A stretch of 64,000 nucleotides of DNA from Pseudomonas sp. RC10. Its GTDB lineage: Bacteria > Pseudomonadota > Gammaproteobacteria > Pseudomonadales > Pseudomonadaceae. A program made the translations under genes and the position numbers. A model generated the notes under the pieces. The model was not told the DNA's origin. It did not search any database and saw only the letters and a list, made by a program, of their open reading frames with translations. The stretch is taken from the NCBI RefSeq assembly GCF_038397775.1, contig NZ_CP151650.1, positions 3,534,001-3,598,000 of the forward strand. The letters are read 5' to 3'. Positions 1 through 64,000 of this stretch are shown one piece after another. How positions within the stretch are numbered: the first letter of the stretch is position 1; each line of letters opens with the position of its first letter.

Positions 1-981
1 GTCCACGGCTTTCTTCAAGGCCTCTGCATCACCGGTGAGCCGCGCCTGATAAGCCCGTTCCAAGGCCTCGGCGGTCTTCAGCACAATGGCCCCGGCGCTG
101 TAGGCCGCCGCGCGCAGACTGCCCACCACTTGCAGGACCTGCGGGTCCTGGGCCACCCGCGACGCATTGCCGTTGCTGAAACTGCGGGTGCGCTTGGCCA
201 CGGCAGCCGCCACTTCGCCGCTGAGGGCACGACCGATCCCGGCAAGGTTGGCCAGGTGCACGATCTGATACAGCGCCGGGGAATACTGGAACTTGTCATC
301 GACGCTGACGATGTTCCGCGTGTCCACCGCCACGCCGCGCAGATGCGTGGTGCCGCTGGCGGTGAGGCGCTGGCCGAAGCCGTTCCAGTCGTCCACCACC
401 TCCACGCCTTCCGCGTCACGGCGCACAGTCACAAACACGCGTTTGTCGTCGTGATCGCTGACCGCCACGTCGATCCATTCGCTGTACAGGCAGCCTGTGG
501 TGTAGAACTTGTTGCCGTCGATGCGCCACTGCTCGCCGTCCAGATACAGCCGCGAATGCAGGTGCGATTGCGGCGTGTCGCCGACTTCGCCGGTGGCCGG
601 GCCCACGGTTTCGCCGCGCACCAACCGCTCGAACCAGACTTTGCGCCGTTCTTCGTCACGGCTGTTCAGCAGGTTTTCCGTGAAGCCCAAATGCCCGCGC
701 AGGGCCTGCACCAGATTGGAGTCAGCTTCGCCCAGCTCGATCAGCAGGTTGGCCAGTTCGGGCAAAGTGACGCCCAGGCCGCCGTATTCTTTCGGCACCC
801 GCACGGCGGTGAAACCCGAGGCCTTGAGCAGTTGCAGCTCCTGGACCGGCAACCGGCGCTCCAGCTCGCGGCCGATCGCGCCTTCGCGCAGGTTGGCAAA
901 CAGCGGACGAAACCGCTCGGCCAGTTGTTCATAGCGAGCGGAAGGGCCTGCGCCCCAGGCTGCGTTGACTTGATGCGCCAT
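1..981 (-). CDS. SfnB/DszC-like acyl-CoA-dehydrogenase-fold oxidoreductase (3' end outside window)
   Basis: The minus-strand frame is open from the ATG at 981 to the window edge, giving 327 codons without a stop, so the C-terminus is missing. The protein starts MAHQVNAAWG and has the helical N-terminus and middle beta region of the acyl-CoA dehydrogenase fold, including a LRGVAVD stretch and an LANLAGIGRALSG segment typical of DszC/SfnB enzymes. Family members use reduced FMN and oxygen to attack organosulfur compounds, or assist sulfur-starvation growth. It lies 60 bp downstream of an FMN monooxygenase gene on the same strand and probably shares its sigma-54-type promoter near 2550-2566. The exact substrate cannot be read from sequence; SfnB is the best guess from context. 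Confidence 0.85.
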   Translation of the reverse strand, partial: MAHQVNAAWGAGPSARYEQLAERFRPLFANLREGAIGRELERRLPVQELQLLKASGFTAVRVPKEYGGLGVTLPELANLLIELGEADSNLVQALRGHLGFTENLLNSRDEERRKVWFERLVRGETVGPATGEVGDTPQSHLHSRLYLDGEQWRIDGNKFYTTGCLYSEWIDVAVSDHDDKRVFVTVRRDAEGVEVVDDWNGFGQRLTASGTTHLRGVAVDTRNIVSVDDKFQYSPALYQIVHLANLAGIGRALSGEVAAAVAKRTRSFSNGNASRVAQDPQVLQVVGSLRAAAYSAGAIVLKTAEALERAYQARLTGDAEALKKAVD

Positions 982-1041
982 GGTCAAACTCTCTGTACAA
1001 AAAATGAATCAGGAGGCGTCCGCCTCATGGTTTTCTGGAAA

Positions 1042-2415
1042 TCAGACGGCAATCGACGGCTCGCGAAGCAAGGTCGCCGGGTGCGCGGGGAAGGGCAGGC
1101 CCAGACGCTCGCGCAGCGTGTTGCCGGTCGGGCCGTCTTGCGGCACCAGCCCGCGACGTTTCAGTTCCGGCAGGATCAGCGCGATGAAATCGTCGAGCCC
1201 CTCGGGGTAGGTCGGCGGCAGGATGTTGAAGCCGTCGGCCCCGTAGCCTTCGAACCACGCCTGCAACTGGTCCACGACTTCTTCCGGCGACCCCACCAAC
1301 GTCCAGTGCCCCCGCGCACCGGCCAGACGCAGGTACAGCTCGCGGATGCTCAGGCCTTCGGCGGCCAGTTGCAGGATCAACTGCTGACGGCTCTTCGAAG
1401 CGTTGGTGGCGGGCAGGTCTTGAGGCAGCGGGCCATCCAGCGGCAGGTGGGACAGATCGACCCCACCCAGCAAGCCGGACAGCAGGCTCAGGCCGACCTC
1501 CGGGTGCACCAGATTTTGCAGGCGCTGATGCTTGGCATGGGCTTCGGCGGAAGTCGGCGCGGTGAAGATGGTCACCCCCGGCAGAATCTTGATGTGTTCG
1601 GGTTTGCGGCCCAGCACGGCAGCGCGGGATTTGATGTCGCTGTAGAACGCCTGTGCATCGGCCAGACTCTGGTGCGCGGCGAAAATCGCCTCGGCGGTGG
1701 CCGCGGCCAGATCACGTCCGTCTTCAGACGCCCCCGCCTGCACCAACACCGGTTTGCCTTGGGGGGAACGCAGCACGTTCAACGGCCCGCGCACGTGGAA
1801 ATGCTCGCCGTGGTGGTCGGCGCGGTGCAGCTTGGTGCGGTCCAGGAACACGCCTTTGTCCTTGTCCAGCAGCAGCGTGTCGTCTTCCCAGCTGTCCCAG
1901 AGTTTCTGCACCACTTCATGAAACTCCCGCGCCCGGCTGTAGCGGTCGGCGTGGGCAGGCTGCTGGCCCTCGGCGGTCTTGGCGAAGTTCTTCGCGGCGT
2001 CGGGGTCGCTGCTGGTGACCAGGTTCCAGCCGACGCGACCGCCGCTGATCTGGTCCAGCGAGGCGAACTGGCGCGCCAGGTTGAATGGCTCGCTGTAGCT
2101 GGTGCTGGCCGTCGCCACCAGACCGATGCGCGAGGTGACGACTGCCAGCGCGGACAGCAGCGTCAGCGGTTCGAAACTCAAGCTCGGCGCGATCACCCGG
2201 TCGAAGGTCGGCGCGTCGATACCGCGCACGGACACGCTGTCGGCGAGAAAGAGCGTGTCGAACCCGGCTGCTTCCGCCTTGCGTGCGAGGTCGCTGAAGT
2301 GGTCCAGACGGACGCCTGCGTCGGCCTGAGAGCCGGTGTCACGCCAGGCCGCGATGTGGTGCCCGGTGGCGCGCAGGAAGAGGCCGAGTTTCAGGGTGTC
2401 AGTGCGTGTGCTCAT
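1042..2415 (-). CDS. LLM-class FMN-dependent monooxygenase (NtaA/SnaA/DszA family)
   Basis: This 457-residue protein has the bacterial luciferase-like barrel of the nitrilotriacetate/DszA monooxygenases: an N-terminal LKLGLFLRATGHH strand, a GFDTLFLADS segment near residue 50, the SEPFNLARQFASLDQISGGR stretch, and GWNLVTS in the barrel centre. The length is normal for the family. These enzymes take FMNH2 from a separate reductase and oxidise sulfur- or nitrogen-bearing organics. It is the first gene of a minus-strand pair with the SfnB/DszC-like gene, and diverges from a sulfonate-type ABC importer at 3006, so desulfurisation of an imported organosulfur compound is the likely role. The actual substrate is unknown. 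Confidence 0.9.
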   Translation of the reverse strand: MSTRTDTLKLGLFLRATGHHIAAWRDTGSQADAGVRLDHFSDLARKAEAAGFDTLFLADSVSVRGIDAPTFDRVIAPSLSFEPLTLLSALAVVTSRIGLVATASTSYSEPFNLARQFASLDQISGGRVGWNLVTSSDPDAAKNFAKTAEGQQPAHADRYSRAREFHEVVQKLWDSWEDDTLLLDKDKGVFLDRTKLHRADHHGEHFHVRGPLNVLRSPQGKPVLVQAGASEDGRDLAAATAEAIFAAHQSLADAQAFYSDIKSRAAVLGRKPEHIKILPGVTIFTAPTSAEAHAKHQRLQNLVHPEVGLSLLSGLLGGVDLSHLPLDGPLPQDLPATNASKSRQQLILQLAAEGLSIRELYLRLAGARGHWTLVGSPEEVVDQLQAWFEGYGADGFNILPPTYPEGLDDFIALILPELKRRGLVPQDGPTGNTLRERLGLPFPAHPATLLREPSIAV

Positions 2416-2549
2416 GGGATGACTCCGTGCAATCGTGAGTGTTCAGCCAGCGTCCGTTAATGGCACGCGCCTGTTTATCTTGCAGGGAATAAAACAGGCA
2501 GGTGTTCGTGGGGTCATTCATTAAGCGGTGCGCAGTAGAGGTCATGAAG

Positions 2550-2566
2550 TTGCAAGGGCTGTGCCG
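2550..2566 (-). promoter_or_regulatory. Candidate sigma-54 -24/-12 promoter for the LLM monooxygenase/SfnB-like operon
   Basis: On the minus strand the sequence reads CGGCACAGCCCTTGCAA. This has the invariant GG, ten bases, then GC, and matches the TGGCAC-N5-TTGC consensus except for the first T. It points toward the monooxygenase start at 2415, about 135 bp away. Pseudomonas sfn genes are known to depend on sigma-54 and the activator SfnR, so the location makes sense. No enhancer-binding site was identified. Confidence 0.6.
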
Positions 2567-3005
2567 TAAACGGGCCGTTATTTAAAAGGCCAATACATCA
2601 GTATTTAACCAGGCTCGGTAAACACAGCTTCGAATTGATGTGTGTCAAGAGGAGGGTATCTGTTGTTTGACTGTTGCTGGATCAACACTTGTCTTGCGCG
2701 GTGTTATTCGCGTGCGCGCTGGCGGAAAGCCGCATCCCTTAGCAGGCAGCCTTAACGGCGACAGGGATTGCACAGGCCTCACCGTTGACCGGTCATTCCA
2801 TCGGAGTTGCGAACTAAGGCATTGCAGATAACAGCAGGCATAACTTTAGTTGAAAACGTTATAGCCAATATCCAAGTGACAATTGACGCTGAATCCATCG
2901 CCTCATTATTGTCGCTCCGGCCATAGCCTCTTATTTAAACAGTGCCTGCCGTTCATGAATAACGCGTGCCTGTCTCGAAGATTTAAATAACCAAGGACGC
3001 TCGTC
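2567..3005. other. Divergent intergenic region with no gene seen
   Basis: Apart from the sigma-54-like element just to its left, this stretch holds no supported coding region. The short open frames in it lack family features and good ribosome binding sites. It must contain the promoter of the binding-protein gene at 3006 and probably activator sites for both directions. AT-rich patches occur around 2835-2875 and 2925-2990, but I could not assign a specific promoter. Confidence 0.5.
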
Positions 3006-4034
3006 ATGGAAACGCTTAACAGCCGCAGGGCTTTTATCAAACAGGTGGCGTTATTGGGCACGGCGGCCGCCGCCGGGATGATCCTGCCAGGCTGCGGCAA
3101 GCCGGAAAAGACCGCCAACGCTGCGCCTGCCGTGATCAAGAACCGCTCGGACCAGGTGGTCAGCTTCAAATACCCGGACAACCCGTCGTTCGACCTGGTG
3201 TACCTCGCCGATTCATTGGGCTATTTCGAGGGCACTCGCACCCGGCCGAATTACATCGGCAAGATCGCCGCGCCGCAGATCATCCCGTTGGTTGGCACCG
3301 GTGAGATCGACTTCGGTTCGCGGATGGTGCCGTTGGTGATTTCGGCGATTGCCAGCGGCCTTGACCTCAAGGTGGTCGCGGCGGGCGGCAAGACCCTGCA
3401 GGAAGCGCCGCACATGAAGTATTTCGTGCGGGCCGATTCGGGGATTTACACGCCCAAGGACATGGAAGGCAAAACCGTGGGCTTCAACAGTTTCGGGGCC
3501 TGTGCCGAGTTCGTGACCAAGAAATACCTGCGTGAGCACGATGTGGACGTGGACAAAATCAACTGGGTGGTCGTACCCGACAACCAGGGCGAACAGACCG
3601 TGCTGACCCGTAACGTGGACATCGCAATCATTCACCCGCCAGCGTCCGGCGGCGCGGAACACAACCCCGAACTGCGCAAGTTGTGGAGCGACTACGACCT
3701 CGACAAAGGCCTTGGCGGCATGGCGCCGTACAGCGGCTACGGCAGATTCATCCGGGAAAACCCTGAGGCCACGCAGGATTTCGTCACCGCGATTGCGAAG
3801 GCCGCCAACTGGGTCAACGCCAACCCCGACGAGGCGCGCAAGATCGTTTCCCAACGCATCGGCACGCCGCTGGAGCTGGTGGAGCGCTACGCCTACGTCG
3901 ACGACCTGGTGGTGACCGAACCGCCCATTCAGTACTACATCGACATCCTCGAAAACGAGAAGAAGATCAAGCCCGGGACAGTGGCCGTGAAGGATGTGTA
4001 CACCAATGCGTTCAATGCGTTGGCGAAGGCGTGA
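3006..4034 (+). CDS. ABC transporter substrate-binding lipoprotein (SsuA/NMT1-like), Tat-type leader
   Basis: The 342-residue protein begins with SRRAFIKQ, a good twin-arginine motif, followed by a hydrophobic run and the lipobox LPGC with C30, so export by Tat and lipid anchoring are predicted. The rest is an NMT1/SsuA-type periplasmic binding fold: LVYLADSLGYFEG, a VGTGEIDFGSR segment, and GKTVGFNSFGACAEF. Such proteins deliver sulfonates, taurine, nitrate or pyrimidine precursors to an ABC importer. The ATPase at 4446 and permease at 5318 follow on the same strand, separated from this gene by 411 bp of REP repeats. Given the divergent flavin oxidoreductases, an organosulfur ligand is inferred, not shown. 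Confidence 0.9.
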   Translation: METLNSRRAFIKQVALLGTAAAAGMILPGCGKPEKTANAAPAVIKNRSDQVVSFKYPDNPSFDLVYLADSLGYFEGTRTRPNYIGKIAAPQIIPLVGTGEIDFGSRMVPLVISAIASGLDLKVVAAGGKTLQEAPHMKYFVRADSGIYTPKDMEGKTVGFNSFGACAEFVTKKYLREHDVDVDKINWVVVPDNQGEQTVLTRNVDIAIIHPPASGGAEHNPELRKLWSDYDLDKGLGGMAPYSGYGRFIRENPEATQDFVTAIAKAANWVNANPDEARKIVSQRIGTPLELVERYAYVDDLVVTEPPIQYYIDILENEKKIKPGTVAVKDVYTNAFNALAKA

Positions 4035-4082
4035 GCGCGGGTCGTCGGCATGGATTCCCCGGTCACGCAGCCGCTGCAAAAC

Positions 4083-4173
4083 CTGTAGGAGCGAATTCAT
4101 TCGCGAAAGGGCCGGTACAGCCAAGAAATCTTCATTGTCTGAACCCCCTTCGCGAATGAATTCGCTCCCACAG
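4083..4173. repeat. Paired REP element, GAATTCATTCGCGAA type
   Basis: A left arm reading GTAGGAGCGAATTCATTCGC is mirrored about 60 bp later by TTCGCGAATGAATTCGCTCC, forming a large hairpin. This is the common Pseudomonas REP/REPIN layout and recurs at 4298, 8719 and 51586 in this window. It sits between the binding protein and the ATPase of one transporter. Confidence 0.9.
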
Positions 4174-4215
4174 TGAAGAGGGCGTCGTGCTCAAGGTCTG
4201 CGACCGACACCGAAC

Positions 4216-4250
4216 CTGTGGGAGCAGCCGGAGGTTACGACGGCCGCGAA
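4216..4250. repeat. Single REP-like element, GCCGGAGGTTACGACGGC type
   Basis: The motif GTGGGAGCAGCCGGAGGTTA followed by CGACGGCCGCGAA belongs to a second repeat family found also near 10187-10421, 17837-18035 and 50260-50618. Here it lies alone between two elements of the other family. Confidence 0.75.
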
Positions 4251-4297
4251 AGCAGTGAGTCGGGCGATGCATGTGTGCCTGCCTTGACGCAAATTCC

Positions 4298-4386
4298 CTG
4301 TAGGAGCGAATTCATTCGCGAAAGATTTTTCAGGCGACGCCTCTTCAACGCCTGTCCTGGCTTTCGCGAATGAATTCGCTCCCACA
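4298..4386. repeat. Paired REP element, GAATTCATTCGCGAA type
   Basis: Inverted arms TGTAGGAGCGAATTCATTCG and CGCGAATGAATTCGCTCCCA flank a spacer of about 45 bp. It is the second copy in this intergenic gap and lies 60 bp before the ATPase start. Confidence 0.9.
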
Positions 4387-4445
4387 AAGAAACGGTGTTC
4401 ACCCAATGAAAGGGGTGGTCATTACAAAGGACAGAAGAGGCATCA

Positions 4446-5315
4446 GTGCACAAAATCTCCACAGTTAATCTGCACATGGAATACCAGGCGCAGGACGAAT
4501 CAGGCAAAACCGAGCGGGTCGAGGTGTTGAAGGACTTTGATCTTCAAGTGCGCGAAGGCGAGTTCCTGTCGATCCTCGGCCCGTCCGGCTGCGGCAAATC
4601 CACCTACCTCAATATCCTCGCCGGGCTCGCGCAGAAAACCGGCGGCACGCTGGAGATCGACGGAAAACCCTTGCAGGGCATCAACCGCAATCAGGGCGTG
4701 GTGTTTCAGGGCTATGCCTTGCTGCCGTGGCGTTCGGTGCTCGACAACATCGCCGTGGGGCTGGAAATCCGGGGCGTCGGCAAAACCGAGCGACGGGAAC
4801 GGGCACGCGAATACCTCGATCTCGTTGGCCTGACGGGCTTCGCCTCCCGCTACCCGCATGAGCTCTCGGGCGGCATGCGTCAACGCGTGGCCATCGCCCG
4901 CTCGCTGGTCTATGAACCTGACGTGCTGCTGATGGACGAGCCCTTCGCCGCCCTCGACGCACAAACCCGCGAAACGCTCCAGGACGAACTCCTGCGCATC
5001 TGGGACCTGCACAAAAAAACCATCGTGTTCATCACCCACAGCCTCGACGAAGCGATCTTCCTGTCCGACCGCGTGGCGGTCATGACCCCGCGCCCTGGGC
5101 GGATCAAGGAGATCATCGACATCGACCTGCCACGTCCCCGGTTGCCGCAACTGCGCAACAGCCATGCCTTCGTTCATCTGCGTCAGAGGGCGTGGGCGTC
5201 GTTGCGCGAAGGCATGGGCAATGCAGTTCCGGATGCGGCGGAGGTCGAAGAAGCAGCCCGTCATGAAAGCTGGCAGCAGGTCGCCCGGCTCGGCGGCTAT
5301 CGGGTGGGGGTCTGA
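4446..5315 (+). CDS. ABC transporter ATP-binding protein (SsuB/TauB/NrtD-like)
   Basis: The 289-residue ATPase carries Walker A GPSGCGKST at residues 45-53, a Q-loop in VVFQGYALLPW, the signature LSGGMRQR, Walker B VLLMDEPFAALD and the switch histidine in FITHSLDEA. It powers the importer with the permease at 5318, starting 3 bp after this gene stops. A GTG start at 4446 is chosen because GAAGAGG ends five bases before it; an ATG at 4476 would remove ten residues. The last roughly 45 residues extend beyond the core ATPase, as in sulfonate/nitrate family members. Confidence 0.92.
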   Translation: MHKISTVNLHMEYQAQDESGKTERVEVLKDFDLQVREGEFLSILGPSGCGKSTYLNILAGLAQKTGGTLEIDGKPLQGINRNQGVVFQGYALLPWRSVLDNIAVGLEIRGVGKTERRERAREYLDLVGLTGFASRYPHELSGGMRQRVAIARSLVYEPDVLLMDEPFAALDAQTRETLQDELLRIWDLHKKTIVFITHSLDEAIFLSDRVAVMTPRPGRIKEIIDIDLPRPRLPQLRNSHAFVHLRQRAWASLREGMGNAVPDAAEVEEAARHESWQQVARLGGYRVGV

Positions 5316-5317
5316 GC

Positions 5318-6109
5318 ATGAGTGCGTGGTCTCGCTGGTCCCGACACTCACGCCGCGCGGTGGACAGTTCCATCGGCATTCTGGCCTTTCTGGCGCTGTG
5401 GGAAGCCTTGCCGCGACTGGGCATCGTCAACCCCGGTTACCTGAGCCCGCCGTCGGCCGTGCTCGGCGCCATTGTCGACATGGCGGGCAATGGCGCGCTG
5501 CTCAAACACCTTCAGGCCAGCCTGATCCGGTCTCTGGCAGGCCTCGCGTTGGCCATCGTCACGGGCATTTCGCTGGGCCTGCTGATGGGCTGGTTCGCGC
5601 GGGTCGAACGTATCCTCGATCCGCTGTTGCAGTTCTTCCGGCAAACCTCGGCGTTGGCGCTGTTTCCCGTGTTCATCCTGTTTCTGGGCATCGGCGAACT
5701 GTCGAAAGTGGCGATCATCTTCTGGGCGTCGTTCTGGCCAATCCTGTTGAGCACCATCAGCGGGGTCAAACAGGTGGACAGCCTGCTGATCAACTCGGCG
5801 CTGTCGATGGGGGCCAACCGCCGTTTTCTGTTCCTGAAAATCGTCCTGCCCTCGGCGTCGCCGTCGATCTTTACCGGGGTGCGTTTGGCGGGGGCGTATT
5901 GCATCACCGCGCTGGTGGCGGCCGAGATGATCGGCGCCCATTCCGGGCTGGGGTTCCTGACGCTGAATTCGCAGGAGGTGTTCCAGATCCCGAGCATGTA
6001 CGCGGGGATTCTGCTGCTGGCGGTGGTGGGGTTGTTGTTGAACTTCCTGCTGGCGCTGCTGGAGCGTCGCTTCACCCGTTGGCGCCGTGGGTTGAAACAT
6101 GCCGGCTGA
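5318..6109 (+). CDS. ABC transporter permease (SsuC/TauC family)
   Basis: This 263-residue inner-membrane protein has about six predicted membrane segments and the BPD transporter domain, with the EAA-type loop in SALSMGANRRFLFLKIVLPSA near residue 165. It pairs with the ATPase immediately upstream, and its end overlaps the next gene by 11 bp, which argues for one transcript and coupled translation. Length and motif order are usual for sulfonate, taurine or nitrate permeases, and sequence alone does not separate these substrates. Confidence 0.92.
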   Translation: MSAWSRWSRHSRRAVDSSIGILAFLALWEALPRLGIVNPGYLSPPSAVLGAIVDMAGNGALLKHLQASLIRSLAGLALAIVTGISLGLLMGWFARVERILDPLLQFFRQTSALALFPVFILFLGIGELSKVAIIFWASFWPILLSTISGVKQVDSLLINSALSMGANRRFLFLKIVLPSASPSIFTGVRLAGAYCITALVAAEMIGAHSGLGFLTLNSQEVFQIPSMYAGILLLAVVGLLLNFLLALLERRFTRWRRGLKHAG

Positions 6110-6965
6110 CACCGGCGCAGCGTTCACCGGAGGCTGGATTCGCTGGAGCCTGGCCGGGTTGATCGGCGCGGCAGCGGTCTGTGCCATCTGGCTGCTGCCA
6201 ATGATCGATGGTGCCGAACAGGGCCCGGGCCCGGTATTGCTGCAAGCGCAGGCCCGGCAGGTGTTGCGTATCGGCGTGCGCAGCTACCCGCGACCGACTT
6301 ACAGCAACGAGGCGCTCATCGCCGAGCCCGATGAAATGGACAGCGAATTGGCCACCGCATTGGGCCGGTATCTTGGGGTGAGGGTCGCATTGACGGCGAT
6401 CCCATCACAGGACGTCGCCGGATTTCTGCGCAGGGGCGAAGTGGATGTCGTCATCGCGGGCAGCCTCGACATTCCGGGGCTGGAGCGGCAGCGGGCGGGA
6501 TTGAGCGACGTACCTTCGGCCTATGAGAAAGGCGCGCTGCTCAGCCTGCGCAACGCGCCGCAAACCTCAATCAAAGGTCAGACCGTGTGCGTGGCCAATG
6601 GCAGCCCATGGATTCATGCATTGCAGGCAAAGGGCGCGCAGGTTCAAACCTACGTATCCGGGATTCGGGCAGCCACAGCGTTCATGGCGGGCGACTGCCA
6701 GTTGCTGGCCGACGAACGCACGGTCCTCACCAGCCTCCTGCAAACCCCAGACTGGCGCTTCTATCGCATGCTGCCGCAAACCCTCGAAGCCAGCAGCGAT
6801 GCGCGGGTCTACCTGTCCCAACCTGACCCGAAAAGCCTGCGCCTGCTCCAAACGGGACTGCGCGAATGGCGGTCCGACGGCGGGCAGGCGAAGGCTTGGG
6901 ATGTGCACAGCAATGCGTTTCTGGTCGATAGCATGAAGATCAGCGATGGCTTGGTGTGTCACTGA
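6099..6965 (+). CDS. Membrane-anchored SBP_bac_3-like solute-binding protein
   Basis: The 288-residue protein has one hydrophobic segment at about residues 14-35 and then a type II periplasmic binding fold: VLRIGVRSYPRPTYS, MDSELATALGRYLGV and a RRGEVDVVIAG strand, as in amino-acid-binding proteins. It overlaps the permease gene by 11 bp. The transporter already has a binding protein of another family at 3006, so a second one from the polar-amino-acid class is unusual. It may broaden substrate range, act as a sensor, or be an accessory subunit. No lipobox cysteine follows the hydrophobic segment, so it is probably held by an uncleaved N-terminal anchor. Confidence 0.8.
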   Translation: MPADTGAAFTGGWIRWSLAGLIGAAAVCAIWLLPMIDGAEQGPGPVLLQAQARQVLRIGVRSYPRPTYSNEALIAEPDEMDSELATALGRYLGVRVALTAIPSQDVAGFLRRGEVDVVIAGSLDIPGLERQRAGLSDVPSAYEKGALLSLRNAPQTSIKGQTVCVANGSPWIHALQAKGAQVQTYVSGIRAATAFMAGDCQLLADERTVLTSLLQTPDWRFYRMLPQTLEASSDARVYLSQPDPKSLRLLQTGLREWRSDGGQAKAWDVHSNAFLVDSMKISDGLVCH

Positions 6966-6977
6966 TCCGTACGACCT

Positions 6978-7484
6978 TTATGCGCGCTTCGGCAACACCC
7001 AATCCTTGCGGATGAAATGGCAGGTATAGCCATTCGGGATGCGTTCCAGGTAATCCTGGTGCTCCGGTTCCGCTTCCCAGAAATCCCCGGCCGGGCTGAT
7101 TTCGGTCACGACTTTGCCAGGCCACAGGTCGGAGGCATCGACGTCTTTGACGGTGTCTTCGGCGATGTGCTTCTGCTCGTCGTTCAGGTAGAAAATCGCC
7201 GACCGGTAGCTCAGGCCGATGTCGTTGCCCTGGCGATTGGCCGTGGACGGGTCGTGGATCTGGAAGAAGAATTCGAGGATTTTCCGATAGCTGATCAGCG
7301 CCGGGTCGAAGACGATTTCAATGGCTTCGGCGTGGGTGCCGTGGTTGCGGTAGGTGGCGTTCGGCACATCGCCGCCGGAGTAGCCGACGCGGGTGGACAC
7401 GACGCCGGGGTAGCGGCGCAGCAGGTCCTGCATGCCCCAGAAGCAGCCGCCGGCGAGGAGGGCGGTTTCGGTTTGAGTGGTCAT
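6978..7484 (-). CDS. msrA: Peptide-methionine (S)-S-oxide reductase
   Basis: The 168-residue protein has the MsrA active site GGCFWG with C14, followed by [12 protein letters not shown] and the conserved [19 protein letters not shown] block. A cysteine near the C-terminus (GYTCHF) could resolve the catalytic cysteine for thioredoxin recycling. MsrA reduces the S-epimer of methionine sulfoxide in proteins. An upstream extension to 7640 is open, but the ATG at 7484 has AGGAAGGAT just before it and puts the active site at the normal N-terminal position. Confidence 0.95.
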
Positions 7485-7663
7485 GGTGCAATCCTTCCTG
7501 TATGCGTTGAACGCACAGATGTCAAAGTGTGTCCCAGTGTGCTCGCCTGTCGTCGACCGGTGCAAGGGGGGCGAAATAACCCGAACTCCCGACCCGCCCT
7601 CGACGTCTGCTGTGAGAGACACCCCCGTCAAAACCTTCATCAGGACCCTCTTCAGGACTTTCC

Positions 7664-8695
7664 GTGAACAAACCCCGCATCGGCTTCGCCTGCATGTACC
7701 GCCACCCGGAGCGCGAATTGTCGCTCAAGGAACTCAAGGCGTTGGAGGGCGGTTATAACCCGCGCACCACGACCTTGCGCTGGATGGACAGCGTCACCGT
7801 GCAAGAGGCGCAGGACAAGTTGCTGGACATCGTCGAGCACAACCTGGCAGCGCAAATTCGCCTGTTGGGCTACGTCGCGCAGTTGCCGGTGGAGCGGCGT
7901 ATGTTGAGGCTGAGCAGCGACCTGTTGCCGTTCTACAGCCACCCCAAGGTCGCGGCGTTTTATCAAACGTCCTCGGTCATGACCCGGCTGGCGAGTCTGT
8001 TTGCCGCCATTGGCGACACGGCGCGGCAGGCGGACATCCGGCTGTCGTTCCACCCCGGTCAATTCTGCGTGCTGGGGTCGGACCGTCCGGACGTGGTGGA
8101 GAACAGCCTTGCGGAATTCGAATACCACGCCGACATGATCCGCATGATGGGTTACGGCCGCCGTTTTCAGGACTTCAAATGCAATATTCACATCGCGGGG
8201 CGACTCGGTGCGGACGGGGTGCGCGCCGTCTGGCCACGTCTGTCTGAAGTGGCACGCCAGTGCATTACGTTCGAGAACGACGAGAAAACCTACGGCGTCG
8301 ATGACTGCCTGCAACTGGCGGACCTGGCGCCGGTGGTGCTGGACATTCACCACTGCTGGATTCACGAAAGCCGTTACATCGCCCCCGATGACCCCCGGGT
8401 CAGTCGCATCATCGACAGTTGGCGTGGCGTGCGGCCGGTCATGCATTACTCGCAGCCGCCCGAGAGCCTTCAGGCACTGGGCTTCACCGCTGAGCAGAAG
8501 CTGGAGATGGAGGCATTGCTTCAGGTGGTCAACAAACGTGACCTGTACCTGCACAGCGACCGCATGTGGAACGACTGGACCAACCGCTACGCGCTGCAAT
8601 TCCTCGATAGGTTCGACATCATGTTCGAAGCCAAGGACAAGAACCTGGCCACGGAAGCGTTCTATCGGCAGTTCATGGACCCCGAACAACCCTGA
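7664..8695 (+). CDS. uvsE: UV damage endonuclease UvsE/UvdE
   Basis: The 343-residue protein matches the UV damage endonuclease TIM barrel: an N-terminal [12 protein letters not shown] strand, [13 protein letters not shown] in the middle, [14 protein letters not shown], and [12 protein letters not shown], which supply metal-binding His and Glu residues. These enzymes nick DNA 5' of UV photoproducts and other distortions. Translation starts at a GTG with CAGGA seven bases upstream. It stands alone between divergent msrA and a REP pair, so it is probably a single-gene unit. Confidence 0.9.
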
Positions 8696-8718
8696 ATTCC
8701 AAAATGGGGGGCTGAATC

Positions 8719-8807
8719 CTGTGGAGCGAATTCATTCGCGAACGGTTTTTCGGGCGACGCATCACCATTGCCTGTTCCGGCTTTCGCGAATGAATTCGCT
8801 CCCACAG
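8719..8807. repeat. Paired REP element, GAATTCATTCGCGAA type
   Basis: Arms GAGCGAATTCATTCGCGAA and TTCGCGAATGAATTCGCTCC face each other 24 bp after the uvsE stop. The remaining 207 bp up to the diguanylate cyclase start contain no feature I can support. Confidence 0.9.
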
Positions 8808-9014
8808 TGAGAACAGCGCACATGGCGGAAATTGAGGGATGGCGGATCTTCGATGTCAGCACCGCGGCCTCTAAATGGCGCGTTGGGACGTTTTTTAGCT
8901 TGAGCGGTCGGTAAAAACATCAATTGTCGGCGCTTTCGACGCGTCCGTGTTGTGTGCGGTCATGGCCCGGTGCCACAATCGCGCCTGTGACCGCAGTATG
9001 GACAGGCCATTTCG

Positions 9015-10139
9015 ATGTACCTCGTTGAATTTCAGCACGAGCGCAAAGCCCTGATCGACGCCCAGGTGCGGACGGATCGGTTGCAGCTGCTGTTCAGGCA
9101 AACGGTTTTCTCCGTGCTGGGCAGTTTTCTGGCTGCCGTGATGCTGAGTTGGCTGTGCTGGAGCCGGATCGATCACGCGCTGGTGTTTGGCTGGCTGATG
9201 CCATTGGGCGCGTCCACCGCGCTGAGGGTGGCGCTGCTGGTCACGTATTTTCGCAGCCCTGTCGTCAGGCGCACCCCTGAATGCTGGGAGCTCAAATACT
9301 GGCTGACGCTGGTGCTGTCCGCGACGATCTGGGGGTTAGGCGCGCTGGCGTTGATGCGCTCCGATGACCTGCTGATCCAGGCCCTGGTGTTGCTGTTTAC
9401 GGTGGGGATGTCGGTCAGCGCCGTGTCCTGTTATTCGGCGTATCGCTCGATGACCATCGTGTCCATCGGGCTGGTCTTGCTGCCGTGTTCGCTCTGGCTG
9501 CTGTTTCAACAGGGCACGATGCAGGTGGGCATGGCCTTGCCGTCGCTGGTGTTCGCGTCTTTCGTGATCACTGCCACCCGCAGACTGTCCGAGGCGATGG
9601 AGACGGCGTTTCGCCTGACCCGGGAAATGGAGCACGCTCGCGACATCGCCAATCAGGCGGCGCAAACCGATGAACTCACCGGGATGAAGAACCGTCGAGC
9701 GTTTTTCCATCATGCCGAGCAGACGTACGCGCACGGCAAACGCAACCGCCAGCCGATCAGTGCGCTGATGCTGGACATCGACCACTTCAAGCGGATCAAC
9801 GATTCTTATGGGCATCAGGCCGGGGATCAGGTGTTGCGGCAGATCGGGGTCGTGATCAGCGAGTGCGCGAAAGAGGGCGACATTTGCGGTCGGCTGGGCG
9901 GCGAAGAGTTCGCGCTGCTGCTGATCGACACGTCCCTCATTGCCGCCGAGGTACGGGCCGAGCAACTGCGCCAAACCATCTCGCGGCTGTGCTGTGATCA
10001 CGGGGAAGTGATCACCGCCAGCATTGGCGTGGCGTCGATGGGGGCGGAAGGGCAGAGCGTTCATGCGTTGCTCAACGACGCGGACAAAGCGCTGTTCCGG
10101 GCCAAGGCGCAGGGGCGTAATCAGACGGCGTTGGCGTGA
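9015..10139 (+). CDS. Membrane-bound GGDEF diguanylate cyclase
   Basis: The 374-residue protein has about six hydrophobic segments between residues 30 and 195, then a linker and a GGDEF domain beginning TDELTGMKNRRAF. The active-site motif is GGEEF, a functional variant, so synthesis of cyclic di-GMP is predicted. The position of the usual inhibitory RxxD site five residues upstream reads KEGD, so product inhibition may be weak. The N-terminal sensor resembles a generic MASE-type membrane module, but I cannot name the class. There is no neighbouring partner gene; both sides are repeat-containing intergenic DNA. Confidence 0.9.
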   Translation: MYLVEFQHERKALIDAQVRTDRLQLLFRQTVFSVLGSFLAAVMLSWLCWSRIDHALVFGWLMPLGASTALRVALLVTYFRSPVVRRTPECWELKYWLTLVLSATIWGLGALALMRSDDLLIQALVLLFTVGMSVSAVSCYSAYRSMTIVSIGLVLLPCSLWLLFQQGTMQVGMALPSLVFASFVITATRRLSEAMETAFRLTREMEHARDIANQAAQTDELTGMKNRRAFFHHAEQTYAHGKRNRQPISALMLDIDHFKRINDSYGHQAGDQVLRQIGVVISECAKEGDICGRLGGEEFALLLIDTSLIAAEVRAEQLRQTISRLCCDHGEVITASIGVASMGAEGQSVHALLNDADKALFRAKAQGRNQTALA

Positions 10140-10186
10140 GGAGCGGTTTGTCCAGACAAACGCGTGCGTGTCAGACAGACCGCCTT

Positions 10187-10421
10187 CGCTGCCGTCGTAA
10201 CCTCCGGCGTCTCCCACAGGGTCTGAGGTGCGCCGGCTGGTGGCGTGCGCATTTGATGAAGGTTATCGACGCAATCGTCCGGACGTCATCCCTGCACCGG
10301 CCGAACACAAACCTGTAGGAGCAGCCGGAGGTTACGACGGCCGCGAAGGCGGTGTATCAGGCGAGGCGTTCGTTACTGTCCCGACGCTATCGCTGCCGTC
10401 GTAACCTCCGGCGTTCCCCAC
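10187..10421. repeat. Cluster of GCCGGAGGTTACGACGGC-type REP elements
   Basis: Three copies occur: one reverse copy near 10187-10219, one forward near 10312-10350 and one reverse near 10388-10421, the last two forming an inverted pair. They occupy most of the gap before the GapN-like gene. Confidence 0.85.
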
Positions 10422-10557
10422 GGGGTTCCTTGCTCGGCCTTGAAATCGTGACCCCTTCTGTCACACCCCCGTGACATTCCCCCTGACTCTTTTCATTCTC
10501 TTCAAGCTGTGGCGTAGTGTCTGGCGCACATTGGCCGACTGGAAGAGGTAAAGAGCG

Positions 10558-12183
10558 ATGACCCTGCAAAACCAACTGGACAACCTGTACCCGCGTGCCG
10601 AGGACATCCCCGAGCAGTTCCGCGCAGGCCCTGTCATCGAGCAGCGGGATTACCTGGTCAACGGCGTGTTGCATCAGTGGCAGGGGCCATTGGCGCCGGT
10701 GCTCAGTCCGGTGTCGCTGAAGACCGACGCAGGCCTTGAAGACGTGATCCTGGGCAGCACGCCGCTGATGGACGCCGACACCGCGATGACCGCCCTTGAT
10801 GCGGCCGTCAAAGCCTATGACCGAGGGCAGGGTGCCTGGCCGACCATGCGCGTCGTGGACCGTATTCATCACGTCGAAACCTTCCTCAAAAAAATGCGCG
10901 AACAGCGCGAGGCCGTCGTGACCCTGCTGATGTGGGAGATCGGCAAGAACCTCAAGGACTCGCAGAAAGAGTTTGACCGCACCTGCGACTACATCGTCGA
11001 CACCATCAACGCGCTCAAGGAGCTGGACCGTCGCTCCAGCCGCTTCGAGCTTGAACAAGACACCCTCGGCCAGATTCGGCGCGTGCCGCTGGGCGTGACC
11101 CTGTGCATGGGGCCCTACAACTACCCGCTGAACGAAACCTTCACCACGCTGATTCCGGCGCTGATCATGGGCAACACCGTGGTCTTCAAACCGGCCAAGT
11201 TCGGCGTGCTGCTGATCCGTCCGTTGCTCGAAGCCTTCCGCGACAGCTTCCCCGCCGGCGTGATCAACGTTATCTACGGCAGCGGCCGCGAGACCGTCAG
11301 TGCGCTGATGGCCAGCGGCAAGATCGACGTCTTCGCCTTCATCGGCACCAATAAGGCCGCCAGCGCCCTGAAAAAACTGCACCCCAAGCCACACCGCTTG
11401 CGCGCGGCACTGGGCCTGGACGCGAAGAACCCGGGCATCGTGCTGCCCGACGTCAATCTCGACAATGCCGTGACCGAAGCCATCACCGGCTCGCTGTCGT
11501 TCAATGGCCAGCGTTGCACCGCGCTGAAAATCCTGTTCGTGCACGAAAACGTGGTGGGCAGTTTCCTTGAGAAGTTCGAGGAAAAACTCGCCCAGCTGAA
11601 ACCGGGCATGCCGTGGGAGCCGGGGGTTTCCCTGACGCCGCTGCCGGAACCGGGCAAGACCGACTACCTGCAAGGCCTGGTGGATGACGCCGTGAGCAAA
11701 GGCGCCAAAGTGGTCAACGAAGGCGGCGCCACGACCCATCGGCAGTTTTTCTACCCGGCGGTGCTGTACCCGGTGACACCGGACATGCGCGTCTACCACG
11801 AAGAACAGTTCGGGCCGGTGGTGCCGGTGGTGGCGTACCGCGATCTGGAAACCGTCATTGAGTACGTGCTGGACTCGGATTTCGGCCAGCAGTTGAGCAT
11901 CTTCGGCAACGACTCCAAGCAGGTCGGGCGACTGGTCGATGCGTTCGCCAATCAGGTAGGCCGCATCAACATCAACGCCCAGTGCCAGCGCGGGCCGGAC
12001 AGCTTCCCGTTCAACGGCCGCAAGAACTCGGCCGAAGGCACGCTTTCGGTAGACGATGCCCTGCGCGTGTTCTCGATCCGCACACTGGTCGCAACCAAGT
12101 TCCAGGAGAACAACAAAGCGCTGATCAGCGACATCATCCACAACCGTGAGTCGAGCTTCCTGACCACTGATTACATTTTTTGA
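10558..12183 (+). CDS. NADP-dependent glyceraldehyde-3-phosphate dehydrogenase-like aldehyde dehydrogenase
   Basis: The 541-residue protein belongs to the aldehyde dehydrogenase superfamily, closest in feel to non-phosphorylating GapN. It has the oxyanion asparagine in GPYNYPLN (N188), the coenzyme lysine in VVFKPAKF and the catalytic cysteine in FNGQRC (C320). The usual LELGGKNP motif carrying the general-base glutamate reads LGLDAKNP at about residues 285-292, so that glutamate is absent. GapN oxidises glyceraldehyde-3-phosphate directly to 3-phosphoglycerate with NADP, giving NADPH. The odd motif leaves some doubt on activity or substrate. It is a single-gene unit between repeats and lemA. 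Confidence 0.8.
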   Translation: MTLQNQLDNLYPRAEDIPEQFRAGPVIEQRDYLVNGVLHQWQGPLAPVLSPVSLKTDAGLEDVILGSTPLMDADTAMTALDAAVKAYDRGQGAWPTMRVVDRIHHVETFLKKMREQREAVVTLLMWEIGKNLKDSQKEFDRTCDYIVDTINALKELDRRSSRFELEQDTLGQIRRVPLGVTLCMGPYNYPLNETFTTLIPALIMGNTVVFKPAKFGVLLIRPLLEAFRDSFPAGVINVIYGSGRETVSALMASGKIDVFAFIGTNKAASALKKLHPKPHRLRAALGLDAKNPGIVLPDVNLDNAVTEAITGSLSFNGQRCTALKILFVHENVVGSFLEKFEEKLAQLKPGMPWEPGVSLTPLPEPGKTDYLQGLVDDAVSKGAKVVNEGGATTHRQFFYPAVLYPVTPDMRVYHEEQFGPVVPVVAYRDLETVIEYVLDSDFGQQLSIFGNDSKQVGRLVDAFANQVGRININAQCQRGPDSFPFNGRKNSAEGTLSVDDALRVFSIRTLVATKFQENNKALISDIIHNRESSFLTTDYIF

Positions 12184-12285
12184 TCGCCGGGTTTATCACA
12201 GGGTTCCCTGATGTGTCTCGCAGCGACTTGGGCTAAGATTCCGCAGCCCACGTCGCTGTAGTCATTGCACCTCAAGGAAGTCAGC

Positions 12286-12882
12286 ATGAGCGTCTCCGCT
12301 ATCGTTTTTCTGGTTGTCGTCGTCGGTTCGGTGGTCTACGTCATCGGCGTCTACAACCGACTTGTCCTGTTGCGTAACCGCTTCAAGAATGCCTTCGCCC
12401 AGATCGAAGTGCAGCTCAAGCGTCGTCACGACCTGATCCCCAATCTGGTCGAAACCGCCAAAGCCTACCTCGCCCATGAACGCGACACCCTGGAGTCGGT
12501 GATCAGTGCGCGCAATCAGGCGGTGGCCGGCCTCAAGGCAGCATCCGGTCAGCCCGGAGATGAACAACGCATGGCGCAACTGGGGAGTGCCGAAGGGGCG
12601 TTGACCAGCGCGATGGGTCGCCTGAACGTGACGATGGAAGCCTACCCGGACCTCAAGGCCTCGCAGAACATGCAGCAGCTCAGCGAAGAGCTGACCAGCA
12701 CCGAAAACAAGGTGGCGTTTGCCCGTCAGGCTTACAACGACGCGGTGATGGAATACAACACCTACAAACAGTCCTTCCCGCCGGTGTTTTTCGCCGCCAA
12801 CTTCGGTCACAAGGCCGATGCCGGTGTGCTGGAGTTCGCCGACACCGCGCAGATTCAGGCCGTGCCCAAGGTGGCGTTTTAA
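12286..12882 (+). CDS. lemA: LemA family protein
   Basis: The 198-residue protein has an N-terminal membrane segment (about residues 3-23) followed by a long helical domain with the LemA hallmark YNRLVLLRNRFKNAFAQIEV and QLKRRHDLIPNLVETAK. The ATG at 12286 is preceded by AAGGAAG five bases upstream; the longer TTG-start version is not needed. LemA proteins are membrane-linked helical bundles of poorly defined function, often encoded beside membrane proteases. Here an M48 protease follows 24 bp later. Confidence 0.9.
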   Translation: MSVSAIVFLVVVVGSVVYVIGVYNRLVLLRNRFKNAFAQIEVQLKRRHDLIPNLVETAKAYLAHERDTLESVISARNQAVAGLKAASGQPGDEQRMAQLGSAEGALTSAMGRLNVTMEAYPDLKASQNMQQLSEELTSTENKVAFARQAYNDAVMEYNTYKQSFPPVFFAANFGHKADAGVLEFADTAQIQAVPKVAF

Positions 12883-12906
12883 TCGACCCACCGCAGGGAC
12901 CGCGTG

Positions 12907-14796
12907 ATGAACTTCTTCGAGCAGCAAGACCGCGCCCGACGCAACACCGGGCGGCTGGTGCTGTTGATGACGCTGGCGGTCACCAGTCTGGTGGCCTTGA
13001 CCAGCCTGGCCGTGAGCGTTGGCCTGCAATTCATGGCCGACAGCGGCAGTAAACACCGAACCTTGCACGTGGCCTGGAACCTGGTGCCCGCGATTGCGCT
13101 GGTGACGGTGCTGGTGATCCTCTTGGCGTCGTTGTACAAAAGCCGCCAGCTTCAGGGCGGCGGCAAGGCGATTGCCGAGCGCCTGGGCGGGCGGCTGATC
13201 AACCTAACGCAGCACAACGACGACGAGCGCAAGGTGCTCAATGTGGTCGAGGAAATGGCCATTGCCTCGGGCAGTCCTGTGCCGCCGGTCTATCTGATCG
13301 ACGACACCAGCATCAACGCCTTCGCCGCCGGATTGACCCCGCAAGACGCCGTGATCGGCATTACCCGGGGTGCGATTTGCCTGCTGTCGCGGGAAGAACT
13401 GCAAGGGGTGATTGCCCATGAGTTCAGCCACATTCACAACGGCGACATGCGCCTGAACACCCGGCTGGTCTCGGTGCTACACGGGATACTGGTGATCGGG
13501 CTGATCGGCGAGTTCGGCATGCGCAGCGCGAAAGACGGCGAAAAAGCCGCGCTGCCCTTGTTTTTCGTCGGCGCGACGCTGTGGGTGCTGGGCTATACCG
13601 GCACGTTTTTCGGCAATTGGATCAAGGCCGCGGTCAGCCGGGAGCGGGAGTTTCTCGCCGATGCCTCCGCCGTGCAGTTCACCCGGGACCCGGCCACCAT
13701 CGGCGGTGCGCTGAAAAAGATTGGCGGGTACGGGCAAGGCTCGAACTTGCAAGCGAGTCACGCACCCGAGTTCAGCCATCTGTATTTCGCAGCGGGGGTG
13801 GCGGCTTATGTAGAGGGGTTCATGGCCACGCACCCGCCGCTGAAGAAACGCATTCGACGCATCGAGCCGCAGTGGGACGGCGTGTTTCCCGAGGTGGTGT
13901 GGCCGACTGCTTACACGCACTTTCCTGCGACGCCGCCTGTGCGTGTACCGACCGAATACAACGGGTTGAACCTGACCCTTGCCGGGATCGAAGAATCGCT
14001 GGCCTCGATTGGCGATCCGAAACCGGTGCACCGGGCCTTGGCTCAAGGCGCGTTGGCCCGACTGGACGGGCTGCTTTATGACGCCGCACACCACGAGATC
14101 GGGGCGCAAGCGCTGGTATACGGCCTGTTGCTGTCGTCCGACGCCGCGATGAGGGAGCAGCAATTGCAGCTTCTGAAACCCCGGATCGAGGCGCGACTGG
14201 AGGATCGTTTGCGGCGTCTGGTCACGCCGTTGCAACGACTGGATCAAGACCTGCGCCTGCCGCTGATTGACCTCGCGATCCCGGCGCTCAAACAGATGAA
14301 TACGCAGGCCATCGCCAGGTTCACGGACAGCATGACGCTGTTGATCAAGGCGGATCAGCGGATCGAAATGTGGGAATGGACGCTGCTGCGGATCGTCGAA
14401 CGCAGCTTGAATCCACCGCGTCAACGCCAGGCGAAATACGATCTCGTGCAGTTGGGCGATGACGTGGGTGTTCTGTTAAGCGCATTGGCCAGGGCAGGCC
14501 ATGACAACCCGGATCAGGCGCAGGCAGCGTTCGTGCATGCCCGCGCCAGTTTGCCAGTGCCTCTCGCCGGTCTGGAAATGGCCGCGCCGGCAGGCCTGAA
14601 ATCCTTGGCCACGTCCGTCAGCCGCCTGAACCTTTTGTGGCCGTTGCAAAAGCCGCAACTGCTCAAGGCCATGGCCCGCTGCGTCGAACACGACGGACGG
14701 GTCACCGCGGCCGAAGCCGAATTGATGCGCGCCGTCGCCGACATCCTCGATTGCCCATTGCCGCCGATTGCCGGGTCCGGTCTGACGCACCCCTGA
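12907..14796 (+). CDS. M48 family membrane zinc metalloprotease (HtpX-like)
   Basis: This 629-residue protein has two hydrophobic segments near residues 17-45 and 60-77, then the M48 catalytic site AHEFSH (H171, E172, H175) and the third ligand region EREFLADA. More membrane-type sequence lies around residues 190-240. HtpX-like proteases degrade damaged membrane proteins. The C-terminal 300 or so residues form a long helical extension not found in short HtpX. The gene follows lemA closely, a pairing seen widely in Pseudomonas. The ATG at 12907 is preferred over the adjacent GTG at 12904. Confidence 0.9.
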   Translation: MNFFEQQDRARRNTGRLVLLMTLAVTSLVALTSLAVSVGLQFMADSGSKHRTLHVAWNLVPAIALVTVLVILLASLYKSRQLQGGGKAIAERLGGRLINLTQHNDDERKVLNVVEEMAIASGSPVPPVYLIDDTSINAFAAGLTPQDAVIGITRGAICLLSREELQGVIAHEFSHIHNGDMRLNTRLVSVLHGILVIGLIGEFGMRSAKDGEKAALPLFFVGATLWVLGYTGTFFGNWIKAAVSREREFLADASAVQFTRDPATIGGALKKIGGYGQGSNLQASHAPEFSHLYFAAGVAAYVEGFMATHPPLKKRIRRIEPQWDGVFPEVVWPTAYTHFPATPPVRVPTEYNGLNLTLAGIEESLASIGDPKPVHRALAQGALARLDGLLYDAAHHEIGAQALVYGLLLSSDAAMREQQLQLLKPRIEARLEDRLRRLVTPLQRLDQDLRLPLIDLAIPALKQMNTQAIARFTDSMTLLIKADQRIEMWEWTLLRIVERSLNPPRQRQAKYDLVQLGDDVGVLLSALARAGHDNPDQAQAAFVHARASLPVPLAGLEMAAPAGLKSLATSVSRLNLLWPLQKPQLLKAMARCVEHDGRVTAAEAELMRAVADILDCPLPPIAGSGLTHP

Positions 14797-14968
14797 GGCT
14801 GTGGTAAACGCCGGAGGGGCTTTGAGATTGCCGTTGCCATAAGGCAGGCCCTTGAGACGCATGTTTACACCCGGGCATGGTGTCCATTACCGTGCGAGAC
14901 AGTTATTTGGCAGAACCTTGCGGATGTCTGCCTACGCCCCACTTTTTCATTGCTGACTGGACACCCCT

Positions 14969-15595
14969 TTGGTTGAAGCTACCCCCGAGTCGATTGCCCT
15001 CTCTACGTCATCGTTGCCGTCCGTCAGCGTGTTGCAACAGCTGCGCACGGCCACTGCGGTGCAGCACAAGGCGCTGGAGGCACGACTGCCGTTGACGAGC
15101 CCCGACCTCGATCGTTCCACCTATGCGCGCATCATCAAGGCCTATTACGGTTTCCATGTGCCGCTGCAGCACAGCATCGAGCGTTTTCTGGATGCCGCCC
15201 CTGACCCCGCACGGCACAAAATCCCCGCGCTGATCAAAGACCTTCACGCCTTGGGCCTGACCCGCGAGCAGGTCGACGTTTTGCCCCTCTGCACTGAATT
15301 ACCCGTCATCGACAGCGAAGCGCGCTTGCTGGGCGTGATGTACGTGATGGAAGGCGCGACGCTGGGCGGACAGGTGCTGCGGCGGATCGTCGCCGACCGG
15401 CTGGGCATCGACGCCGACACCGGCGGTGAGTTTCTTGACGTGTATGGCCGAGACACCGGGCGGTTATGGAAAGCATTTCTGGCCCGCCTGGCCGACTTCG
15501 ATCATCCTGACGAAAACCCATGGGTGGTGGATGCGGCATGCGACACCTTCGCCCGCTTCGAGCACTGGCTGGATCGCGCAGGCGTTTTGAAATGA
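14969..15595 (+). CDS. bphO: Biliverdin-producing heme oxygenase BphO
   Basis: The 208-residue protein has the heme oxygenase fold, with the proximal histidine in AVQHKALEARL and the distal-helix glycines in YVMEGATLGGQVL. It opens heme to biliverdin, the chromophore of the phytochrome encoded next. Its stop overlaps the bphP start as ATGA, so the two are translationally coupled. The start is uncertain: no ATG precedes the conserved region, and TTG at 14969 or a downstream GTG/TTG would have to serve. Confidence 0.93.
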   Translation: MVEATPESIALSTSSLPSVSVLQQLRTATAVQHKALEARLPLTSPDLDRSTYARIIKAYYGFHVPLQHSIERFLDAAPDPARHKIPALIKDLHALGLTREQVDVLPLCTELPVIDSEARLLGVMYVMEGATLGGQVLRRIVADRLGIDADTGGEFLDVYGRDTGRLWKAFLARLADFDHPDENPWVVDAACDTFARFEHWLDRAGVLK

Positions 15596-17814
15596 ACCCC
15601 ACTCCCGAACACACTTTGGAATCGTTGCTGCACAACTGCGCTGACGAGCCCATTCGCATCCCTGGTGCCATCCAGCCCCATGGCGTGCTGTTGACCCTCG
15701 ACGAAACCTCCTGGACCGTCCAGCAAGCGAGCGCCAATGCTTCCTTGCTGCTGGGCGGCGCCGATGACCTGCGTGCCGGCCAGCCGCTGTCGATCTGGCT
15801 CGGCGTGGATCAGGCCGACGCCCTGCGTGAGGCCGTGGCCACCGGCCCGCTGGACGACATCAATCCGCTGCGCCTGCGCTGTGGTGGGCAGTGGGCAGAC
15901 GGCTTGATCCATCGGCATGACGGCCTGTTGTTCCTCGAACTGGAACCCGTCGATGAGCAGGCTGTGCTGCCGCCGCTGGACCATCACCTGAGCCGGACCC
16001 TGCGTCGTCTGCAATCGGCGAAAACCCTGGCTGAGCTGTACGACATCAGCGTCAACGAAATTCGCGCATTGACTGGCTATGACCGGGTGCTGATCTACCG
16101 TTTCCAGGAACAAGGGCACGGTCAGGTCATCGCCGAGTCCGCCACCCCTGAACTCGATGCCTATCAGGGCCTGTTCTTTCCAGCCAGTGACATCCCCGAG
16201 CAAGCCCGCGAGCTCTACCGCCTCAATTGGCTGCGGATCATTCCTGACGCCGCCTACGTGCCCGTACCGATGGTGCCTGCGCTGCGCCCGGACACCGGCC
16301 AGCCGCTGGACATGAGTTACGCGGTGCTGCGCAGCGTTTCGCCGATTCACTGCCAGTACATGCAAAACATGGGCGTACGGTCGTCGATGAGCATTTCGTT
16401 GCTCAAGGACGAGCAACTGTGGGGGCTGATCAGTTGCGGAAACCGCGAACCCTTGCAAGTGCCTCACGCCTTGCGCGCTGCCTGCCAGACCATCGGCCAG
16501 GTGCTGTCGATGCAGATCAGCGCCCTGGAGGGTGTGCAGGCACAGCGTCAGCGCCAGGCCAAGGACAGCCTTCTGGCAACGCTGGCCCAAGCGATGGTCG
16601 ACGCCGAGGGCGACGTTTATCACGGTCTGGTGGCGCAAGCTGACGACCTCTTGGCATTAGCCGACGCCAGCGGTGCGGCGGTCATCATCGAGCAGGACAT
16701 TCACCTGTTCGGCCAGTGCCCGACCCCTGAACAGGTGCAATTGCTGCTGGGCTGGGTCCAGCAGCAATCGTCTCCGGTGGTCGAAACGTCGAGTCTGAGC
16801 CGTCTGTTTCCCGACGCGACAGCGTATCAGCGGATTGCCAGTGGCCTGCTGGCGTTCACGCTGCCCAAACCGGTCGACAACGGCGTGCTCTGGTTCCGTC
16901 CGGAAATCAGGGACAGCGTGCAGTGGAGCGGCAACCCGGACGCGTCCAAGGTGCTGGTGGGCAACCGCTTGCAGCCCAGGGAATCGTTCGAAGTCTGGAA
17001 GCAACAGGTGGAAGGCACGTCCCGGCTGTGGAGCGTCGGCGATGTGTATGCCGTGTCCGACTTGCGGCGCTCGGCATTGGAGTCGGACCTGTCACGGCAA
17101 GTGCTGCGGGAGAAAGACGCTGTGCGGGCAAGGGATGAGCTGGTCGCAGTGGTCTCCCACGACTTGCGCAGCCCGCTGACGGTCATCGTCATGCAGTGCG
17201 GGATGATGCAACGGGTGATCGCGGCGGACGTCAGCCCTGCGTCGAAACGCCTGAACTCGGCCATCGACACCCTTCAACGGGCGACGGCGCGCATGACCAA
17301 CTTGCTGGAAGATTTGCTCGATACGTCGAAGATCGAGGCCGGGCGGTATTCCATCGACCCGCAGCCGCTGGAATTGAGCCAGTTTTTCGAAGACGCGTGG
17401 TCACTGCTGCTGCCGCTGGCGCTGAACAAATTCATCGACCTGACCTTCACCGGTGAGCCGAACCTAAAGATCATGGCCGACCCTGAGCGGATGTTTCAGG
17501 TGTTGTCGAACCTGGTGGGCAATGCCATCAAGTTCACGCCGAAAGAAGGCCAGATCAGTGTCACCGCGACCGTCGAAGGGGATTTTGTCGCGATCACCGT
17601 CGTCGACTCCGGGCCGGGCATTGCGCCGGAACAGCTGCCCCATGTGTTCGAGCGCTACTGGCGCATCCGCGAAGGCAACCCGAGCGGGACGGGGTTGGGG
17701 CTGTACATCTCGCAAGGGATCGTCAAAGCCCATGGCGGCGAACTGACCGCCAGCAGCGAGCAGGGTGTGGGCAGCACGTTTCGGCTTACCGTGCCGTTGG
17801 TGGCGAGCGCTTGA
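15592..17814 (+). CDS. bphP: Bacteriophytochrome histidine kinase BphP
   Basis: The 740-residue protein carries the biliverdin-binding cysteine C16 before EPIRIPGAIQPHG, the PAS-GAF photosensor with the PASDIP motif (D200) and a PHY domain. The kinase core has H523 in VVSHDLRSPL, then N-box VLSNLVGNAIKF, DSGPGIAP and GTGLGL. It is a red/far-red light sensor that autophosphorylates; no response regulator gene is adjacent, so its partner lies elsewhere. The ATG at 15592 lies in the ATGA overlap with bphO. Confidence 0.96.
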   Translation: MNPTPEHTLESLLHNCADEPIRIPGAIQPHGVLLTLDETSWTVQQASANASLLLGGADDLRAGQPLSIWLGVDQADALREAVATGPLDDINPLRLRCGGQWADGLIHRHDGLLFLELEPVDEQAVLPPLDHHLSRTLRRLQSAKTLAELYDISVNEIRALTGYDRVLIYRFQEQGHGQVIAESATPELDAYQGLFFPASDIPEQARELYRLNWLRIIPDAAYVPVPMVPALRPDTGQPLDMSYAVLRSVSPIHCQYMQNMGVRSSMSISLLKDEQLWGLISCGNREPLQVPHALRAACQTIGQVLSMQISALEGVQAQRQRQAKDSLLATLAQAMVDAEGDVYHGLVAQADDLLALADASGAAVIIEQDIHLFGQCPTPEQVQLLLGWVQQQSSPVVETSSLSRLFPDATAYQRIASGLLAFTLPKPVDNGVLWFRPEIRDSVQWSGNPDASKVLVGNRLQPRESFEVWKQQVEGTSRLWSVGDVYAVSDLRRSALESDLSRQVLREKDAVRARDELVAVVSHDLRSPLTVIVMQCGMMQRVIAADVSPASKRLNSAIDTLQRATARMTNLLEDLLDTSKIEAGRYSIDPQPLELSQFFEDAWSLLLPLALNKFIDLTFTGEPNLKIMADPERMFQVLSNLVGNAIKFTPKEGQISVTATVEGDFVAITVVDSGPGIAPEQLPHVFERYWRIREGNPSGTGLGLYISQGIVKAHGGELTASSEQGVGSTFRLTVPLVASA

Positions 17815-17836
17815 GATGAGTGCCGGTCTGGCGGGC

Positions 17837-18035
17837 GCTGTCGCTGCCGTCGTCCCTCCGGCGTCTCCCACGGGATTGGGGAATGCCTTGAGATGTGTGG
17901 ACGGTGTCGAACCTGTGGGGCAGCGGCTGTTCAACCTCCGCCATGTTCCACGGGATTGGGCTTGACCATGAAATGTGTGGACGGCACCCGACCTGTGGGA
18001 GCCGCCGGAGGGACGACGGCCGCGATGGCGGTGGG
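17837..18035. repeat. Cluster of GCCGGAGG...CGACGGC-type REP elements
   Basis: Copies occur near 17837-17872, a degenerate one near 17912-17952, and one near 17993-18030, in alternating orientation. They fill the gap between bphP and pcaQ; no gene is seen here. Confidence 0.8.
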
Positions 18036-18115
18036 TCAGGCTGCTAAAGGGCTGAAGGCTTTGTTATCGGGGCGAATCGCGTGACGCCCAACTGTTTTAG
18101 AAGGTTTTTCCCACT

Positions 18116-19045
18116 GTGAACATCGACACCCGCATCAAATTCCGCCATCTGCTGTGTTTCCTTGAGGTCGCGAGGCGGGGCAGTCTGGCGAAGGCGGCGG
18201 ACAAACTGACGATCAGTCAACCCGCGCTGTCGAAGACCCTCAAGGAGCTGGAAAGCCTGCTGTCGGCCACGCTGTTCGAGCGCAGCAAGCGCGGCGCGGC
18301 CTTGACCGAAGCGGGGGTGGCGTTCATGCGCTACGCCGGGCCCAGTGTTCAGGCGTTGCGCGAAGGGGTGAACAGCCTGCGGTCGGGCATTCATGAACCG
18401 GTGACGGTGCGTCTGGGGGTGCTGTCGACAGTCGAAAGCCTGCTGGTGCCGGAAGTGATCTGTCGCCTGCACGCCCGGCACCCCTCACTGGTGGTCAGCG
18501 TCGCCACGGGCCCTAGCGCATGCCTGCTGTCTCAACTGCGGCTGGGCGAACTGGACCTGGTGGTCGGGCGCATGACCGACAGCCCACAAATTCTCGGCCT
18601 GAGCTTTGAGCACTTCTACAGCGAATCCATGACCCTGGTGGTGCGGGCAGGCCATCCGCTTCTCGCCGAGGGCGACCGTCGCGCCACACTGGACGACTTT
18701 CCGCTGGTGTTGCCGCTGGCGGGGACCACCATTCGCCAGTTCGCCGACAGCCTGTTCGTGCAACACGGCATTCAGCCCCCTCGGCAGCGTCTGGAAACCC
18801 TGTCCCTGACCCTCAGTCGTCGTTATGTGGTATCCAGCGACGCGGTATGGATCGCACCCTTCGACGCGGTTTGCCAGGATTTGCACAGCGGCGAATTGAT
18901 GGAACTGGAGCTGGGCATGCGCGAACCGGGCGGCTCGGTGGGGCTGTGCAGCAACCCGGCGCTGCCTCTGACGCTGGAGGCGCAGTGGTGTGTAGACGTG
19001 CTGCGGGAGGTGGGGCACGCGTACCGGGAGGGCGATTATTCATAA
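18116..19045 (+). CDS. pcaQ: LysR-type regulator of the protocatechuate operon, PcaQ
   Basis: The 309-residue protein opens with IKFRHLLCFLEVARRGSLAK and a winged helix with the recognition region ISQPALSKTLKELE, typical of PcaQ in the LysR family. The remainder is the effector domain. PcaQ proteins activate protocatechuate genes, using beta-carboxymuconate as the usual coinducer. It is encoded just upstream and in the same direction as pcaHGBC, and a matching dyad lies at 19042-19057. The start is a GTG. Confidence 0.92.
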   Translation: MNIDTRIKFRHLLCFLEVARRGSLAKAADKLTISQPALSKTLKELESLLSATLFERSKRGAALTEAGVAFMRYAGPSVQALREGVNSLRSGIHEPVTVRLGVLSTVESLLVPEVICRLHARHPSLVVSVATGPSACLLSQLRLGELDLVVGRMTDSPQILGLSFEHFYSESMTLVVRAGHPLLAEGDRRATLDDFPLVLPLAGTTIRQFADSLFVQHGIQPPRQRLETLSLTLSRRYVVSSDAVWIAPFDAVCQDLHSGELMELELGMREPGGSVGLCSNPALPLTLEAQWCVDVLREVGHAYREGDYS

Positions 19046-19057
19046 CCAAACGGTTAT
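19042..19057. promoter_or_regulatory. PcaQ operator dyad ATAACC-N4-GGTTAT
   Basis: A perfect inverted repeat ATAACC-AAAC-GGTTAT overlaps the pcaQ stop codon and lies 114 bp before pcaH. It matches the ATAACC-N4-GGTTAA site described for PcaQ in rhizobia except for the last base. Confidence 0.8.
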
Positions 19058-19171
19058 GGATGCCGGTGGTTTTTTCAATGTTGTCGCGGCCGTCGCTGCG
19101 GGACACTGCGCCGATGCCTGCGGGTCCTCCGGCAGGCACGAACCTCCCATAACAACAGCAAGGAGACTGGC

Positions 19172-19891
19172 ATGTCCGACCTGCACGACAGCCGTTTCGC
19201 CACCCGCGACCGTCATTGGCAACCCAAGGCACTGACCCCGGATTACAAGACATCGATTCTGCGCTCCCCGCGTCAGGCACTGGTGAGCATTCCCCAGTCG
19301 ATGTCGGAAACCACTGGCCCCGATTTCACACGGTTGCAATTCGGGCGTCATGACGCGGACCTGCTGCTCAACTTCAACCACGGCGGCCTGCCCATCGGTG
19401 AGCGCATCATCGTTGCCGGTCGGGTGATCGATCAGTACGGCCAACCCGTGCCGCACACGCTGGTCGAAATGTGGCAAGCCAATGCCGGTGGTCGTTATCG
19501 GCACAAAAAAGACGCCTATCTGGCGCCGCTGGACCCCAATTTCGGCGGCGTGGGTCGTTGCCTCACCGACCGCGACGGCTATTACTGCTTCCGCACCGTC
19601 AAGCCCGGCCCGTACCCTTGGCGCAATGGCCCCAACGACTGGCGTCCCGCGCACATTCACGTCTCTGTCAGCGGCCCGTCGATAGCCACCCGACTGATCA
19701 CACAGCTGTATTTCGAAGGCGATCCGTTGATCCCCCTGTGCCCCATTGTCAAAGCCATCGCCAACCCGGAAGCGGTGCAAGGCCTCATCGCCAGGCTCGA
19801 CATGAGCCTGGCCAATCCGATGGATTGCCTGGCGTACCGCTTCGACATCGTGCTGCGCGGCCAGCGCAAGACCCACTTCGAAAACGTCTGA
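19172..19891 (+). CDS. pcaH: Protocatechuate 3,4-dioxygenase beta subunit
   Basis: The 239-residue subunit holds all four ferric-iron ligands expected in PcaH: Y109 (GGRYRH), Y148 (GPYPW), and H161 and H163 (PAHIHVS). It forms the catalytic half of the enzyme that cleaves protocatechuate to 3-carboxy-cis,cis-muconate. The alpha subunit gene starts 10 bp downstream. The length agrees with known PcaH proteins. Confidence 0.97.
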
Positions 19892-19901
19892 GGAGGCTGA
19901 C

Positions 19902-20504
19902 ATGCCCGTTCATATTCTGCCGGAAACCCCTTCACAGACCGCTGGCCCCTACGTTCACATCGGCCTGGCGCAGGCCGCCGCGGGCAACCCGCCCCGGGAG
20001 CAGGAAATCTGGAATGAGATGGCCAGGCCGGACGCCCCCGGCGAGCACATCCTGCTGCTGGGCCACGTCTACGACGGCAACGGTCACCTGATTCGCGATT
20101 CGTTTCTGGAGCTGTGGCAAGCCAACGCCGACGGCGTGTACGAGACGGATTTCGACCTGAACAAGCCCTTCAACAGCTTTGGCCGCACGGCGACCAGCGA
20201 CGAAGGCGAGTGGTTGGCCATGACGGTTAAACCGGGCGTCGTACGCAACGCAGCCGGGCTGCCCATGGCACCCCATGTGAACCTGTCGCTGTTCGCTCGC
20301 GGCATCAACATTCACCTGCACACGCGGCTGTATTTCGATGACGAAGCTGCCAGCAACACGCTGGACCCGGTGCTCAACCTGATTGAGCAACCGGCCCGTC
20401 GTCAGACATTGGTTGCGAAACGCTGCACCGTGGACGGCAAAGTCGCCTATCGTTTCGACATCCGTGTGCAGGGCGAAGATGAGACCGTGTTCTTCGATTT
20501 CTGA
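19902..20504 (+). CDS. pcaG: Protocatechuate 3,4-dioxygenase alpha subunit
   Basis: The 200-residue subunit shows the PcaG start LPETPSQTAGPYVHIGLA and the shared dioxygenase core (FLELWQANADGVYE and MAPHVNLSLFARGINIHLHT), but lacks the full iron-ligand set, as expected for the alpha chain. It pairs with PcaH to form the active site at the subunit interface. Confidence 0.97.
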   Translation: MPVHILPETPSQTAGPYVHIGLAQAAAGNPPREQEIWNEMARPDAPGEHILLLGHVYDGNGHLIRDSFLELWQANADGVYETDFDLNKPFNSFGRTATSDEGEWLAMTVKPGVVRNAAGLPMAPHVNLSLFARGINIHLHTRLYFDDEAASNTLDPVLNLIEQPARRQTLVAKRCTVDGKVAYRFDIRVQGEDETVFFDF

Positions 20505-20551
20505 CCGCGTGACCGCATTAACTGTATGGACGAGCCGTCAGGAGCAGTACG

Positions 20552-21916
20552 TTGAACAGATCCGGCAATCAGCTTTTCGACCGTTATTTCACTCAACACA
20601 CCATGCGCGAGGTCTTTTCCGATCAGGGCCGCGTGCAAGGCATGCTCGATTTCGAAGCCGCGCTGGCCAACGCCGAGGCCACGGTCGGCGCGATCCCGAC
20701 CGACGTCGTGGCCGATATCGTCGCAGCGTGCGATGCATCGCTGTACGACTTCGATGCGCTGGCCGTGGCCATCGGCGACGCGGGCAACTCCGCCATTCCG
20801 TTGGTCAAGGCGCTGGGCAAGCAGGTCGCCACGCGCAACCCCACCGCCGAGCGTTACGTGCACATGGGCGCCACCAGTCAAGACGCGATGGACAGTGGGC
20901 TGGTGCTGCAACTGCGCAGCGCGATCGGTCTGTTGGAGCAGGCGTTGGGCAACCTCGCGGAAGCGTTGGCGCAACAGGCCCAGCGGCATGCCAACGTCCC
21001 GATGGCGGGGCGCACCTGGCTGCAACAGGCGACTCCGGTCACCCTTGGCGCGAAAATCGCCGGATGGCTGGGGGCGGTGACCCGCCATCGTCAGCGTCTC
21101 AAAGAGCTGAAATCGCGGGTGCTGTGCGTGCAATTCGGGGGCGCGTCGGGGAGCCTGGCGGCGCTGGGCGACATGGCCTTTCCCATCGCCGAAGCCTTGG
21201 CCAAGGAATTGAAACTGAACCTGCCCGATCAGCCGTGGCACACCCAGCGCGATCGGTTGGTGGAGTTCGCCAGCCTGTTGGGGCTCATTGCGGGCAGCCT
21301 GGGCAAGATCGGCCGGGACGTGAGCCTTCTGATGCAGACCGAAACCGGTGAGGTGTTCGAGCCGGCAGCGGCGGGCAAGGGCGGTTCATCCACCATGCCC
21401 CACAAACGCAACCCGGTGGGGGCAGCGGTGATGATCGCCGCCGCCACCCGTGCGCCGGGGTTGGTGGCCACGTTGCTCAGCGCCATGCCACAGGAGCATG
21501 AGCGTAGCCTGGGTTTGTGGCACGCCGAATGGGAAACACTGCCGGAGCTTTGCTGCCTCGTGTCCGGGTCGTTGCAACAGGCGCTGGCGGTCATTCCCGG
21601 TCTTGAGGTGGATGCCGAGCGGATGGCCCACAACCTGGCGCTGACCCAAGGGCTGGTGTTGGCGGAGGCGGTGAGCATTGCGCTGGCCGGACGCGTGGGG
21701 CGAGACAGGGCCCATCAACTGATCGAGCAATGCTGTCGCCGGGCGGTGGACCAGGGTCAACCGTTGCGCGTCATAATGGGCGCCGATCCGGCGGTCAGCG
21801 AACAGCTGTCGCCGCAGGCGCTGGATAATCTGCTCGACCCCACCCGTTACCTGGGGCAGTCGAGGCGCTGGGTCAAGCGCGCGGTGGCCGATCACCAGGC
21901 TTTCAATCTTCGTTGA
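20552..21916 (+). CDS. pcaB: 3-carboxy-cis,cis-muconate cycloisomerase
   Basis: The 454-residue protein is a fumarase/aspartase superfamily member with the signature GGSSTMPHKRNPV near residue 275 and the YVHMGATSQDAMDSG block near residue 105. It lactonises 3-carboxymuconate to 4-carboxymuconolactone. Translation starts at a TTG with CAGGAGCAG a few bases upstream. It is third in the pcaHGBC operon. Confidence 0.95.
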   Translation: MNRSGNQLFDRYFTQHTMREVFSDQGRVQGMLDFEAALANAEATVGAIPTDVVADIVAACDASLYDFDALAVAIGDAGNSAIPLVKALGKQVATRNPTAERYVHMGATSQDAMDSGLVLQLRSAIGLLEQALGNLAEALAQQAQRHANVPMAGRTWLQQATPVTLGAKIAGWLGAVTRHRQRLKELKSRVLCVQFGGASGSLAALGDMAFPIAEALAKELKLNLPDQPWHTQRDRLVEFASLLGLIAGSLGKIGRDVSLLMQTETGEVFEPAAAGKGGSSTMPHKRNPVGAAVMIAAATRAPGLVATLLSAMPQEHERSLGLWHAEWETLPELCCLVSGSLQQALAVIPGLEVDAERMAHNLALTQGLVLAEAVSIALAGRVGRDRAHQLIEQCCRRAVDQGQPLRVIMGADPAVSEQLSPQALDNLLDPTRYLGQSRRWVKRAVADHQAFNLR

Positions 21917-21932
21917 ATCGACAGGATCGCAA

Positions 21933-22328
21933 ATGGACGAGAAACACCGTTATGAAGCCGGCATGAGCGTACGCCGTGAAGTCTTGGGCGACGCCCACGT
22001 CGACCGCAGTCTGGAGAAACTCACGCCGTTCAACGGCGAGTTTCAGGAAATGATCACCCGCCATGCCTGGGGCGACATCTGGACCCGCCCCGGTTTGCCA
22101 CGCCATACCCGCAGCCTGATCACCATCGCCATGCTGATCGGCATGAACCGCGAGGGCGAACTGCGCCTGCATCTGCGTGCCGCAAAAAACAACGGCGTGA
22201 CCCGCGACGAGATCAAGGAAGTGTTGATGCAAAGCGCGATCTATTGCGGCATACCGGCAGCCAACGCGAGTTTTCATCTGGCAGAAGCCGTGTGGGACGA
22301 ACTGGGGGTTGAGTCGTTGCAGGAGTGA
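21933..22328 (+). CDS. pcaC: 4-carboxymuconolactone decarboxylase
   Basis: This 131-residue protein is a carboxymuconolactone decarboxylase-fold enzyme with TRHAWGDIWTRPGLPRHTRS and the helical ELRLHLRAAKNNG region. It produces 3-oxoadipate enol-lactone. The operon stops here without pcaD (enol-lactone hydrolase) or the pcaIJF genes, which must be encoded elsewhere. The 219 bp after it hold no gene I can support. Confidence 0.96.
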   Translation: MDEKHRYEAGMSVRREVLGDAHVDRSLEKLTPFNGEFQEMITRHAWGDIWTRPGLPRHTRSLITIAMLIGMNREGELRLHLRAAKNNGVTRDEIKEVLMQSAIYCGIPAANASFHLAEAVWDELGVESLQE

Positions 22329-22547
22329 GCGTTGCGAGCGATGCGAACGGGGTGAATGAGTGCGTTCACTTGCGCCCCCTGTACTGCTTACAGCGTCCGA
22401 CGTACGACGCCGGGCGCGACAAAAACGACGTCATCCTTGAGGTTTCTTTGGTTATCTGACGACAGCTTCTATATTCTCTGCGTCTAGCTCCAGACTCGCA
22501 GCGATGGTCGGTCGACTACGCGCTTCCGCAAGGCCAAAGGAACCCTG

Positions 22548-23435
22548 ATGAGCACCACCCGTACGCCGCTCTCCGGCGTCAACCAGCCACTCAAGGGCAT
22601 CGCACTGATTGTCCTGGCGACCTTCCTGTTTTCCAGTCACGACACCCTGTCCAAATACCTCTCCGGCATTTACCCGATCATGATGGTGGTCTGGGTGCGT
22701 TATGTCGTGCACACCGCATTGATGGCCTGCATTTTCATGCCGTCCGCAGGGCTGCGCGTATTACGGACCAAGCGGCCGGGGCTTCAAGCGCTGCGGGCGG
22801 CATGCCTGTTGGGCACGAGTCTGTTATTCACCAGCGGGCTGATGTTCATCCCGATTGCCGAAGCCACGGCCGTGAACTTCCTGGCGCCCCTGCTGGTGAC
22901 GGCCTTGTCGGTGCCGCTGCTCAAGGAGCAGGTGTCGCGAGGCCAGTGGATAGCCGTGCTGGTGGGGTTTGGCGGGGTGATGGTGATCGTGCATCCGGGC
23001 GGCGAACTGTTCACCCCCGCCGTACTGCTGCCGCTGGGCTCCGCGCTGTGTTTTGCGTGTTATCAATTGCTCACTCGGCTGGTTGCCGCCCATGACAGCC
23101 CGACCACGAGCAATTTCTTTGCGGGGCTGTTTAATAGCCTGCTGATGAGCGCCATCGTGCCGTTTTTCTGGCAATCGCCGCAGTGGATACACATTCCATT
23201 CATGCTGGCGCTGGGCACTTGCGGGATGGTCGCGCATTTGCTGCTGACCCAGGCTTTCCGCTTCGCGGCACCCGCGTTGCTGGCGCCGTTCGGCTACTGC
23301 CAGATCGTGTTCGCGGGGCTGTGGGGGTATCTGGTGTTCAACCACGCGCCGTCACTGACGGCGCAAGCGGGGATTGCGATTATCTGCTTGAGCGGCCTGG
23401 CGGCCGCCTGGCAGCAGCGCAGGACAGGCGGGTAG
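22548..23435 (+). CDS. DMT (EamA) family transporter
   Basis: The 295-residue membrane protein has about ten transmembrane segments arranged as two EamA repeats, with a conserved PLLKEQVSRGQWIAVLVGFG joint between strands of the first repeat. Members export or import small metabolites, and the substrate is unknown here. An AAGGAA stretch precedes the ATG. Confidence 0.9.
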   Translation: MSTTRTPLSGVNQPLKGIALIVLATFLFSSHDTLSKYLSGIYPIMMVVWVRYVVHTALMACIFMPSAGLRVLRTKRPGLQALRAACLLGTSLLFTSGLMFIPIAEATAVNFLAPLLVTALSVPLLKEQVSRGQWIAVLVGFGGVMVIVHPGGELFTPAVLLPLGSALCFACYQLLTRLVAAHDSPTTSNFFAGLFNSLLMSAIVPFFWQSPQWIHIPFMLALGTCGMVAHLLLTQAFRFAAPALLAPFGYCQIVFAGLWGYLVFNHAPSLTAQAGIAIICLSGLAAAWQQRRTGG

Positions 23436-23450
23436 GGCGTTGACCACGGC

Positions 23451-23498
23451 GCGATGCGGGAGGGCAATCCAGAGTGCCGCTTGACCGACCCGCATCGC
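23451..23498. terminator. Inverted repeat between convergent genes, possible terminator
   Basis: GCGATGCGGG at 23451-23460 pairs with CCCGCATCGC at 23489-23498 across a 28-base loop. No T-run follows. It lies between the DMT transporter and the minus-strand MFS remnant, so a shared terminator or a repeat remnant are both possible. Confidence 0.4.
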
Positions 23499-23504
23499 TA
23501 ACCA

Positions 23505-23723
23505 TCAGGCAGCGCTTGCTTTCACGTCACGCGGCGCCATGAAGAACATCCACACCAGCGCCAGAAAGTACATCGCCGGAATCAACGTAAACACCACGTT
23601 GTAATTGTTATGGGTCGCCGTCAGCACGGCCCCGACAATCTGGGTCATGAACATCCCGCCAATCGACGCGCACATCCCGCCAAACCCGAACACCGTGCTC
23701 ACCCTGTGCGGCGGTGTGTAATC
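23505..23723 (-). pseudogene. C-terminal remnant of an MFS (ACS-type) transporter
   Basis: The minus-strand frame from about 23723 to its stop at 23505 encodes DYTPPHRVSTVFGFGG and two membrane helices ending APRDVKASAA, which is the last part of an MFS anion:cation symporter. Upstream of the aspartate the reading turns into unrelated residues and reaches a stop near 23768. The N-terminal three hundred or so residues that such a transporter needs are gone. The intact gene probably carried quinate or shikimate, given the neighbouring quiC remains. Confidence 0.8.
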
Positions 23724-23814
23724 CAGCTGACAGCAGGGGCGAAGAATAATCGGTCTGACACCGAAGCATCAGCCAGGCGCTGTCTCTTGGGTGCGTTCAT
23801 TCAGGAGTCAGTTT

Positions 23815-25473
23815 ATGCAGCGTTCGATTGCCACCGTTTCCCTGAGCGGGACCCTCCCCGAAAAGCTGGAAGCCATTGCCGCCGCCGGGTTCGACGGCGT
23901 GGAAATTTTTGAAAATGGCGCTATTGGCCGAACGAGCCGGTGCGCGGCAGTTGCGCGTGGGCTACGAAGGGCTTGCCTGGGGTCGGCATGTCAACACGTG
24001 GCAGCAGGTGTGGAACCTGGTGCGTCAGGTCAATCACCCGGCTCTGGGGGTGTTGCTGGACAGCTTTCACACGCTGTCGTTGAAGGGCGATCCAGGCGCC
24101 ATTGCCGATATTCCCGGTGACAAGATTTTCTTCGTGCAGATGGCCGACGCGCCTTTGCTGGCCATGGACGTACTGGAGTGGAGTCGGCATTTTCGCTGCT
24201 TTCCTGGCCAGGGTGAATTCGATCTGCCGGGTTTTCTCGCCCCGATCCTGCGCAGCGGTTACACCGGGCCGTTGTCGCTGGAAATCTTCAACGATGGTTT
24301 TCGTGCTGCGCCCCCTCGGGCCAATGCGGCGGACGGCTTGCGTTCGTTGCTGTACCTGGAAGAAAAAACCCGCGAACGGCTGGCCGAGGAGGCGCAGCCT
24401 GTTTCGCCCGGGTTGTTGTTCAACCCGCCGAAAGCCAGCGCGTACGACGGCGTTGAATTTCTTGAATTTGCTGTCGATGAGGCTCACGGCGCCCGTTTGG
24501 GCAGCTGGTTGCAGGGCCTCGGTTTCGCTCAATTGGGTCAGCACCGCTCGAAGGCTGTCCGCCTGTTGGGGCAGGGCGATATCAAGATCGTGCTCAATGC
24601 CGAGCCTTATTCCTTCGCCCACAGTTTTTTCGAGTCCCACGGCCCATCGCTGTGCGCCACGGCGTTGCGCGTTGAAAATGGCAGCGTGGCGCTGGAGCGC
24701 GCCCGTCAGTTCAAGGGGCAGCCGTACCGAGGGCTGGTCGGGCCGAACGAGCGAGAGATTCCCGCCGTGCGCGCGCCCGACGGCAGCCTGATTTATCTGG
24801 TAGAGCCAGCCCGGCCCGGCCAGTCGATCTACGACAGCGATTTCAACATTCACACGGACACCCCCGCTGCCGGTGGTCTGCACCGCATCGACCACATGGC
24901 CATGGCGCTCCCGGCGGATAGCCTCGACACGTGGGTGCTGTTCTACAAGAGCCTGCTGGATTTCGAGGCCGACGACGAAGTGGTGCTCCCGGACCCCTAC
25001 GGTCTGGTAAAAAGCCGTGCGTTGCGCAGCCGTTGCAGCACCGTGCGCCTGCCGCTGAACATCTCCGAAAACCGTAACACGGCGATTTCACATGCCCTGT
25101 CGAGTTACCGCGGCTCCGGTGTGCATCACGTCGCTTTCGCCTGCGAGGACATTTTTACCCAGGTGGCGCGGGCGAAAGAGGCTGGGGTGCAATTGCTGGA
25201 CATCCCCCTTAATTATTACGACGACCTGGCGGCCCGCTTCGATTTCGACGACGAATTTCTGAGTGAGTTGGCCTATTACAACGTGCTGTATGACCGCGAT
25301 GCCAAGGGGGGGAGCTGTTTCATGTGTACACCGAGGCGTTCGACGAGCGATTTTTCTTCGAGATTCTGCAACGCAAAAATGGCTACGTCGGTTATGGCGC
25401 AGCCAACGTGGCGGTGCGTCTGGCAGCCATGGCCGCTTCACGGAAAGGCACGCCACGGCAAGCGAGGTTGTGA
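23815..25473 (+). pseudogene. quiC: 3-dehydroshikimate dehydratase quiC, broken by internal deletion and a frameshift
   Basis: The start MQRSIATVSLSGTLPEKLEA with CAGGAG upstream is intact, but after GVEIFEN (about 23916) the homologous reading jumps to the next frame at LLAERAGARQLRVGYE. From memory of intact QuiC about 80 residues of the sugar-isomerase-like barrel are missing. The second part reads cleanly through the barrel end and the C-terminal glyoxalase/HPPD-like domain to YDRDAKGG. There a run of seven G at 25306-25312 lacks one base: shifting frame restores ELFHVYTEAFDERFFFEIL and a stop at 25471-25473. QuiC makes protocatechuate from 3-dehydroshikimate; this copy should be inactive. 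Confidence 0.88.
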
Positions 25474-25562
25474 CAGACCACGCGCATGCTGGCATATGCC
25501 GCTTCCGTAACGCGGCGCTGCGGCTCATAATCGGCGGATTCCACCGTGGTCGTGAGCCAAGC

Positions 25563-26234
25563 ATGAAAACTGTCGACGACACTCTTGTCGAAGCGTCCGT
25601 AGAGTCGCCACGCAAGGGCCGCAAGAACAATCCGGAAAAAACCCGCGACGGCATCCTCCAGGCCGCCGTCGCTGAATTCGTCGCCCAAGGCCTTTCAGGT
25701 GCGCGGGTCGACGCCATTGCCGAACGTACGCAAACCTCGAAACGGATGATTTATTACTACTTCAACAGCAAGGAGCAGCTGTACAGCGAAGTGTTGGAGA
25801 AGCTGTATGGCGACATCCGCCACACCGAAAGCAGCCTGAAACTCGACGTTCTGCCGCCCATGGAGGCGATTCAGCGTCTGGTCGAATTCACCTTCGATCA
25901 CCACGACCGCAACGTCGATTTCGTGCGCATCGTCTGCATCGAGAACATCCACAATGGCGAAAACGTCAAACAGTCTCCGACCATTCGGGCGCTGAGCCAG
26001 CATGTGCTGCAAGCGCTGGACGAGACGTTGCGGCGTGGAGAAAAAGAAGGCGTGTTTCGCGAAGGTGTACAGGCGGTCGATCTACACATGCTGCTGAGTT
26101 CGTTCTGTTTCTACCGCGTGTCGAACCGCCATACTTTTTCGGAGATTTTCCAGATCGAGCTGGAAGACCCGCACATCAAGGCCCGGCACAGGGCAATGGT
26201 GAGCGATTCGGTGATGCGGTATCTGAAACCATGA
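25563..26234 (+). CDS. TetR/AcrR family regulator
   Basis: The 223-residue protein has an N-terminal helix-turn-helix in VDAIAERTQTSKRMIYYYFN and a C-terminal ligand domain with DHHDRNVDFVRIVCIEN. It follows quiC by about 90 bp in the same direction. It may have regulated the quinate/shikimate genes and outlived them, or control the MFS gene at 26326. The ATG at 25563 is chosen since the upstream extension overlaps the quiC reading in another frame. Confidence 0.9.
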   Translation: MKTVDDTLVEASVESPRKGRKNNPEKTRDGILQAAVAEFVAQGLSGARVDAIAERTQTSKRMIYYYFNSKEQLYSEVLEKLYGDIRHTESSLKLDVLPPMEAIQRLVEFTFDHHDRNVDFVRIVCIENIHNGENVKQSPTIRALSQHVLQALDETLRRGEKEGVFREGVQAVDLHMLLSSFCFYRVSNRHTFSEIFQIELEDPHIKARHRAMVSDSVMRYLKP

Positions 26235-26325
26235 CGCCGATTGCCGCCACTGAGGCGAATTCGCTCTGCGCGTGACGCCCTGAAACCGCTACGCTAGAGC
26301 ACTGCCCATTCAAGGACCGGTGCCG

Positions 26326-27720
26326 ATGTCGCAACGCCAATCCACCCTGATCGCGCTGTTGGTGGCGGTCACGTTTTTCATGGAAAACCTCGACGCGACA
26401 GTGATCGCCACGGCCTTGCCGCAAATGGCGAAAACCTTTGGTGTGGCGGCGGTCGACCTTAACATCGGTATGAGCGCCTACATGCTGGCCATCGCGGCCT
26501 TCATTCCCATCAGCGGCTGGCTGGCGGATCGGCTGGGCTCGCGGCTGGTGTTCGGCGGCGCCATCGTGCTGTTCACCCTGTCTTCGTTGCTGTGCGGGTT
26601 GAGCACAGGGCTGGAGGCGTTTGTCGCGGCACGGGTGCTGCAGGGCATCAGCGGCGCGATGATGGTCCCGGTCGGGCGCCTGGCCGTCATGCGTGCCACG
26701 GAGAAAAAGGACCTGGTCCGCGCCATTTCGCTGATCACCTGGCCAGGCCTCGTAGCGCCCATTCTCGGCCCGCCTTTGGGCGGCTTCATTGTCACTCACG
26801 CCTCATGGCCGTGGATTTTCTACCTCAATCTGCCACTGGGCGCGCTGGCCTTGATCGCCACCTGGGTCTTGATCCCTCGACGCAATGACGTCAGCCAGCG
26901 GGCGTTCGACTTTCCCGGTTTCGTGCTGGTGGGGGTGGCGTGCATGGCGTTGCTGTACGGCATGGAGATGCTTGGGCAGGCTCGTGGCAGCCATGGGCCC
27001 GGGCTGCTGGTGACGGCCGTCGGTCTGGTCAGCGCCGTGCTGGCCTGGGCACACATGCGCAAGCGGGCCGAACCGCTGTTGAACGTCAATGTGGTCGGCA
27101 TCCGCACGTTCAGCGTCAGCCTTTTCGGCGGCTCGCTGTTTCGTATCGCCATCAGCACCTTGCCGTTCCTGCTGCCGTTGATGTTTCAACTGGGCTTTGG
27201 CCTGTCGGCGTTCGATTCGGGGCTGTTGGTGCTGGGCGTGTTCGCGGGGAACCTGGCGATGAAGCCCTTCACCAGCCCGATCATGCAGCGCTGGGGCTTT
27301 CGCGCCGTGCTGATGGGCAACGGGGTGATCGGTGTGCTGGCCATCGCGGCCTGTGCGTTGCTCGACGAGCGCATGAGCTGGGGCTTGATCCTGTTCATCC
27401 TGTTTGTGGGCGGCCTGTCGCGGTCGATGCAGTTCACGGCCTTCAACACCCTGGGGTTCGCCGACGTGCCGAAGCCGCAGATGAGCGACGCGTCGACGAT
27501 GTTCAGCATGTTTTTCCAGCTGAGCATGGGCATGGGGGTGGCCATCGGCGCGTTGCTGCTGCGCGGCTCGATGTATCTGCACGGCAACGACGGCCAGGCG
27601 CAGACGGCGGACTTTCAGTTGACGTTCGTCGGGGTGGCGCTGATCGCATTGCTGGCGTTACTGGATAACCGGCGGCTGTCCTCCGAATCCGGTGAGGCGG
27701 TGCTGCAGCGCAAGGCGTGA
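26326..27720 (+). CDS. MFS transporter, DHA2 (EmrB/QacA-like) drug efflux type
   Basis: The 464-residue membrane protein has about fourteen hydrophobic segments and the DHA2 motifs FMENLDATVIATALPQMA near the start and GWLADRLGSRLVF in loop 2-3. Members expel drugs or metabolites using the proton gradient. No adaptor (EmrA) gene is adjacent. The ATG at 26326 has AAGGAC eight bases upstream; a GTG at 26320 is possible. Confidence 0.92.
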   Translation: MSQRQSTLIALLVAVTFFMENLDATVIATALPQMAKTFGVAAVDLNIGMSAYMLAIAAFIPISGWLADRLGSRLVFGGAIVLFTLSSLLCGLSTGLEAFVAARVLQGISGAMMVPVGRLAVMRATEKKDLVRAISLITWPGLVAPILGPPLGGFIVTHASWPWIFYLNLPLGALALIATWVLIPRRNDVSQRAFDFPGFVLVGVACMALLYGMEMLGQARGSHGPGLLVTAVGLVSAVLAWAHMRKRAEPLLNVNVVGIRTFSVSLFGGSLFRIAISTLPFLLPLMFQLGFGLSAFDSGLLVLGVFAGNLAMKPFTSPIMQRWGFRAVLMGNGVIGVLAIAACALLDERMSWGLILFILFVGGLSRSMQFTAFNTLGFADVPKPQMSDASTMFSMFFQLSMGMGVAIGALLLRGSMYLHGNDGQAQTADFQLTFVGVALIALLALLDNRRLSSESGEAVLQRKA

Positions 27721-27848
27721 GCGACGGCGTGACGTCACGCACTGTCCAAAACCGTCATCGCGGCTGCGCGCTTTGACTATTGCCCATTGCCGGGACAGAG
27801 CGGAGTATTTCGTCACTCGAACAATAAGAAGTGAAGGACGGCACAATC

Positions 27849-28616
27849 ATGCAGATCGAAGGCAAGGTATTTCTGGTCAGCGGCGGCGCATCGGGTCTGG
27901 GCGCGGCGACCGCGCAGATGCTGATCGAGGCGGGCGCTAAGGTCATGCTGGTGGACGTCAATGGCAAGGCGCTGGACACCCAACTGCACGTGCTCGGCGT
28001 CAATGCCCGGGCCAGTGTCACCGACATCACGAATGAGGCCGCTGCGCAGGCGGCGGTGGACAAGGCGCTGGCTGAGTTCGGCCAGATCAATGGCCTGATC
28101 AATTGTGCGGGCATCGTCGGCGCTGAAAAAATCCTCGGCAAGGACGGCCCCCATGGCCTGGACAGTTTCAGCCGGGTGATAAACGTCAACCTCATCGGCA
28201 GCTTCAACCTCCTGCGTCTGACCGCTGCCGCCATCGCCGAGGGCGTGGCGGACGAGGGTGGCGAGCGCGGCGTGATCGTCAACACCGCATCCGTGGCCGC
28301 GTTCGACGGCCAGATCGGTCAGGCCGCCTACGCGGCGTCCAAAGGGGCCATCGCCAGCCTGACCTTACCCGCCGCCCGTGAACTCGCGCGGTTCGGCATC
28401 CGGGTCATGACCATCGCCCCCGGCATTTTCGAAACCCCGATGATGGCCGGCATGACCCCGCAGGTGCGCGAGAGCCTGTCCGCAGGCGTCCCGTTCCCGC
28501 CACGGCTCGGCAAGCCCGACGAATACGCCGCCCTGGTGTGCCACATCATCGAAAACAGCATGCTCAACGGTGAGGTGATCCGTCTCGACGGTGCCTTGCG
28601 CATGGCTGCTCGCTAA
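27849..28616 (+). CDS. SDR-family 3-hydroxyacyl-CoA dehydrogenase (HSD10-like)
   Basis: The 255-residue short-chain dehydrogenase has the NAD-binding [19 protein letters not shown]148 and the Y161-x3-K165 catalytic pair. The pattern, including [13 protein letters not shown] near the end, fits type-II (HSD17B10-like) 3-hydroxyacyl-CoA dehydrogenases. A thiolase gene follows 15 bp later and an enoyl-CoA hydratase after that, giving three of the four beta-oxidation steps. The start at 27849 follows GAAGGACGG. Confidence 0.88.
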
Positions 28617-28631
28617 TCGAGGACATTCAAC

Positions 28632-29840
28632 ATGCCACACAACCAGCGTCAGCCACAGAACGAAGACCCCGTGGTGATCGTCAGCGCCGTGCGCACGCCC
28701 ATGGGCGGCTTCCAGGGAGATCTCAAAAGCCTCACGGCGCCGCAACTCGGCGCGGCGGCCATTCGTGCGGCGGTTGAACGTGCGGGGCTAGCGGCTGCGG
28801 ATGTCGAGCAGGTGCTGTTCGGCTGCGTGCTGCCTGCCGGACTTGGCCAGGCCCCGGCACGACAGGCCGCCTTGGGGGCAGGCCTGAGCAACGGCACCTT
28901 GTGCACGACGCTGAACAAGATGTGCGGCTCCGGCATGCAAGCGGCGATCATGGGCCATGACCTGCTGCTGGCGGGCAGCGCCGGGGTGGTGGTCGCGGGC
29001 GGCATGGAAAGCATGTCCAACGCGCCGTACCTGCTGGACAAGGCGCGCAGCGGTTATCGCATGGGCCACGGGCAGATCGTCGATCACATGTTTCTCGACG
29101 GGCTGGAAGACGCCTACGACCGTGGGCGCCTCATGGGCACCTTCGCTGAGGATTGCGCGTCATTCGACAGTTTCAGTCGCGAGGCCCAGGACGCGTTCGC
29201 CATCGCCTCGCTGACCCGGGCCCAAGAGGCCATGAAGCAGGGGCATTTCGACGCTGAAATCGTCCCGGTGCAGGTGACTGTCGGCAAAGAACAGAAAACC
29301 GTCTCCCAGGACGAGCAACCGCCGAAAGCCAGGCTGGACAAGATCCCGCAGCTCAAACCGGCTTTTCGCGAAGGGGGAACGGTCACGGCGGCCAACTCCA
29401 GTTCAATTTCCGACGGCGCGGCGGCGTTGACGTTGATGCGTCAATCAGAGGCCGAACGGCGCGGGCTGAAGCCTTTGGCGGTGATTCGCGGCCATGCGGC
29501 GTATGCCAACCAGCCCAACCTGTTTCCGACCGCACCGATTGGCGCCATCGAAAAACTGATGCGCAAAACCGGCTGGTCCCTTAGCGATGTGGACCTGTTC
29601 GAGATCAACGAGGCGTTTGCCGTGGTCGCGTTGGTGACCATGAGCAAGCTGGAACTGCCCCACGAGAAAGTGAACGTCAACGGCGGCGCCTGTGCCCTCG
29701 GCCATCCCATTGGTGCCTCGGGGGCGAGGATTCTGGTGACCCTGTTGTCGGCGCTGAAACAGCGGGGGTTGCGACGCGGCGTGGCCGCCATTTGCATCGG
29801 CGGCGGCGAAGCGACGGCCATTGCGCTGGAGCTGGTTTAA
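28632..29840 (+). CDS. Acetyl-CoA C-acyltransferase (thiolase)
   Basis: The 402-residue enzyme carries the acyl-accepting cysteine C98 in NKMCGSGMQA, the HPIGASGAR histidine motif and the second cysteine in CIGGGEATA. It splits 3-ketoacyl-CoA with CoA, or runs in reverse. It is cotranscribed with the SDR dehydrogenase, which suggests degradation of a branched or short-chain acid; the substrate is not visible from sequence. Confidence 0.92.
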   Translation: MPHNQRQPQNEDPVVIVSAVRTPMGGFQGDLKSLTAPQLGAAAIRAAVERAGLAAADVEQVLFGCVLPAGLGQAPARQAALGAGLSNGTLCTTLNKMCGSGMQAAIMGHDLLLAGSAGVVVAGGMESMSNAPYLLDKARSGYRMGHGQIVDHMFLDGLEDAYDRGRLMGTFAEDCASFDSFSREAQDAFAIASLTRAQEAMKQGHFDAEIVPVQVTVGKEQKTVSQDEQPPKARLDKIPQLKPAFREGGTVTAANSSSISDGAAALTLMRQSEAERRGLKPLAVIRGHAAYANQPNLFPTAPIGAIEKLMRKTGWSLSDVDLFEINEAFAVVALVTMSKLELPHEKVNVNGGACALGHPIGASGARILVTLLSALKQRGLRRGVAAICIGGGEATAIALELV

Positions 29841-29931
29841 TCGTTTAAATTCAATGGTTTGAAGCTTTAACTTAAAGTCGGGTAATGCTGTTTCTGGCTT
29901 CGACAATTATTGATTAACGGGATGAAGAACA

Positions 29932-30705
29932 ATGACTTACGAAATGATCTTGAAGGAAATAAAAGGTCGGGTTGCGTTGCTTACGCTTAACCGCCCACAA
30001 GCACTGAATGCCCTCAATGCGCAGTTGATCAGCGAGCTCAATCACGCGCTGGATGAACTCGAACGCGACCGTGACATTGGCTGCATCGTGCTGACGGGGT
30101 CGGCCAAAGCGTTTGCCGCCGGTGCTGATATCAAGGAAATGGCCGAACTGACATACCCGCAAATCTATCTGGATGACCTGTTCAGCGACAGCGACCGGGT
30201 GGCCAATCGCCGCAAGCCGATTATCGCGGCGGTGTCCGGGTTTGCGTTGGGGGGCGGCTGTGAACTGGCCCTGATGTGCGATTTCATCCTGGCGGCGGAC
30301 AACGCCAGGTTCGGTCAGCCGGAGATCAAGCTCGGCGTGCTTCCGGGCATGGGCGGCACGCAGCGCCTGACCCGCGCCGTGGGCAAGGCAAAGGCCATGG
30401 AAATGTGTCTGACCGGGCGCATGATCGACGCCGAGGAAGCGGAGCGTTCCGGACTGGTGGCGCGCATCGTGCCTCAAGCGCAATTGCTCGAAGAGGCGCT
30501 GAAGGTCGCCGAGAGCATCGCCGCCAAGTCGTTGCCGGTGGCGATGATGGTCAAGGAAAGTGTCAATCGCGCGTTCGAGGTCAGCTTGTCCGAGGGCATC
30601 CGCTTCGAACGTCGGGTGTTCCATTCGGCGTTTGCCAGCGCGGATCAGAAGGAAGGCATGGCGGCATTCATCGAGAAGCGTGAGCCAAACTTCAAGCACC
30701 GCTGA
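29932..30705 (+). CDS. Enoyl-CoA hydratase
   Basis: The 257-residue crotonase-fold protein has the oxyanion-hole segments [14 protein letters not shown] and [14 protein letters not shown] and the catalytic glutamate region [19 protein letters not shown]. It hydrates 2-enoyl-CoA to 3-hydroxyacyl-CoA, the step before the SDR enzyme at 27849. The 91 bp gap from the thiolase is AT-richer and might hold its own promoter. Confidence 0.92.
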
Positions 30706-30721
30706 TCAGCGGCGGCTGACC

Positions 30722-32299
30722 TCACATGCCGTCGTCTCCCGTGGCGTGCGGCGTATACCGGATGCCGTGCGCGTTGATGTGCAAGGTGGCGCGGGCGCCG
30801 CGCAGGGTGAGGGGTACCTTGCTGTCGACGAGCACAGGCGCTGGCTCGGGCGGTTTCGTCGGTGGCGACGCACCGTCCCGTTCGGTGGGTTCAAGGACCG
30901 AAATCCGCTCAGGGCCCTCGGCCATGCCACAGACCAGCGGCTGGTCGGGGTCACCTTCGAAAAACTGAATACGCAACGCCATTCCAGCGCGCGGCTCGGT
31001 GAGACTGCCGACGACGCGTGCCCAACTGTCTCTGAATGGGCTTGCCGGACCTTCGGTCTGCCATCCATATCGAATCCTGACTCGACCGGCTTCGTCCGCC
31101 CGTCCGTCGATCAGGGTGGCGGTCTCCAGCGACGCCACGACGGGTTGCGGGTGTTCCAGGGACGGCCTGAACGGCATTGTCCACGGCAGCACACTAAAAC
31201 TGTTTTCGTAGCCCGCCAGCGCTGGCCGGTCTGCGCCCGGCGGGACAAGCAGCCATTGTGCAATGCCCATGTCGGCGGCGCCCTCTGACGCCATGGCCTG
31301 CAAGATATGAATGACGTCGTTGGAGGTGCAGCCCCTTAACGGCGCCAGTTGCCAGGCGCTGTGGCGCACATCCGTCAACAGCGATTGATCATTGAGCAAT
31401 GGGTCTGGCTGTCCGTCCACGCGTACGACCAGGCCTGCGCGAAACCAGGGCAAGCGGCTGCGGCCCCTGATTTCCCGCCGTTCACAGCGCAGCCGCTCCA
31501 GCAGGCGCACGCTGATCTGTTTCTGCTGCTGTTGTGCGAGGGGGCGATTGGCGTTCTGCACCGCGCAAAGGCGCTGATTGTCGGCATCGGAGGCATGGTG
31601 TTGAGGTGCAAAGGCCTGGGGCGTGTAATGCTCGCCCGCATGGCTGCTGTAGCTGGCCTGCACGGACAGTTGCTCGGCGAGGTGATCGATCGGGGCGGGC
31701 GCCGACCCTTCCGGGAAACCCATCGGGTCGTCGGAAAACACCAGGGTATGCCGTTGAAGAGCGTGTTCATGGCGAAAGGCAATGCCTTCTTCTTCGCACA
31801 GCCTCTGCAGGAAGTGCAGGTCGCTTTCGTCGTATTGCAGGCAATGAGGTCGGCGGGGATATACGCCGATCAAGTGATCGAACCGGAACGCCCCGTCAGT
31901 CAGGCCGTGGTCGTGCAGCAGCCGCGTGAGGATTTGCGGCACCGTCAGCCCGTTGAATGCGCGACGCCGGGTCGGGCCGCACAGTTGCTGGAGGGCAGGG
32001 GTCAGGCGTAGCCGGTACACGCTGAGGTCAGCGCCGCGATACAGTTGTCGGGCGTCGCTGATCTGCCCATGCACGCCATGCACCGGGGCAGGCGTGCCGC
32101 CGATTTCCAACCCGGCGTTGCACTGCCGCAACGACGCCAGATCCAGCGCAGGATCAGGGCTCACAAGGTCGATGTCGAAGCAAAATGGCGCATTGAGTCG
32201 ATCACGACCCTTGACGCCGACGACCAGCAGATCGCTGGGGCGGCTGGCGATGGACAGGGTCATCGTCACTGGCGAGTCTTTGTGCATCGAGTGGGGCAC
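30722..32299 (-). CDS. Orphan short VgrG-like (contractile injection system spike) protein
   Basis: The 525-residue protein shows the gp27-like hub domain ([32 protein letters not shown]) and a gp5 OB-fold with RVRIRYGW and [13 protein letters not shown]. After that it ends within about 60 residues, so the long gp5 needle helix and any C-terminal effector domain are missing. Type VI VgrG proteins normally exceed 600 residues. No other secretion genes surround it; it converges on the enoyl-CoA hydratase. The start is uncertain: GTG at 32299, ATG at 32287 or an ATG twelve codons further in. It could be a scaled-down spike, a baseplate relative or a decaying gene. Confidence 0.8.
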
Positions 32300-32623
32300 C
32301 GTGAAATTTCGGGGTGCAGAGGGTACGAAAAGCGGCGCGACAAAGGGGCCAGTTCTGTATTTTCAGAAAGGGACTACAGGTCGCGTCGCCATATCCAGAG
32401 CCGTGTGTTGACGTTTTCCGGGAAACTTATCCGCGCTCGTTTGATCGACGGCAGCACGTCAGGGGTTTCATATGACGCCAGCGCGTATAAAATGCGGCGG
32501 GCGCCAGCGTTCTGTCCTGGCGCGTCATCATCGTTCACCTTTTCAGCATTCACCGTCTTCGGTCCGACGCGCCACGCCGGATCGGCCCCGACGGTGTACT
32601 GCCACCGGAACAAGAGAGTAATC

Positions 32624-33325
32624 ATGGGCGCACAGTGGAAGGTCAAACACAAAGAAGCAGCAGCCAATGCCAAGGGCAAGATTTTCGGCAAGCTGTCCAA
32701 GGAAATCATGATTGCCGCGCGTTCCGGCGCTGATCCCGACATGAATTCGCGCCTGCGTTTGGTGGTCGAGCAGGCGAAGAAAGCCTCTATGCCCCGCGAG
32801 ACGCTGGAGCGCGCGATCAAAAAGGGCGCTGGCCTGCTGGGCGAGCACGTGCACTTCGAGAAAGTGACCTATGAAGGGTTCGCGCCGCACAAGGTGCCGG
32901 TGATCGTCGAATGCCTGACCGATAACGTCAACCGCACGGTTGCCGAGATCCGTGTGCTGTTCCGCAAGGGGCAAATGGGCGCTGCTGGCTCCATCACGTG
33001 GGATTTCGACCATCTGGGCATGATCGAAGCCGCGGGCGACGGCAAGGCCGACCCGGAAGAAGCCGCCATCGAAGCCGGCGCTCAGGACGTCGAGCCGGGT
33101 GACGAGGGCGTGACCCTGTTCTACACCGAAGTCACTGACCTGGACGCCGTGTGCAAGGCGCTGCCAGAACAAGGCTTCACTGTGGAATCCGCCAAGATCG
33201 GCTACCGCCCGAAAAACCCGGTGTCGGGCTTGAGCGACGAGCAGATGGCCGAGGTTGAAGCGTTTCTGGAAGCGATTGACGGCCACGATGACGTGCAGGA
33301 CGTGTACGTCGGTCTGGCCGGTTGA
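32624..33325 (+). CDS. YebC/PmpR family regulatory protein
   Basis: The 233-residue protein begins [19 protein letters not shown] and contains the [17 protein letters not shown] block as [18 protein letters not shown], the hallmark of the YebC/PmpR family. Members bind DNA as regulators or relieve ribosome stalling. This is the variant without the usual AGHSKW start, so it is likely the second paralogue of Pseudomonas. The open frame extends far upstream, but the family start and AAGAGAG before the ATG fix 32624. Confidence 0.92.
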
Positions 33326-33330
33326 TACCA

Positions 33331-33368
33331 CGGTGGGTCAGTGACTGATCGGAGTGATTGACCCACCG
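33331..33368. terminator. Hairpin between convergent yebC-like and LRR-kinase genes
   Basis: CGGTGGGTCA at 33331 pairs with TGACCCACCG ending at 33368, over an 18-base loop. A degenerate REP-like stretch of the GCCTCCGGC type runs on to about 33405. No U-tract is present, so termination is only a possibility. Confidence 0.45.
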
Positions 33369-33435
33369 CATCGCTGCGGTCGCGCCTCCGGCATCCCCCA
33401 AGAGCCCGAGGCCGCCGCAAGCCAGTGATGTTTGC

Positions 33436-34722
33436 CTAGCGATCCAGCAGCGCCAGCACCTCGGCAAACCCCGGTCGTTTCATGACCTGTGGCTGAATGC
33501 AGCGCGCCGCAAGCCCCCGCAGCACAGCCGTTTCTTCGTCAGACCCGTCGCAACACGTCAGCAACTCATCCAGCAATATCCCGAACGCCCGCACCTCGAT
33601 GCGCTCCAGGGTCTGGCCCGTCGTTTCATCGGGATAAAACGCGGCAGCGCCGAAATCCCCCAGCAGACTTTCGCCCTGTTCCGCCCAGAGAACGTTATGG
33701 GCGTACAGGTCGCCGTGATTGATGCCTTTGCGATGCAAATGCCCGCAGGCGTCGGCAAGGCCGTGGGCCATGCGCCGCACCGTCGCAAGGCTCAGGCGCG
33801 TACTGCCGTAGACGTCACGCGTGCAGGATTCGAGGCTGGGCGGGCGGGCCAGGGTGATGAATCGCGGGGAAATCAGCTCCATCACCAACCCTCGCGCCTG
33901 CTGCGGGTGATCGAACACTTGCCCCAGGACGGGAATCAGGTTCGGGTGCTGACCGGCGGCGATGCACGCAGCCATTTCATTCAATGGGGAGCCATCGCTG
34001 GTCAGCTCGCCCTTATAGAGCTTGACGGCCACCTCGTCGGTCACTCCGTCGTCGTGCTGCCATTCCGCCTGCTGAATCACCCCGGAAGCGCCTTCTCCCA
34101 GCACCTGATGCAAGGTCAGCGCTGACCAGGGAATCTGCCGGATGGGCTCCTCAGTGTGAATGTCGTTCAGCGGGTTGCCGGAAAACGCCAGCCAGGCCAG
34201 CGCGGGCATCTGCAGCAGCCAGTCCGGCAATCGGCGAATCTCGTTGGACGCTATGCGCACCAGCTCCAGCCGCTGACACGCCGCCAGTGACGGGGGCAGG
34301 GTGCGCAATCGGTTTCCGGCCAGCATCAGTTTTTGCAGGTGTTCGAACCGACCCAGCTCATCAGGCAGTGATTCCAGGCGGTTATCCGTCAAGACGAGGG
34401 CGCGCAGACGGGGTGGCAGCGAGCGGGGCGATACTTCGGTGATCCGGCACGCCTTGAAGCCGACGAAAAACAACTGCTCGCACTGGCCCAACGCTTCGGG
34501 CAGGTGGGTGAACAGGTTGTTGGAACAGAACAGAATCTTGAGGCGTTTGAGCCGGTGCAGATCGGCCGGCAGCTCGCTGAGTTGATTGTCCGACAGGTTC
34601 AACACCTCCAGCGAATCGCTGAGGTTGAAAATCTCGTCGGGAAACGCCGTGAGGCCGCAGCTGAGGTCCAGCCGTTTGCTGCCCGCCAGTGTGCCGGCGC
34701 GCAGGTCTGCGAGAGTGTGCAT
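33436..34722 (-). CDS. Leucine-rich-repeat protein kinase
   Basis: The 428-residue protein joins about six leucine-rich repeats (residues 15-185, pattern LxxLxLxxNxLxxLP) to a eukaryotic-type kinase domain (residues 200-428). The kinase keeps the glycine loop GEGASG (209-214), K234 in VAVK, E249, a catalytic loop HGDLYAHN (D338, N343) and DFG at 356-358, so it should bind ATP and may phosphorylate proteins. There is no signal peptide or membrane segment, hence a cytosolic or secreted role without a canonical leader. No phosphatase or substrate gene is nearby. Related genes are annotated in several Pseudomonas, with unclear function. Confidence 0.9.
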   Translation of the reverse strand: MHTLADLRAGTLAGSKRLDLSCGLTAFPDEIFNLSDSLEVLNLSDNQLSELPADLHRLKRLKILFCSNNLFTHLPEALGQCEQLFFVGFKACRITEVSPRSLPPRLRALVLTDNRLESLPDELGRFEHLQKLMLAGNRLRTLPPSLAACQRLELVRIASNEIRRLPDWLLQMPALAWLAFSGNPLNDIHTEEPIRQIPWSALTLHQVLGEGASGVIQQAEWQHDDGVTDEVAVKLYKGELTSDGSPLNEMAACIAAGQHPNLIPVLGQVFDHPQQARGLVMELISPRFITLARPPSLESCTRDVYGSTRLSLATVRRMAHGLADACGHLHRKGINHGDLYAHNVLWAEQGESLLGDFGAAAFYPDETTGQTLERIEVRAFGILLDELLTCCDGSDEETAVLRGLAARCIQPQVMKRPGFAEVLALLDR

Positions 34723-34779
34723 GGGGAAAAGGCCCGTGGTTCAGGGCCGGTCATGATAGCGAGTTCGTGAGCGTCGCGC

Positions 34780-35328
34780 TCAACCGAGGCAGCGATCCAG
34801 CAGCTGATGCATGCGTTCGAGGGTGGGGGCCGATTCGGCATAGAGAATCCGGTACACCATCGGCGCCACGACCGCATCGACCAGCTCATCGGCGGATGGG
34901 CTGCGCTCGCCGCGCAAGTGGGCGCGGTCGATGATGATCTGCAACTGATCGCGGACCATGTTCAGGCACTTGCCCGAGCACAGGGTTGCGCTGCTGGCGA
35001 CCACGTCGCGCATCATTTCGCGGCCCGGTGCGGAATTGGTTTCTTCGAGGTAGACCTCGACCCAAGTGCGCAAATCTTCGCGCAGGCTGCCGCAATCCAC
35101 CGGTTCATCGGGGCGCAACCGTTCCACTGCCGCATCGGCCAGCAGCGACGTCAAATCGCCCCAGCGACGGTAGATGGTCGAGGGCGTGACGCCTGCACGG
35201 GCAGCGATCATCGGCACGCTCAACGCGGAACGGTCCTGCTCTTCAAGCAAGTCGCGCACGGCGGCGTGGATCGATGTCTGCACCCGGGCGCTACGGCCGC
35301 CGGTACGAATGCCTTCTTTGATAGCCAT
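34780..35328 (-). CDS. TetR/AcrR family regulator
   Basis: The 182-residue protein has the helix-turn-helix VPMIAARAGVTPSTIYRRWG and a TetR_C-like ligand domain. It is transcribed away from the MFS gene at 35435 with 106 bp between starts, the usual arrangement for a repressor controlling its neighbour and itself. The effector is unknown. Confidence 0.92.
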   Translation of the reverse strand: MAIKEGIRTGGRSARVQTSIHAAVRDLLEEQDRSALSVPMIAARAGVTPSTIYRRWGDLTSLLADAAVERLRPDEPVDCGSLREDLRTWVEVYLEETNSAPGREMMRDVVASSATLCSGKCLNMVRDQLQIIIDRAHLRGERSPSADELVDAVVAPMVYRILYAESAPTLERMHQLLDRCLG

Positions 35329-35434
35329 GAATCGGACCTTAACACAAAGTATTTGCTTTAAGCGGTTTCTGCTCGCACACTCTCTAACGCAAATTAATAG
35401 CTTTTATGGTGTGCTTTTTCGGGAGAGTGTACGC

Positions 35435-36640
35435 GTGTCTGAATCGATGCAGAACCCGCAAGTCGATGGTCGGAGCCGGGGCCACCTCGGGTATTTCGCG
35501 TTTGTGATGCTGTGCTTCTTTGCTGCTTCCAGTGCCCCGACGCCGCTTTACCATGTGTATCAGCAGGCGTGGGGCTTTTCTTCCGCGCTGCTGACGCTGA
35601 TTTTTGCGGTGTACGCCTTGAGTTTGCTGGCGACGTTGTTGGTGTTCGGTTCGCTGTCAGACTATTTGGGTCGGCGTCCGGTGATCCTCGTCGCTCTGCT
35701 GCTGGAGGCCTTGTCGATGCTCTTGTTCATCGGCGCCAGCGACGTCAGTTGGCTGATTGCCGCCCGCGTCTTGCAAGGGGTGGCGACGGGGATCGCCAGC
35801 AGCGCGTTGGGCGCGGCGATGCTCGACACCGATCAGAATCAGGGCCCATTGATCAACAGCATTGCGCCGATGTTCGGCATGGCGTTGGGCGCGCTCGGCA
35901 CCAGCGCGCTGGTCGAATACGCGCCGATGCCGTTGCTGCTGGCCTTCATTCTGCTGCTGGCGGCATTCGTGGCGCAGATCCTGTACCTCTGGCGCGTGAA
36001 GGAAACCGTCAGCCCGCAACCCGGTGTGTTGAAGACCCTGAAACCAAGACTCTATGTGCCGCAGCGTGCGCGCAGTACCTTGCTGCTGGTGTTGCCAGCG
36101 GACATCGCCGCCTGGGCGCTGGGCGGGTTCTTCCTGTCGCTGGCACCTTCATTGCTCGCCGCCGCGACCGGCTCGAAATCCGTGCTTCACGGTGGTTTGG
36201 CGGTGGCGGCTCTGACGATCAGCGGGGCGATTTCCATCATGAACCTGCGCCTGCGCCCGCCGCAATTGGCGCTGTTGGTGGGGTGCAGCTTTTTGGCGTT
36301 GGGCGTGTCGGTGATTCTGCTGGCGGTCAACGTGGGCTGGCTGTGGCTGTTCTTCAGCGGCGCCGTCGTGGCGGGGATCGGGTTTGGCGCCAGCTTCCTG
36401 GGGGCGTTGCGGTTGCTGCTGCCGCTGGCTCACGCCCATGAACGGGCGGGGCTGATGTCGACGTTTCTGGCGTTGAGCTACCTGGCGTTCTGCGTCCCGG
36501 CGCTGCTTGCCGGGCTGGCGGTCAAAAGCGAGGGCCTGGTGGTCACGACCAACGTGTACGGGGCCGTAGTGGTGGTGTTGGCGTTGCTGGCCCTGGGCGG
36601 GTTGCTCATGCAGCGCATGACCAAGGCGCGCGCGGCCTGA
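35435..36640 (+). CDS. MFS transporter
   Basis: The 401-residue membrane protein has about twelve hydrophobic segments and the MFS loop motif GSLSDYLGRRPVIL after the second helix. It starts at a GTG seven bases after GGGAGAG; an internal ATG at 35447 is also possible. The divergent TetR gene suggests inducible efflux. Substrate unknown. Confidence 0.9.
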   Translation: MSESMQNPQVDGRSRGHLGYFAFVMLCFFAASSAPTPLYHVYQQAWGFSSALLTLIFAVYALSLLATLLVFGSLSDYLGRRPVILVALLLEALSMLLFIGASDVSWLIAARVLQGVATGIASSALGAAMLDTDQNQGPLINSIAPMFGMALGALGTSALVEYAPMPLLLAFILLLAAFVAQILYLWRVKETVSPQPGVLKTLKPRLYVPQRARSTLLLVLPADIAAWALGGFFLSLAPSLLAAATGSKSVLHGGLAVAALTISGAISIMNLRLRPPQLALLVGCSFLALGVSVILLAVNVGWLWLFFSGAVVAGIGFGASFLGALRLLLPLAHAHERAGLMSTFLALSYLAFCVPALLAGLAVKSEGLVVTTNVYGAVVVVLALLALGGLLMQRMTKARAA

Positions 36641-36654
36641 CCCCGGATAGCACT

Positions 36655-36681
36655 GGAAATGGGCGCGGCGCCGCCCATTCC
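36655..36681 (+). terminator. Hairpin after the MFS gene
   Basis: ATGGGCG and CGCCCAT form a seven-pair stem around a CGGCGC loop, 15 bp beyond the MFS stop. There is no clean T-run, so it is a weak terminator candidate. Confidence 0.4.
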
Positions 36682-36751
36682 CTAAAGTCAGAGGCCGCAG
36701 TGCCGATAAACCGGCTGGGACACACTCGACTCAATTGAGCATGGATCAGCT

Positions 36752-38350
36752 ATGACTTCGATTTCCTCTATCACCTCCACGCAGCCTCTGGTGGTCACCC
36801 CGACAGTGGCGACTCAGCCGGTGGCCACCGCAGCGGTGGGGACAACCCCGAGCACCGCATCGCCTTCGTCTGTCGTGTTGCTGGGGCAGGACACCCTCGT
36901 CACTAACGCACAGACCTACACCGCCCGTGGTGTGATTGCCGACGCCGATGTGCCGCCCGCCTGGGAATACACGCGGCAGGATTCGGTGACCCTGGCGATG
37001 CAGGGCAACTTCAGCACGACGCATGGTGTGGGCCGTTTCCAGGGCCTTGGCGCCACGCTGCTTGCGCAACTGGCGCAGACGGGGAAGGGTGTTTCCCAAT
37101 CGGTGATCAGCTCGCCTTCCGGACGAACCCTTGAACCCTCCGAGCTGGCGGCCGCCCAGGACAAACTGCACAGCAGTGCCGCCGACAACAGCATCAGCCT
37201 GACCCTGAAGACCGCCAGCGGCAAGACCGTGCAGTTGACCCTTTCCAGCAGCGAAAACGGGCTGGCGGTACAGGCACAGGTCAGCGGTGGCGACCTGAGC
37301 GACGACGAACTCGCCGCGCTGGGCAAGATGGCGGACGGTTTTCAATCGGCCATCGACGGGCTGACGGCGAAACCTCCTCAGCTCAAGCTGGAAGCGTTGA
37401 CGCAATATGACAGCAACGTGTTTTCGTCGGTGGCGCTGAGCACCCGCATCAAACTGAATGACGGCAGCGTCCAGACCCTCGACATGAATGCCGACGCCGA
37501 CCAGCGTTCAGTGCGCATGAGCGGTGCGTCGGGCAATCTGAACATTTCGGTCGATCTGAAGAATGCCGCCATTATCGGCAACAGCGACCAGCAGGCGAAA
37601 GCCGTTAAAAACTACGTGAGTCAGATTGAAGCCGCCCGGACACGCGGTGACGGCGACGCACAATTGCTCTCCCTCTTCGAAGACGGGTTCAAGACGCTGC
37701 ACAGCCAATACCCGGGAGCCCGGCCTTCCACTGCACCCCAGACCGTCAACTCCATCGACTTGACCGATACCGATCACGGCTTGCTGACGGGCCTGGCCGA
37801 TTTCAAGGCGTCGGTCACCGAGAAGACCGAGGCCAGCAACCCGGCACGCCCTGATGAGCTGGACGCGTTCTCGTACAACCTGTCGCAATCGACGCAATCC
37901 AAAGGCCGGGATCAGTTGAACCGGACCCTCGTTCAGAACCAGCAATCGAGCCTGATTGCCAGTTACCACAAGGCGCTCACCGCAGGCCAGAAGCTGGACC
38001 TGAGCCGCGATCCGACGTCGCAGAATTACCTGTATTACCAGATCAACGATCAGGCCAGCAGCAAGACCAACATCGGTTACGACAAAGGGGCATTGGTGCA
38101 GGCGTCGGTCAGCCAGTCCGCAAGCCAGTCGACGCGTATTTCCAAATACGTGATGGGGCACCTGGAGAGCGACACGCGGACGCCGTTGTCATCGTCAAAA
38201 ACCCAGAATTTCCTGAGCGTGCTGCAACAGGCGCTACAACAGGACAAGGACGCGAAACAAGGACGTGGCGTTTCGACGCTCAAGGACACCCTGGCGGGGA
38301 TTCAGGACAAGGTATTGTTGCGGGGCAGTGCGAGCGACCTGAAAGGTTGA
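36752..38350 (+). CDS. Hypothetical protein, Ser/Thr-rich N-terminus
   Basis: I do not recognise this 532-residue protein. The first 45 residues are rich in Ser, Thr, Pro and Val and contain no acidic residue, then comes a region with repeated TLKTASGKTVQLTLSSSE-like beta patterns (residues 145-190) and a polar, Gln/Ser-rich C-terminal half predicted mostly helical. There is no signal peptide, membrane segment or cysteine cluster. Codon use and GC match the neighbours. It is a single gene between terminator-like hairpins. The N-terminus loosely resembles type III secreted proteins of plant-associated pseudomonads, but no hrp box is visible upstream. Confidence 0.8.
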   Translation: MTSISSITSTQPLVVTPTVATQPVATAAVGTTPSTASPSSVVLLGQDTLVTNAQTYTARGVIADADVPPAWEYTRQDSVTLAMQGNFSTTHGVGRFQGLGATLLAQLAQTGKGVSQSVISSPSGRTLEPSELAAAQDKLHSSAADNSISLTLKTASGKTVQLTLSSSENGLAVQAQVSGGDLSDDELAALGKMADGFQSAIDGLTAKPPQLKLEALTQYDSNVFSSVALSTRIKLNDGSVQTLDMNADADQRSVRMSGASGNLNISVDLKNAAIIGNSDQQAKAVKNYVSQIEAARTRGDGDAQLLSLFEDGFKTLHSQYPGARPSTAPQTVNSIDLTDTDHGLLTGLADFKASVTEKTEASNPARPDELDAFSYNLSQSTQSKGRDQLNRTLVQNQQSSLIASYHKALTAGQKLDLSRDPTSQNYLYYQINDQASSKTNIGYDKGALVQASVSQSASQSTRISKYVMGHLESDTRTPLSSSKTQNFLSVLQQALQQDKDAKQGRGVSTLKDTLAGIQDKVLLRGSASDLKG

Positions 38351-38390
38351 GCGGTGGATCTGTGACAGACCGGCTGTCTGATCCACCGCT
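38350..38390. terminator. Strong hairpin between convergent genes
   Basis: AGCGGTGGATC pairs with GATCCACCGCT, with an inner ACAG/CTGT extension. It lies directly after the hypothetical gene stop and before the anti-sigma gene stop on the other strand, so it can serve both directions. No long T-run follows. Confidence 0.6.
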
Positions 38391-38396
38391 CTCTGT

Positions 38397-39155
38397 TCAA
38401 ATCGGCTGACGCAACGCCTGTCGCGCAGCCTTGACAGCAGGGTCATCGGCAGGGCTGACCACGGCGTAGTTGTAACCACCTCCTGACCAATAATCGGCTT
38501 CCAGCTCACCGTCCCGTCGCGTGCCGGGGGCCAGCAAATGATTGTTCGGGCCTGGCGGACGGATGTAGAAACTCAGCGTCCGTCCTTCGTCATCCTTGTA
38601 CACCACCATCGCGGCGGCACCTTGTTCGGTGCTGGTCAGGCGCCCACTCACGGGTTTGAACCCGGCTGACGCCAGATCGGGCAGGCGGTTGGCCTGGGCG
38701 AAATGCTTGTCCAGCCAGACCTGCGCGTTGTTCGGCTTGTCGGTGTTCCAGTCGCTGGCCATGCTGTCGTTGACCGCGAACATCCGATAGGCCTGCACGG
38801 CGTCGGCCATGGGCTGAACGCCGCTGACGAGGGTCATTTCCCGGGCCTGCCAGCCACTCATCCCGCCGACACCGACCGCGATCAACAGCACCGCCGCGGT
38901 GGCGAACTGGCGGCTGCGGCTACGACGCACGCGCTGGCGGATGAACGTCGGGTCCAGGTCTGGATTGGCCGGGCGATGCAGTTCGCCACTCAAGCTGGCG
39001 CGCAGGTTCTGGGCATCCCGCTGCCAGGCCAGCAGTTGCTGGGCCAACTCGGGCTTCGTGGCCAGATACGTCTCCATCGTCTGCCGGTCGGCGTCGTTGA
39101 GTTGCCCATCGACGTAGGCGTGCAAGTCGCGTTCACTGGGAGGCAATGTCATCAT
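38397..39155 (-). CDS. Anti-sigma factor, membrane-spanning
   Basis: The 252-residue protein starts with a zinc-finger-like anti-sigma helix region (RDLHAYVDGQLNDADR), lacking the Cys pair of the ZAS motif, then a single transmembrane segment at about residues 84-102 and a periplasmic domain of about 150 residues. Its start overlaps the sigma factor stop by four bases (ATGA), the standard arrangement for an anti-sigma with its cognate ECF factor. The external domain probably senses the oxidative or envelope signal that frees the sigma factor. Confidence 0.88.
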   Translation of the reverse strand: MMTLPPSERDLHAYVDGQLNDADRQTMETYLATKPELAQQLLAWQRDAQNLRASLSGELHRPANPDLDPTFIRQRVRRSRSRQFATAAVLLIAVGVGGMSGWQAREMTLVSGVQPMADAVQAYRMFAVNDSMASDWNTDKPNNAQVWLDKHFAQANRLPDLASAGFKPVSGRLTSTEQGAAAMVVYKDDEGRTLSFYIRPPGPNNHLLAPGTRRDGELEADYWSGGGYNYAVVSPADDPAVKAARQALRQPI

Positions 39156-39664
39156 TTCAATATCCGCAGAGCAGGGGTGGTGATTTCGCCTTCGCTGAGC
39201 AGGCGCAGGGCCTGCCGCGCGCGAGACAAGCGGGACATGACGGTGCCCACAGGGACGCCGAGAATTTCCGCCACTTCGTTATAACTCAAGCCTTCGACAG
39301 ACACCCAGAGCAATAGCGCACGTTGTTCGGTGTTCAGCCGTTCGAACGCCTGCAGCGTGGTTTGCGCGACCACGGTGCGCTCCACGGAAGGCTCATGGTG
39401 ATCTTCCTTGCCGCCGGTAAACAGCTCCAGCATGCGACTGTACCGGCGCGAACGTCGATGGGCGTCGAGAAATTGCCTATAAAGAATGGAGAACAGCCAG
39501 GCGCGCAGGTCGCCTTCCGGGCGTTTGCTGCTCCAGGCAGACAAGGCTTTTTCAAGGCTCGACTGCACCAGATCATCGGCCGTGCTGTGGTCACGGGTGA
39601 GCGATGCGGCAAACCGACGCATTCGCGGCAGCAGCTCTCGTAATTGATCGTCGACATCATGCAT
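39152..39664 (-). CDS. ECF-type RNA polymerase sigma factor
   Basis: The 170-residue protein has sigma region 2 (TRDHSTADDLVQSSLEKAL, LRAWLFSILYRQFLD) and region 4 (VEGLSYNEVAEILGVPVGTV), without regions 1 and 3, which defines an ECF factor. The start at 39664 follows AGGAAA. Catalase and cytochrome b genes diverge from it, the context I recall for the ECF26 group. A promoter element at 39717-39741 on its own strand matches the one before the catalase gene, so it probably controls both transcripts. Confidence 0.92.
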   Translation of the reverse strand: MHDVDDQLRELLPRMRRFAASLTRDHSTADDLVQSSLEKALSAWSSKRPEGDLRAWLFSILYRQFLDAHRRSRRYSRMLELFTGGKEDHHEPSVERTVVAQTTLQAFERLNTEQRALLLWVSVEGLSYNEVAEILGVPVGTVMSRLSRARQALRLLSEGEITTPALRILK

Positions 39665-39716
39665 AAGGTGATTTCCTGATCGATCGGCGGGATCGCTCGG
39701 ATCGTATGACCAGCAA

Positions 39717-39741
39717 GACGCACGCCCGTGCAGGTTATTCC
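39717..39741 (-). promoter_or_regulatory. Candidate ECF promoter of the sigma/anti-sigma operon
   Basis: On the minus strand GGAATAA is followed after exactly 14 bases by CGTC. It lies about 53 bp upstream of the sigma factor start. The same hexamer-like pair with the same spacing occurs on the plus strand at 39770-39794. Confidence 0.75.
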
Positions 39742-39769
39742 ACCGCACACAAAATAAATATCACGCCAT

Positions 39770-39794
39770 GGAATAAAGGCGTGTATGCCGCGTC
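39770..39794 (+). promoter_or_regulatory. Candidate ECF promoter of the catalase/cytochrome b operon
   Basis: GGAATAA at 39770-39776, 14 bases, then CGTC at 39791-39794, about 48 bp before the catalase ATG. The -35/-10 pair and spacing are identical to those of the divergent element, which supports recognition by the same ECF factor. Confidence 0.75.
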
Positions 39795-39841
39795 CTACCG
39801 CTACATGAATGCAGAGAGGCCCTAGGCCCGGAGTGTGACCG

Positions 39842-40927
39842 ATGATTGATCGTGAGCCGCCGTACCCCCGCAAACCACCCTTGACCCCCTCGGAGAAAAT
39901 CGTTCGCCTCGCCGGTATTGGCCTGGTGGTGGCCATCGCCGCCGGCGCATTCGCCTACGTGAACGGCAGCCTTGACCCACAACGCTTGACGCCTGCTCGG
40001 GTTGTCGATGTGTTCGAACACAGCAACGGCGTTCACCCCGGCTACCGTCGCAACCACCCCAAAGGGATCTGCGTCGCCGGGTATTTCGAGAGCAATGGCG
40101 CGGCGGCGACACTGTCCAAAGCTGAAGTCTTCGCCAGTGGCCGCATCCCGGTGGTCGGACGGCTGGCGTTGCCCACCGGCAATCCGTATTCGCCTGACAG
40201 CGCGGCGCCCATCCGCAGCTTCGCGGTGCAGTTCACCCAACCCAACGGCCAGCAATGGCGCACCGGGATGAACAGCATGCCGGTGTTCCCGGTGGGGACC
40301 CCTGAAGCGTTCGTCGACCTGCAAAAAGCCACCGCGCCTGATCCCAAAACCGGCAAGCCTGATCCATCCAAGCCTCCGGCGTTCTTTGCTGCGCACCCCG
40401 AGGCCCAGCCGTTTCTGGCCTGGGTCAAGACGGCCAAGCCGTCCGCCAGCTTTGTGACCGAGACCTACAACAGCGTCAACGCGTTTGTGCTGGTAGATGC
40501 GCAGGGCAAGCGGCAACCGGTGCGCTGGAGTCTGGTGCCTGAAGCAAAAGGCGATGCACCGGCCCCGGACGCCAAGGATTACTTGCAGCAAGACTTGAGC
40601 GACAAACTGGCCAGCGGGCCACAGCGCTGGAATCTGGTGCTGACCCTTGCTAACCCGCAAGACCCGACCAACGATGCGTCCAAGGCGTGGTCCGGGGAGC
40701 ACACGACCGTGACGGCGGGAACGTTGGTGGTTGAAAGCGACAGCGCCCAACTGGACGGCGCGTGCCGGGACATCAATTACGACCCGCTGGTATTGCCGAG
40801 CGGCATCGAAGGGTCAGACGATCCGTTGCTGGCGGCTCGGTCTGCTGCCTACGCCTCGTCTTACCTGCGCCGCACAGGCGAAGTCGATCAACTGAAAGCC
40901 GCGCCTGCCCAGGAGAAACAGCCATGA
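39842..40927 (+). CDS. Membrane-anchored catalase-family peroxidase (SrpA-like)
   Basis: The 361-residue protein has one membrane segment at about residues 23-42 and then a minimal catalase core. The distal histidine is H72 in RRNHPKGICVAGYF, and the proximal haem tyrosine is Y337 in RSAAYASSYLRR. Short catalase-fold proteins of this type act as haem peroxidases rather than efficient catalases. The anchor puts it in the periplasm. Its stop overlaps the cytochrome b start as ATGA, so electrons from that cytochrome probably feed it. Confidence 0.9.
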   Translation: MIDREPPYPRKPPLTPSEKIVRLAGIGLVVAIAAGAFAYVNGSLDPQRLTPARVVDVFEHSNGVHPGYRRNHPKGICVAGYFESNGAAATLSKAEVFASGRIPVVGRLALPTGNPYSPDSAAPIRSFAVQFTQPNGQQWRTGMNSMPVFPVGTPEAFVDLQKATAPDPKTGKPDPSKPPAFFAAHPEAQPFLAWVKTAKPSASFVTETYNSVNAFVLVDAQGKRQPVRWSLVPEAKGDAPAPDAKDYLQQDLSDKLASGPQRWNLVLTLANPQDPTNDASKAWSGEHTTVTAGTLVVESDSAQLDGACRDINYDPLVLPSGIEGSDDPLLAARSAAYASSYLRRTGEVDQLKAAPAQEKQP

Positions 40928-41472
40928 GTACGCCCACCTTGCATTTTTCGCCTCTGACGCGCGCGCTGCACTGGTTGATGGCCGTGATGGTGATCGCCAT
41001 GTTGTTCATCGGCGCGGGCATGGTGGCCTCGGTGTCCGAACGCCATGAGTGGTTGTTGAACATCCATAAACCGCTGGGGATTGCGATTCTGGCATTGGTC
41101 ATCGTGCGTTTGATCGTGCGCTTCACCACGCAAACGCCGCCGTTGCCAGCGGATTTGCCTGCGGTGCAAGCGTTGGCGGCGAAGCTCTCTCACTACCTGC
41201 TCTATGCGTTGATGCTGGCGATGCCCCTGATTGGCTGGGCGATGATCTCGGCAGCGGGCGACCCGGTGATGCTCGGCAGCTCAATCCGTCTGCCTTCCAT
41301 CCTGGCGGCCCATGCCGAGACGTTTGCGTTTCTGCGCAAAGCCCATCGCTATCTGGCGTATCTGTTTTTCCTGACCATCCTCGCGCACCTCGCGGCCGCG
41401 TTGTTTCATGGCTGGATTCGCCGGGATGAAGTGCTGGACAGCATGTTGCGAGGGAAAACGCGGGGGTCATGA
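40924..41472 (+). CDS. Cytochrome b (cytochrome b561 family)
   Basis: The 182-residue membrane protein has four hydrophobic segments with haem-ligand histidines in RALHWLM, LLNIHKPLG, KLSHYLLYAL and KAHRYLAYLF, typical of YodB/CybB-type di-haem cytochromes. It is coupled to the catalase gene by a four-base overlap and likely passes quinol electrons to it. Confidence 0.92.
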   Translation: MSTPTLHFSPLTRALHWLMAVMVIAMLFIGAGMVASVSERHEWLLNIHKPLGIAILALVIVRLIVRFTTQTPPLPADLPAVQALAAKLSHYLLYALMLAMPLIGWAMISAAGDPVMLGSSIRLPSILAAHAETFAFLRKAHRYLAYLFFLTILAHLAAALFHGWIRRDEVLDSMLRGKTRGS

Positions 41473-41548
41473 TGCTGCTCGTCCGTTCGCACTCTTGCCT
41501 GTCGCCGTGGTCCATTGATCACCGCATCCCAGGCAAGGAAGACCCGTC

Positions 41549-42094
41549 ATGAACGGTTGGTGGCAGGAAGTCGTCGAGACGTTGCGTTCCGAGTTCTCAG
41601 ACATCACCGATGCGTCCCAACTGACGCGGGTGAGTGTGCGGCTGGTGATCGCGGCCGTTTTGGGCGGGATTCTCGGTTTCGAACGCGAGCACAAAGGCAA
41701 GGCGGCGGGGGTGCGTACCCATATGCTGGTCTGCATGGGCGCGGCGCTGTTTGTTCTGGTGCCGCGACTGGCAGGCGCGGATGACGCGGCGTTGAGCCGC
41801 GTGGTGCAAGGCATCGTCGCCGGGATCGGCTTTCTCGGCGCGGGCACCATCCTCAAGGGCGACAAACTCAACACTCATCAAGTGAAAGGCCTGACCACTG
41901 CAGCGGGGTTGTGGATGACGGCCGCCATTGGCATCGCCGCTGGCATGGGCCGGGAAGCCACTGCCGTGCTGAGCACGATACTGGCGCTTGGGATATTCAG
42001 CTTGATGCCGCTGATCGTCGAACGCTTCGATCCACCCGAAGAGCGAGACAAAGACCCGGCCCGCAAGACCGGCGGTGATTCGCACCAACCCTGA
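41549..42094 (+). CDS. MgtC/SapB family membrane protein
   Basis: The 181-residue protein has about four or five membrane segments and the MgtC signature RLVIAAVLGGILGFEREHKGKA (here split across residues 31-52) plus GVRTHMLVCMGAALF and GIGFLGAGTIL. Family members affect magnesium homeostasis or F-ATPase activity. It lacks the C-terminal ACT-like extension of Salmonella MgtC, as in the short form. Confidence 0.92.
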   Translation: MNGWWQEVVETLRSEFSDITDASQLTRVSVRLVIAAVLGGILGFEREHKGKAAGVRTHMLVCMGAALFVLVPRLAGADDAALSRVVQGIVAGIGFLGAGTILKGDKLNTHQVKGLTTAAGLWMTAAIGIAAGMGREATAVLSTILALGIFSLMPLIVERFDPPEERDKDPARKTGGDSHQP

Positions 42095-42129
42095 GCGCGA
42101 CGGCGCGCACTCAGGGCTTCTTCATTCAA

Positions 42130-42306
42130 TCATTCTGGAAAGGTTTCACCCAGTACCGCAGGCGGCTCCTGGCTGGGCGGGTCGCCCTTGGGCGGGTCGA
42201 TGACAGGCGGCATGGTCGGCGGAGGCGGTTCTTCAGGTTTCGGCACCGGCAGTTCCGGATCATCGATGTTCGGATCGGGCGTTTCAGCGGGAACGGGAAT
42301 GGTCAT
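42130..42306 (-). CDS. Short proline-rich protein
   Basis: A 58-residue open frame starts at the ATG at 42306, preceded by AAGGAAGGTG. The protein is almost wholly made of Pro, Glu and Asp with a repeated PPK/PPP pattern, and has no membrane segment. Small proline-rich proteins like this occur in many Pseudomonas genomes with no assigned role. The convincing ribosome binding site is the main support. Confidence 0.65.
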   Translation of the reverse strand: MTIPVPAETPDPNIDDPELPVPKPEEPPPPTMPPVIDPPKGDPPSQEPPAVLGETFPE

Positions 42307-42635
42307 TGCTTCACCTTCCTTAGGCGCAGGTCGCAAGAGGCAATCGTGCCGGTTTTTTCTGCGCGCTCGCTGCGTTCGACAGTGAGTCCGATTGAATGAT
42401 TCAGCGCAATTTCCCGGTGGTTTGCCAGCCCGCGACTAAGCTGCCAACGGATCGATTTTTGCCGCACAAGCTCTTTGAACTTTTCCCCGAAACTGGCGTT
42501 CGGAACCTATGCGGCCAGATTCGGGCACACCTGCCCTGATGCCGGACGCATGCAGATCAAGGATGAAGTGTCGACGAAATGGACTATTACGGACTTGTAT
42601 AAGGAGCGTCCCTGGGGCGTGAGGAGTGATGCTCG

Positions 42636-44672
42636 ATGAATGTGACTGCTGATCAGCCATACGGCCCGGATTCCCTGGCCACCGATGTTCCACACCCAAC
42701 CCAGCCTTTATCCCTGACCCAGGCCCTGCAACTGCCGCGGATCGTCATCGAAGACACGCAGCCGGTGCTTGAGCACGGGCAATTGGCGGCCAAAGCCATC
42801 ACCGGGCAACCCGTAACGGTCACCAGCAAGGTGTTCGCCGATGGCCACGACAAAATGGCCGTGCGCATCCGTTACCGCGCTGCCGACGAGCAGGAATGGC
42901 ATCAGGCGCCGATGCGCGAACTGGGCAATGACAGCTGGATCGGTGAGTTCACCCCGACCTCAGTCAGCCGCTACCTGTTTCGCCTGGAAGCCTGGATCGA
43001 TCAATTCGCCAGCTATCGCTATGAGCTGGAGAAAAAATACGCTGCCGGTGTGCCGGTCGATCTGGAGCTGGAAGAAGGGCGTTTGCACCTCGTGCATGCC
43101 AGCGAACGCAGCCAGAACGAACTCAAAGGGCAGATCGATAGCCTGCTGAAACGTCTCGGCGAGAACACTGAACACGAAGCGCAGGTCACCTTGCTGCTGC
43201 ACAGTGAAACCGCCGCGATCATGGCGCAGGCCGACAATCACGCGTTCCTCAGCCGCAGCCTTGAATTCCCGCTGGATGTGGAACGTGAACGGGCGCAGTT
43301 CGCCAGCTGGTACGAGCTGTTTCCTCGCTCGATCACTGACGATAAACATCGCCACGGTACTTTCAACGACGTGCACACCCGCTTGCCGATGATTCGCGAC
43401 ATGGGTTTCGACGTGCTGTATTTCCCGCCGATTCACCCGATTGGCCGCGCGCACCGAAAAGGCCCGAATAACTCGCTGAAAGCCGGTCCCGACGATCCGG
43501 GCAGCCCGTACGCCATCGGCAGTGCGGATGGCGGTCACGACGCGATCCACCCGCAATTGGGCACCCGTGAAGACTTCCGCAATCTGGTGGCTGCGGCTGC
43601 CGAGCACGGCCTGGAAATCGCCCTCGATTTCGCGATCCAGTGCTCCCAGGATCACCTGTGGCTCAAGGAGCATCCGGGCTGGTTCTCGTGGCGCCCGGAC
43701 GGCACGATCCGTTACGCGGAAAACCCGCCGAAGAAATACCAGGACATCGTGAACGTCGACTTCTACGCGCCGGATGCGATTCCTAGTCTCTGGCTGGAAC
43801 TGCGCAATGTGGTCCTTGGCTGGGTCGAGGAGGGCGTGAAGATCTTCCGCGTCGACAACCCGCACACCAAGCCGCTGCCGTTCTGGCAATGGATGATCGC
43901 CGACATTCGTGCGCAGCATCCGGACGTGATGTTCCTCGCCGAGGCCTTCACCAAACCGGCGATGATGGCGCGTCTGGGCAAGGTCGGTTACTCCCAGAGC
44001 TACACCTACTTCACTTGGCGCAACACCAAGGCCGAGTTGGCCGAGTATTTCACCCAGCTCAATGAGTCGCCGTGGCGCGAATGCTACCGGCCCAACTTTT
44101 TCGTCAATACGCCGGACATCAACCCGCACTTCCTGCACGACTCAGGGCGCCCGGGCTTCCTGATCCGCGCCGCGCTGGCGACCATGGGGTCGGGGCTGTG
44201 GGGCATGTATTCCGGGTTTGAACTCTGTGAGTCCGCCCCGGTGCCGGGCAAAGAGGAATACCTGGATTCCGAGAAGTACGAGATTCGCCCTCGGGACTTC
44301 ACCGCACCCGGCAACATCATTGCCGAGATCGCGCAGTTGAACCGCATCCGTCGTCAGAACTCAGCGTTGCAGACTCACTTGGGCCTGCGCATCTACAACG
44401 CCTGGAACGACAACATTCTGTACTTCGGTAAACGCAGCGCGGACGGCAGCAATTTCGTGCTCGTGGCCGTCAGCCTCGATCCGCGCAACGCGCAGGAAGC
44501 CTATTTCGAGCTGCCGTTGTGGGAAATGGGTCTGGCGGATGATGCGGCGACTCTGGGTGAAGACCTGATGACCGGCCACTCCTGGACCTGGTACGGCAAA
44601 ACGCAGTTCATGCGCATCGACCCGAACTATCAGCCGTTTGGCATCTGGCGCATCAAGGCGCCAAACCAATAA
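42636..44672 (+). CDS. glgE: Alpha-1,4-glucan:maltose-1-phosphate maltosyltransferase
   Basis: The 678-residue protein is a GH13 enzyme of the GlgE group: N-terminal beta domain, then the barrel with VLYFPPIHPIG, the nucleophile D407 in FRVDNPHTK and the acid/base E436 in FLAEAFT. It extends alpha-glucan by transferring maltosyl units from maltose-1-phosphate. The donor is made by the TreS-maltokinase encoded 16 bp downstream. GAGGAG precedes the ATG. Confidence 0.96.
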   Translation: MNVTADQPYGPDSLATDVPHPTQPLSLTQALQLPRIVIEDTQPVLEHGQLAAKAITGQPVTVTSKVFADGHDKMAVRIRYRAADEQEWHQAPMRELGNDSWIGEFTPTSVSRYLFRLEAWIDQFASYRYELEKKYAAGVPVDLELEEGRLHLVHASERSQNELKGQIDSLLKRLGENTEHEAQVTLLLHSETAAIMAQADNHAFLSRSLEFPLDVERERAQFASWYELFPRSITDDKHRHGTFNDVHTRLPMIRDMGFDVLYFPPIHPIGRAHRKGPNNSLKAGPDDPGSPYAIGSADGGHDAIHPQLGTREDFRNLVAAAAEHGLEIALDFAIQCSQDHLWLKEHPGWFSWRPDGTIRYAENPPKKYQDIVNVDFYAPDAIPSLWLELRNVVLGWVEEGVKIFRVDNPHTKPLPFWQWMIADIRAQHPDVMFLAEAFTKPAMMARLGKVGYSQSYTYFTWRNTKAELAEYFTQLNESPWRECYRPNFFVNTPDINPHFLHDSGRPGFLIRAALATMGSGLWGMYSGFELCESAPVPGKEEYLDSEKYEIRPRDFTAPGNIIAEIAQLNRIRRQNSALQTHLGLRIYNAWNDNILYFGKRSADGSNFVLVAVSLDPRNAQEAYFELPLWEMGLADDAATLGEDLMTGHSWTWYGKTQFMRIDPNYQPFGIWRIKAPNQ

Positions 44673-44688
44673 TTCAAGGGACGTGGTC

Positions 44689-47600
44689 ATGGCAAAGAAA
44701 CCCCGCAACGCTGCCTTTATCGAAGACCCGCTCTGGTACAAGGATGCGGTGATTTACCAGGTGCACGTGAAGTCGTATTTCGATTCCAACGATGATGGAA
44801 TCGGCGACTTTCCGGGCCTGATCGCCAAACTCGATTACATCGCCGAACTGGGCGTGAATACCATCTGGCTGCTGCCGTTTTACCCGTCGCCCCGGCGCGA
44901 CGACGGCTACGACATCTCCGACTATCGCGGGATTCACAGCGATTACGGCAACATGTCGGACGCCAAGAAATTCATCGCCGAAGCACACAAGCGCGGGCTG
45001 CGGGTGATCACTGAGTTGGTCATCAACCACACGTCGGACCAGCACCCGTGGTTCCAGAAGGCACGGCACGCGAAGAAGGGCTCCAAGGCCCGAGATTTCT
45101 ACGTCTGGTCCGACGACGATCAGAAATACGACGGCACCCGGATCATCTTTCTCGACACTGAAAAGTCCAACTGGACCTGGGACCCGGTCGCCGGTCAGTA
45201 CTTCTGGCACCGCTTCTATTCCCACCAGCCGGACCTGAATTTCGACAACCCGCAGGTGATGAAAGCGGTGCTGGAAGTCATGCGCTACTGGCTGGACATG
45301 GGCATCGACGGCCTGCGTCTGGACGCGATTCCGTACCTCATCGAACGCGACGGCACCAACAACGAAAACCTGCAAGAGACCCACAACGTCCTCAAGCAGA
45401 TTCGTGCGGAGATCGACGCCAACTACCCCGACCGCATGCTGCTGGCCGAGGCCAATCAATGGCCGGAAGACACGCAGCTGTATTTTGGGGATCGCAAAGG
45501 CAAGGACGGCGACGAATGCCACATGGCCTTTCACTTCCCACTGATGCCGCGCATGTACATGGCCGTAGCGCAGGAAGACCGTTTCCCGATTACCGACATC
45601 CTGCGCCAGACCCCGGAAATCCCGGAAAACTGCCAGTGGGCGATTTTCCTGCGCAACCACGATGAGCTGACCCTGGAAATGGTCACCGACCGTGAGCGCG
45701 ACTATCTGTGGAACTACTACGCCTCCGACCGCCGCGCGCGGATCAACCTGGGCATTCGCCGTCGTTTGGCCCCGCTGCTGGAACGCGATCGTCGCCGCGT
45801 AGAGCTCCTTAACAGCATGTTGTTGTCCATGCCAGGGACGCCGACCCTGTATTACGGCGACGAAATCGGCATGGGTGACAACATTTACCTGGGTGACCGC
45901 GACGGCGTGCGCACGCCAATGCAATGGTCCATCGACCGCAACGGTGGCTTTTCCCGAGCCAACCCGGCGAGTCTGGTCTTGCCGCCGATCATGGATCCGC
46001 TGTACGGCTATCAGTCGGTCAACGTCGAAGCCCAAGACCACGACCCGCATTCGCTGCTGAACTGGACGCGGCGCATGCTCGCCGTGCGCAAGCAGCAGAA
46101 GGCGTTCGGCCGGGGCACGCTGAAAATGCTCTCGCCGAGCAACCGCCGGATTCTGGCCTACACCCGCGAACACACAGGGCCGGACGGCAAAACCGAGATC
46201 ATCCTCTGTGTCGCCAACGTCTCCGCCGCGTCTCAAGCGGCCGAGCTGGAACTGTCCCACTACGCGGGCACGGTGCCGGTCGAGATGCTGGGCGGCAGCG
46301 CCTTTCCACCCATTGGCCAGCTCAATTACCTGCTGACGTTGCCACCGTATGGCTTCTACTGGTTCCTGCTGGCCGCGGAGAATCAAATGCCGAGTTGGCA
46401 CGTCGAACCGGCCGAAAGCATGCCGGATTTCCCCACCCTGGTGCTCAAGCAACGTTTGGAAGAACTGCTGGACGAACCGCTGCGCCAGACCATGGAACAG
46501 ACCTCGCTGTCGGTCTACCTGCCCAAACGCCGCTGGTTCGCGGGCAAGGGCACGGCCATCGACAACGTGCACATCGCTTACGCCGTACGCTTCGGCACGG
46601 CCGAACGCCCGGTGCTGCTCAGCGAAATCGAGGTCACGTCGGGCAATGATGTGGCGCGGTATCAACTGCCGTTCGGCTTCCTCGCCGAGGATGACTTCAG
46701 CAGCGCGCTGCCGCAGCAATTGGCCCTGGCCCGTGTGCGTCGTGGGCGCCAGGTTGGCCTGATTACCGATGCGTTCACCCTGGAGCCGTTCATCCGGGCC
46801 GTTATCAAGGGCATGCAGGACAAGACCGCATTGCCCACCGACGATGGCGAGCTGCGCTTTCAGCAGACCTCGAAACTGGCGGCGCTGGGCCTGAACGACG
46901 AATCTGAAGTGCGCTATCTGTCCGCCGAGCAATCCAATAGCTCGGTGGTGGTCGGCAACGCGCTGGTGTTGAAGATGATCCGTCGCGTGGCGGCCGGGAC
47001 GCACCCTGAACTGGAAATGGGCGCGTACCTCACCGAAGCCGGCTACGAACACATCTCGCCGCTGCTGGGCGCGGTGGTGCGGGTCGACAAGGCGGGCGAG
47101 AGCAATCTGCTGATGATCGCTCAGGGGTATCTGAGCAATCAGGGCGACGCGTGGGAGTGGACCCAGAACAACCTCGAACGCGCCGTGCGCGATCACATGG
47201 CCCATGGCTCGTCTTCAGTCGAGCAGCACGCCAACGCGTTGCTCGAATTGAAAGATTTCGCCGGTCTGCTGGGCCAGCGGCTGGGGGAAATGCACGTGGT
47301 GCTGGGCGCGCCGACCGACAATCCCGACTTCAAGACCGAAGTCACCAGCGTCAAGGACAGTCAGGCGTCGGCGAAAAGTGTGGGGGCGCAAATCGAGCGC
47401 GCGCTGGACTTGCTCGAACAGCATCGCAATACCCTTGAACCTGGCGATCAGCAATTGGTCAGTGAACTGCTGGGTAAACGCAAACCGCTGCTGGCACAGG
47501 TGCAGAGCCTGGCCAAACAGTCGGTGGGCGGCCTGCGCATGCGGGTTCACGGTGACTTGCACTTGGGCCAGATGCTGGTGGTGAAAGGCGATGCGTACCT

Positions 47601-48009
47601 GATCGACTTTGAGGGTGAACCGGCGCGACCGCTGCAGGAGCGTCGCGCGAAGTACAGCCCGTTCAAGGACGTCAGCGGCGTGTTGCGATCTTTCGACTAC
47701 GCTGCCGCCATGGCGGTACGCAATGCCCAGAGTGCGGATAGCTCGCCTCAGGCAGAGGCGGCGCGTAAGCATGTGGCCGAAACGTATTTGACACAAGCGC
47801 GGGACGCGTTCCTCGGGGCTTACAAAACAGCTACCGTCGACGTTGCCCACGCCTGGAAAGACACCGAAGGGGAGGCGGCCGCACTGGCGCTGTTCACTTT
47901 GGAAAAAGCGGCTTATGAAGTGGCCTATGAGGCCGAGAATCGGCCGACCTGGTTGTCGGTACCGCTTCAAGGTCTACGTGGGCTGCTGGACTTGTCTGAT
48001 GGAGAATGA
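44689..48009 (+). CDS. treS: Trehalose synthase fused to maltokinase
   Basis: This 1106-residue protein is a natural fusion. Residues 1 to about 570 are a GH13 trehalose synthase with D212 (LRLDAIPYL) and E254 (LLAEANQWP). The C-terminal 500 residues are a maltokinase with the phosphotransferase motif HGDLHLGQ (H954, D956) and [11 protein letters not shown]. It converts trehalose to maltose and phosphorylates it, giving GlgE its donor in one polypeptide. The ATG at 44689 follows AAGGGACG. Its stop lies within an ATGA just before glgB. Confidence 0.96.
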
Positions 48010-48011
48010 AA

Positions 48012-50246
48012 ATGAGTGCGTCTGACCCATTCGGTAAAGGCAACCAAAATGTGCTGCCCAACGCCGGCGACATGGACGCGTTGATCCGCGCCGAACACCG
48101 CGACCCGTTCTCCATGCTCGGCCCCCACAGCGACGGCAAGGAAGGCCAGGTGATTCGCGCCTACCTCCCCAATGCATTAGGCGTGCGCGTGCTGTCCCGT
48201 GACGGTGAACGCGACCTGGGCGAACTGAGCATGAGCGACAAACCCGGCTTTTTCGCCGGGCACTTTCCGGTGCGAGAGCCTTACCTGTTGAAGATCAACT
48301 GGGCCACCGGCGAGCAGATCACCGAAGACCCGTACAGCTTTGGCCAACTCCTCGGCGAGATGGACTTGTACCTGTTTGCTGAAGGTAATCACCGCGACCT
48401 GAGCAGCGCGCTGGGCGCACAGGTCACGTCCGTCGATGGCGTGAATGGCGTGCGTTTTTCGGTGTGGGCGCCGAACGCCCGTCGGGTGTCCGTCGTGGGC
48501 GACTTCAACAGCTGGGATGGCCGCCGTCACCCGATGCGTGTGCGTTACCCGTCCGGTGTGTGGGAAATTTTCATCCCGCGCCTGGGCCCCGGTGAAGCCT
48601 ACAAATATGAAATCCTCGGCCAGCACGGCGTCCTGCCACTGAAGGCCGACCCGATGGCGCTGGCCACCAAGGTGCCGCCGGACACCGCCTCGAAGGTCGC
48701 TGCGCCCCTGAGTTTTGACTGGCAGGACAACGACTGGATGCAGGCCCGTGGCGACAAGCAGGATGTGCATCAGCCGCTGTCAATCTATGAGTTGCACGCC
48801 GGATCCTGGAAATGGCACCACGGCGGCGATGACGAGCCGGATCGTCCGTTCAATTGGCAAGAGCTGGCGCGGGAGCTGATCCCGTACATCAAAGGGCTGG
48901 GCTTCACCCACATCGAATTGATGCCGATCATGGAGCACCCGTTTGGCGGCTCGTGGGGGTATCAGTTGCTCTCGCAATTCGCGCCGAGCGCGCGTTATGG
49001 CTCTCCAGAGGATTTCGCGGCCTTCGTCAACGCCTGTCACCAAAACGACATCGGCGTGATTCTCGACTGGGTGCCTGCGCATTTCCCGACCGACACCCAC
49101 GGCTTGGCGCAATTCGACGGCACGGCGCTGTACGAATACGGCAACCCGCAGGAGGGTTTCCATCAGGACTGGGACACGCTGATCTACAACCTGGGCCGCA
49201 CCGAAGTGCACGGGTTCATGATCGCCTCCGGCCTGCACTGGCTGAAGAAATTCCACATCGACGGCCTGCGGGTGGATGCCGTGGCGTCGATGCTGTATCG
49301 CGACTATTCACGTAAAGCCGGGGAGTGGGTGCCGAACCGCTACGGCGGTCGTGAAAATCTGGAAGCCATCGATTTTCTGCGTCACCTGAACGACGTGGTC
49401 GCGCTGGAAGCGCCGGGGGCGTTGGTCATCGCTGAGGAATCCACGGCGTGGCCGGGCGTCAGTCAACCGACTCAACAGGGCGGCCTGGGCTTCGCCTACA
49501 AGTGGAACATGGGCTGGATGCACGACACGCTCAAGTACATCGAGCAGGACCCGATCCATCGTCAGCATCACCACGACCGTCTGAGTTTCGGACTGGTGTA
49601 TGCGTGGTCCGAGCGTTTTATCCTGCCGATTTCTCACGATGAAGTGGTCCACGGCAAGCATTCGCTGATTGACAAGATGCCGGGGGATCGCTGGCAGAAA
49701 TTCGCCAACCTGCGGGCGTACTTGACCTTCATGTGGACCCACCCTGGCAAGAAGCTGCTGTTCATGGGCTGCGAGTTCGGGCAGTGGCGCGAGTGGAACC
49801 ACGACACTGAGCTGGACTGGCACTTCCTTAACTACGCGGACCACAAAGGCGTGCACACGCTGGTGGGCGATCTGAACCGGCTGTATCGGTCCGAGAAGGC
49901 GTTGTACGAGCAAGATTGCCAGCCGCAGGGTTTCCAATGGGTCATCGGTGACGATGCGGGCAACAGCGTGTACGCGTATTTGCGCTGGAGCAAGGACGGC
50001 GAGCCGCTGCTGGTGGTGGCGAACCTGACGCCCGTGCCCCGTGAGCATTACCGCGTAGGCGTGCCGTTTGGTGGCAAATGGGCCGAATTGCTCAACACCG
50101 ACGCCGAGGTGTATGCGGGGTCGAACATCGGCAATGGCGGGGGCGTGATGGCCGAGGAAATCAAAAACCACGGACAGGCGTATTCTGTGGCCTTGAACCT
50201 GCCGCCGTTGGCGGTGGTGGTGCTCAAGCCGATGGGGGATCAGTAA
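48012..50246 (+). CDS. glgB: 1,4-alpha-glucan branching enzyme
   Basis: The 744-residue GH13 enzyme has the N-terminal CBM48-type domain ([19 protein letters not shown]), the barrel with D422 ([10 protein letters not shown]) and E475 ([10 protein letters not shown]), and a C-terminal beta domain. It adds alpha-1,6 branches to the glucan made by GlgE. The ATG at 48012 is preferred over 48006 because GGAG lies seven bases before it but almost touches the earlier ATG. Confidence 0.96.
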
Positions 50247-50259
50247 ACACCTGTTTGGT

Positions 50260-50618
50260 CTGTAGGAACCGCCGGAGAAACGACGGCAGCGAGGCGGTGA
50301 TCAGTCACAGCTGGATTGACTGACCCACCGCCGTCGCTGCCGTCGTGCCTCCGGCGTCTCCCACGAGATTTGCGGTGTCCAGAGATTGTGCTGAGACACA
50401 AATCCCCTGTGGCAGTCCGGAATGCCGGCCGTGCCGCCCATGGCTCGCAGCCGTCGGCAGCCCGGACGCGATTGTGTTTGAGCAAAGAGCGCGAGCACGG
50501 CGCCGAACCTTGTGGGAGCAGCCGAAGGAACGACGGCCGCGAAGCGGTGGGTCAGGCTATTGATTGGCAACTGAACCACCGCTGTCGCTGCCGTCGTCCC
50601 TCCGGCGTCTCCCACACG
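50260..50618. repeat. REP cluster between glgB and the SH3 protein gene
   Basis: An inverted pair of the GCCGGAG...CGACGGC family sits at 50260-50367 and a second pair at 50509-50618; both form long hairpins. The rest of the 651 bp gap, to 50897, shows nothing else I can support. Confidence 0.85.
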
Positions 50619-50897
50619 TTTTGGAGCGCTCCCAGAATGCGCGATCGCCGCGATCCCTGCAGCAACGGCTTGCCGAAGGTGGCGATTTCAAGGACGCTGC
50701 CGTTGGCAAGCCAGACTGCTACAGATGGTTTGCATGCCGTATTAGCGTCATTGACCCCACGAGAAACGCCTCTCCCCAGACGAACGTCACCCTCCCGCAG
50801 TGAACCTGACATCATTTGAATGGTCTGTTGACCACGTTTCGTTCATCGCATGCGGCTTGTCCACCCGGCCATTCTTTTTATTTGTCGAAGATTCCCC

Positions 50898-51578
50898 ATG
50901 TCACTATCTCGCCTCGTTTCCATCCCCGATTCCCTGATTTCCCCACTGCCGGGCGCTCGACGCCGTTTGCTCAGCGCCGGTTTGATGGGCACGCTGTTGG
51001 TCGTCGGACTCGCCGGTCAGGCTCACGCTGAAGGCAAAGACCGTTGGGTCAGCGACACCCTCAGCACCTATGTCCGCAGCGGCCCCACCGACGGTTATCG
51101 CATCGTGGGCACCCTCAAGTCCGGGCAGAAAGTCGAGCTGATCAACACCCAGGGCGATTACAGCCAGGTGCGCGGCAATTCCGGGGATACCGTCTGGATT
51201 CCCTCCAACGATCTTCAAGAAGTCCCCGGCCAGACCGAACGGCTGCCGCAACTGACCCAGCAGGTCGCCGACCTCAGCGGTCAACTCAAAACCATCGATG
51301 ACGACTGGAAGACCAAGGTCCAGGGCATGCAGGAGACCCTCGACTCCCGCAAGAAACTCGTCGACGAGCTCGAAGCCCGCACTAAAGACCTCAACGCCCA
51401 GTTGACCGACGCCCAGTCGGAACTGCGCTCGACCCAAGCCAAGCTGGGTGACGAGAACAACCAGGTGTTGATGCGTTACATGGTCTACGGCGGCAGCATT
51501 GCCGGGGCGGGCCTGTTACTGGGCCTGATCCTCCCAGCGCTGACCCGTGGCCGCAAACGCAACGATCGCTGGTTCTGA
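50898..51578 (+). CDS. SH3-domain protein of the TIGR04211 type
   Basis: The 226-residue protein has a signal peptide ending in GQAHA, a bacterial SH3 domain (RWVSDTLSTYVRSGPTDGYR onward, residues about 48-110), a coiled coil at about 115-190, and a C-terminal membrane helix followed by RGRKRNDRWF. That order matches the TIGR04211 SH3 and C-terminal anchor family. It is probably an envelope protein facing the periplasm; the function is not established. Confidence 0.88.
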   Translation: MSLSRLVSIPDSLISPLPGARRRLLSAGLMGTLLVVGLAGQAHAEGKDRWVSDTLSTYVRSGPTDGYRIVGTLKSGQKVELINTQGDYSQVRGNSGDTVWIPSNDLQEVPGQTERLPQLTQQVADLSGQLKTIDDDWKTKVQGMQETLDSRKKLVDELEARTKDLNAQLTDAQSELRSTQAKLGDENNQVLMRYMVYGGSIAGAGLLLGLILPALTRGRKRNDRWF

Positions 51579-51585
51579 CGCCCCC

Positions 51586-51674
51586 CTGTGGGAGCGAATT
51601 CATTCGCGAGACGTTGGCAGGGTTGAAAACTCTGTGTCTGTAACGCCGCCTCGCGAATGAATTCGCTCCCACAG
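51586..51674. repeat. Paired REP element, GAATTCATTCGCGAA type
   Basis: Arms GGGAGCGAATTCATTCGCGA and TCGCGAATGAATTCGCTCCC flank about 45 bp directly after the SH3 gene. The following 250 bp to ggt contain no gene. Confidence 0.9.
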
Positions 51675-51925
51675 TCATCTTTTTCTGACGGTCTTTTCGA
51701 TCCCCTGAAATATCTTGTAATTGGCCCTAGGTCGATTGTTCTTTGTGCGCTATTTTGGTGCGGCGAATCGGTCTGTCTTGGGCCGGTACGCAGTCGCAAA
51801 AAAAGCTCCAGCCAATGTGCATCTGCAGTCGCAAGGATGCCGGGCGAGTCGTGAGAGGGTATGACCCCATCCGGCTCGACCCGCCAATGCTGTTCCACAT
51901 TCAAAAGAAGAAAGAGAGTCGACTC

Positions 51926-53650
51926 ATGAAGTTTGAACCCTTGGCCAAGTCGCTCATTGCGACCTCGCTCACCCTCGCGTTTTCCTCCACTTACGCCGCC
52001 TCCGTCGCCCCCGTTGCCGCTGAAAACGGCATGGTCGTCACCGCTCAGCATCTGGCCACTCACGTTGGCGTCGATGTGCTGAAGTCCGGCGGTAACGCGG
52101 TGGACGCCGCCGTTGCCGTAGGTTATGCGCTGGCAGTGGTTTACCCGGCTGCGGGTAACCTCGGCGGCGGTGGTTTCATGACCATCCAACTGGCGGACGG
52201 CCGCAAGACCTTCCTCGATTTCCGCGAAAAAGCCCCGCAGGCCGCCACCGCCAACATGTACCTGGACAAGGACGGCAACGTCGTTCCGGACCTCAGCTCC
52301 AAGGGCCATTTGGCCGTGGGGGTACCGGGCACGGTGTCCGGCATGGAAATGGCGCTGAGCAAATACGGCACCAAGAAGCGGGCCGAGGTCATTGCACCGG
52401 CGATCAAACTCGCCGAAAACGGCTTCCCGCTGGAGCAGGGCGACATCGATCTGCTGCACACCGCGACAGACGAGTTCAAGGCTGACAAAGACCTGACCCC
52501 GATCTTTCTGAACAAAGGCCAGCCGATGCAGGTTGGCGACAAGCTGGTGCAGAAGGACCTGGCAAAAACCCTCAAGGAAATCTCTGCCAAGGGGACCGAT
52601 GGTTTCTACAAGGGCTGGGTCGCCAAGGCCATCGTCGATTCGAGCAAGGCGGGCAAGGGCATCATCGTTCAGGCCGACCTCGACAAGTACAAAACCCGCG
52701 AACTGGCGCCCATCGAGTGCGATTACCGGGGCTACCACGTGGTCTCGGCGCCGCCTCCGAGTTCAGGTGGTGTGGTGATCTGCGAGATCATGAACATCCT
52801 CGAAGGCTACCCGATGAAGGAACTGGGCTATCACTCGGCCCAGGGCATGCACTATCAGATCGAGGCCATGCGTCACGCCTACGTGGACCGCAACAGCTAC
52901 CTCGGCGACCCGGATTTCGTGAAGAACCCGATCGCGCACCTGCTGGACCGTGACTACGCCACCAAACTGCGCGCCGCGATCGAACCGCAAAAAGCCGGCG
53001 ATTCCCAGGCCATCAAACCGGGCGTTGCGCCTCACGAAGGCAACAACACCACGCACTATTCCATCGTCGATAAGTGGGGCAACGCGGTTTCCGTGACCTA
53101 CACCCTCAACGACTGGTTCGGCGCGGGCGTGATGGCGAGCAAGACCGGCGTGATCCTCAACGACGAAATGGATGACTTCACCTCCAAGGTCGGCGTGCCG
53201 AACATGTACGGTCTGGTGCAGGGCGAAGCCAATGCCATTGCCCCGGGCAAGACGCCGTTGTCGTCGATGAGCCCGACCATCGTCACCAAGGATGGCAAGG
53301 CGGTAATGGTCGTCGGTACGCCGGGCGGCAGCCGCATCATCACGGCGACTTTGCTGACCATGCTCAACGTCATCGACTACGGCATGAACATCCAGGAAGC
53401 GGTAGATGCGCCGCGTTTCCACCAGCAGTGGATGCCTGAAACCACCAACCTCGAAAACTTCGCCGTCAGCCCTGACACGCAGAAGATTCTCGAAAGCTGG
53501 GGCCACAAATTCGGCGCGCCTCAGGACGCCAATCATCTGGCCGCCATTCTGGTCGGCGCGCCTTCGCTGGGTGGCAAGCCGGTGGGCAACAACCGCTTCT
53601 ACGGTGCCAATGACCCACGTCGCAATACCGGGCTTTCGCTGGGGTATTGA
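51926..53650 (+). CDS. ggt: Gamma-glutamyltransferase
   Basis: The 574-residue precursor has a signal peptide (LIATSLTLAFSSTYAA), a large subunit with the DFREKAPQAATANMY block, and the autoprocessing site at T375 in NNTTHYSIVD. The small subunit holds LSSMSPTIV and GTPGGSRI. The periplasmic enzyme hydrolyses or transfers the gamma-glutamyl group of glutathione. It fits the general sulfur and glutathione theme but is not in a sulfur operon. Confidence 0.96.
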   Translation: MKFEPLAKSLIATSLTLAFSSTYAASVAPVAAENGMVVTAQHLATHVGVDVLKSGGNAVDAAVAVGYALAVVYPAAGNLGGGGFMTIQLADGRKTFLDFREKAPQAATANMYLDKDGNVVPDLSSKGHLAVGVPGTVSGMEMALSKYGTKKRAEVIAPAIKLAENGFPLEQGDIDLLHTATDEFKADKDLTPIFLNKGQPMQVGDKLVQKDLAKTLKEISAKGTDGFYKGWVAKAIVDSSKAGKGIIVQADLDKYKTRELAPIECDYRGYHVVSAPPPSSGGVVICEIMNILEGYPMKELGYHSAQGMHYQIEAMRHAYVDRNSYLGDPDFVKNPIAHLLDRDYATKLRAAIEPQKAGDSQAIKPGVAPHEGNNTTHYSIVDKWGNAVSVTYTLNDWFGAGVMASKTGVILNDEMDDFTSKVGVPNMYGLVQGEANAIAPGKTPLSSMSPTIVTKDGKAVMVVGTPGGSRIITATLLTMLNVIDYGMNIQEAVDAPRFHQQWMPETTNLENFAVSPDTQKILESWGHKFGAPQDANHLAAILVGAPSLGGKPVGNNRFYGANDPRRNTGLSLGY

Positions 53651-53684
53651 GGTGTAAGGGTCACACAGTAAAAACACAGTAAAC

Positions 53685-53721
53685 ACGGGCGAGGCAGCGC
53701 AGTTGCCTCGCCCGTTTGTTT
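53685..53721 (+). terminator. Rho-independent terminator of ggt
   Basis: ACGGGCGAGGCA and TGCCTCGCCCGT form a perfect twelve-pair stem with a seven-base loop, followed by a short T-rich tail. It lies 34 bp after the ggt stop. Confidence 0.85.
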
Positions 53722-53760
53722 GATGCACAGATTTTGGTTGTCATCGGGCATGTCGCGAGT

Positions 53761-53773
53761 GTTATGTTATAAC
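53761..53773. promoter_or_regulatory. Zur-like operator before folE2
   Basis: The dyad GTTAT-GTT-ATAAC lies 60 bp before the folE2 start. It resembles the core of gamma-proteobacterial Zur sites (TGTTATA...TATAACA). FolE2 is known to replace zinc-dependent FolE1 under zinc limitation and is often Zur-controlled. Confidence 0.6.
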
Positions 53774-53832
53774 TCTTTGCGGCGAGCCTTCTCCGGTTCG
53801 CGTTGTCCTGATGCTGCGAGAACCTGCCTTAC

Positions 53833-54759
53833 ATGAACACTCCGCTTCCCGACGTTGCCTCCTCCGAGTTCTCTCAATCGCTGCTGCCGCTGGACTGGGT
53901 CGGCATGCGAGGCATTGATATCCCTTTGATCCTCGATGAACCTGGCGTTGGCGCGCCGATTCATGCCCGTGCGGATTTGCAGGTGGATTTGCCGATGCCA
54001 CAGATCAAGGGCATTCACATGTCACGGCTGTACACGCTGCTCGACCGCTTTGCCGAGCACCACGCCGTCAGCCCGGCGAGCCTCGCCGCACTCTTGCAAT
54101 TGATGGTGTCCAGTCACGCCGATTGCCATTCCTCGCAGGCGAGCGTTCGTCTGTCCTTCGACCTGCTGAGCAAACGGCCTGCCTTGATCACGCAGGGGTT
54201 GAGCGGCTGGAAGTCCTATCCGGTGGTGGTTGAGGCGCAGTGGAGGGAAGGGCGGCTCGCGCTGACGGTCAGTGTGGACGTCACCTATTCTTCGACCTGC
54301 CCGTGCTCGGCGGCGCTGTCGCGGCAATTGCTGGAGCAGGCGTTCACCGGGCATTTCGGTTCAGGGTCAGTGGATGCCGACGCCGTGGCGACCTGGCTTC
54401 GCCGGAATGGCTCCCACGCAACACCGCACAGCCAGCGCAGCGTGGCGCGGGTTCAGGTGAATGTCGATGAGGACGCTGAACGCCTGGGGCTGCTTGGGTT
54501 GATTGACGTCATCGAAGACGCGTTGGGCACGCCGGTGCAGACCGCCGTGAAGCGCGCCGACGAGCAAGCCTTCGCCCGTCTCAACGGGCAGAACCTGATG
54601 TACGTCGAAGATGCCGCGCGAAAGGTTCAGCAGGCGCTGACGGGGCGCTTTGCCGCCAGCAGCGTCTCAGTGCGCCACTTCGAAAGCCTGCACCCTCACG
54701 ACGCGGTCGCCTCCGCTTCCTACAGCGGGATGAGCCCGGCCCGAGGGCAGTTTGCATGA
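53833..54759 (+). CDS. folE2: GTP cyclohydrolase FolE2
   Basis: The 308-residue protein matches the zinc-independent GTP cyclohydrolase IB: AGVGAPIHARADLQVDL-like N-terminal strand, SHADCHSSQASVRLSF, the active-site cysteine region YSSTCPCSAALS, and the HATPHSQRS motif. It makes dihydroneopterin triphosphate for folate and related pterins. The stop overlaps the next gene as ATGA. Confidence 0.95.
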   Translation: MNTPLPDVASSEFSQSLLPLDWVGMRGIDIPLILDEPGVGAPIHARADLQVDLPMPQIKGIHMSRLYTLLDRFAEHHAVSPASLAALLQLMVSSHADCHSSQASVRLSFDLLSKRPALITQGLSGWKSYPVVVEAQWREGRLALTVSVDVTYSSTCPCSAALSRQLLEQAFTGHFGSGSVDADAVATWLRRNGSHATPHSQRSVARVQVNVDEDAERLGLLGLIDVIEDALGTPVQTAVKRADEQAFARLNGQNLMYVEDAARKVQQALTGRFAASSVSVRHFESLHPHDAVASASYSGMSPARGQFA

Positions 54760-55958
54760 GCCTTGCCTACGAAAACGAGCGCGCTATCGATGAATCGGCG
54801 GCGGCCGTCGAGGCGCCCGTCCGGCACAGCCGCTTGCAGTCGATTGACGCGCTGCGGGGCCTGATCATCGTGTTCATGTTGCTGGATCACGTGCGTGAGA
54901 CGTTTTTCCTGCATCGTCAGGTGACTGACCCGATGGACGTCGGCAGCACCAGCCTTGAGCTGTTTCTGAGCCGCACGCTGGCCCATTTCTGCGCGCCGCT
55001 GTTCGTGTTTCTGACAGGGCTTTCGGCGTTTCTGTACGGCCAGCGTCATGCGGGTACTAAAGGTGTGGCGCACTTCCTGTTCGTCCGCGGGCTGGTGCTC
55101 ATCGCGCTGGAACTGACACTGGTCAACGTTGCCTGGACTTTCCAGTTCCCGCCGTCGGTGATCTACCTGCAGGTGATCTGGGCCATCGGGCTGAGCATGC
55201 TCGCGCTGTCCGTTCTGGTCGCTTTGCCCCGTAGCGTGTTGGCTGTGCTGGGGCTGGCGATCATTGGCGGACACAACCTGCTGGACGGCGTGCATTTCGG
55301 CACCGATTCCTGGCTGCACGTTCCGTGGGCCATTTTGCATGACCGGGGTTGGATTGAGGTCAGCGATAGCCTGCGTCTGCGTACGTCGTACCCGGTGCTG
55401 CCCTGGATCGGCGTGATCGCTGTGGGGTACGCGGTCGGGCCCTGGTTCGCTCACGGCGCGGATGCGCAAAAACGTGAAATGAACCTCATCGTCTCGGGAT
55501 TCGGACTGCTGACGCTGTTTCTCGCGTTACGCGGCCTCAACGGCTACGGGGAGAAACCATGGACGCCGGGCGACACAACCACCCAAACCCTTATGAGCCT
55601 GCTCAACATCACCAAATACCCGCCTTCACTGCTGTTCATCAGTTTCACGCTGGGCTTCGGACTGCTGATGCTTGCCTGGCTGGAACGTGGCGCACAAAAG
55701 GTTTGGTTGAAACCCTTGGTGACGTTCGGCGCTGCCCCGATGTTTTTTTACCTGTTGCACCTGTATGTGCTCAAAGTGCTTTACCTGATCGCGCTGGCGG
55801 TGTGGGGCGCGAATCAGGGGACGTATTTCGGGTTCGATTCGGTGTCGGCGCTGTGGGTGTGCGCGGCAGCGATGACGCTCGCGTTATTTCCAGCCGTTCG
55901 TTGGTTTGCCGACCTCAAAGCCCGTCGGCGGGACATCACTTGGCTCAAATATTTTTGA
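54756..55958 (+). CDS. DUF1624 / HGSNAT-like membrane protein
   Basis: The 400-residue membrane protein has roughly nine or ten hydrophobic segments and opens with RLQSIDALRGLIIVFMLLDH, the mark of the heparan-alpha-glucosaminide N-acetyltransferase-like acyltransferase group. Such proteins may acylate a periplasmic sugar. It is translationally coupled to folE2, so it may be part of the zinc response, but the link is not understood. Confidence 0.85.
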   Translation: MSLAYENERAIDESAAAVEAPVRHSRLQSIDALRGLIIVFMLLDHVRETFFLHRQVTDPMDVGSTSLELFLSRTLAHFCAPLFVFLTGLSAFLYGQRHAGTKGVAHFLFVRGLVLIALELTLVNVAWTFQFPPSVIYLQVIWAIGLSMLALSVLVALPRSVLAVLGLAIIGGHNLLDGVHFGTDSWLHVPWAILHDRGWIEVSDSLRLRTSYPVLPWIGVIAVGYAVGPWFAHGADAQKREMNLIVSGFGLLTLFLALRGLNGYGEKPWTPGDTTTQTLMSLLNITKYPPSLLFISFTLGFGLLMLAWLERGAQKVWLKPLVTFGAAPMFFYLLHLYVLKVLYLIALAVWGANQGTYFGFDSVSALWVCAAAMTLALFPAVRWFADLKARRRDITWLKYF

Positions 55959-56000
55959 AACCGGACACGCCGGTCTGTCCGGCGCGTTCTACGGCTGAGC

Positions 56001-57143
56001 TCAGGTCCGTTGAAGACTGCGCTCCATGCGCGCCAGCGCGTCTTCCAGCATCGGCCGAGGGCAGCCGAAGTTCAGTCGCACGAACTGGCCGCAGTCGTCG
56101 CCGAACTCCAGGCCGCAGCTCAGAGCAACCTTGGCCTCGTTGAGAAAAAACTGCTGCGGGTGCTGAATGTCCAGCGCCGAGCAGTCCAGCCACGCGAGAT
56201 AGGTGCTTTGCGGCAGGTGCATGCGAATACCGGGGAAGCGGGTTTCCAAGGCGTGGGCCAAGTAGTCGCGGTTGTCCTGCAGGTAGGCATTGACCTGTGC
56301 CAGCCACTCAGCGCCGTCGCGATAGGCGGCTTGCGTCGCCTCAAGGCCCAGCGCGTTGACACTGTCCACCAACCCCAGGCGGCCCGCGTTGAAGCGCTCG
56401 CGCAATTCGGCGTTCTGCACCACGGCAAAGGCGGTCTTCATGCCGGCGATGTTCCAGGCTTTGCTGGCGGACATCAGGGTCACGCTGCGCGCGGCGATTT
56501 CCGGGCTCAGGGAGGCAATCGGGGTGTGACGACGGCCGTCGAACAGAATGTCGGCGTGGATTTCGTCGGAGATGATCAGCACGTCATGCTGCACGCAGGC
56601 CTCGCCGATGGCGCGCAGCTCGTCGCGCTCGAAGACCTTGCCCAGCGGGTTATGCGGATTGCTCAGCAATAGGGCGCGTGACTGCAGCAGCGCATTGTTC
56701 AGCGCAGCGATATCGGTGGGGTATTGGCCATTGGCGTCGACGTGAAGCGGCAGGTCGACTCGCGGCAGCTTCCAGTTCGCCGGGGCGTGCAGCAGTGGCG
56801 AGTAGTTGGGCGTCTGCACCAGTACGCCGCTGCCTGCGGGCACCAGGGTGTTGAGCGCCATGTTCACACCGGGTTCGACGCCGGGCAGGAACACCAGGTC
56901 TTCGGGTTGAATCACCCAGTCGTAGTGACGGGCCAGGTGCGCCACCAACGTCTGGCGCAGGCTGTCCTGCGCCACCGAGTAGCCGAGCAGCGGGTGTTCA
57001 AGACGGTTTTTCAGCGCTTGCACGATCGGCTCGGCCACCGGGAAATCCATGTCCGCCACCCACATCGGCAACACGTCTTCCGGGTACTGGCTCCACTTCT
57101 TGCTGCCGGTGTTCAGGCGCTGATAAACGCTGTTCAGGTCCAT
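56001..57143 (-). CDS. PatB/MalY-type PLP-dependent C-S lyase or aminotransferase
   Basis: The 380-residue fold-type I enzyme has the MalY/PatB start VLPMWVADMDFPVAEPI and the PLP lysine in MSASKAWNIAG. PatB proteins cleave cystathionine or cysteine conjugates. It is not in an operon; the next minus-strand gene ends 160 bp upstream, with a terminator between. Confidence 0.92.
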   Translation of the reverse strand: MDLNSVYQRLNTGSKKWSQYPEDVLPMWVADMDFPVAEPIVQALKNRLEHPLLGYSVAQDSLRQTLVAHLARHYDWVIQPEDLVFLPGVEPGVNMALNTLVPAGSGVLVQTPNYSPLLHAPANWKLPRVDLPLHVDANGQYPTDIAALNNALLQSRALLLSNPHNPLGKVFERDELRAIGEACVQHDVLIISDEIHADILFDGRRHTPIASLSPEIAARSVTLMSASKAWNIAGMKTAFAVVQNAELRERFNAGRLGLVDSVNALGLEATQAAYRDGAEWLAQVNAYLQDNRDYLAHALETRFPGIRMHLPQSTYLAWLDCSALDIQHPQQFFLNEAKVALSCGLEFGDDCGQFVRLNFGCPRPMLEDALARMERSLQRT

Positions 57144-57242
57144 GCTCGTGACGGTCTCGACAAAACGATGGGCGATTGTGCCAGAGACGAGCCAAGTGCG
57201 GAAATCTGCACCCTATTAGCGGAGTTCCCAGCACGTGCGGAA

Positions 57243-57278
57243 AAATAAAAAGCCTGCCAGTTGTTTGGGTCGCCAGGC
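57243..57278 (-). terminator. Terminator after the M60-type protease gene
   Basis: On the minus strand GCCTGGC and GGCAGGC form a six-base-pair stem with one mismatch, followed by TTTTTATTTTT. It lies 28 bp beyond the stop of the minus-strand gene ending at 57306. Confidence 0.7.
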
Positions 57279-57305
57279 GAGTATCTGCTTGATCTGTCCT
57301 ATCAA

Positions 57306-58943
57306 TCAGGTATAGGGGATTTGCTTTGTAAGGTCGGCGGGCGGCCGTGAAAGGTTCAGAGCCTGCAAAGCGTTCCAGGTCGGGTCGCTAGGCTTAATGA
57401 CCCCCCATTCCGCAAAGAAATCAGCCAAATTGCAGTTCGCGACCTTAGATAGCGACGTTGTAAAGGTTATCAGATCCCCTGATTGAACTGGATTTTCTCT
57501 CGTATAACGGTCCCATTTGGGGAGAAAATCGTCACCAAAAGCTTTCCTGAGTTGTTCGAATATTGCGTGAGTGTCGGGCGACTCGGAGTATGTCTTTTGG
57601 TCGCGAGGCTGGGCGAGCCAAGTTTTCAAGGCTGGCCATCTCCGAGGAAATTCATCACTGTAATCATTCTCATGTACTCTTCCTACTGCCAAAGCATAGA
57701 TGTTTACTGAGTTTTCATCAAATAGAGGTTGCGGGCTATTTGATCTATTTTGAAAGTGATGCCCGTATTCGTGTAGCGTGACCCATCGGCGATGAGCGAC
57801 CGCTCCCAGTAATGCAGTCATGTATTCATTTCCTGGCGCGCTCCCATGGGGGAGTGCTATATATCCAGTCGTTGCGCTGGGCATAACTGTTGATGCTGCT
57901 TCTACTGCATGTATCCACATGTTGCTTCGGGTATGAAGGGGAGATGAGCCATCCAGTCCTGCGGCCATTGCTTCAATACTCAACACTTTTTCGTGGGATG
58001 TTATGATTTCATTAGGGTTCGCGTGGGCATAGTTTCTATAAGTATCAGCATAGCTCGTGATAACCACCCGATCACCCGCCAGTTGTACCTCTGACAATGC
58101 ATCGCTTTTTTCAAGCATGCGGATGAATTCTTCTGGGTAAGTATTTGAGCAGAACGGAATCGGTCGTGTGCTTCCATCTAAAACAATATGGCAACGGGCT
58201 CGCCCATTGTTACGGATATGAACGAGTCCTCCCAAAGGGTCTGATACCGTATTCCGCCCACGTTTCAGCCTTGTCTCGCGCATGTTTTCAGTTTGTGAAG
58301 CTCGATCCATTTGATTTGCAAGTCCTTGTACCCCCACCAATACCCATACGGCTTCATCATCACCCTCCAGCCAAATCGAAGTTGCGGAGTTAGCCGACAT
58401 GCGATATCCGGTAGGCTGATAGTCAGCCCACCTCAGGCGCCATTGGTAATAGTCCTGGTCTGCGGCCATATTTGCGGTCGGGCCGAACCATCGTGCACGT
58501 GCATGAACAAAATCAGCGGTGGCTTCGACGGCATGAGAGCTAATATCGCCTGTGGTGACGCGCGCACGAATGGTGTCTGGGTGTAACAAATAATTTTCCG
58601 GAACATTAGCGTTGCTAAATCGACCGTTAAGGTCGACTTCTCCAATCGCTCGCCACACTCCTTCAGCATAAAGCTCAACAGTACCTGCTTTTGTTGATGC
58701 ACTGCCAATAACTTCATTGGTAGCTTTCTTTCTAAAGGAAAGCGTTTCCAGCATGATTGAGTCGGATGAAAATATAGCTGTATTCTGATAGGAAGTGGCT
58801 TTTGAGCGGTCTGGCTTGGCCGAGTTTGAGTGACCAGTAGAGGGGGCTGACTCAGGCAAGCTAGTCCCGCAATGCCAGGCCAAATGTGCTGGCGCTAAAG
58901 ACGGGCTATCCAGTTGAGAATTTGTTTTTTTCCGTTTTTTCAT
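57306..58943 (-). CDS. M60-like (enhancin-family) zinc metallopeptidase
   Basis: The 545-residue protein carries HEYGH at residues 391-395, followed after 14 residues by E410 in LFDENSVNIYAL; this HExxH-x(8-28)-E pattern with NIYALAV is the gluzincin signature of peptidase M60. A beta-type domain at about residues 65-150 precedes it. Members degrade mucins or host glycoproteins and act as insect peritrophic-matrix enhancins. There is no clear signal peptide, so export is unclear. The start has GGAGAG upstream. The gene has a visibly lower GC content than its neighbours, a sign of acquisition. Confidence 0.82.
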   Translation of the reverse strand: MKKRKKTNSQLDSPSLAPAHLAWHCGTSLPESAPSTGHSNSAKPDRSKATSYQNTAIFSSDSIMLETLSFRKKATNEVIGSASTKAGTVELYAEGVWRAIGEVDLNGRFSNANVPENYLLHPDTIRARVTTGDISSHAVEATADFVHARARWFGPTANMAADQDYYQWRLRWADYQPTGYRMSANSATSIWLEGDDEAVWVLVGVQGLANQMDRASQTENMRETRLKRGRNTVSDPLGGLVHIRNNGRARCHIVLDGSTRPIPFCSNTYPEEFIRMLEKSDALSEVQLAGDRVVITSYADTYRNYAHANPNEIITSHEKVLSIEAMAAGLDGSSPLHTRSNMWIHAVEAASTVMPSATTGYIALPHGSAPGNEYMTALLGAVAHRRWVTLHEYGHHFQNRSNSPQPLFDENSVNIYALAVGRVHENDYSDEFPRRWPALKTWLAQPRDQKTYSESPDTHAIFEQLRKAFGDDFLPKWDRYTRENPVQSGDLITFTTSLSKVANCNLADFFAEWGVIKPSDPTWNALQALNLSRPPADLTKQIPYT

Positions 58944-59282
58944 GATAACTCTCCATGTAACACGCTGTGCAAGTATGAGCTAAATAGAATGCGGATTCGC
59001 ACTGTTTTTTATTGATGTTTAAACGCAATAATAGATGGGTCGGCGATGGCGATGTTGTTTTCGAACTTTTGATATTGTGCCTTAGTGAGATATAGATATC
59101 TGGGTTGCAGAATAGCAGGGCGTTCAACCTAAGTGGAATGCGTAATCTATATTGATTAGCGATTACTACAGCGTGCTTATGGCATTAACGCGATAAGCGG
59201 CGTCTGAGTGTTGGTTCCAAGTTCGGTGCCGAGAAGTCCCACTAGCGACGGTCTTAGCACTCTCCGGCCAAAAACGGACGGG

Positions 59283-59552
59283 ATGAAAAAGCACATTGCT
59301 GATGTCCGCAAGCAGACGCCTAGATTCACCGTACAAGTTGCTCACCGATTTCTTCGCCGAGAATTTTTTTTGGGGGGGGGCGTCGGGGGGGGGGCGTTTG
59401 CCGTCGCGTGGGGGATATTGCAGGATGCGGGCGTGAAAACGATGCGAAGCTACGCCCTTGCCTCACGATTCGCATTGCTAATGGACATGGCGGTGGTTCT
59501 TACTACGAGCATCGCCATCGGCCTGGCGGTGCTGAAACTGTCCGGAAAGTAA
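59283..59552 (+). CDS. Doubtful small membrane-type ORF spanning two poly-G tracts
   Basis: An 89-codon frame from an ATG at 59283 ends with a hydrophobic helix (LMDMAVVLTTSIAIGLAVLK) and runs through T8, G9 and G10 tracts at 59364-59394, giving a glycine stretch. I do not recognise it. No clear ribosome binding site is seen. It may be a phase-variable small membrane protein, a remnant, or chance; length change in the G runs would shift its frame. Confidence 0.25.
   Translation: MKKHIADVRKQTPRFTVQVAHRFLRREFFLGGGVGGGAFAVAWGILQDAGVKTMRSYALASRFALLMDMAVVLTTSIAIGLAVLKLSGK
59364..59394. repeat. T8-G9-CGTC-G10 homopolymer tracts
   Basis: Eight T, nine G, CGTC and ten G follow each other. Runs of this length are rare in this genome segment and are prone to slipped-strand mutation or sequencing error. 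Confidence 0.9.
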
Positions 59553-59620
59553 CCCCGAAAGATTACTTTCCCAAATGTAACCTCCAGAGGTTACTTTGTT
59601 GAACGATCAGCCACGGGCGA

Positions 59621-60778
59621 TCACCAGAAGGTGCTCGCCTGGCTGTTCAAGCGACCCGCAATCACTTCAATCGCCTTATCGACATCTGCCGCCTCGGTGT
59701 AACGGCCCAGGCTCAAACGCAAGCTGCTGCCCGCCAGCGCGGGGCTCAGACCCATCGCCAACAACACGTGAGAAGCACCGCTGCTGGCGGAGTTGCAGGC
59801 CGACGTCGACGACACGGCGAGATCGCTGGACAGGCTCATGGCATTGAATCCGGCCTTGTCGACGCAGATGTTCAGCGTGTGCGGCACGCGTTGTAGCGGA
59901 TCGCCGTTGAGGCTCACCCCCGGCAGTTGCAGCAGGCCGTCACGCAGACGGGCCGACAGCACGCCGATGCGTTGCACTTCGTCCTCCATCTCGGCGCTGG
60001 CCAACGCGTAGGCCGCGCCCATGCCGACGATTTGGTGGGTGGCCAGCGTCCCGGAGCGGAAACCCTGTTCGTGCCCGCCGCCGTGAATCTGCGCTTCGAG
60101 CAACGGACGGGCACGCTCGCCGACGTACAGCGCGCCAATGCCTTTCGGGCCGTAGATTTTGTGAGCGGAGAACGACATCAGGTCCACAGGCAGTGCGTTG
60201 AGATCAATGGCCACCTTGCCTGCGCCTTGTGCGGCGTCGACGTGGAAAAGCGCGCCCTGAGCACGGAGCATCTCGCCGATGGTGGCGATGTCGGTCAGCG
60301 TGCCGAGTTCGTTGTTCACCAGCATCAGCGACACCAGCAGCGTGTCATCCCGCAGGGCATTGCGAACGGCGTCGGGGCGGATCAAACCGGCGCTGTCGGG
60401 TTCAAGCCAGGTCACGGGAAAGCCCGCCTGCTCAAGCTGACGCACGGTGTCGACCACGGCCTTGTGTTCGATGCGACTGGTGATCAGATGGCGACGCTGG
60501 GCAGGTGCGCGTTGCGCAATCCCTTTGATCGCGAGGTTGTTGGATTCGGTGGCCCCGGATGTCCAGATGATTGCATCGGCTGAACAGCCGACGAGCTCAG
60601 CGACCTGACGGCGTGCGAGTTCGACTGACTGGCGGGCGAGATTGCCATAGGCGTGGGAGTTGGAGGCGGGGTTGCCGAAGGTGCCGTCGCGACCGAGGCA
60701 GGTGACCATCGCCTGGATGACACGGTCATCGACAGGGGTGGTGGCGGCGTAATCGAAGTAACAAGGAAGTGTGCTCAT
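59621..60778 (-). CDS. Cysteine desulfurase (NifS/IscS-like)
   Basis: The 385-residue PLP enzyme has the lysine K207 in SFSAHKIYGPKG and the persulfide cysteine C328 in STSACNSASSGASHVL, plus the HVDAAQGAGK block. It takes sulfur from cysteine. It is not beside the isc or suf scaffold genes. Instead an Lrp/AsnC regulator diverges from it at 60986, suggesting amino-acid-responsive control and a role in cysteine breakdown or dedicated sulfur delivery. Confidence 0.93.
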   Translation of the reverse strand: MSTLPCYFDYAATTPVDDRVIQAMVTCLGRDGTFGNPASNSHAYGNLARQSVELARRQVAELVGCSADAIIWTSGATESNNLAIKGIAQRAPAQRRHLITSRIEHKAVVDTVRQLEQAGFPVTWLEPDSAGLIRPDAVRNALRDDTLLVSLMLVNNELGTLTDIATIGEMLRAQGALFHVDAAQGAGKVAIDLNALPVDLMSFSAHKIYGPKGIGALYVGERARPLLEAQIHGGGHEQGFRSGTLATHQIVGMGAAYALASAEMEDEVQRIGVLSARLRDGLLQLPGVSLNGDPLQRVPHTLNICVDKAGFNAMSLSSDLAVSSTSACNSASSGASHVLLAMGLSPALAGSSLRLSLGRYTEAADVDKAIEVIAGRLNSQASTFW

Positions 60779-60985
60779 GGGGGAGAAATCCGCGCTGTCC
60801 GTGATGGGAAAAATGTTACCTGCGTGGACCTGAAAAAAAATTGATTACTCAACGCTGATTGGGCTGCTGGTTAGAATATTTTTCGTATCTGCCCGTGCTT
60901 TAGAGAATAAAGTTTCGAGGACTGCGAGATTCGGCTTATCTTTATCGCCATTGGTCATAACCTTCACACGAGTCGACACCTTACG

Positions 60986-61447
60986 ATGGATAAATTCGAT
61001 CAAGCCATTCTCGGCATTCTTCAGGCCGACTGTACCCGTCCCATTGCAGAAATCGCCGACGCCATTGGCTTGGGCAGCACCGCGTGTTGGCGTCGGGTTC
61101 AGAAGCTCGAAGAGCAGGGCATGATCAGGGGGCGCGTTGCATTGCTGGACCCCGGCCAATTGAACGTCAACGTCACCGTATTCGCTGCGATACGTACCAA
61201 TCAGCACAATGCCGAATGGCTTGGACGCTTTCACGACCTTATCTCCACGCTGCCTGAGGTGGTGGAATGTTACCGCATGGCGGGCGATACGGATTACATG
61301 TTACGTATCGTTGTGCCTGATATTACCGGCTATGACGCGGTGTATAAAAAGCTGATTCAACTCTCGGGCATCACCGACATCAGTTCAAGCTTCGCCATGG
61401 AGCAAATCAAATCCACGACCCAATTGCCATTGACCTACGCCAGCTGA
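60986..61447 (+). CDS. Lrp/AsnC family transcriptional regulator
   Basis: The 153-residue protein has an N-terminal helix-turn-helix (IAEIADAIGLGSTACWRRVQKL) and a C-terminal AsnC ligand domain (VVECYRMAGDTDYMLRIV). It is divergent from the cysteine desulfurase with 207 bp between starts, so it likely senses cysteine or a related amino acid and controls that gene, itself, and maybe the flavoprotein operon 118 bp downstream. Confidence 0.93.
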   Translation: MDKFDQAILGILQADCTRPIAEIADAIGLGSTACWRRVQKLEEQGMIRGRVALLDPGQLNVNVTVFAAIRTNQHNAEWLGRFHDLISTLPEVVECYRMAGDTDYMLRIVVPDITGYDAVYKKLIQLSGITDISSSFAMEQIKSTTQLPLTYAS

Positions 61448-61502
61448 CGCCACGAATAACCTTATAGCCAAACGGTATTTCTACATCCGCGCTTAAGCTC
61501 TT

Positions 61503-61527
61503 TATGCTCACGGCATAACTCGTTATG
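61503..61527. promoter_or_regulatory. Palindromes upstream of the flavoprotein operon
   Basis: CATAAC-TC-GTTATG at 61514-61527 is a perfect 14-base palindrome, overlapping a TATGC...GCATA repeat at 61503-61517. The stretch sits 39 bp before the flavoprotein start and looks like a regulator site. Confidence 0.5.
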
Positions 61528-61565
61528 ACAAGTGGTGCGATCCAGCATCACCCGGAGGCTTAGTG

Positions 61566-63296
61566 ATGACGCGCCAAGTGCTGGAACAGGAATACGACAT
61601 CGTGGTGATCGGCGGCGGCACGGCCGGACCGATGGCGGCGATCAAAGCCAAGGAACGCAATCGCAACCTGCGCGTGCTGCTGATCGACAAGGCCAACGTC
61701 AAGCGCAGCGGCGCCATCAGCATGGGCATGGACGGCTTGAACAACGCCGTGATTCCCGGCCACGCCACGCCTGAGCAATACACTAAGGAAATCACAATCG
61801 CCAACGACGGCATCGTCAATCAGGCGGCGGTGCACGCTTATGCGACCCACAGTTACGAAACCATCGAGCAACTGGACCGCTGGGGCGTGAAGTTCGAGAA
61901 GGACGAGACCGGCGATTACGCCGTCAAAAAAGTCCACCATATGGGCGCCTACGTGTTGCCGATGCCCGAAGGCCACGACATCAAGAAAGTGTTGTACCGC
62001 CAGTTGAAGCGGGCGAGGGTGACCATCACCAACCGAGTGGTCTGCACCCGTTTGCTCACCGATGAGGAAGGTGCAGTGAACGGCGTCATGGGGTTCGACT
62101 GTCGCACCGCCGATTTCTACGTGATCAAAGCCAAGGCCGTGATCCTCTGCTGCGGCGCTGCCGGGCGACTGGGCCTGCCGTCGTCGGGTTACCTGATGGG
62201 CACCTACGAAAACCCGACCAACGCAGGCGACGGTTATGCAATGGCCTATCACGCCGGTGCAGAACTGGCGAATCTGGAGTGCTTCCAGATCAACCCGCTG
62301 ATCAAGGATTACAACGGCCCCGCGTGCGCGTACGTGACCGGCCCCTTGGGCGGCTACACGGCCAACAACAAGGGCGACCGCTTCATCGAGTGCGACTACT
62401 GGAGCGGCCAGATGATGTGGGAGTTCCACCAGGAACTTGAAAGCGGCAACGGTCCGGTGTTTCTCAAGCTCGATCACCTGGCTGAAGAAACCATCCAGAA
62501 CATCGAGGAAATCCTGCACAGCAACGAGCGCCCGAGTCGTGGGCAGTTTCACGCCAATCGCGGCACCGATTACCGCAGCCAGATGGTGGAGATGCACATC
62601 TCGGAAATCGGCTTTTGCAGCGGGCATTCCGCCTCGGGGGTGTGGGTCAACGAGCGTGCGGAAACGTCGGTCAAGGGCCTGTATTCAGCGGGCGACATGG
62701 CAGCCGTCCCGCACAATTACATGCTCGGCGCGTTCACGTATGGCTGGTTCGCCGGCAACAACGCGGCGGATTACGTCGCGGTGCGGGATTTCAGCAGCGT
62801 TGATGCGCAACAGATCGAACGCGAAAAGGCGCGGGTCTATGCGCCTCTGGATCGCGAACACGGCCTGCCACCGGCGCAGGTCGAATACAAGCTGCGGCGC
62901 TTTGTGAACGACTATCTGCAACCGCCAAAAGTGACCAAAAAGATGCAGATCGGCTTGCAGCGCTTTGATGACATCGAGCGCGATCTCGACCAACTGAAAG
63001 CCAACAATGCTCACGAACTGATGCGGGCCATGGAAGTCAGCGTGATCCGTGACTGCGCCGAGATGGCCGCCCGCGCTTCGCTGTATCGCACTGAAAGCCG
63101 TTGGGGCCTTTACCACCACCGCGTCGATCATCCACTGCGCAACGACCGCGACTGGTTCTGCCACACGCACCTGAAGAAAGACGAAGACGGCCGCATGGTC
63201 AGTTTCAAGAAGCCGGTCGAGCCTTACATCGTGGCGTTGGACGCCGACGAAATGCTCGCCTATGACCGCCTGCGCGTGGGGGCTGACGCTGCCTGA
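61566..63296 (+). CDS. AprA/fumarate-reductase-like FAD flavoprotein
   Basis: The 576-residue protein has the FAD-binding VVIGGGTAGPMAA start, GDMAAVPHNYMLGAFTYG near residue 375 binding the flavin isoalloxazine side, and the C-terminal helical domain of the fumarate reductase/APS reductase alpha group. The partner 63356 gene is a two-cluster ferredoxin, exactly the AprAB layout, though AprA proper is longer. It may oxidise or reduce a sulfur or organic substrate. GGAGG lies seven bases before the ATG at 61566. Confidence 0.85.
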   Translation: MTRQVLEQEYDIVVIGGGTAGPMAAIKAKERNRNLRVLLIDKANVKRSGAISMGMDGLNNAVIPGHATPEQYTKEITIANDGIVNQAAVHAYATHSYETIEQLDRWGVKFEKDETGDYAVKKVHHMGAYVLPMPEGHDIKKVLYRQLKRARVTITNRVVCTRLLTDEEGAVNGVMGFDCRTADFYVIKAKAVILCCGAAGRLGLPSSGYLMGTYENPTNAGDGYAMAYHAGAELANLECFQINPLIKDYNGPACAYVTGPLGGYTANNKGDRFIECDYWSGQMMWEFHQELESGNGPVFLKLDHLAEETIQNIEEILHSNERPSRGQFHANRGTDYRSQMVEMHISEIGFCSGHSASGVWVNERAETSVKGLYSAGDMAAVPHNYMLGAFTYGWFAGNNAADYVAVRDFSSVDAQQIEREKARVYAPLDREHGLPPAQVEYKLRRFVNDYLQPPKVTKKMQIGLQRFDDIERDLDQLKANNAHELMRAMEVSVIRDCAEMAARASLYRTESRWGLYHHRVDHPLRNDRDWFCHTHLKKDEDGRMVSFKKPVEPYIVALDADEMLAYDRLRVGADAA

Positions 63297-63355
63297 TCCA
63301 GCGTCGCCTGCACCTTTTAGACAGAGAGCGCGATACGCGCCAAGGACACCGTGAA

Positions 63356-63601
63356 ATGGCTTACCAGCCCCAGGAAATCTTCTTCCGCTCCAACGCCCCG
63401 GTCACCGTGGACGAGGACAAGTGCATCGCCGACAAGGGCTGCACGGTATGCGTCGACGTCTGCCCGATGGACCTGCTGGCGATCAATCCCGCGACCCAGA
63501 AGGCTTACATGGCGTTCGACGAGTGCTGGTATTGCATGCCCTGCGAGAAGGACTGCCCGACCGGGGCCGTGAAGGTCGAGATTCCGTACCTGTTGCGCTG
63601 A
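63356..63601 (+). CDS. Ferredoxin with two [4Fe-4S] clusters (AprB-like)
   Basis: The 81-residue protein has two cysteine sets: C23, C29, C32, C36-P and C57, C60, C63, C67-P, as in AprB-type and other 8Fe-8S ferredoxins. It starts 60 bp after the flavoprotein stop and should pass electrons to or from it. Confidence 0.92.
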   Translation: MAYQPQEIFFRSNAPVTVDEDKCIADKGCTVCVDVCPMDLLAINPATQKAYMAFDECWYCMPCEKDCPTGAVKVEIPYLLR

Positions 63602-63612
63602 TACGTAAACTT

Positions 63613-63699
63613 TGTAGGAGTGAGCTTGCTCGCGATTGCGTCAGGTCAGACACCGTTATGCGTCTGATCCATCTCATCGCGAGCAAACTCACTCCTACA
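63613..63699. repeat. REP-like pair, GTGAGCTTGCTCGCGAT type
   Basis: TGTAGGAGTGAGCTTGCTCG and CGAGCAAACTCACTCCTACA are inverted around a spacer of about 40 bp. This third repeat family sits between the ferredoxin and binding-protein genes. Nothing else is seen up to 63819. Confidence 0.88.
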
Positions 63700-63819
63700 C
63701 GTGAACCTAAAGCCATCCGCCAACCCCGGACGCTGATTCACCCGACACCCCTCGTTTCCCACCGCGCCCGATCGCGGCGGAGACGACACTTCCTATCAAT
63801 GATGCGAGGGGATACATCC

Positions 63820-64000
63820 ATGTTATTGCGCGCCACGCTGGCCGGTTTCGTACTGGCTTCGTTGAGTCTGTCGGTTCAGGCCGAAACCATCCGGATTGCC
63901 ATCGGCACTCAAGACACCACCATCAATTGCGCGGCCGGCGGGCTGCTGATTCGCGAGCTCGGGCTGCTCGACAAATACCTGCCCCATGACGGCAAATACA
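63820..64000 (+). CDS. ABC transporter substrate-binding protein (N-terminus only)
   Basis: The frame is open to the window end and shows a signal peptide (LAGFVLASLSLSVQAE) followed by TIRIAIGTQDTTINCAAGGL, a start typical of periplasmic NMT1/SsuA-type binding proteins. The gene continues beyond the edge. It follows the flavoprotein and ferredoxin genes in the same direction, so the module probably includes its own importer. Confidence 0.8.
   Translation, partial: MLLRATLAGFVLASLSLSVQAETIRIAIGTQDTTINCAAGGLLIRELGLLDKYLPHDGKY

Follow-up and report, generated by a model that had tools for sequence, protein, structure and literature searches.

Two described enzymes come closest to the locus considered here. 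Dissimilatory APS reductase, AprAB, has a flavoprotein subunit and a ferredoxin subunit, and the FAD-type PAPS reductase of Methanothermococcus thermolithotrophicus (8a8o), which likewise consists of a flavoprotein and a two-cluster ferredoxin subunit, is said in the accessible part of its description to retain the catalytic residues proposed for APS reductases (PMC10322725). Two database families are closer still in sequence. NF006131/PRK08275 carries the name of a fumarate reductase/succinate dehydrogenase flavoprotein subunit, and no characterised member behind that name was found in the literature searched. PRK13800 unites such a flavoprotein with a HEAT protein in one chain, as seen in Tsukamurella, and no characterisation of this fusion was found in the same literature. 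Enzymes known to release sulfite from sulfonates include oxygenases (SsuD, TauD) and glycyl radical enzymes. The locus described here belongs to a real and widespread module that is undescribed in the literature searched. Each of its components is of a known fold family, but their combination and the active site of the flavoprotein match no characterised system that we found.

The window, the whole stretch of 64 000 nt that was analysed, is C1:3534001-3598000 of the 6.71-Mb single-contig genome of Pseudomonas sp. RC10. The module runs past its end and was followed in stretch L009, the window's own locus, in which window position equals L009 position + 57999. Its parts are as follows.

60986..61447, + strand: Lrp/AsnC regulator, directly upstream of the flavoprotein gene
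61566..63296, + strand: AprA-related flavoprotein (FAD_binding_2 and Succ_DH_flav_C), 576 aa from ATG; alternative GTG start at 61563
63356..63601, + strand: AprB-like ferredoxin with two 4Fe-4S motifs, 81 aa
63614..63698, + strand: inverted repeat in the gap between the ferredoxin and binding-protein genes, with many similar copies across the genome
From 63820 (C1:3597820-3599229; L009:5821-7230), + strand: secreted-type binding protein of the SsuA/TauA class, 469 aa, its gene cut by the window end
L009:7231-7329, past the window end: second inverted repeat, in the gap 3' of the binding-protein gene
Ending at C1:3600151, past the window end, + strand: permease
C1:3600151-3600999, past the window end, + strand: ATPase
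C1:3600996-3601967, past the window end, + strand: HEAT-repeat protein, 323 aa
C1:3601964-3602260, past the window end, + strand: DUF971 protein, 98 aa

The inverted repeats that flank the binding-protein gene are of the REP type. From the permease through the ATPase and HEAT genes to the DUF971 gene, each gene overlaps the next end to start. The preliminary description, made from the window alone, had reported a binding-protein gene behind the flavoprotein and ferredoxin genes, had credited the module with an ABC binding protein of its own and had proposed reading beyond 64000 for a permease and an ATPase. Both are present there in the genome sequence, so that the module does have its own importer, which belongs to the SsuA/TauA class.

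By score the flavoprotein is a member of NF006131/PRK08275 (1144.6 bits against a cut-off of 587). The second-best model is PRK13800 (865.6 bits), which differs from the module in being fused and in its gene order, and two APS reductase alpha models follow (304.3 and 187.8 bits), each below its own cut-off. The protein falls well outside both the AprA model TIGR02061 (187.8 bits against 641.75) and the SDH/FRD model TIGR01812 (167.9 bits against 567.3). In profile comparisons its best solved relative is the Methanothermococcus PAPS reductase (1.1e-77) and the next is Archaeoglobus AprA (2.4e-56). The likeness to AprA noted at the outset is supported. The phylogeny upheld kinship with AprA but not identity with it. 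In a tree of 33 proteins (14 family members, 15 AprA, one enzyme from Ilyobacter and three paralogues from the window's genome), in which the Ilyobacter row and the three paralogues have long branches, the 14 family members, which come from Pseudomonadota, Cyanobacteriota and Actinomycetota, form one clade (support 96/99). This clade is the sister of the 15 AprA with the Ilyobacter enzyme (100/99), not a branch inside AprA, and the three paralogues fall outside (100/99). The tree places the family closer to AprA than to the SDH-like paralogue, and a common family of flavoproteins is named after fumarate reductase though nearer to APS reductase. True AprA scored above its cut-off in 36 of 299 Pseudomonadota genomes; none of 37 AprA-matching genomes is among the 21 that carry the flavoprotein family, only part of these 21 being in that sample.

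The active-site columns were compared by alignment of the 14 family rows with the 15 AprA, the Ilyobacter enzyme and the paralogues. Arg 265 and Trp 234 of A. fulgidus AprA, as counted on the alignment to solved relatives, are residues that we take to be catalytic. The Arg column is R in 15/15 AprA and in Ilyobacter and L in 14/14 family rows; the Trp column is W in the same 15 and in Ilyobacter and Y in all 14 family rows. The Methanothermococcus PAPS reductase also has Arg at the column where the family profile has Leu. Other parts of the site are retained. The H354 column, presumably that of the AprA active-site His, is His in all family and AprA rows, in Ilyobacter and in the SDH-like paralogue, and the H383 column is His in the family and AprA alike, with Lys in Ilyobacter. 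Where the SDH-like and NadB-like paralogues share an Arg, all 14 family rows have Gly. The family also has invariant residues that AprA does not share: among these, C239, C254 and C351 are Cys in 14/14 rows where AprA has N, G and L/M in 15/15, the C351 column being Cys in the NadB-like paralogue as well, and R322, R325 and a DYWSGQM stretch are further family-invariant features absent from AprA. The predicted structure of the flavoprotein (mean pLDDT 62.2, below 50 around the three cysteines) is unreliable for the active site. The protein is a relative of AprA, but because of these changes APS should not be assumed to be its substrate, nor, since the AprA arginine is lost, should a release of sulfite by the AprA mechanism be assumed. 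A designation of the flavoprotein as APS reductase was therefore rejected, on the low score against the AprA model, the separate sister clade, the change of Arg to Leu and the three extra cysteines.

The ferredoxin resembles AprB in part. It aligns with AprB (3gyx_B) over the two-cluster portion, which supports the likeness seen in the preliminary description, and shares the CW motif, but it lacks the remainder: against the AprB model TIGR02060 it scores 36.8 bits (cut-off 135.65) over profile positions 2-65 of 132, and this short protein corresponds only to the first half of the full-length AprB of the AprAB enzyme. A ferredoxin was found in 116 of the 117 loci scanned, and not one of these 116 has lost any of the eight cluster Cys or the Trp in the CW motif.

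The binding protein has the fold of the SsuA/TauA class, its closest solved relatives being TauA (8.9e-26) and SsuA (4e-23), though structures of nitrate- or bicarbonate-taking proteins of the same class score alike against it. With 126.1 bits it stays below the cut-off of the SsuA model TIGR01728 (163.5), and it is also below that of TIGR01729. It differs from SsuA and TauA in an extra C-terminal stretch, the last ~105 codons of the gene at L009:5821-7230. This extension gave a weak match to NosL (7og7, 1.7e-4) with profile A3 and none up to E 0.1 with profile A4, and structure comparison barely covers residues beyond 349.

Of 398 Pseudomonadota genomes 21 carry the flavoprotein family, among them that of the window, and the module occurs in Pseudomonadota, Cyanobacteriota and Actinomycetota. 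Among 7,999 scored candidates 6,449 proteins matched at E <= 1e-60, some of them perhaps outside the family clade. The nearest named loci are from Pseudomonas, with protein identity up to 93%; carriers of the module include P. koreensis DSM 16610 (L041) and P. jessenii DSM 17150 (L028). In the 80 named loci, which are the best 80 of 592 relatives and hence weighted to near kin, some being cut by contig ends, ferredoxin is found in 79, a GntR regulator in 78, the HEAT protein in 75, DUF971 in 66 and a binding protein (SBP) of the module's kind in 60, the commonest order being GntR-Flavo-Fd-SBP-permease-ATPase-HEAT. A more even sample was drawn from the 20 other family-bearing genomes among the 398, one 20-kb stretch from each; 60 stretches taken at round positions from these 20 genomes served as controls, and layouts were scored by tblastn. 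The flavoprotein is present in 20/20 by construction. Ferredoxin, HEAT and DUF971 each occur in 20/20 sampled loci (controls 0/60), the binding protein, at 38-88% identity, in 18/20 (0/60), Crp/Fnr in 10/20 (0/60) and GntR in 10/20 (2/60). Neither amidase (1/20 against 2/60) nor GNAT (0/20 against 1/60) is enriched. HEAT follows ferredoxin, the importer genes being absent between them, in 19 of the 80 named loci; 15 of 107 loci have the order GntR-Flavo-Fd-HEAT with no importer genes between, and in another four the only such gene is an ATPase further along on the opposite strand. Such loci weaken the view that the importer is an obligate part.

No description of the module was found by title or abstract among the matches listed, and a search for a biochemical or fitness record found none. 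The part seen of PMC8557817 holds no flavoprotein or HEAT protein of the module's kind, that of PMC8305402, on NifA-dependent sulfonate genes, does not mention its flavoprotein, and for the Acinetobacter rows ABUW_1569/1570 in the accessible part of PMC12892962 no tie to the module was established. Some irregular loci were also encountered. On the Acidithiobacillus caldus plasmids NC_015854.1 and NZ_CP026330.1 the match covers only residues 1-160 of the flavoprotein (73%), and the copy on pTcM1 is full-length. In Nostoc edaphicum (L138:11971-19380) the flavoprotein and ferredoxin genes are separated by an insertion of genes for two HAD hydrolases, a methyltransferase, a GNAT protein and a VOC protein. 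Amidase relatives were seen repeatedly close to the module, in Methylocystis, Nostoc and a third genome (L014, L138, L156).

Clues to an electron source come from the neighbours. A ferredoxin-NADP reductase gene lies near the module in 9/20 sampled loci against 0/60 controls, and FdxA in 4/20 against 0/60. In six loci (L158-L162, L165) the reductase gene is just upstream of the flavoprotein gene on the same strand, at a gap of ~140-200 bp (aligned ends), and in four (L015, L155, L157, L163) it is adjacent to FdxA, both within ~7 kb; the reductase of L015 scores 170.8 where NCBI requires 390 for an E. coli-type enzyme. This linkage suggests reduction driven by NADPH. The nine linked loci of the sample are all outside the window's class (9/11 of the sampled loci there, 0/9 inside), a point against the preferred reading given below.

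Linkage to sulfur genes is uneven. YeiH, described in the accessible part of one report as the chief determinant of sulfite resistance in Salmonella (PMC12880088), is found in 6/20 sampled loci and in 0/60 controls. YeiH-type genes (PF03601; 24 in the 21 genomes) lie within 10 kb of the flavoprotein gene in 6/21 genomes where 0.093 would be expected; a single genus accounts for five of the six, and the window's class for none (0/9 sampled loci there). The window's genome gave no YeiH-family gene at E <= 1e-20. TauD-family genes (73 in the 21 genomes) lie within 25 kb in 5/21, all five of the window's class, 0.59 hits being expected, and within 5 kb in 2/21. Any sulfur marker is seen in 8/20 sampled loci and 4/60 controls, with p = 0.0011, a value that, like the expectations just given, treats related genomes as independent and so overstates their independence. 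Sulfur markers are present in 23 of the 80 named loci and absent from 57, some of which are cut by contig ends, and no member of the marker set was found at the window's own locus. Elsewhere, Pseudanabaena and Leptolyngbya have YeiH-type and TauE/SafE genes downstream of the module; Nostoc has not, its module standing near a sulfonate SBP, MetX, O-acetylhomoserine sulfhydrylase and YeeE (YeeE/YedE). TauE/SafE is beside the module in Aquabacterium, and SsuD, TauD and sulfate/sulfonate ABC genes are next to it in Sinorhizobium americanum. Sixteen annotated plasmid stretches, counted without controls, divide into eight with a sulfur gene, in one case a TSUP transporter ~7 kb away, and eight with none.

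The neighbours ferredoxin-NADP reductase, YeiH, TauD and TauE/SafE together point to reductive organosulfur chemistry, and the module probably does serve organosulfur metabolism. The preliminary description had proposed an unrecognised redox step for an imported sulfur compound; the neighbours of the relatives support this and no account of such a step was found in the literature searched, whereas a sulfur compound as the substrate is something that we infer. Our preferred reading, to which we give a probability of about 0.4, is a module for sulfur acquisition that would release sulfite, with ferredoxin as the driving reductant, from an imported compound of sulfonate type. The importer would take up a small sulfonate-type anion. 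Electrons would come from NADPH, by way of ferredoxin-NADP reductase and FdxA in loci that encode them nearby, or else from another ferredoxin source, and the AprB-like ferredoxin would hand them to the FAD of the AprA-related flavoprotein. Once reduced, this flavin, whose site is remodelled and has Cys absent from AprA, would cleave the substrate to yield sulfite, which would be assimilated, any excess being expelled through YeiH or TauE/SafE. The want of a sulfur marker at the window locus, the loci with no importer genes between ferredoxin and HEAT, the plasmid stretches with no sulfur gene and the uptake of nitrate or bicarbonate by other members of the binding-protein class all speak against the preferred reading. 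In its broadest form this reading would imply an oxygen-independent organosulfonate pathway in aerobes and cyanobacteria, in which a ferredoxin-dependent relative of AprA reductively frees sulfite with no need of SsuD, TauD or glycyl radical enzymes; we regard that as possible but doubtful. Were it true, sulfur would be drawn from sulfonates without oxygen, an extra route in soil and aquatic sulfur cycling and a new use for the APS reductase fold.

Other chemistry has to be weighed against sulfite release from a sulfonate. The importer might bring in some other anion or small molecule containing no sulfur, to be reduced as by enzymes of the fumarate-reductase fold and in keeping with the NCBI name. 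We think this rather improbable, given the linkage to YeiH, TauD and TauE, the replacement by Gly of the Arg that the SDH-like and NadB-like paralogues share, and the absence of a membrane-anchor gene among the operon genes read. A variant closer to the preferred reading, alike in every other respect, has the conserved Cys cleave not C-S but an S-S or S-sulfo bond, in a substrate of the thiosulfonate, S-sulfocysteine, thiosulfate or polythionate type. The three cysteines invariant in the family and absent from AprA speak for this, as does YeeE/YedE near the Nostoc module, but at the low pLDDT of that region the model lends no support to their lying together, and C351 is a Cys in the NadB-like paralogue too; such a substrate is unlikely.

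Two further readings are less likely still. Sulfite-resistance transporters beside the module would fit equally well if the reaction ran in reverse, as oxidation or detoxification of sulfite or sulfur with electrons passed to ferredoxin. A dedicated importer and a ferredoxin-NADP reductase suggest uptake and reduction instead, and with the AprA arginine lost as well, this direction appears very improbable. A true assimilatory APS or PAPS reductase, as in Methanothermococcus, has the best solved relative in its favour, but it is very unlikely for a separate clade in which the Arg and Trp of AprA and the Ilyobacter enzyme have become Leu and Tyr and an importer takes the place of the CysC and CysD genes that adjoin the Ilyobacter gene.

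Under the preferred reading, in which sulfite is freed from an imported sulfonate, the remaining genes may be helpers. The HEAT-repeat protein would be a partner of the flavoprotein or a scaffold for its assembly, and the fusion of the two in Tsukamurella argues for a direct partnership. DUF971 has a counterpart in position in three cyanobacterial stretches, where an Mrp/NBP35 ATPase follows HEAT. 4Fe-4S carrier proteins, HCF101 among them, contain pieces of both the DUF971 and the Mrp type, and for this reason we propose that DUF971, or in cyanobacteria the ATPase, may deliver 4Fe-4S clusters to the ferredoxin. The parallel between the two is one of position only; a Pfam scan of the cyanobacterial Mrp for DUF971 as one of its domains found none.

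The cysteine desulfurase and regulator next to the flavoprotein gene had initially been counted as evidence for a sulfur step, and this argument did not survive comparison. At 59621-61447 the Lrp/AsnC gene is divergent from that of an IscS-like desulfurase, which scores below the IscS cut-offs. Among 107 loci, an Lrp gene stands at the flavoprotein gene in only two, both of them the window's own locus (L009, L101); in 97 the regulator is a GntR gene. Counting that of the window, 5 of 59 Pseudomonas genomes have a close desulfurase relative, and in four of the five the Lrp gene adjoins it; in two of the five (G020, G023) no flavoprotein was found at E <= 1e-100. A link between the pair and the module was rejected, as the pair occurs separately in other Pseudomonas, and we judge the two genes to be an independent unit, although the Lrp regulator could drive the module in the window's strain. 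Further upstream, at 51743-57143, lie genes for a gamma-glutamyltransferase, a FolE2 GTP cyclohydrolase and a PatB-family C-S lyase.
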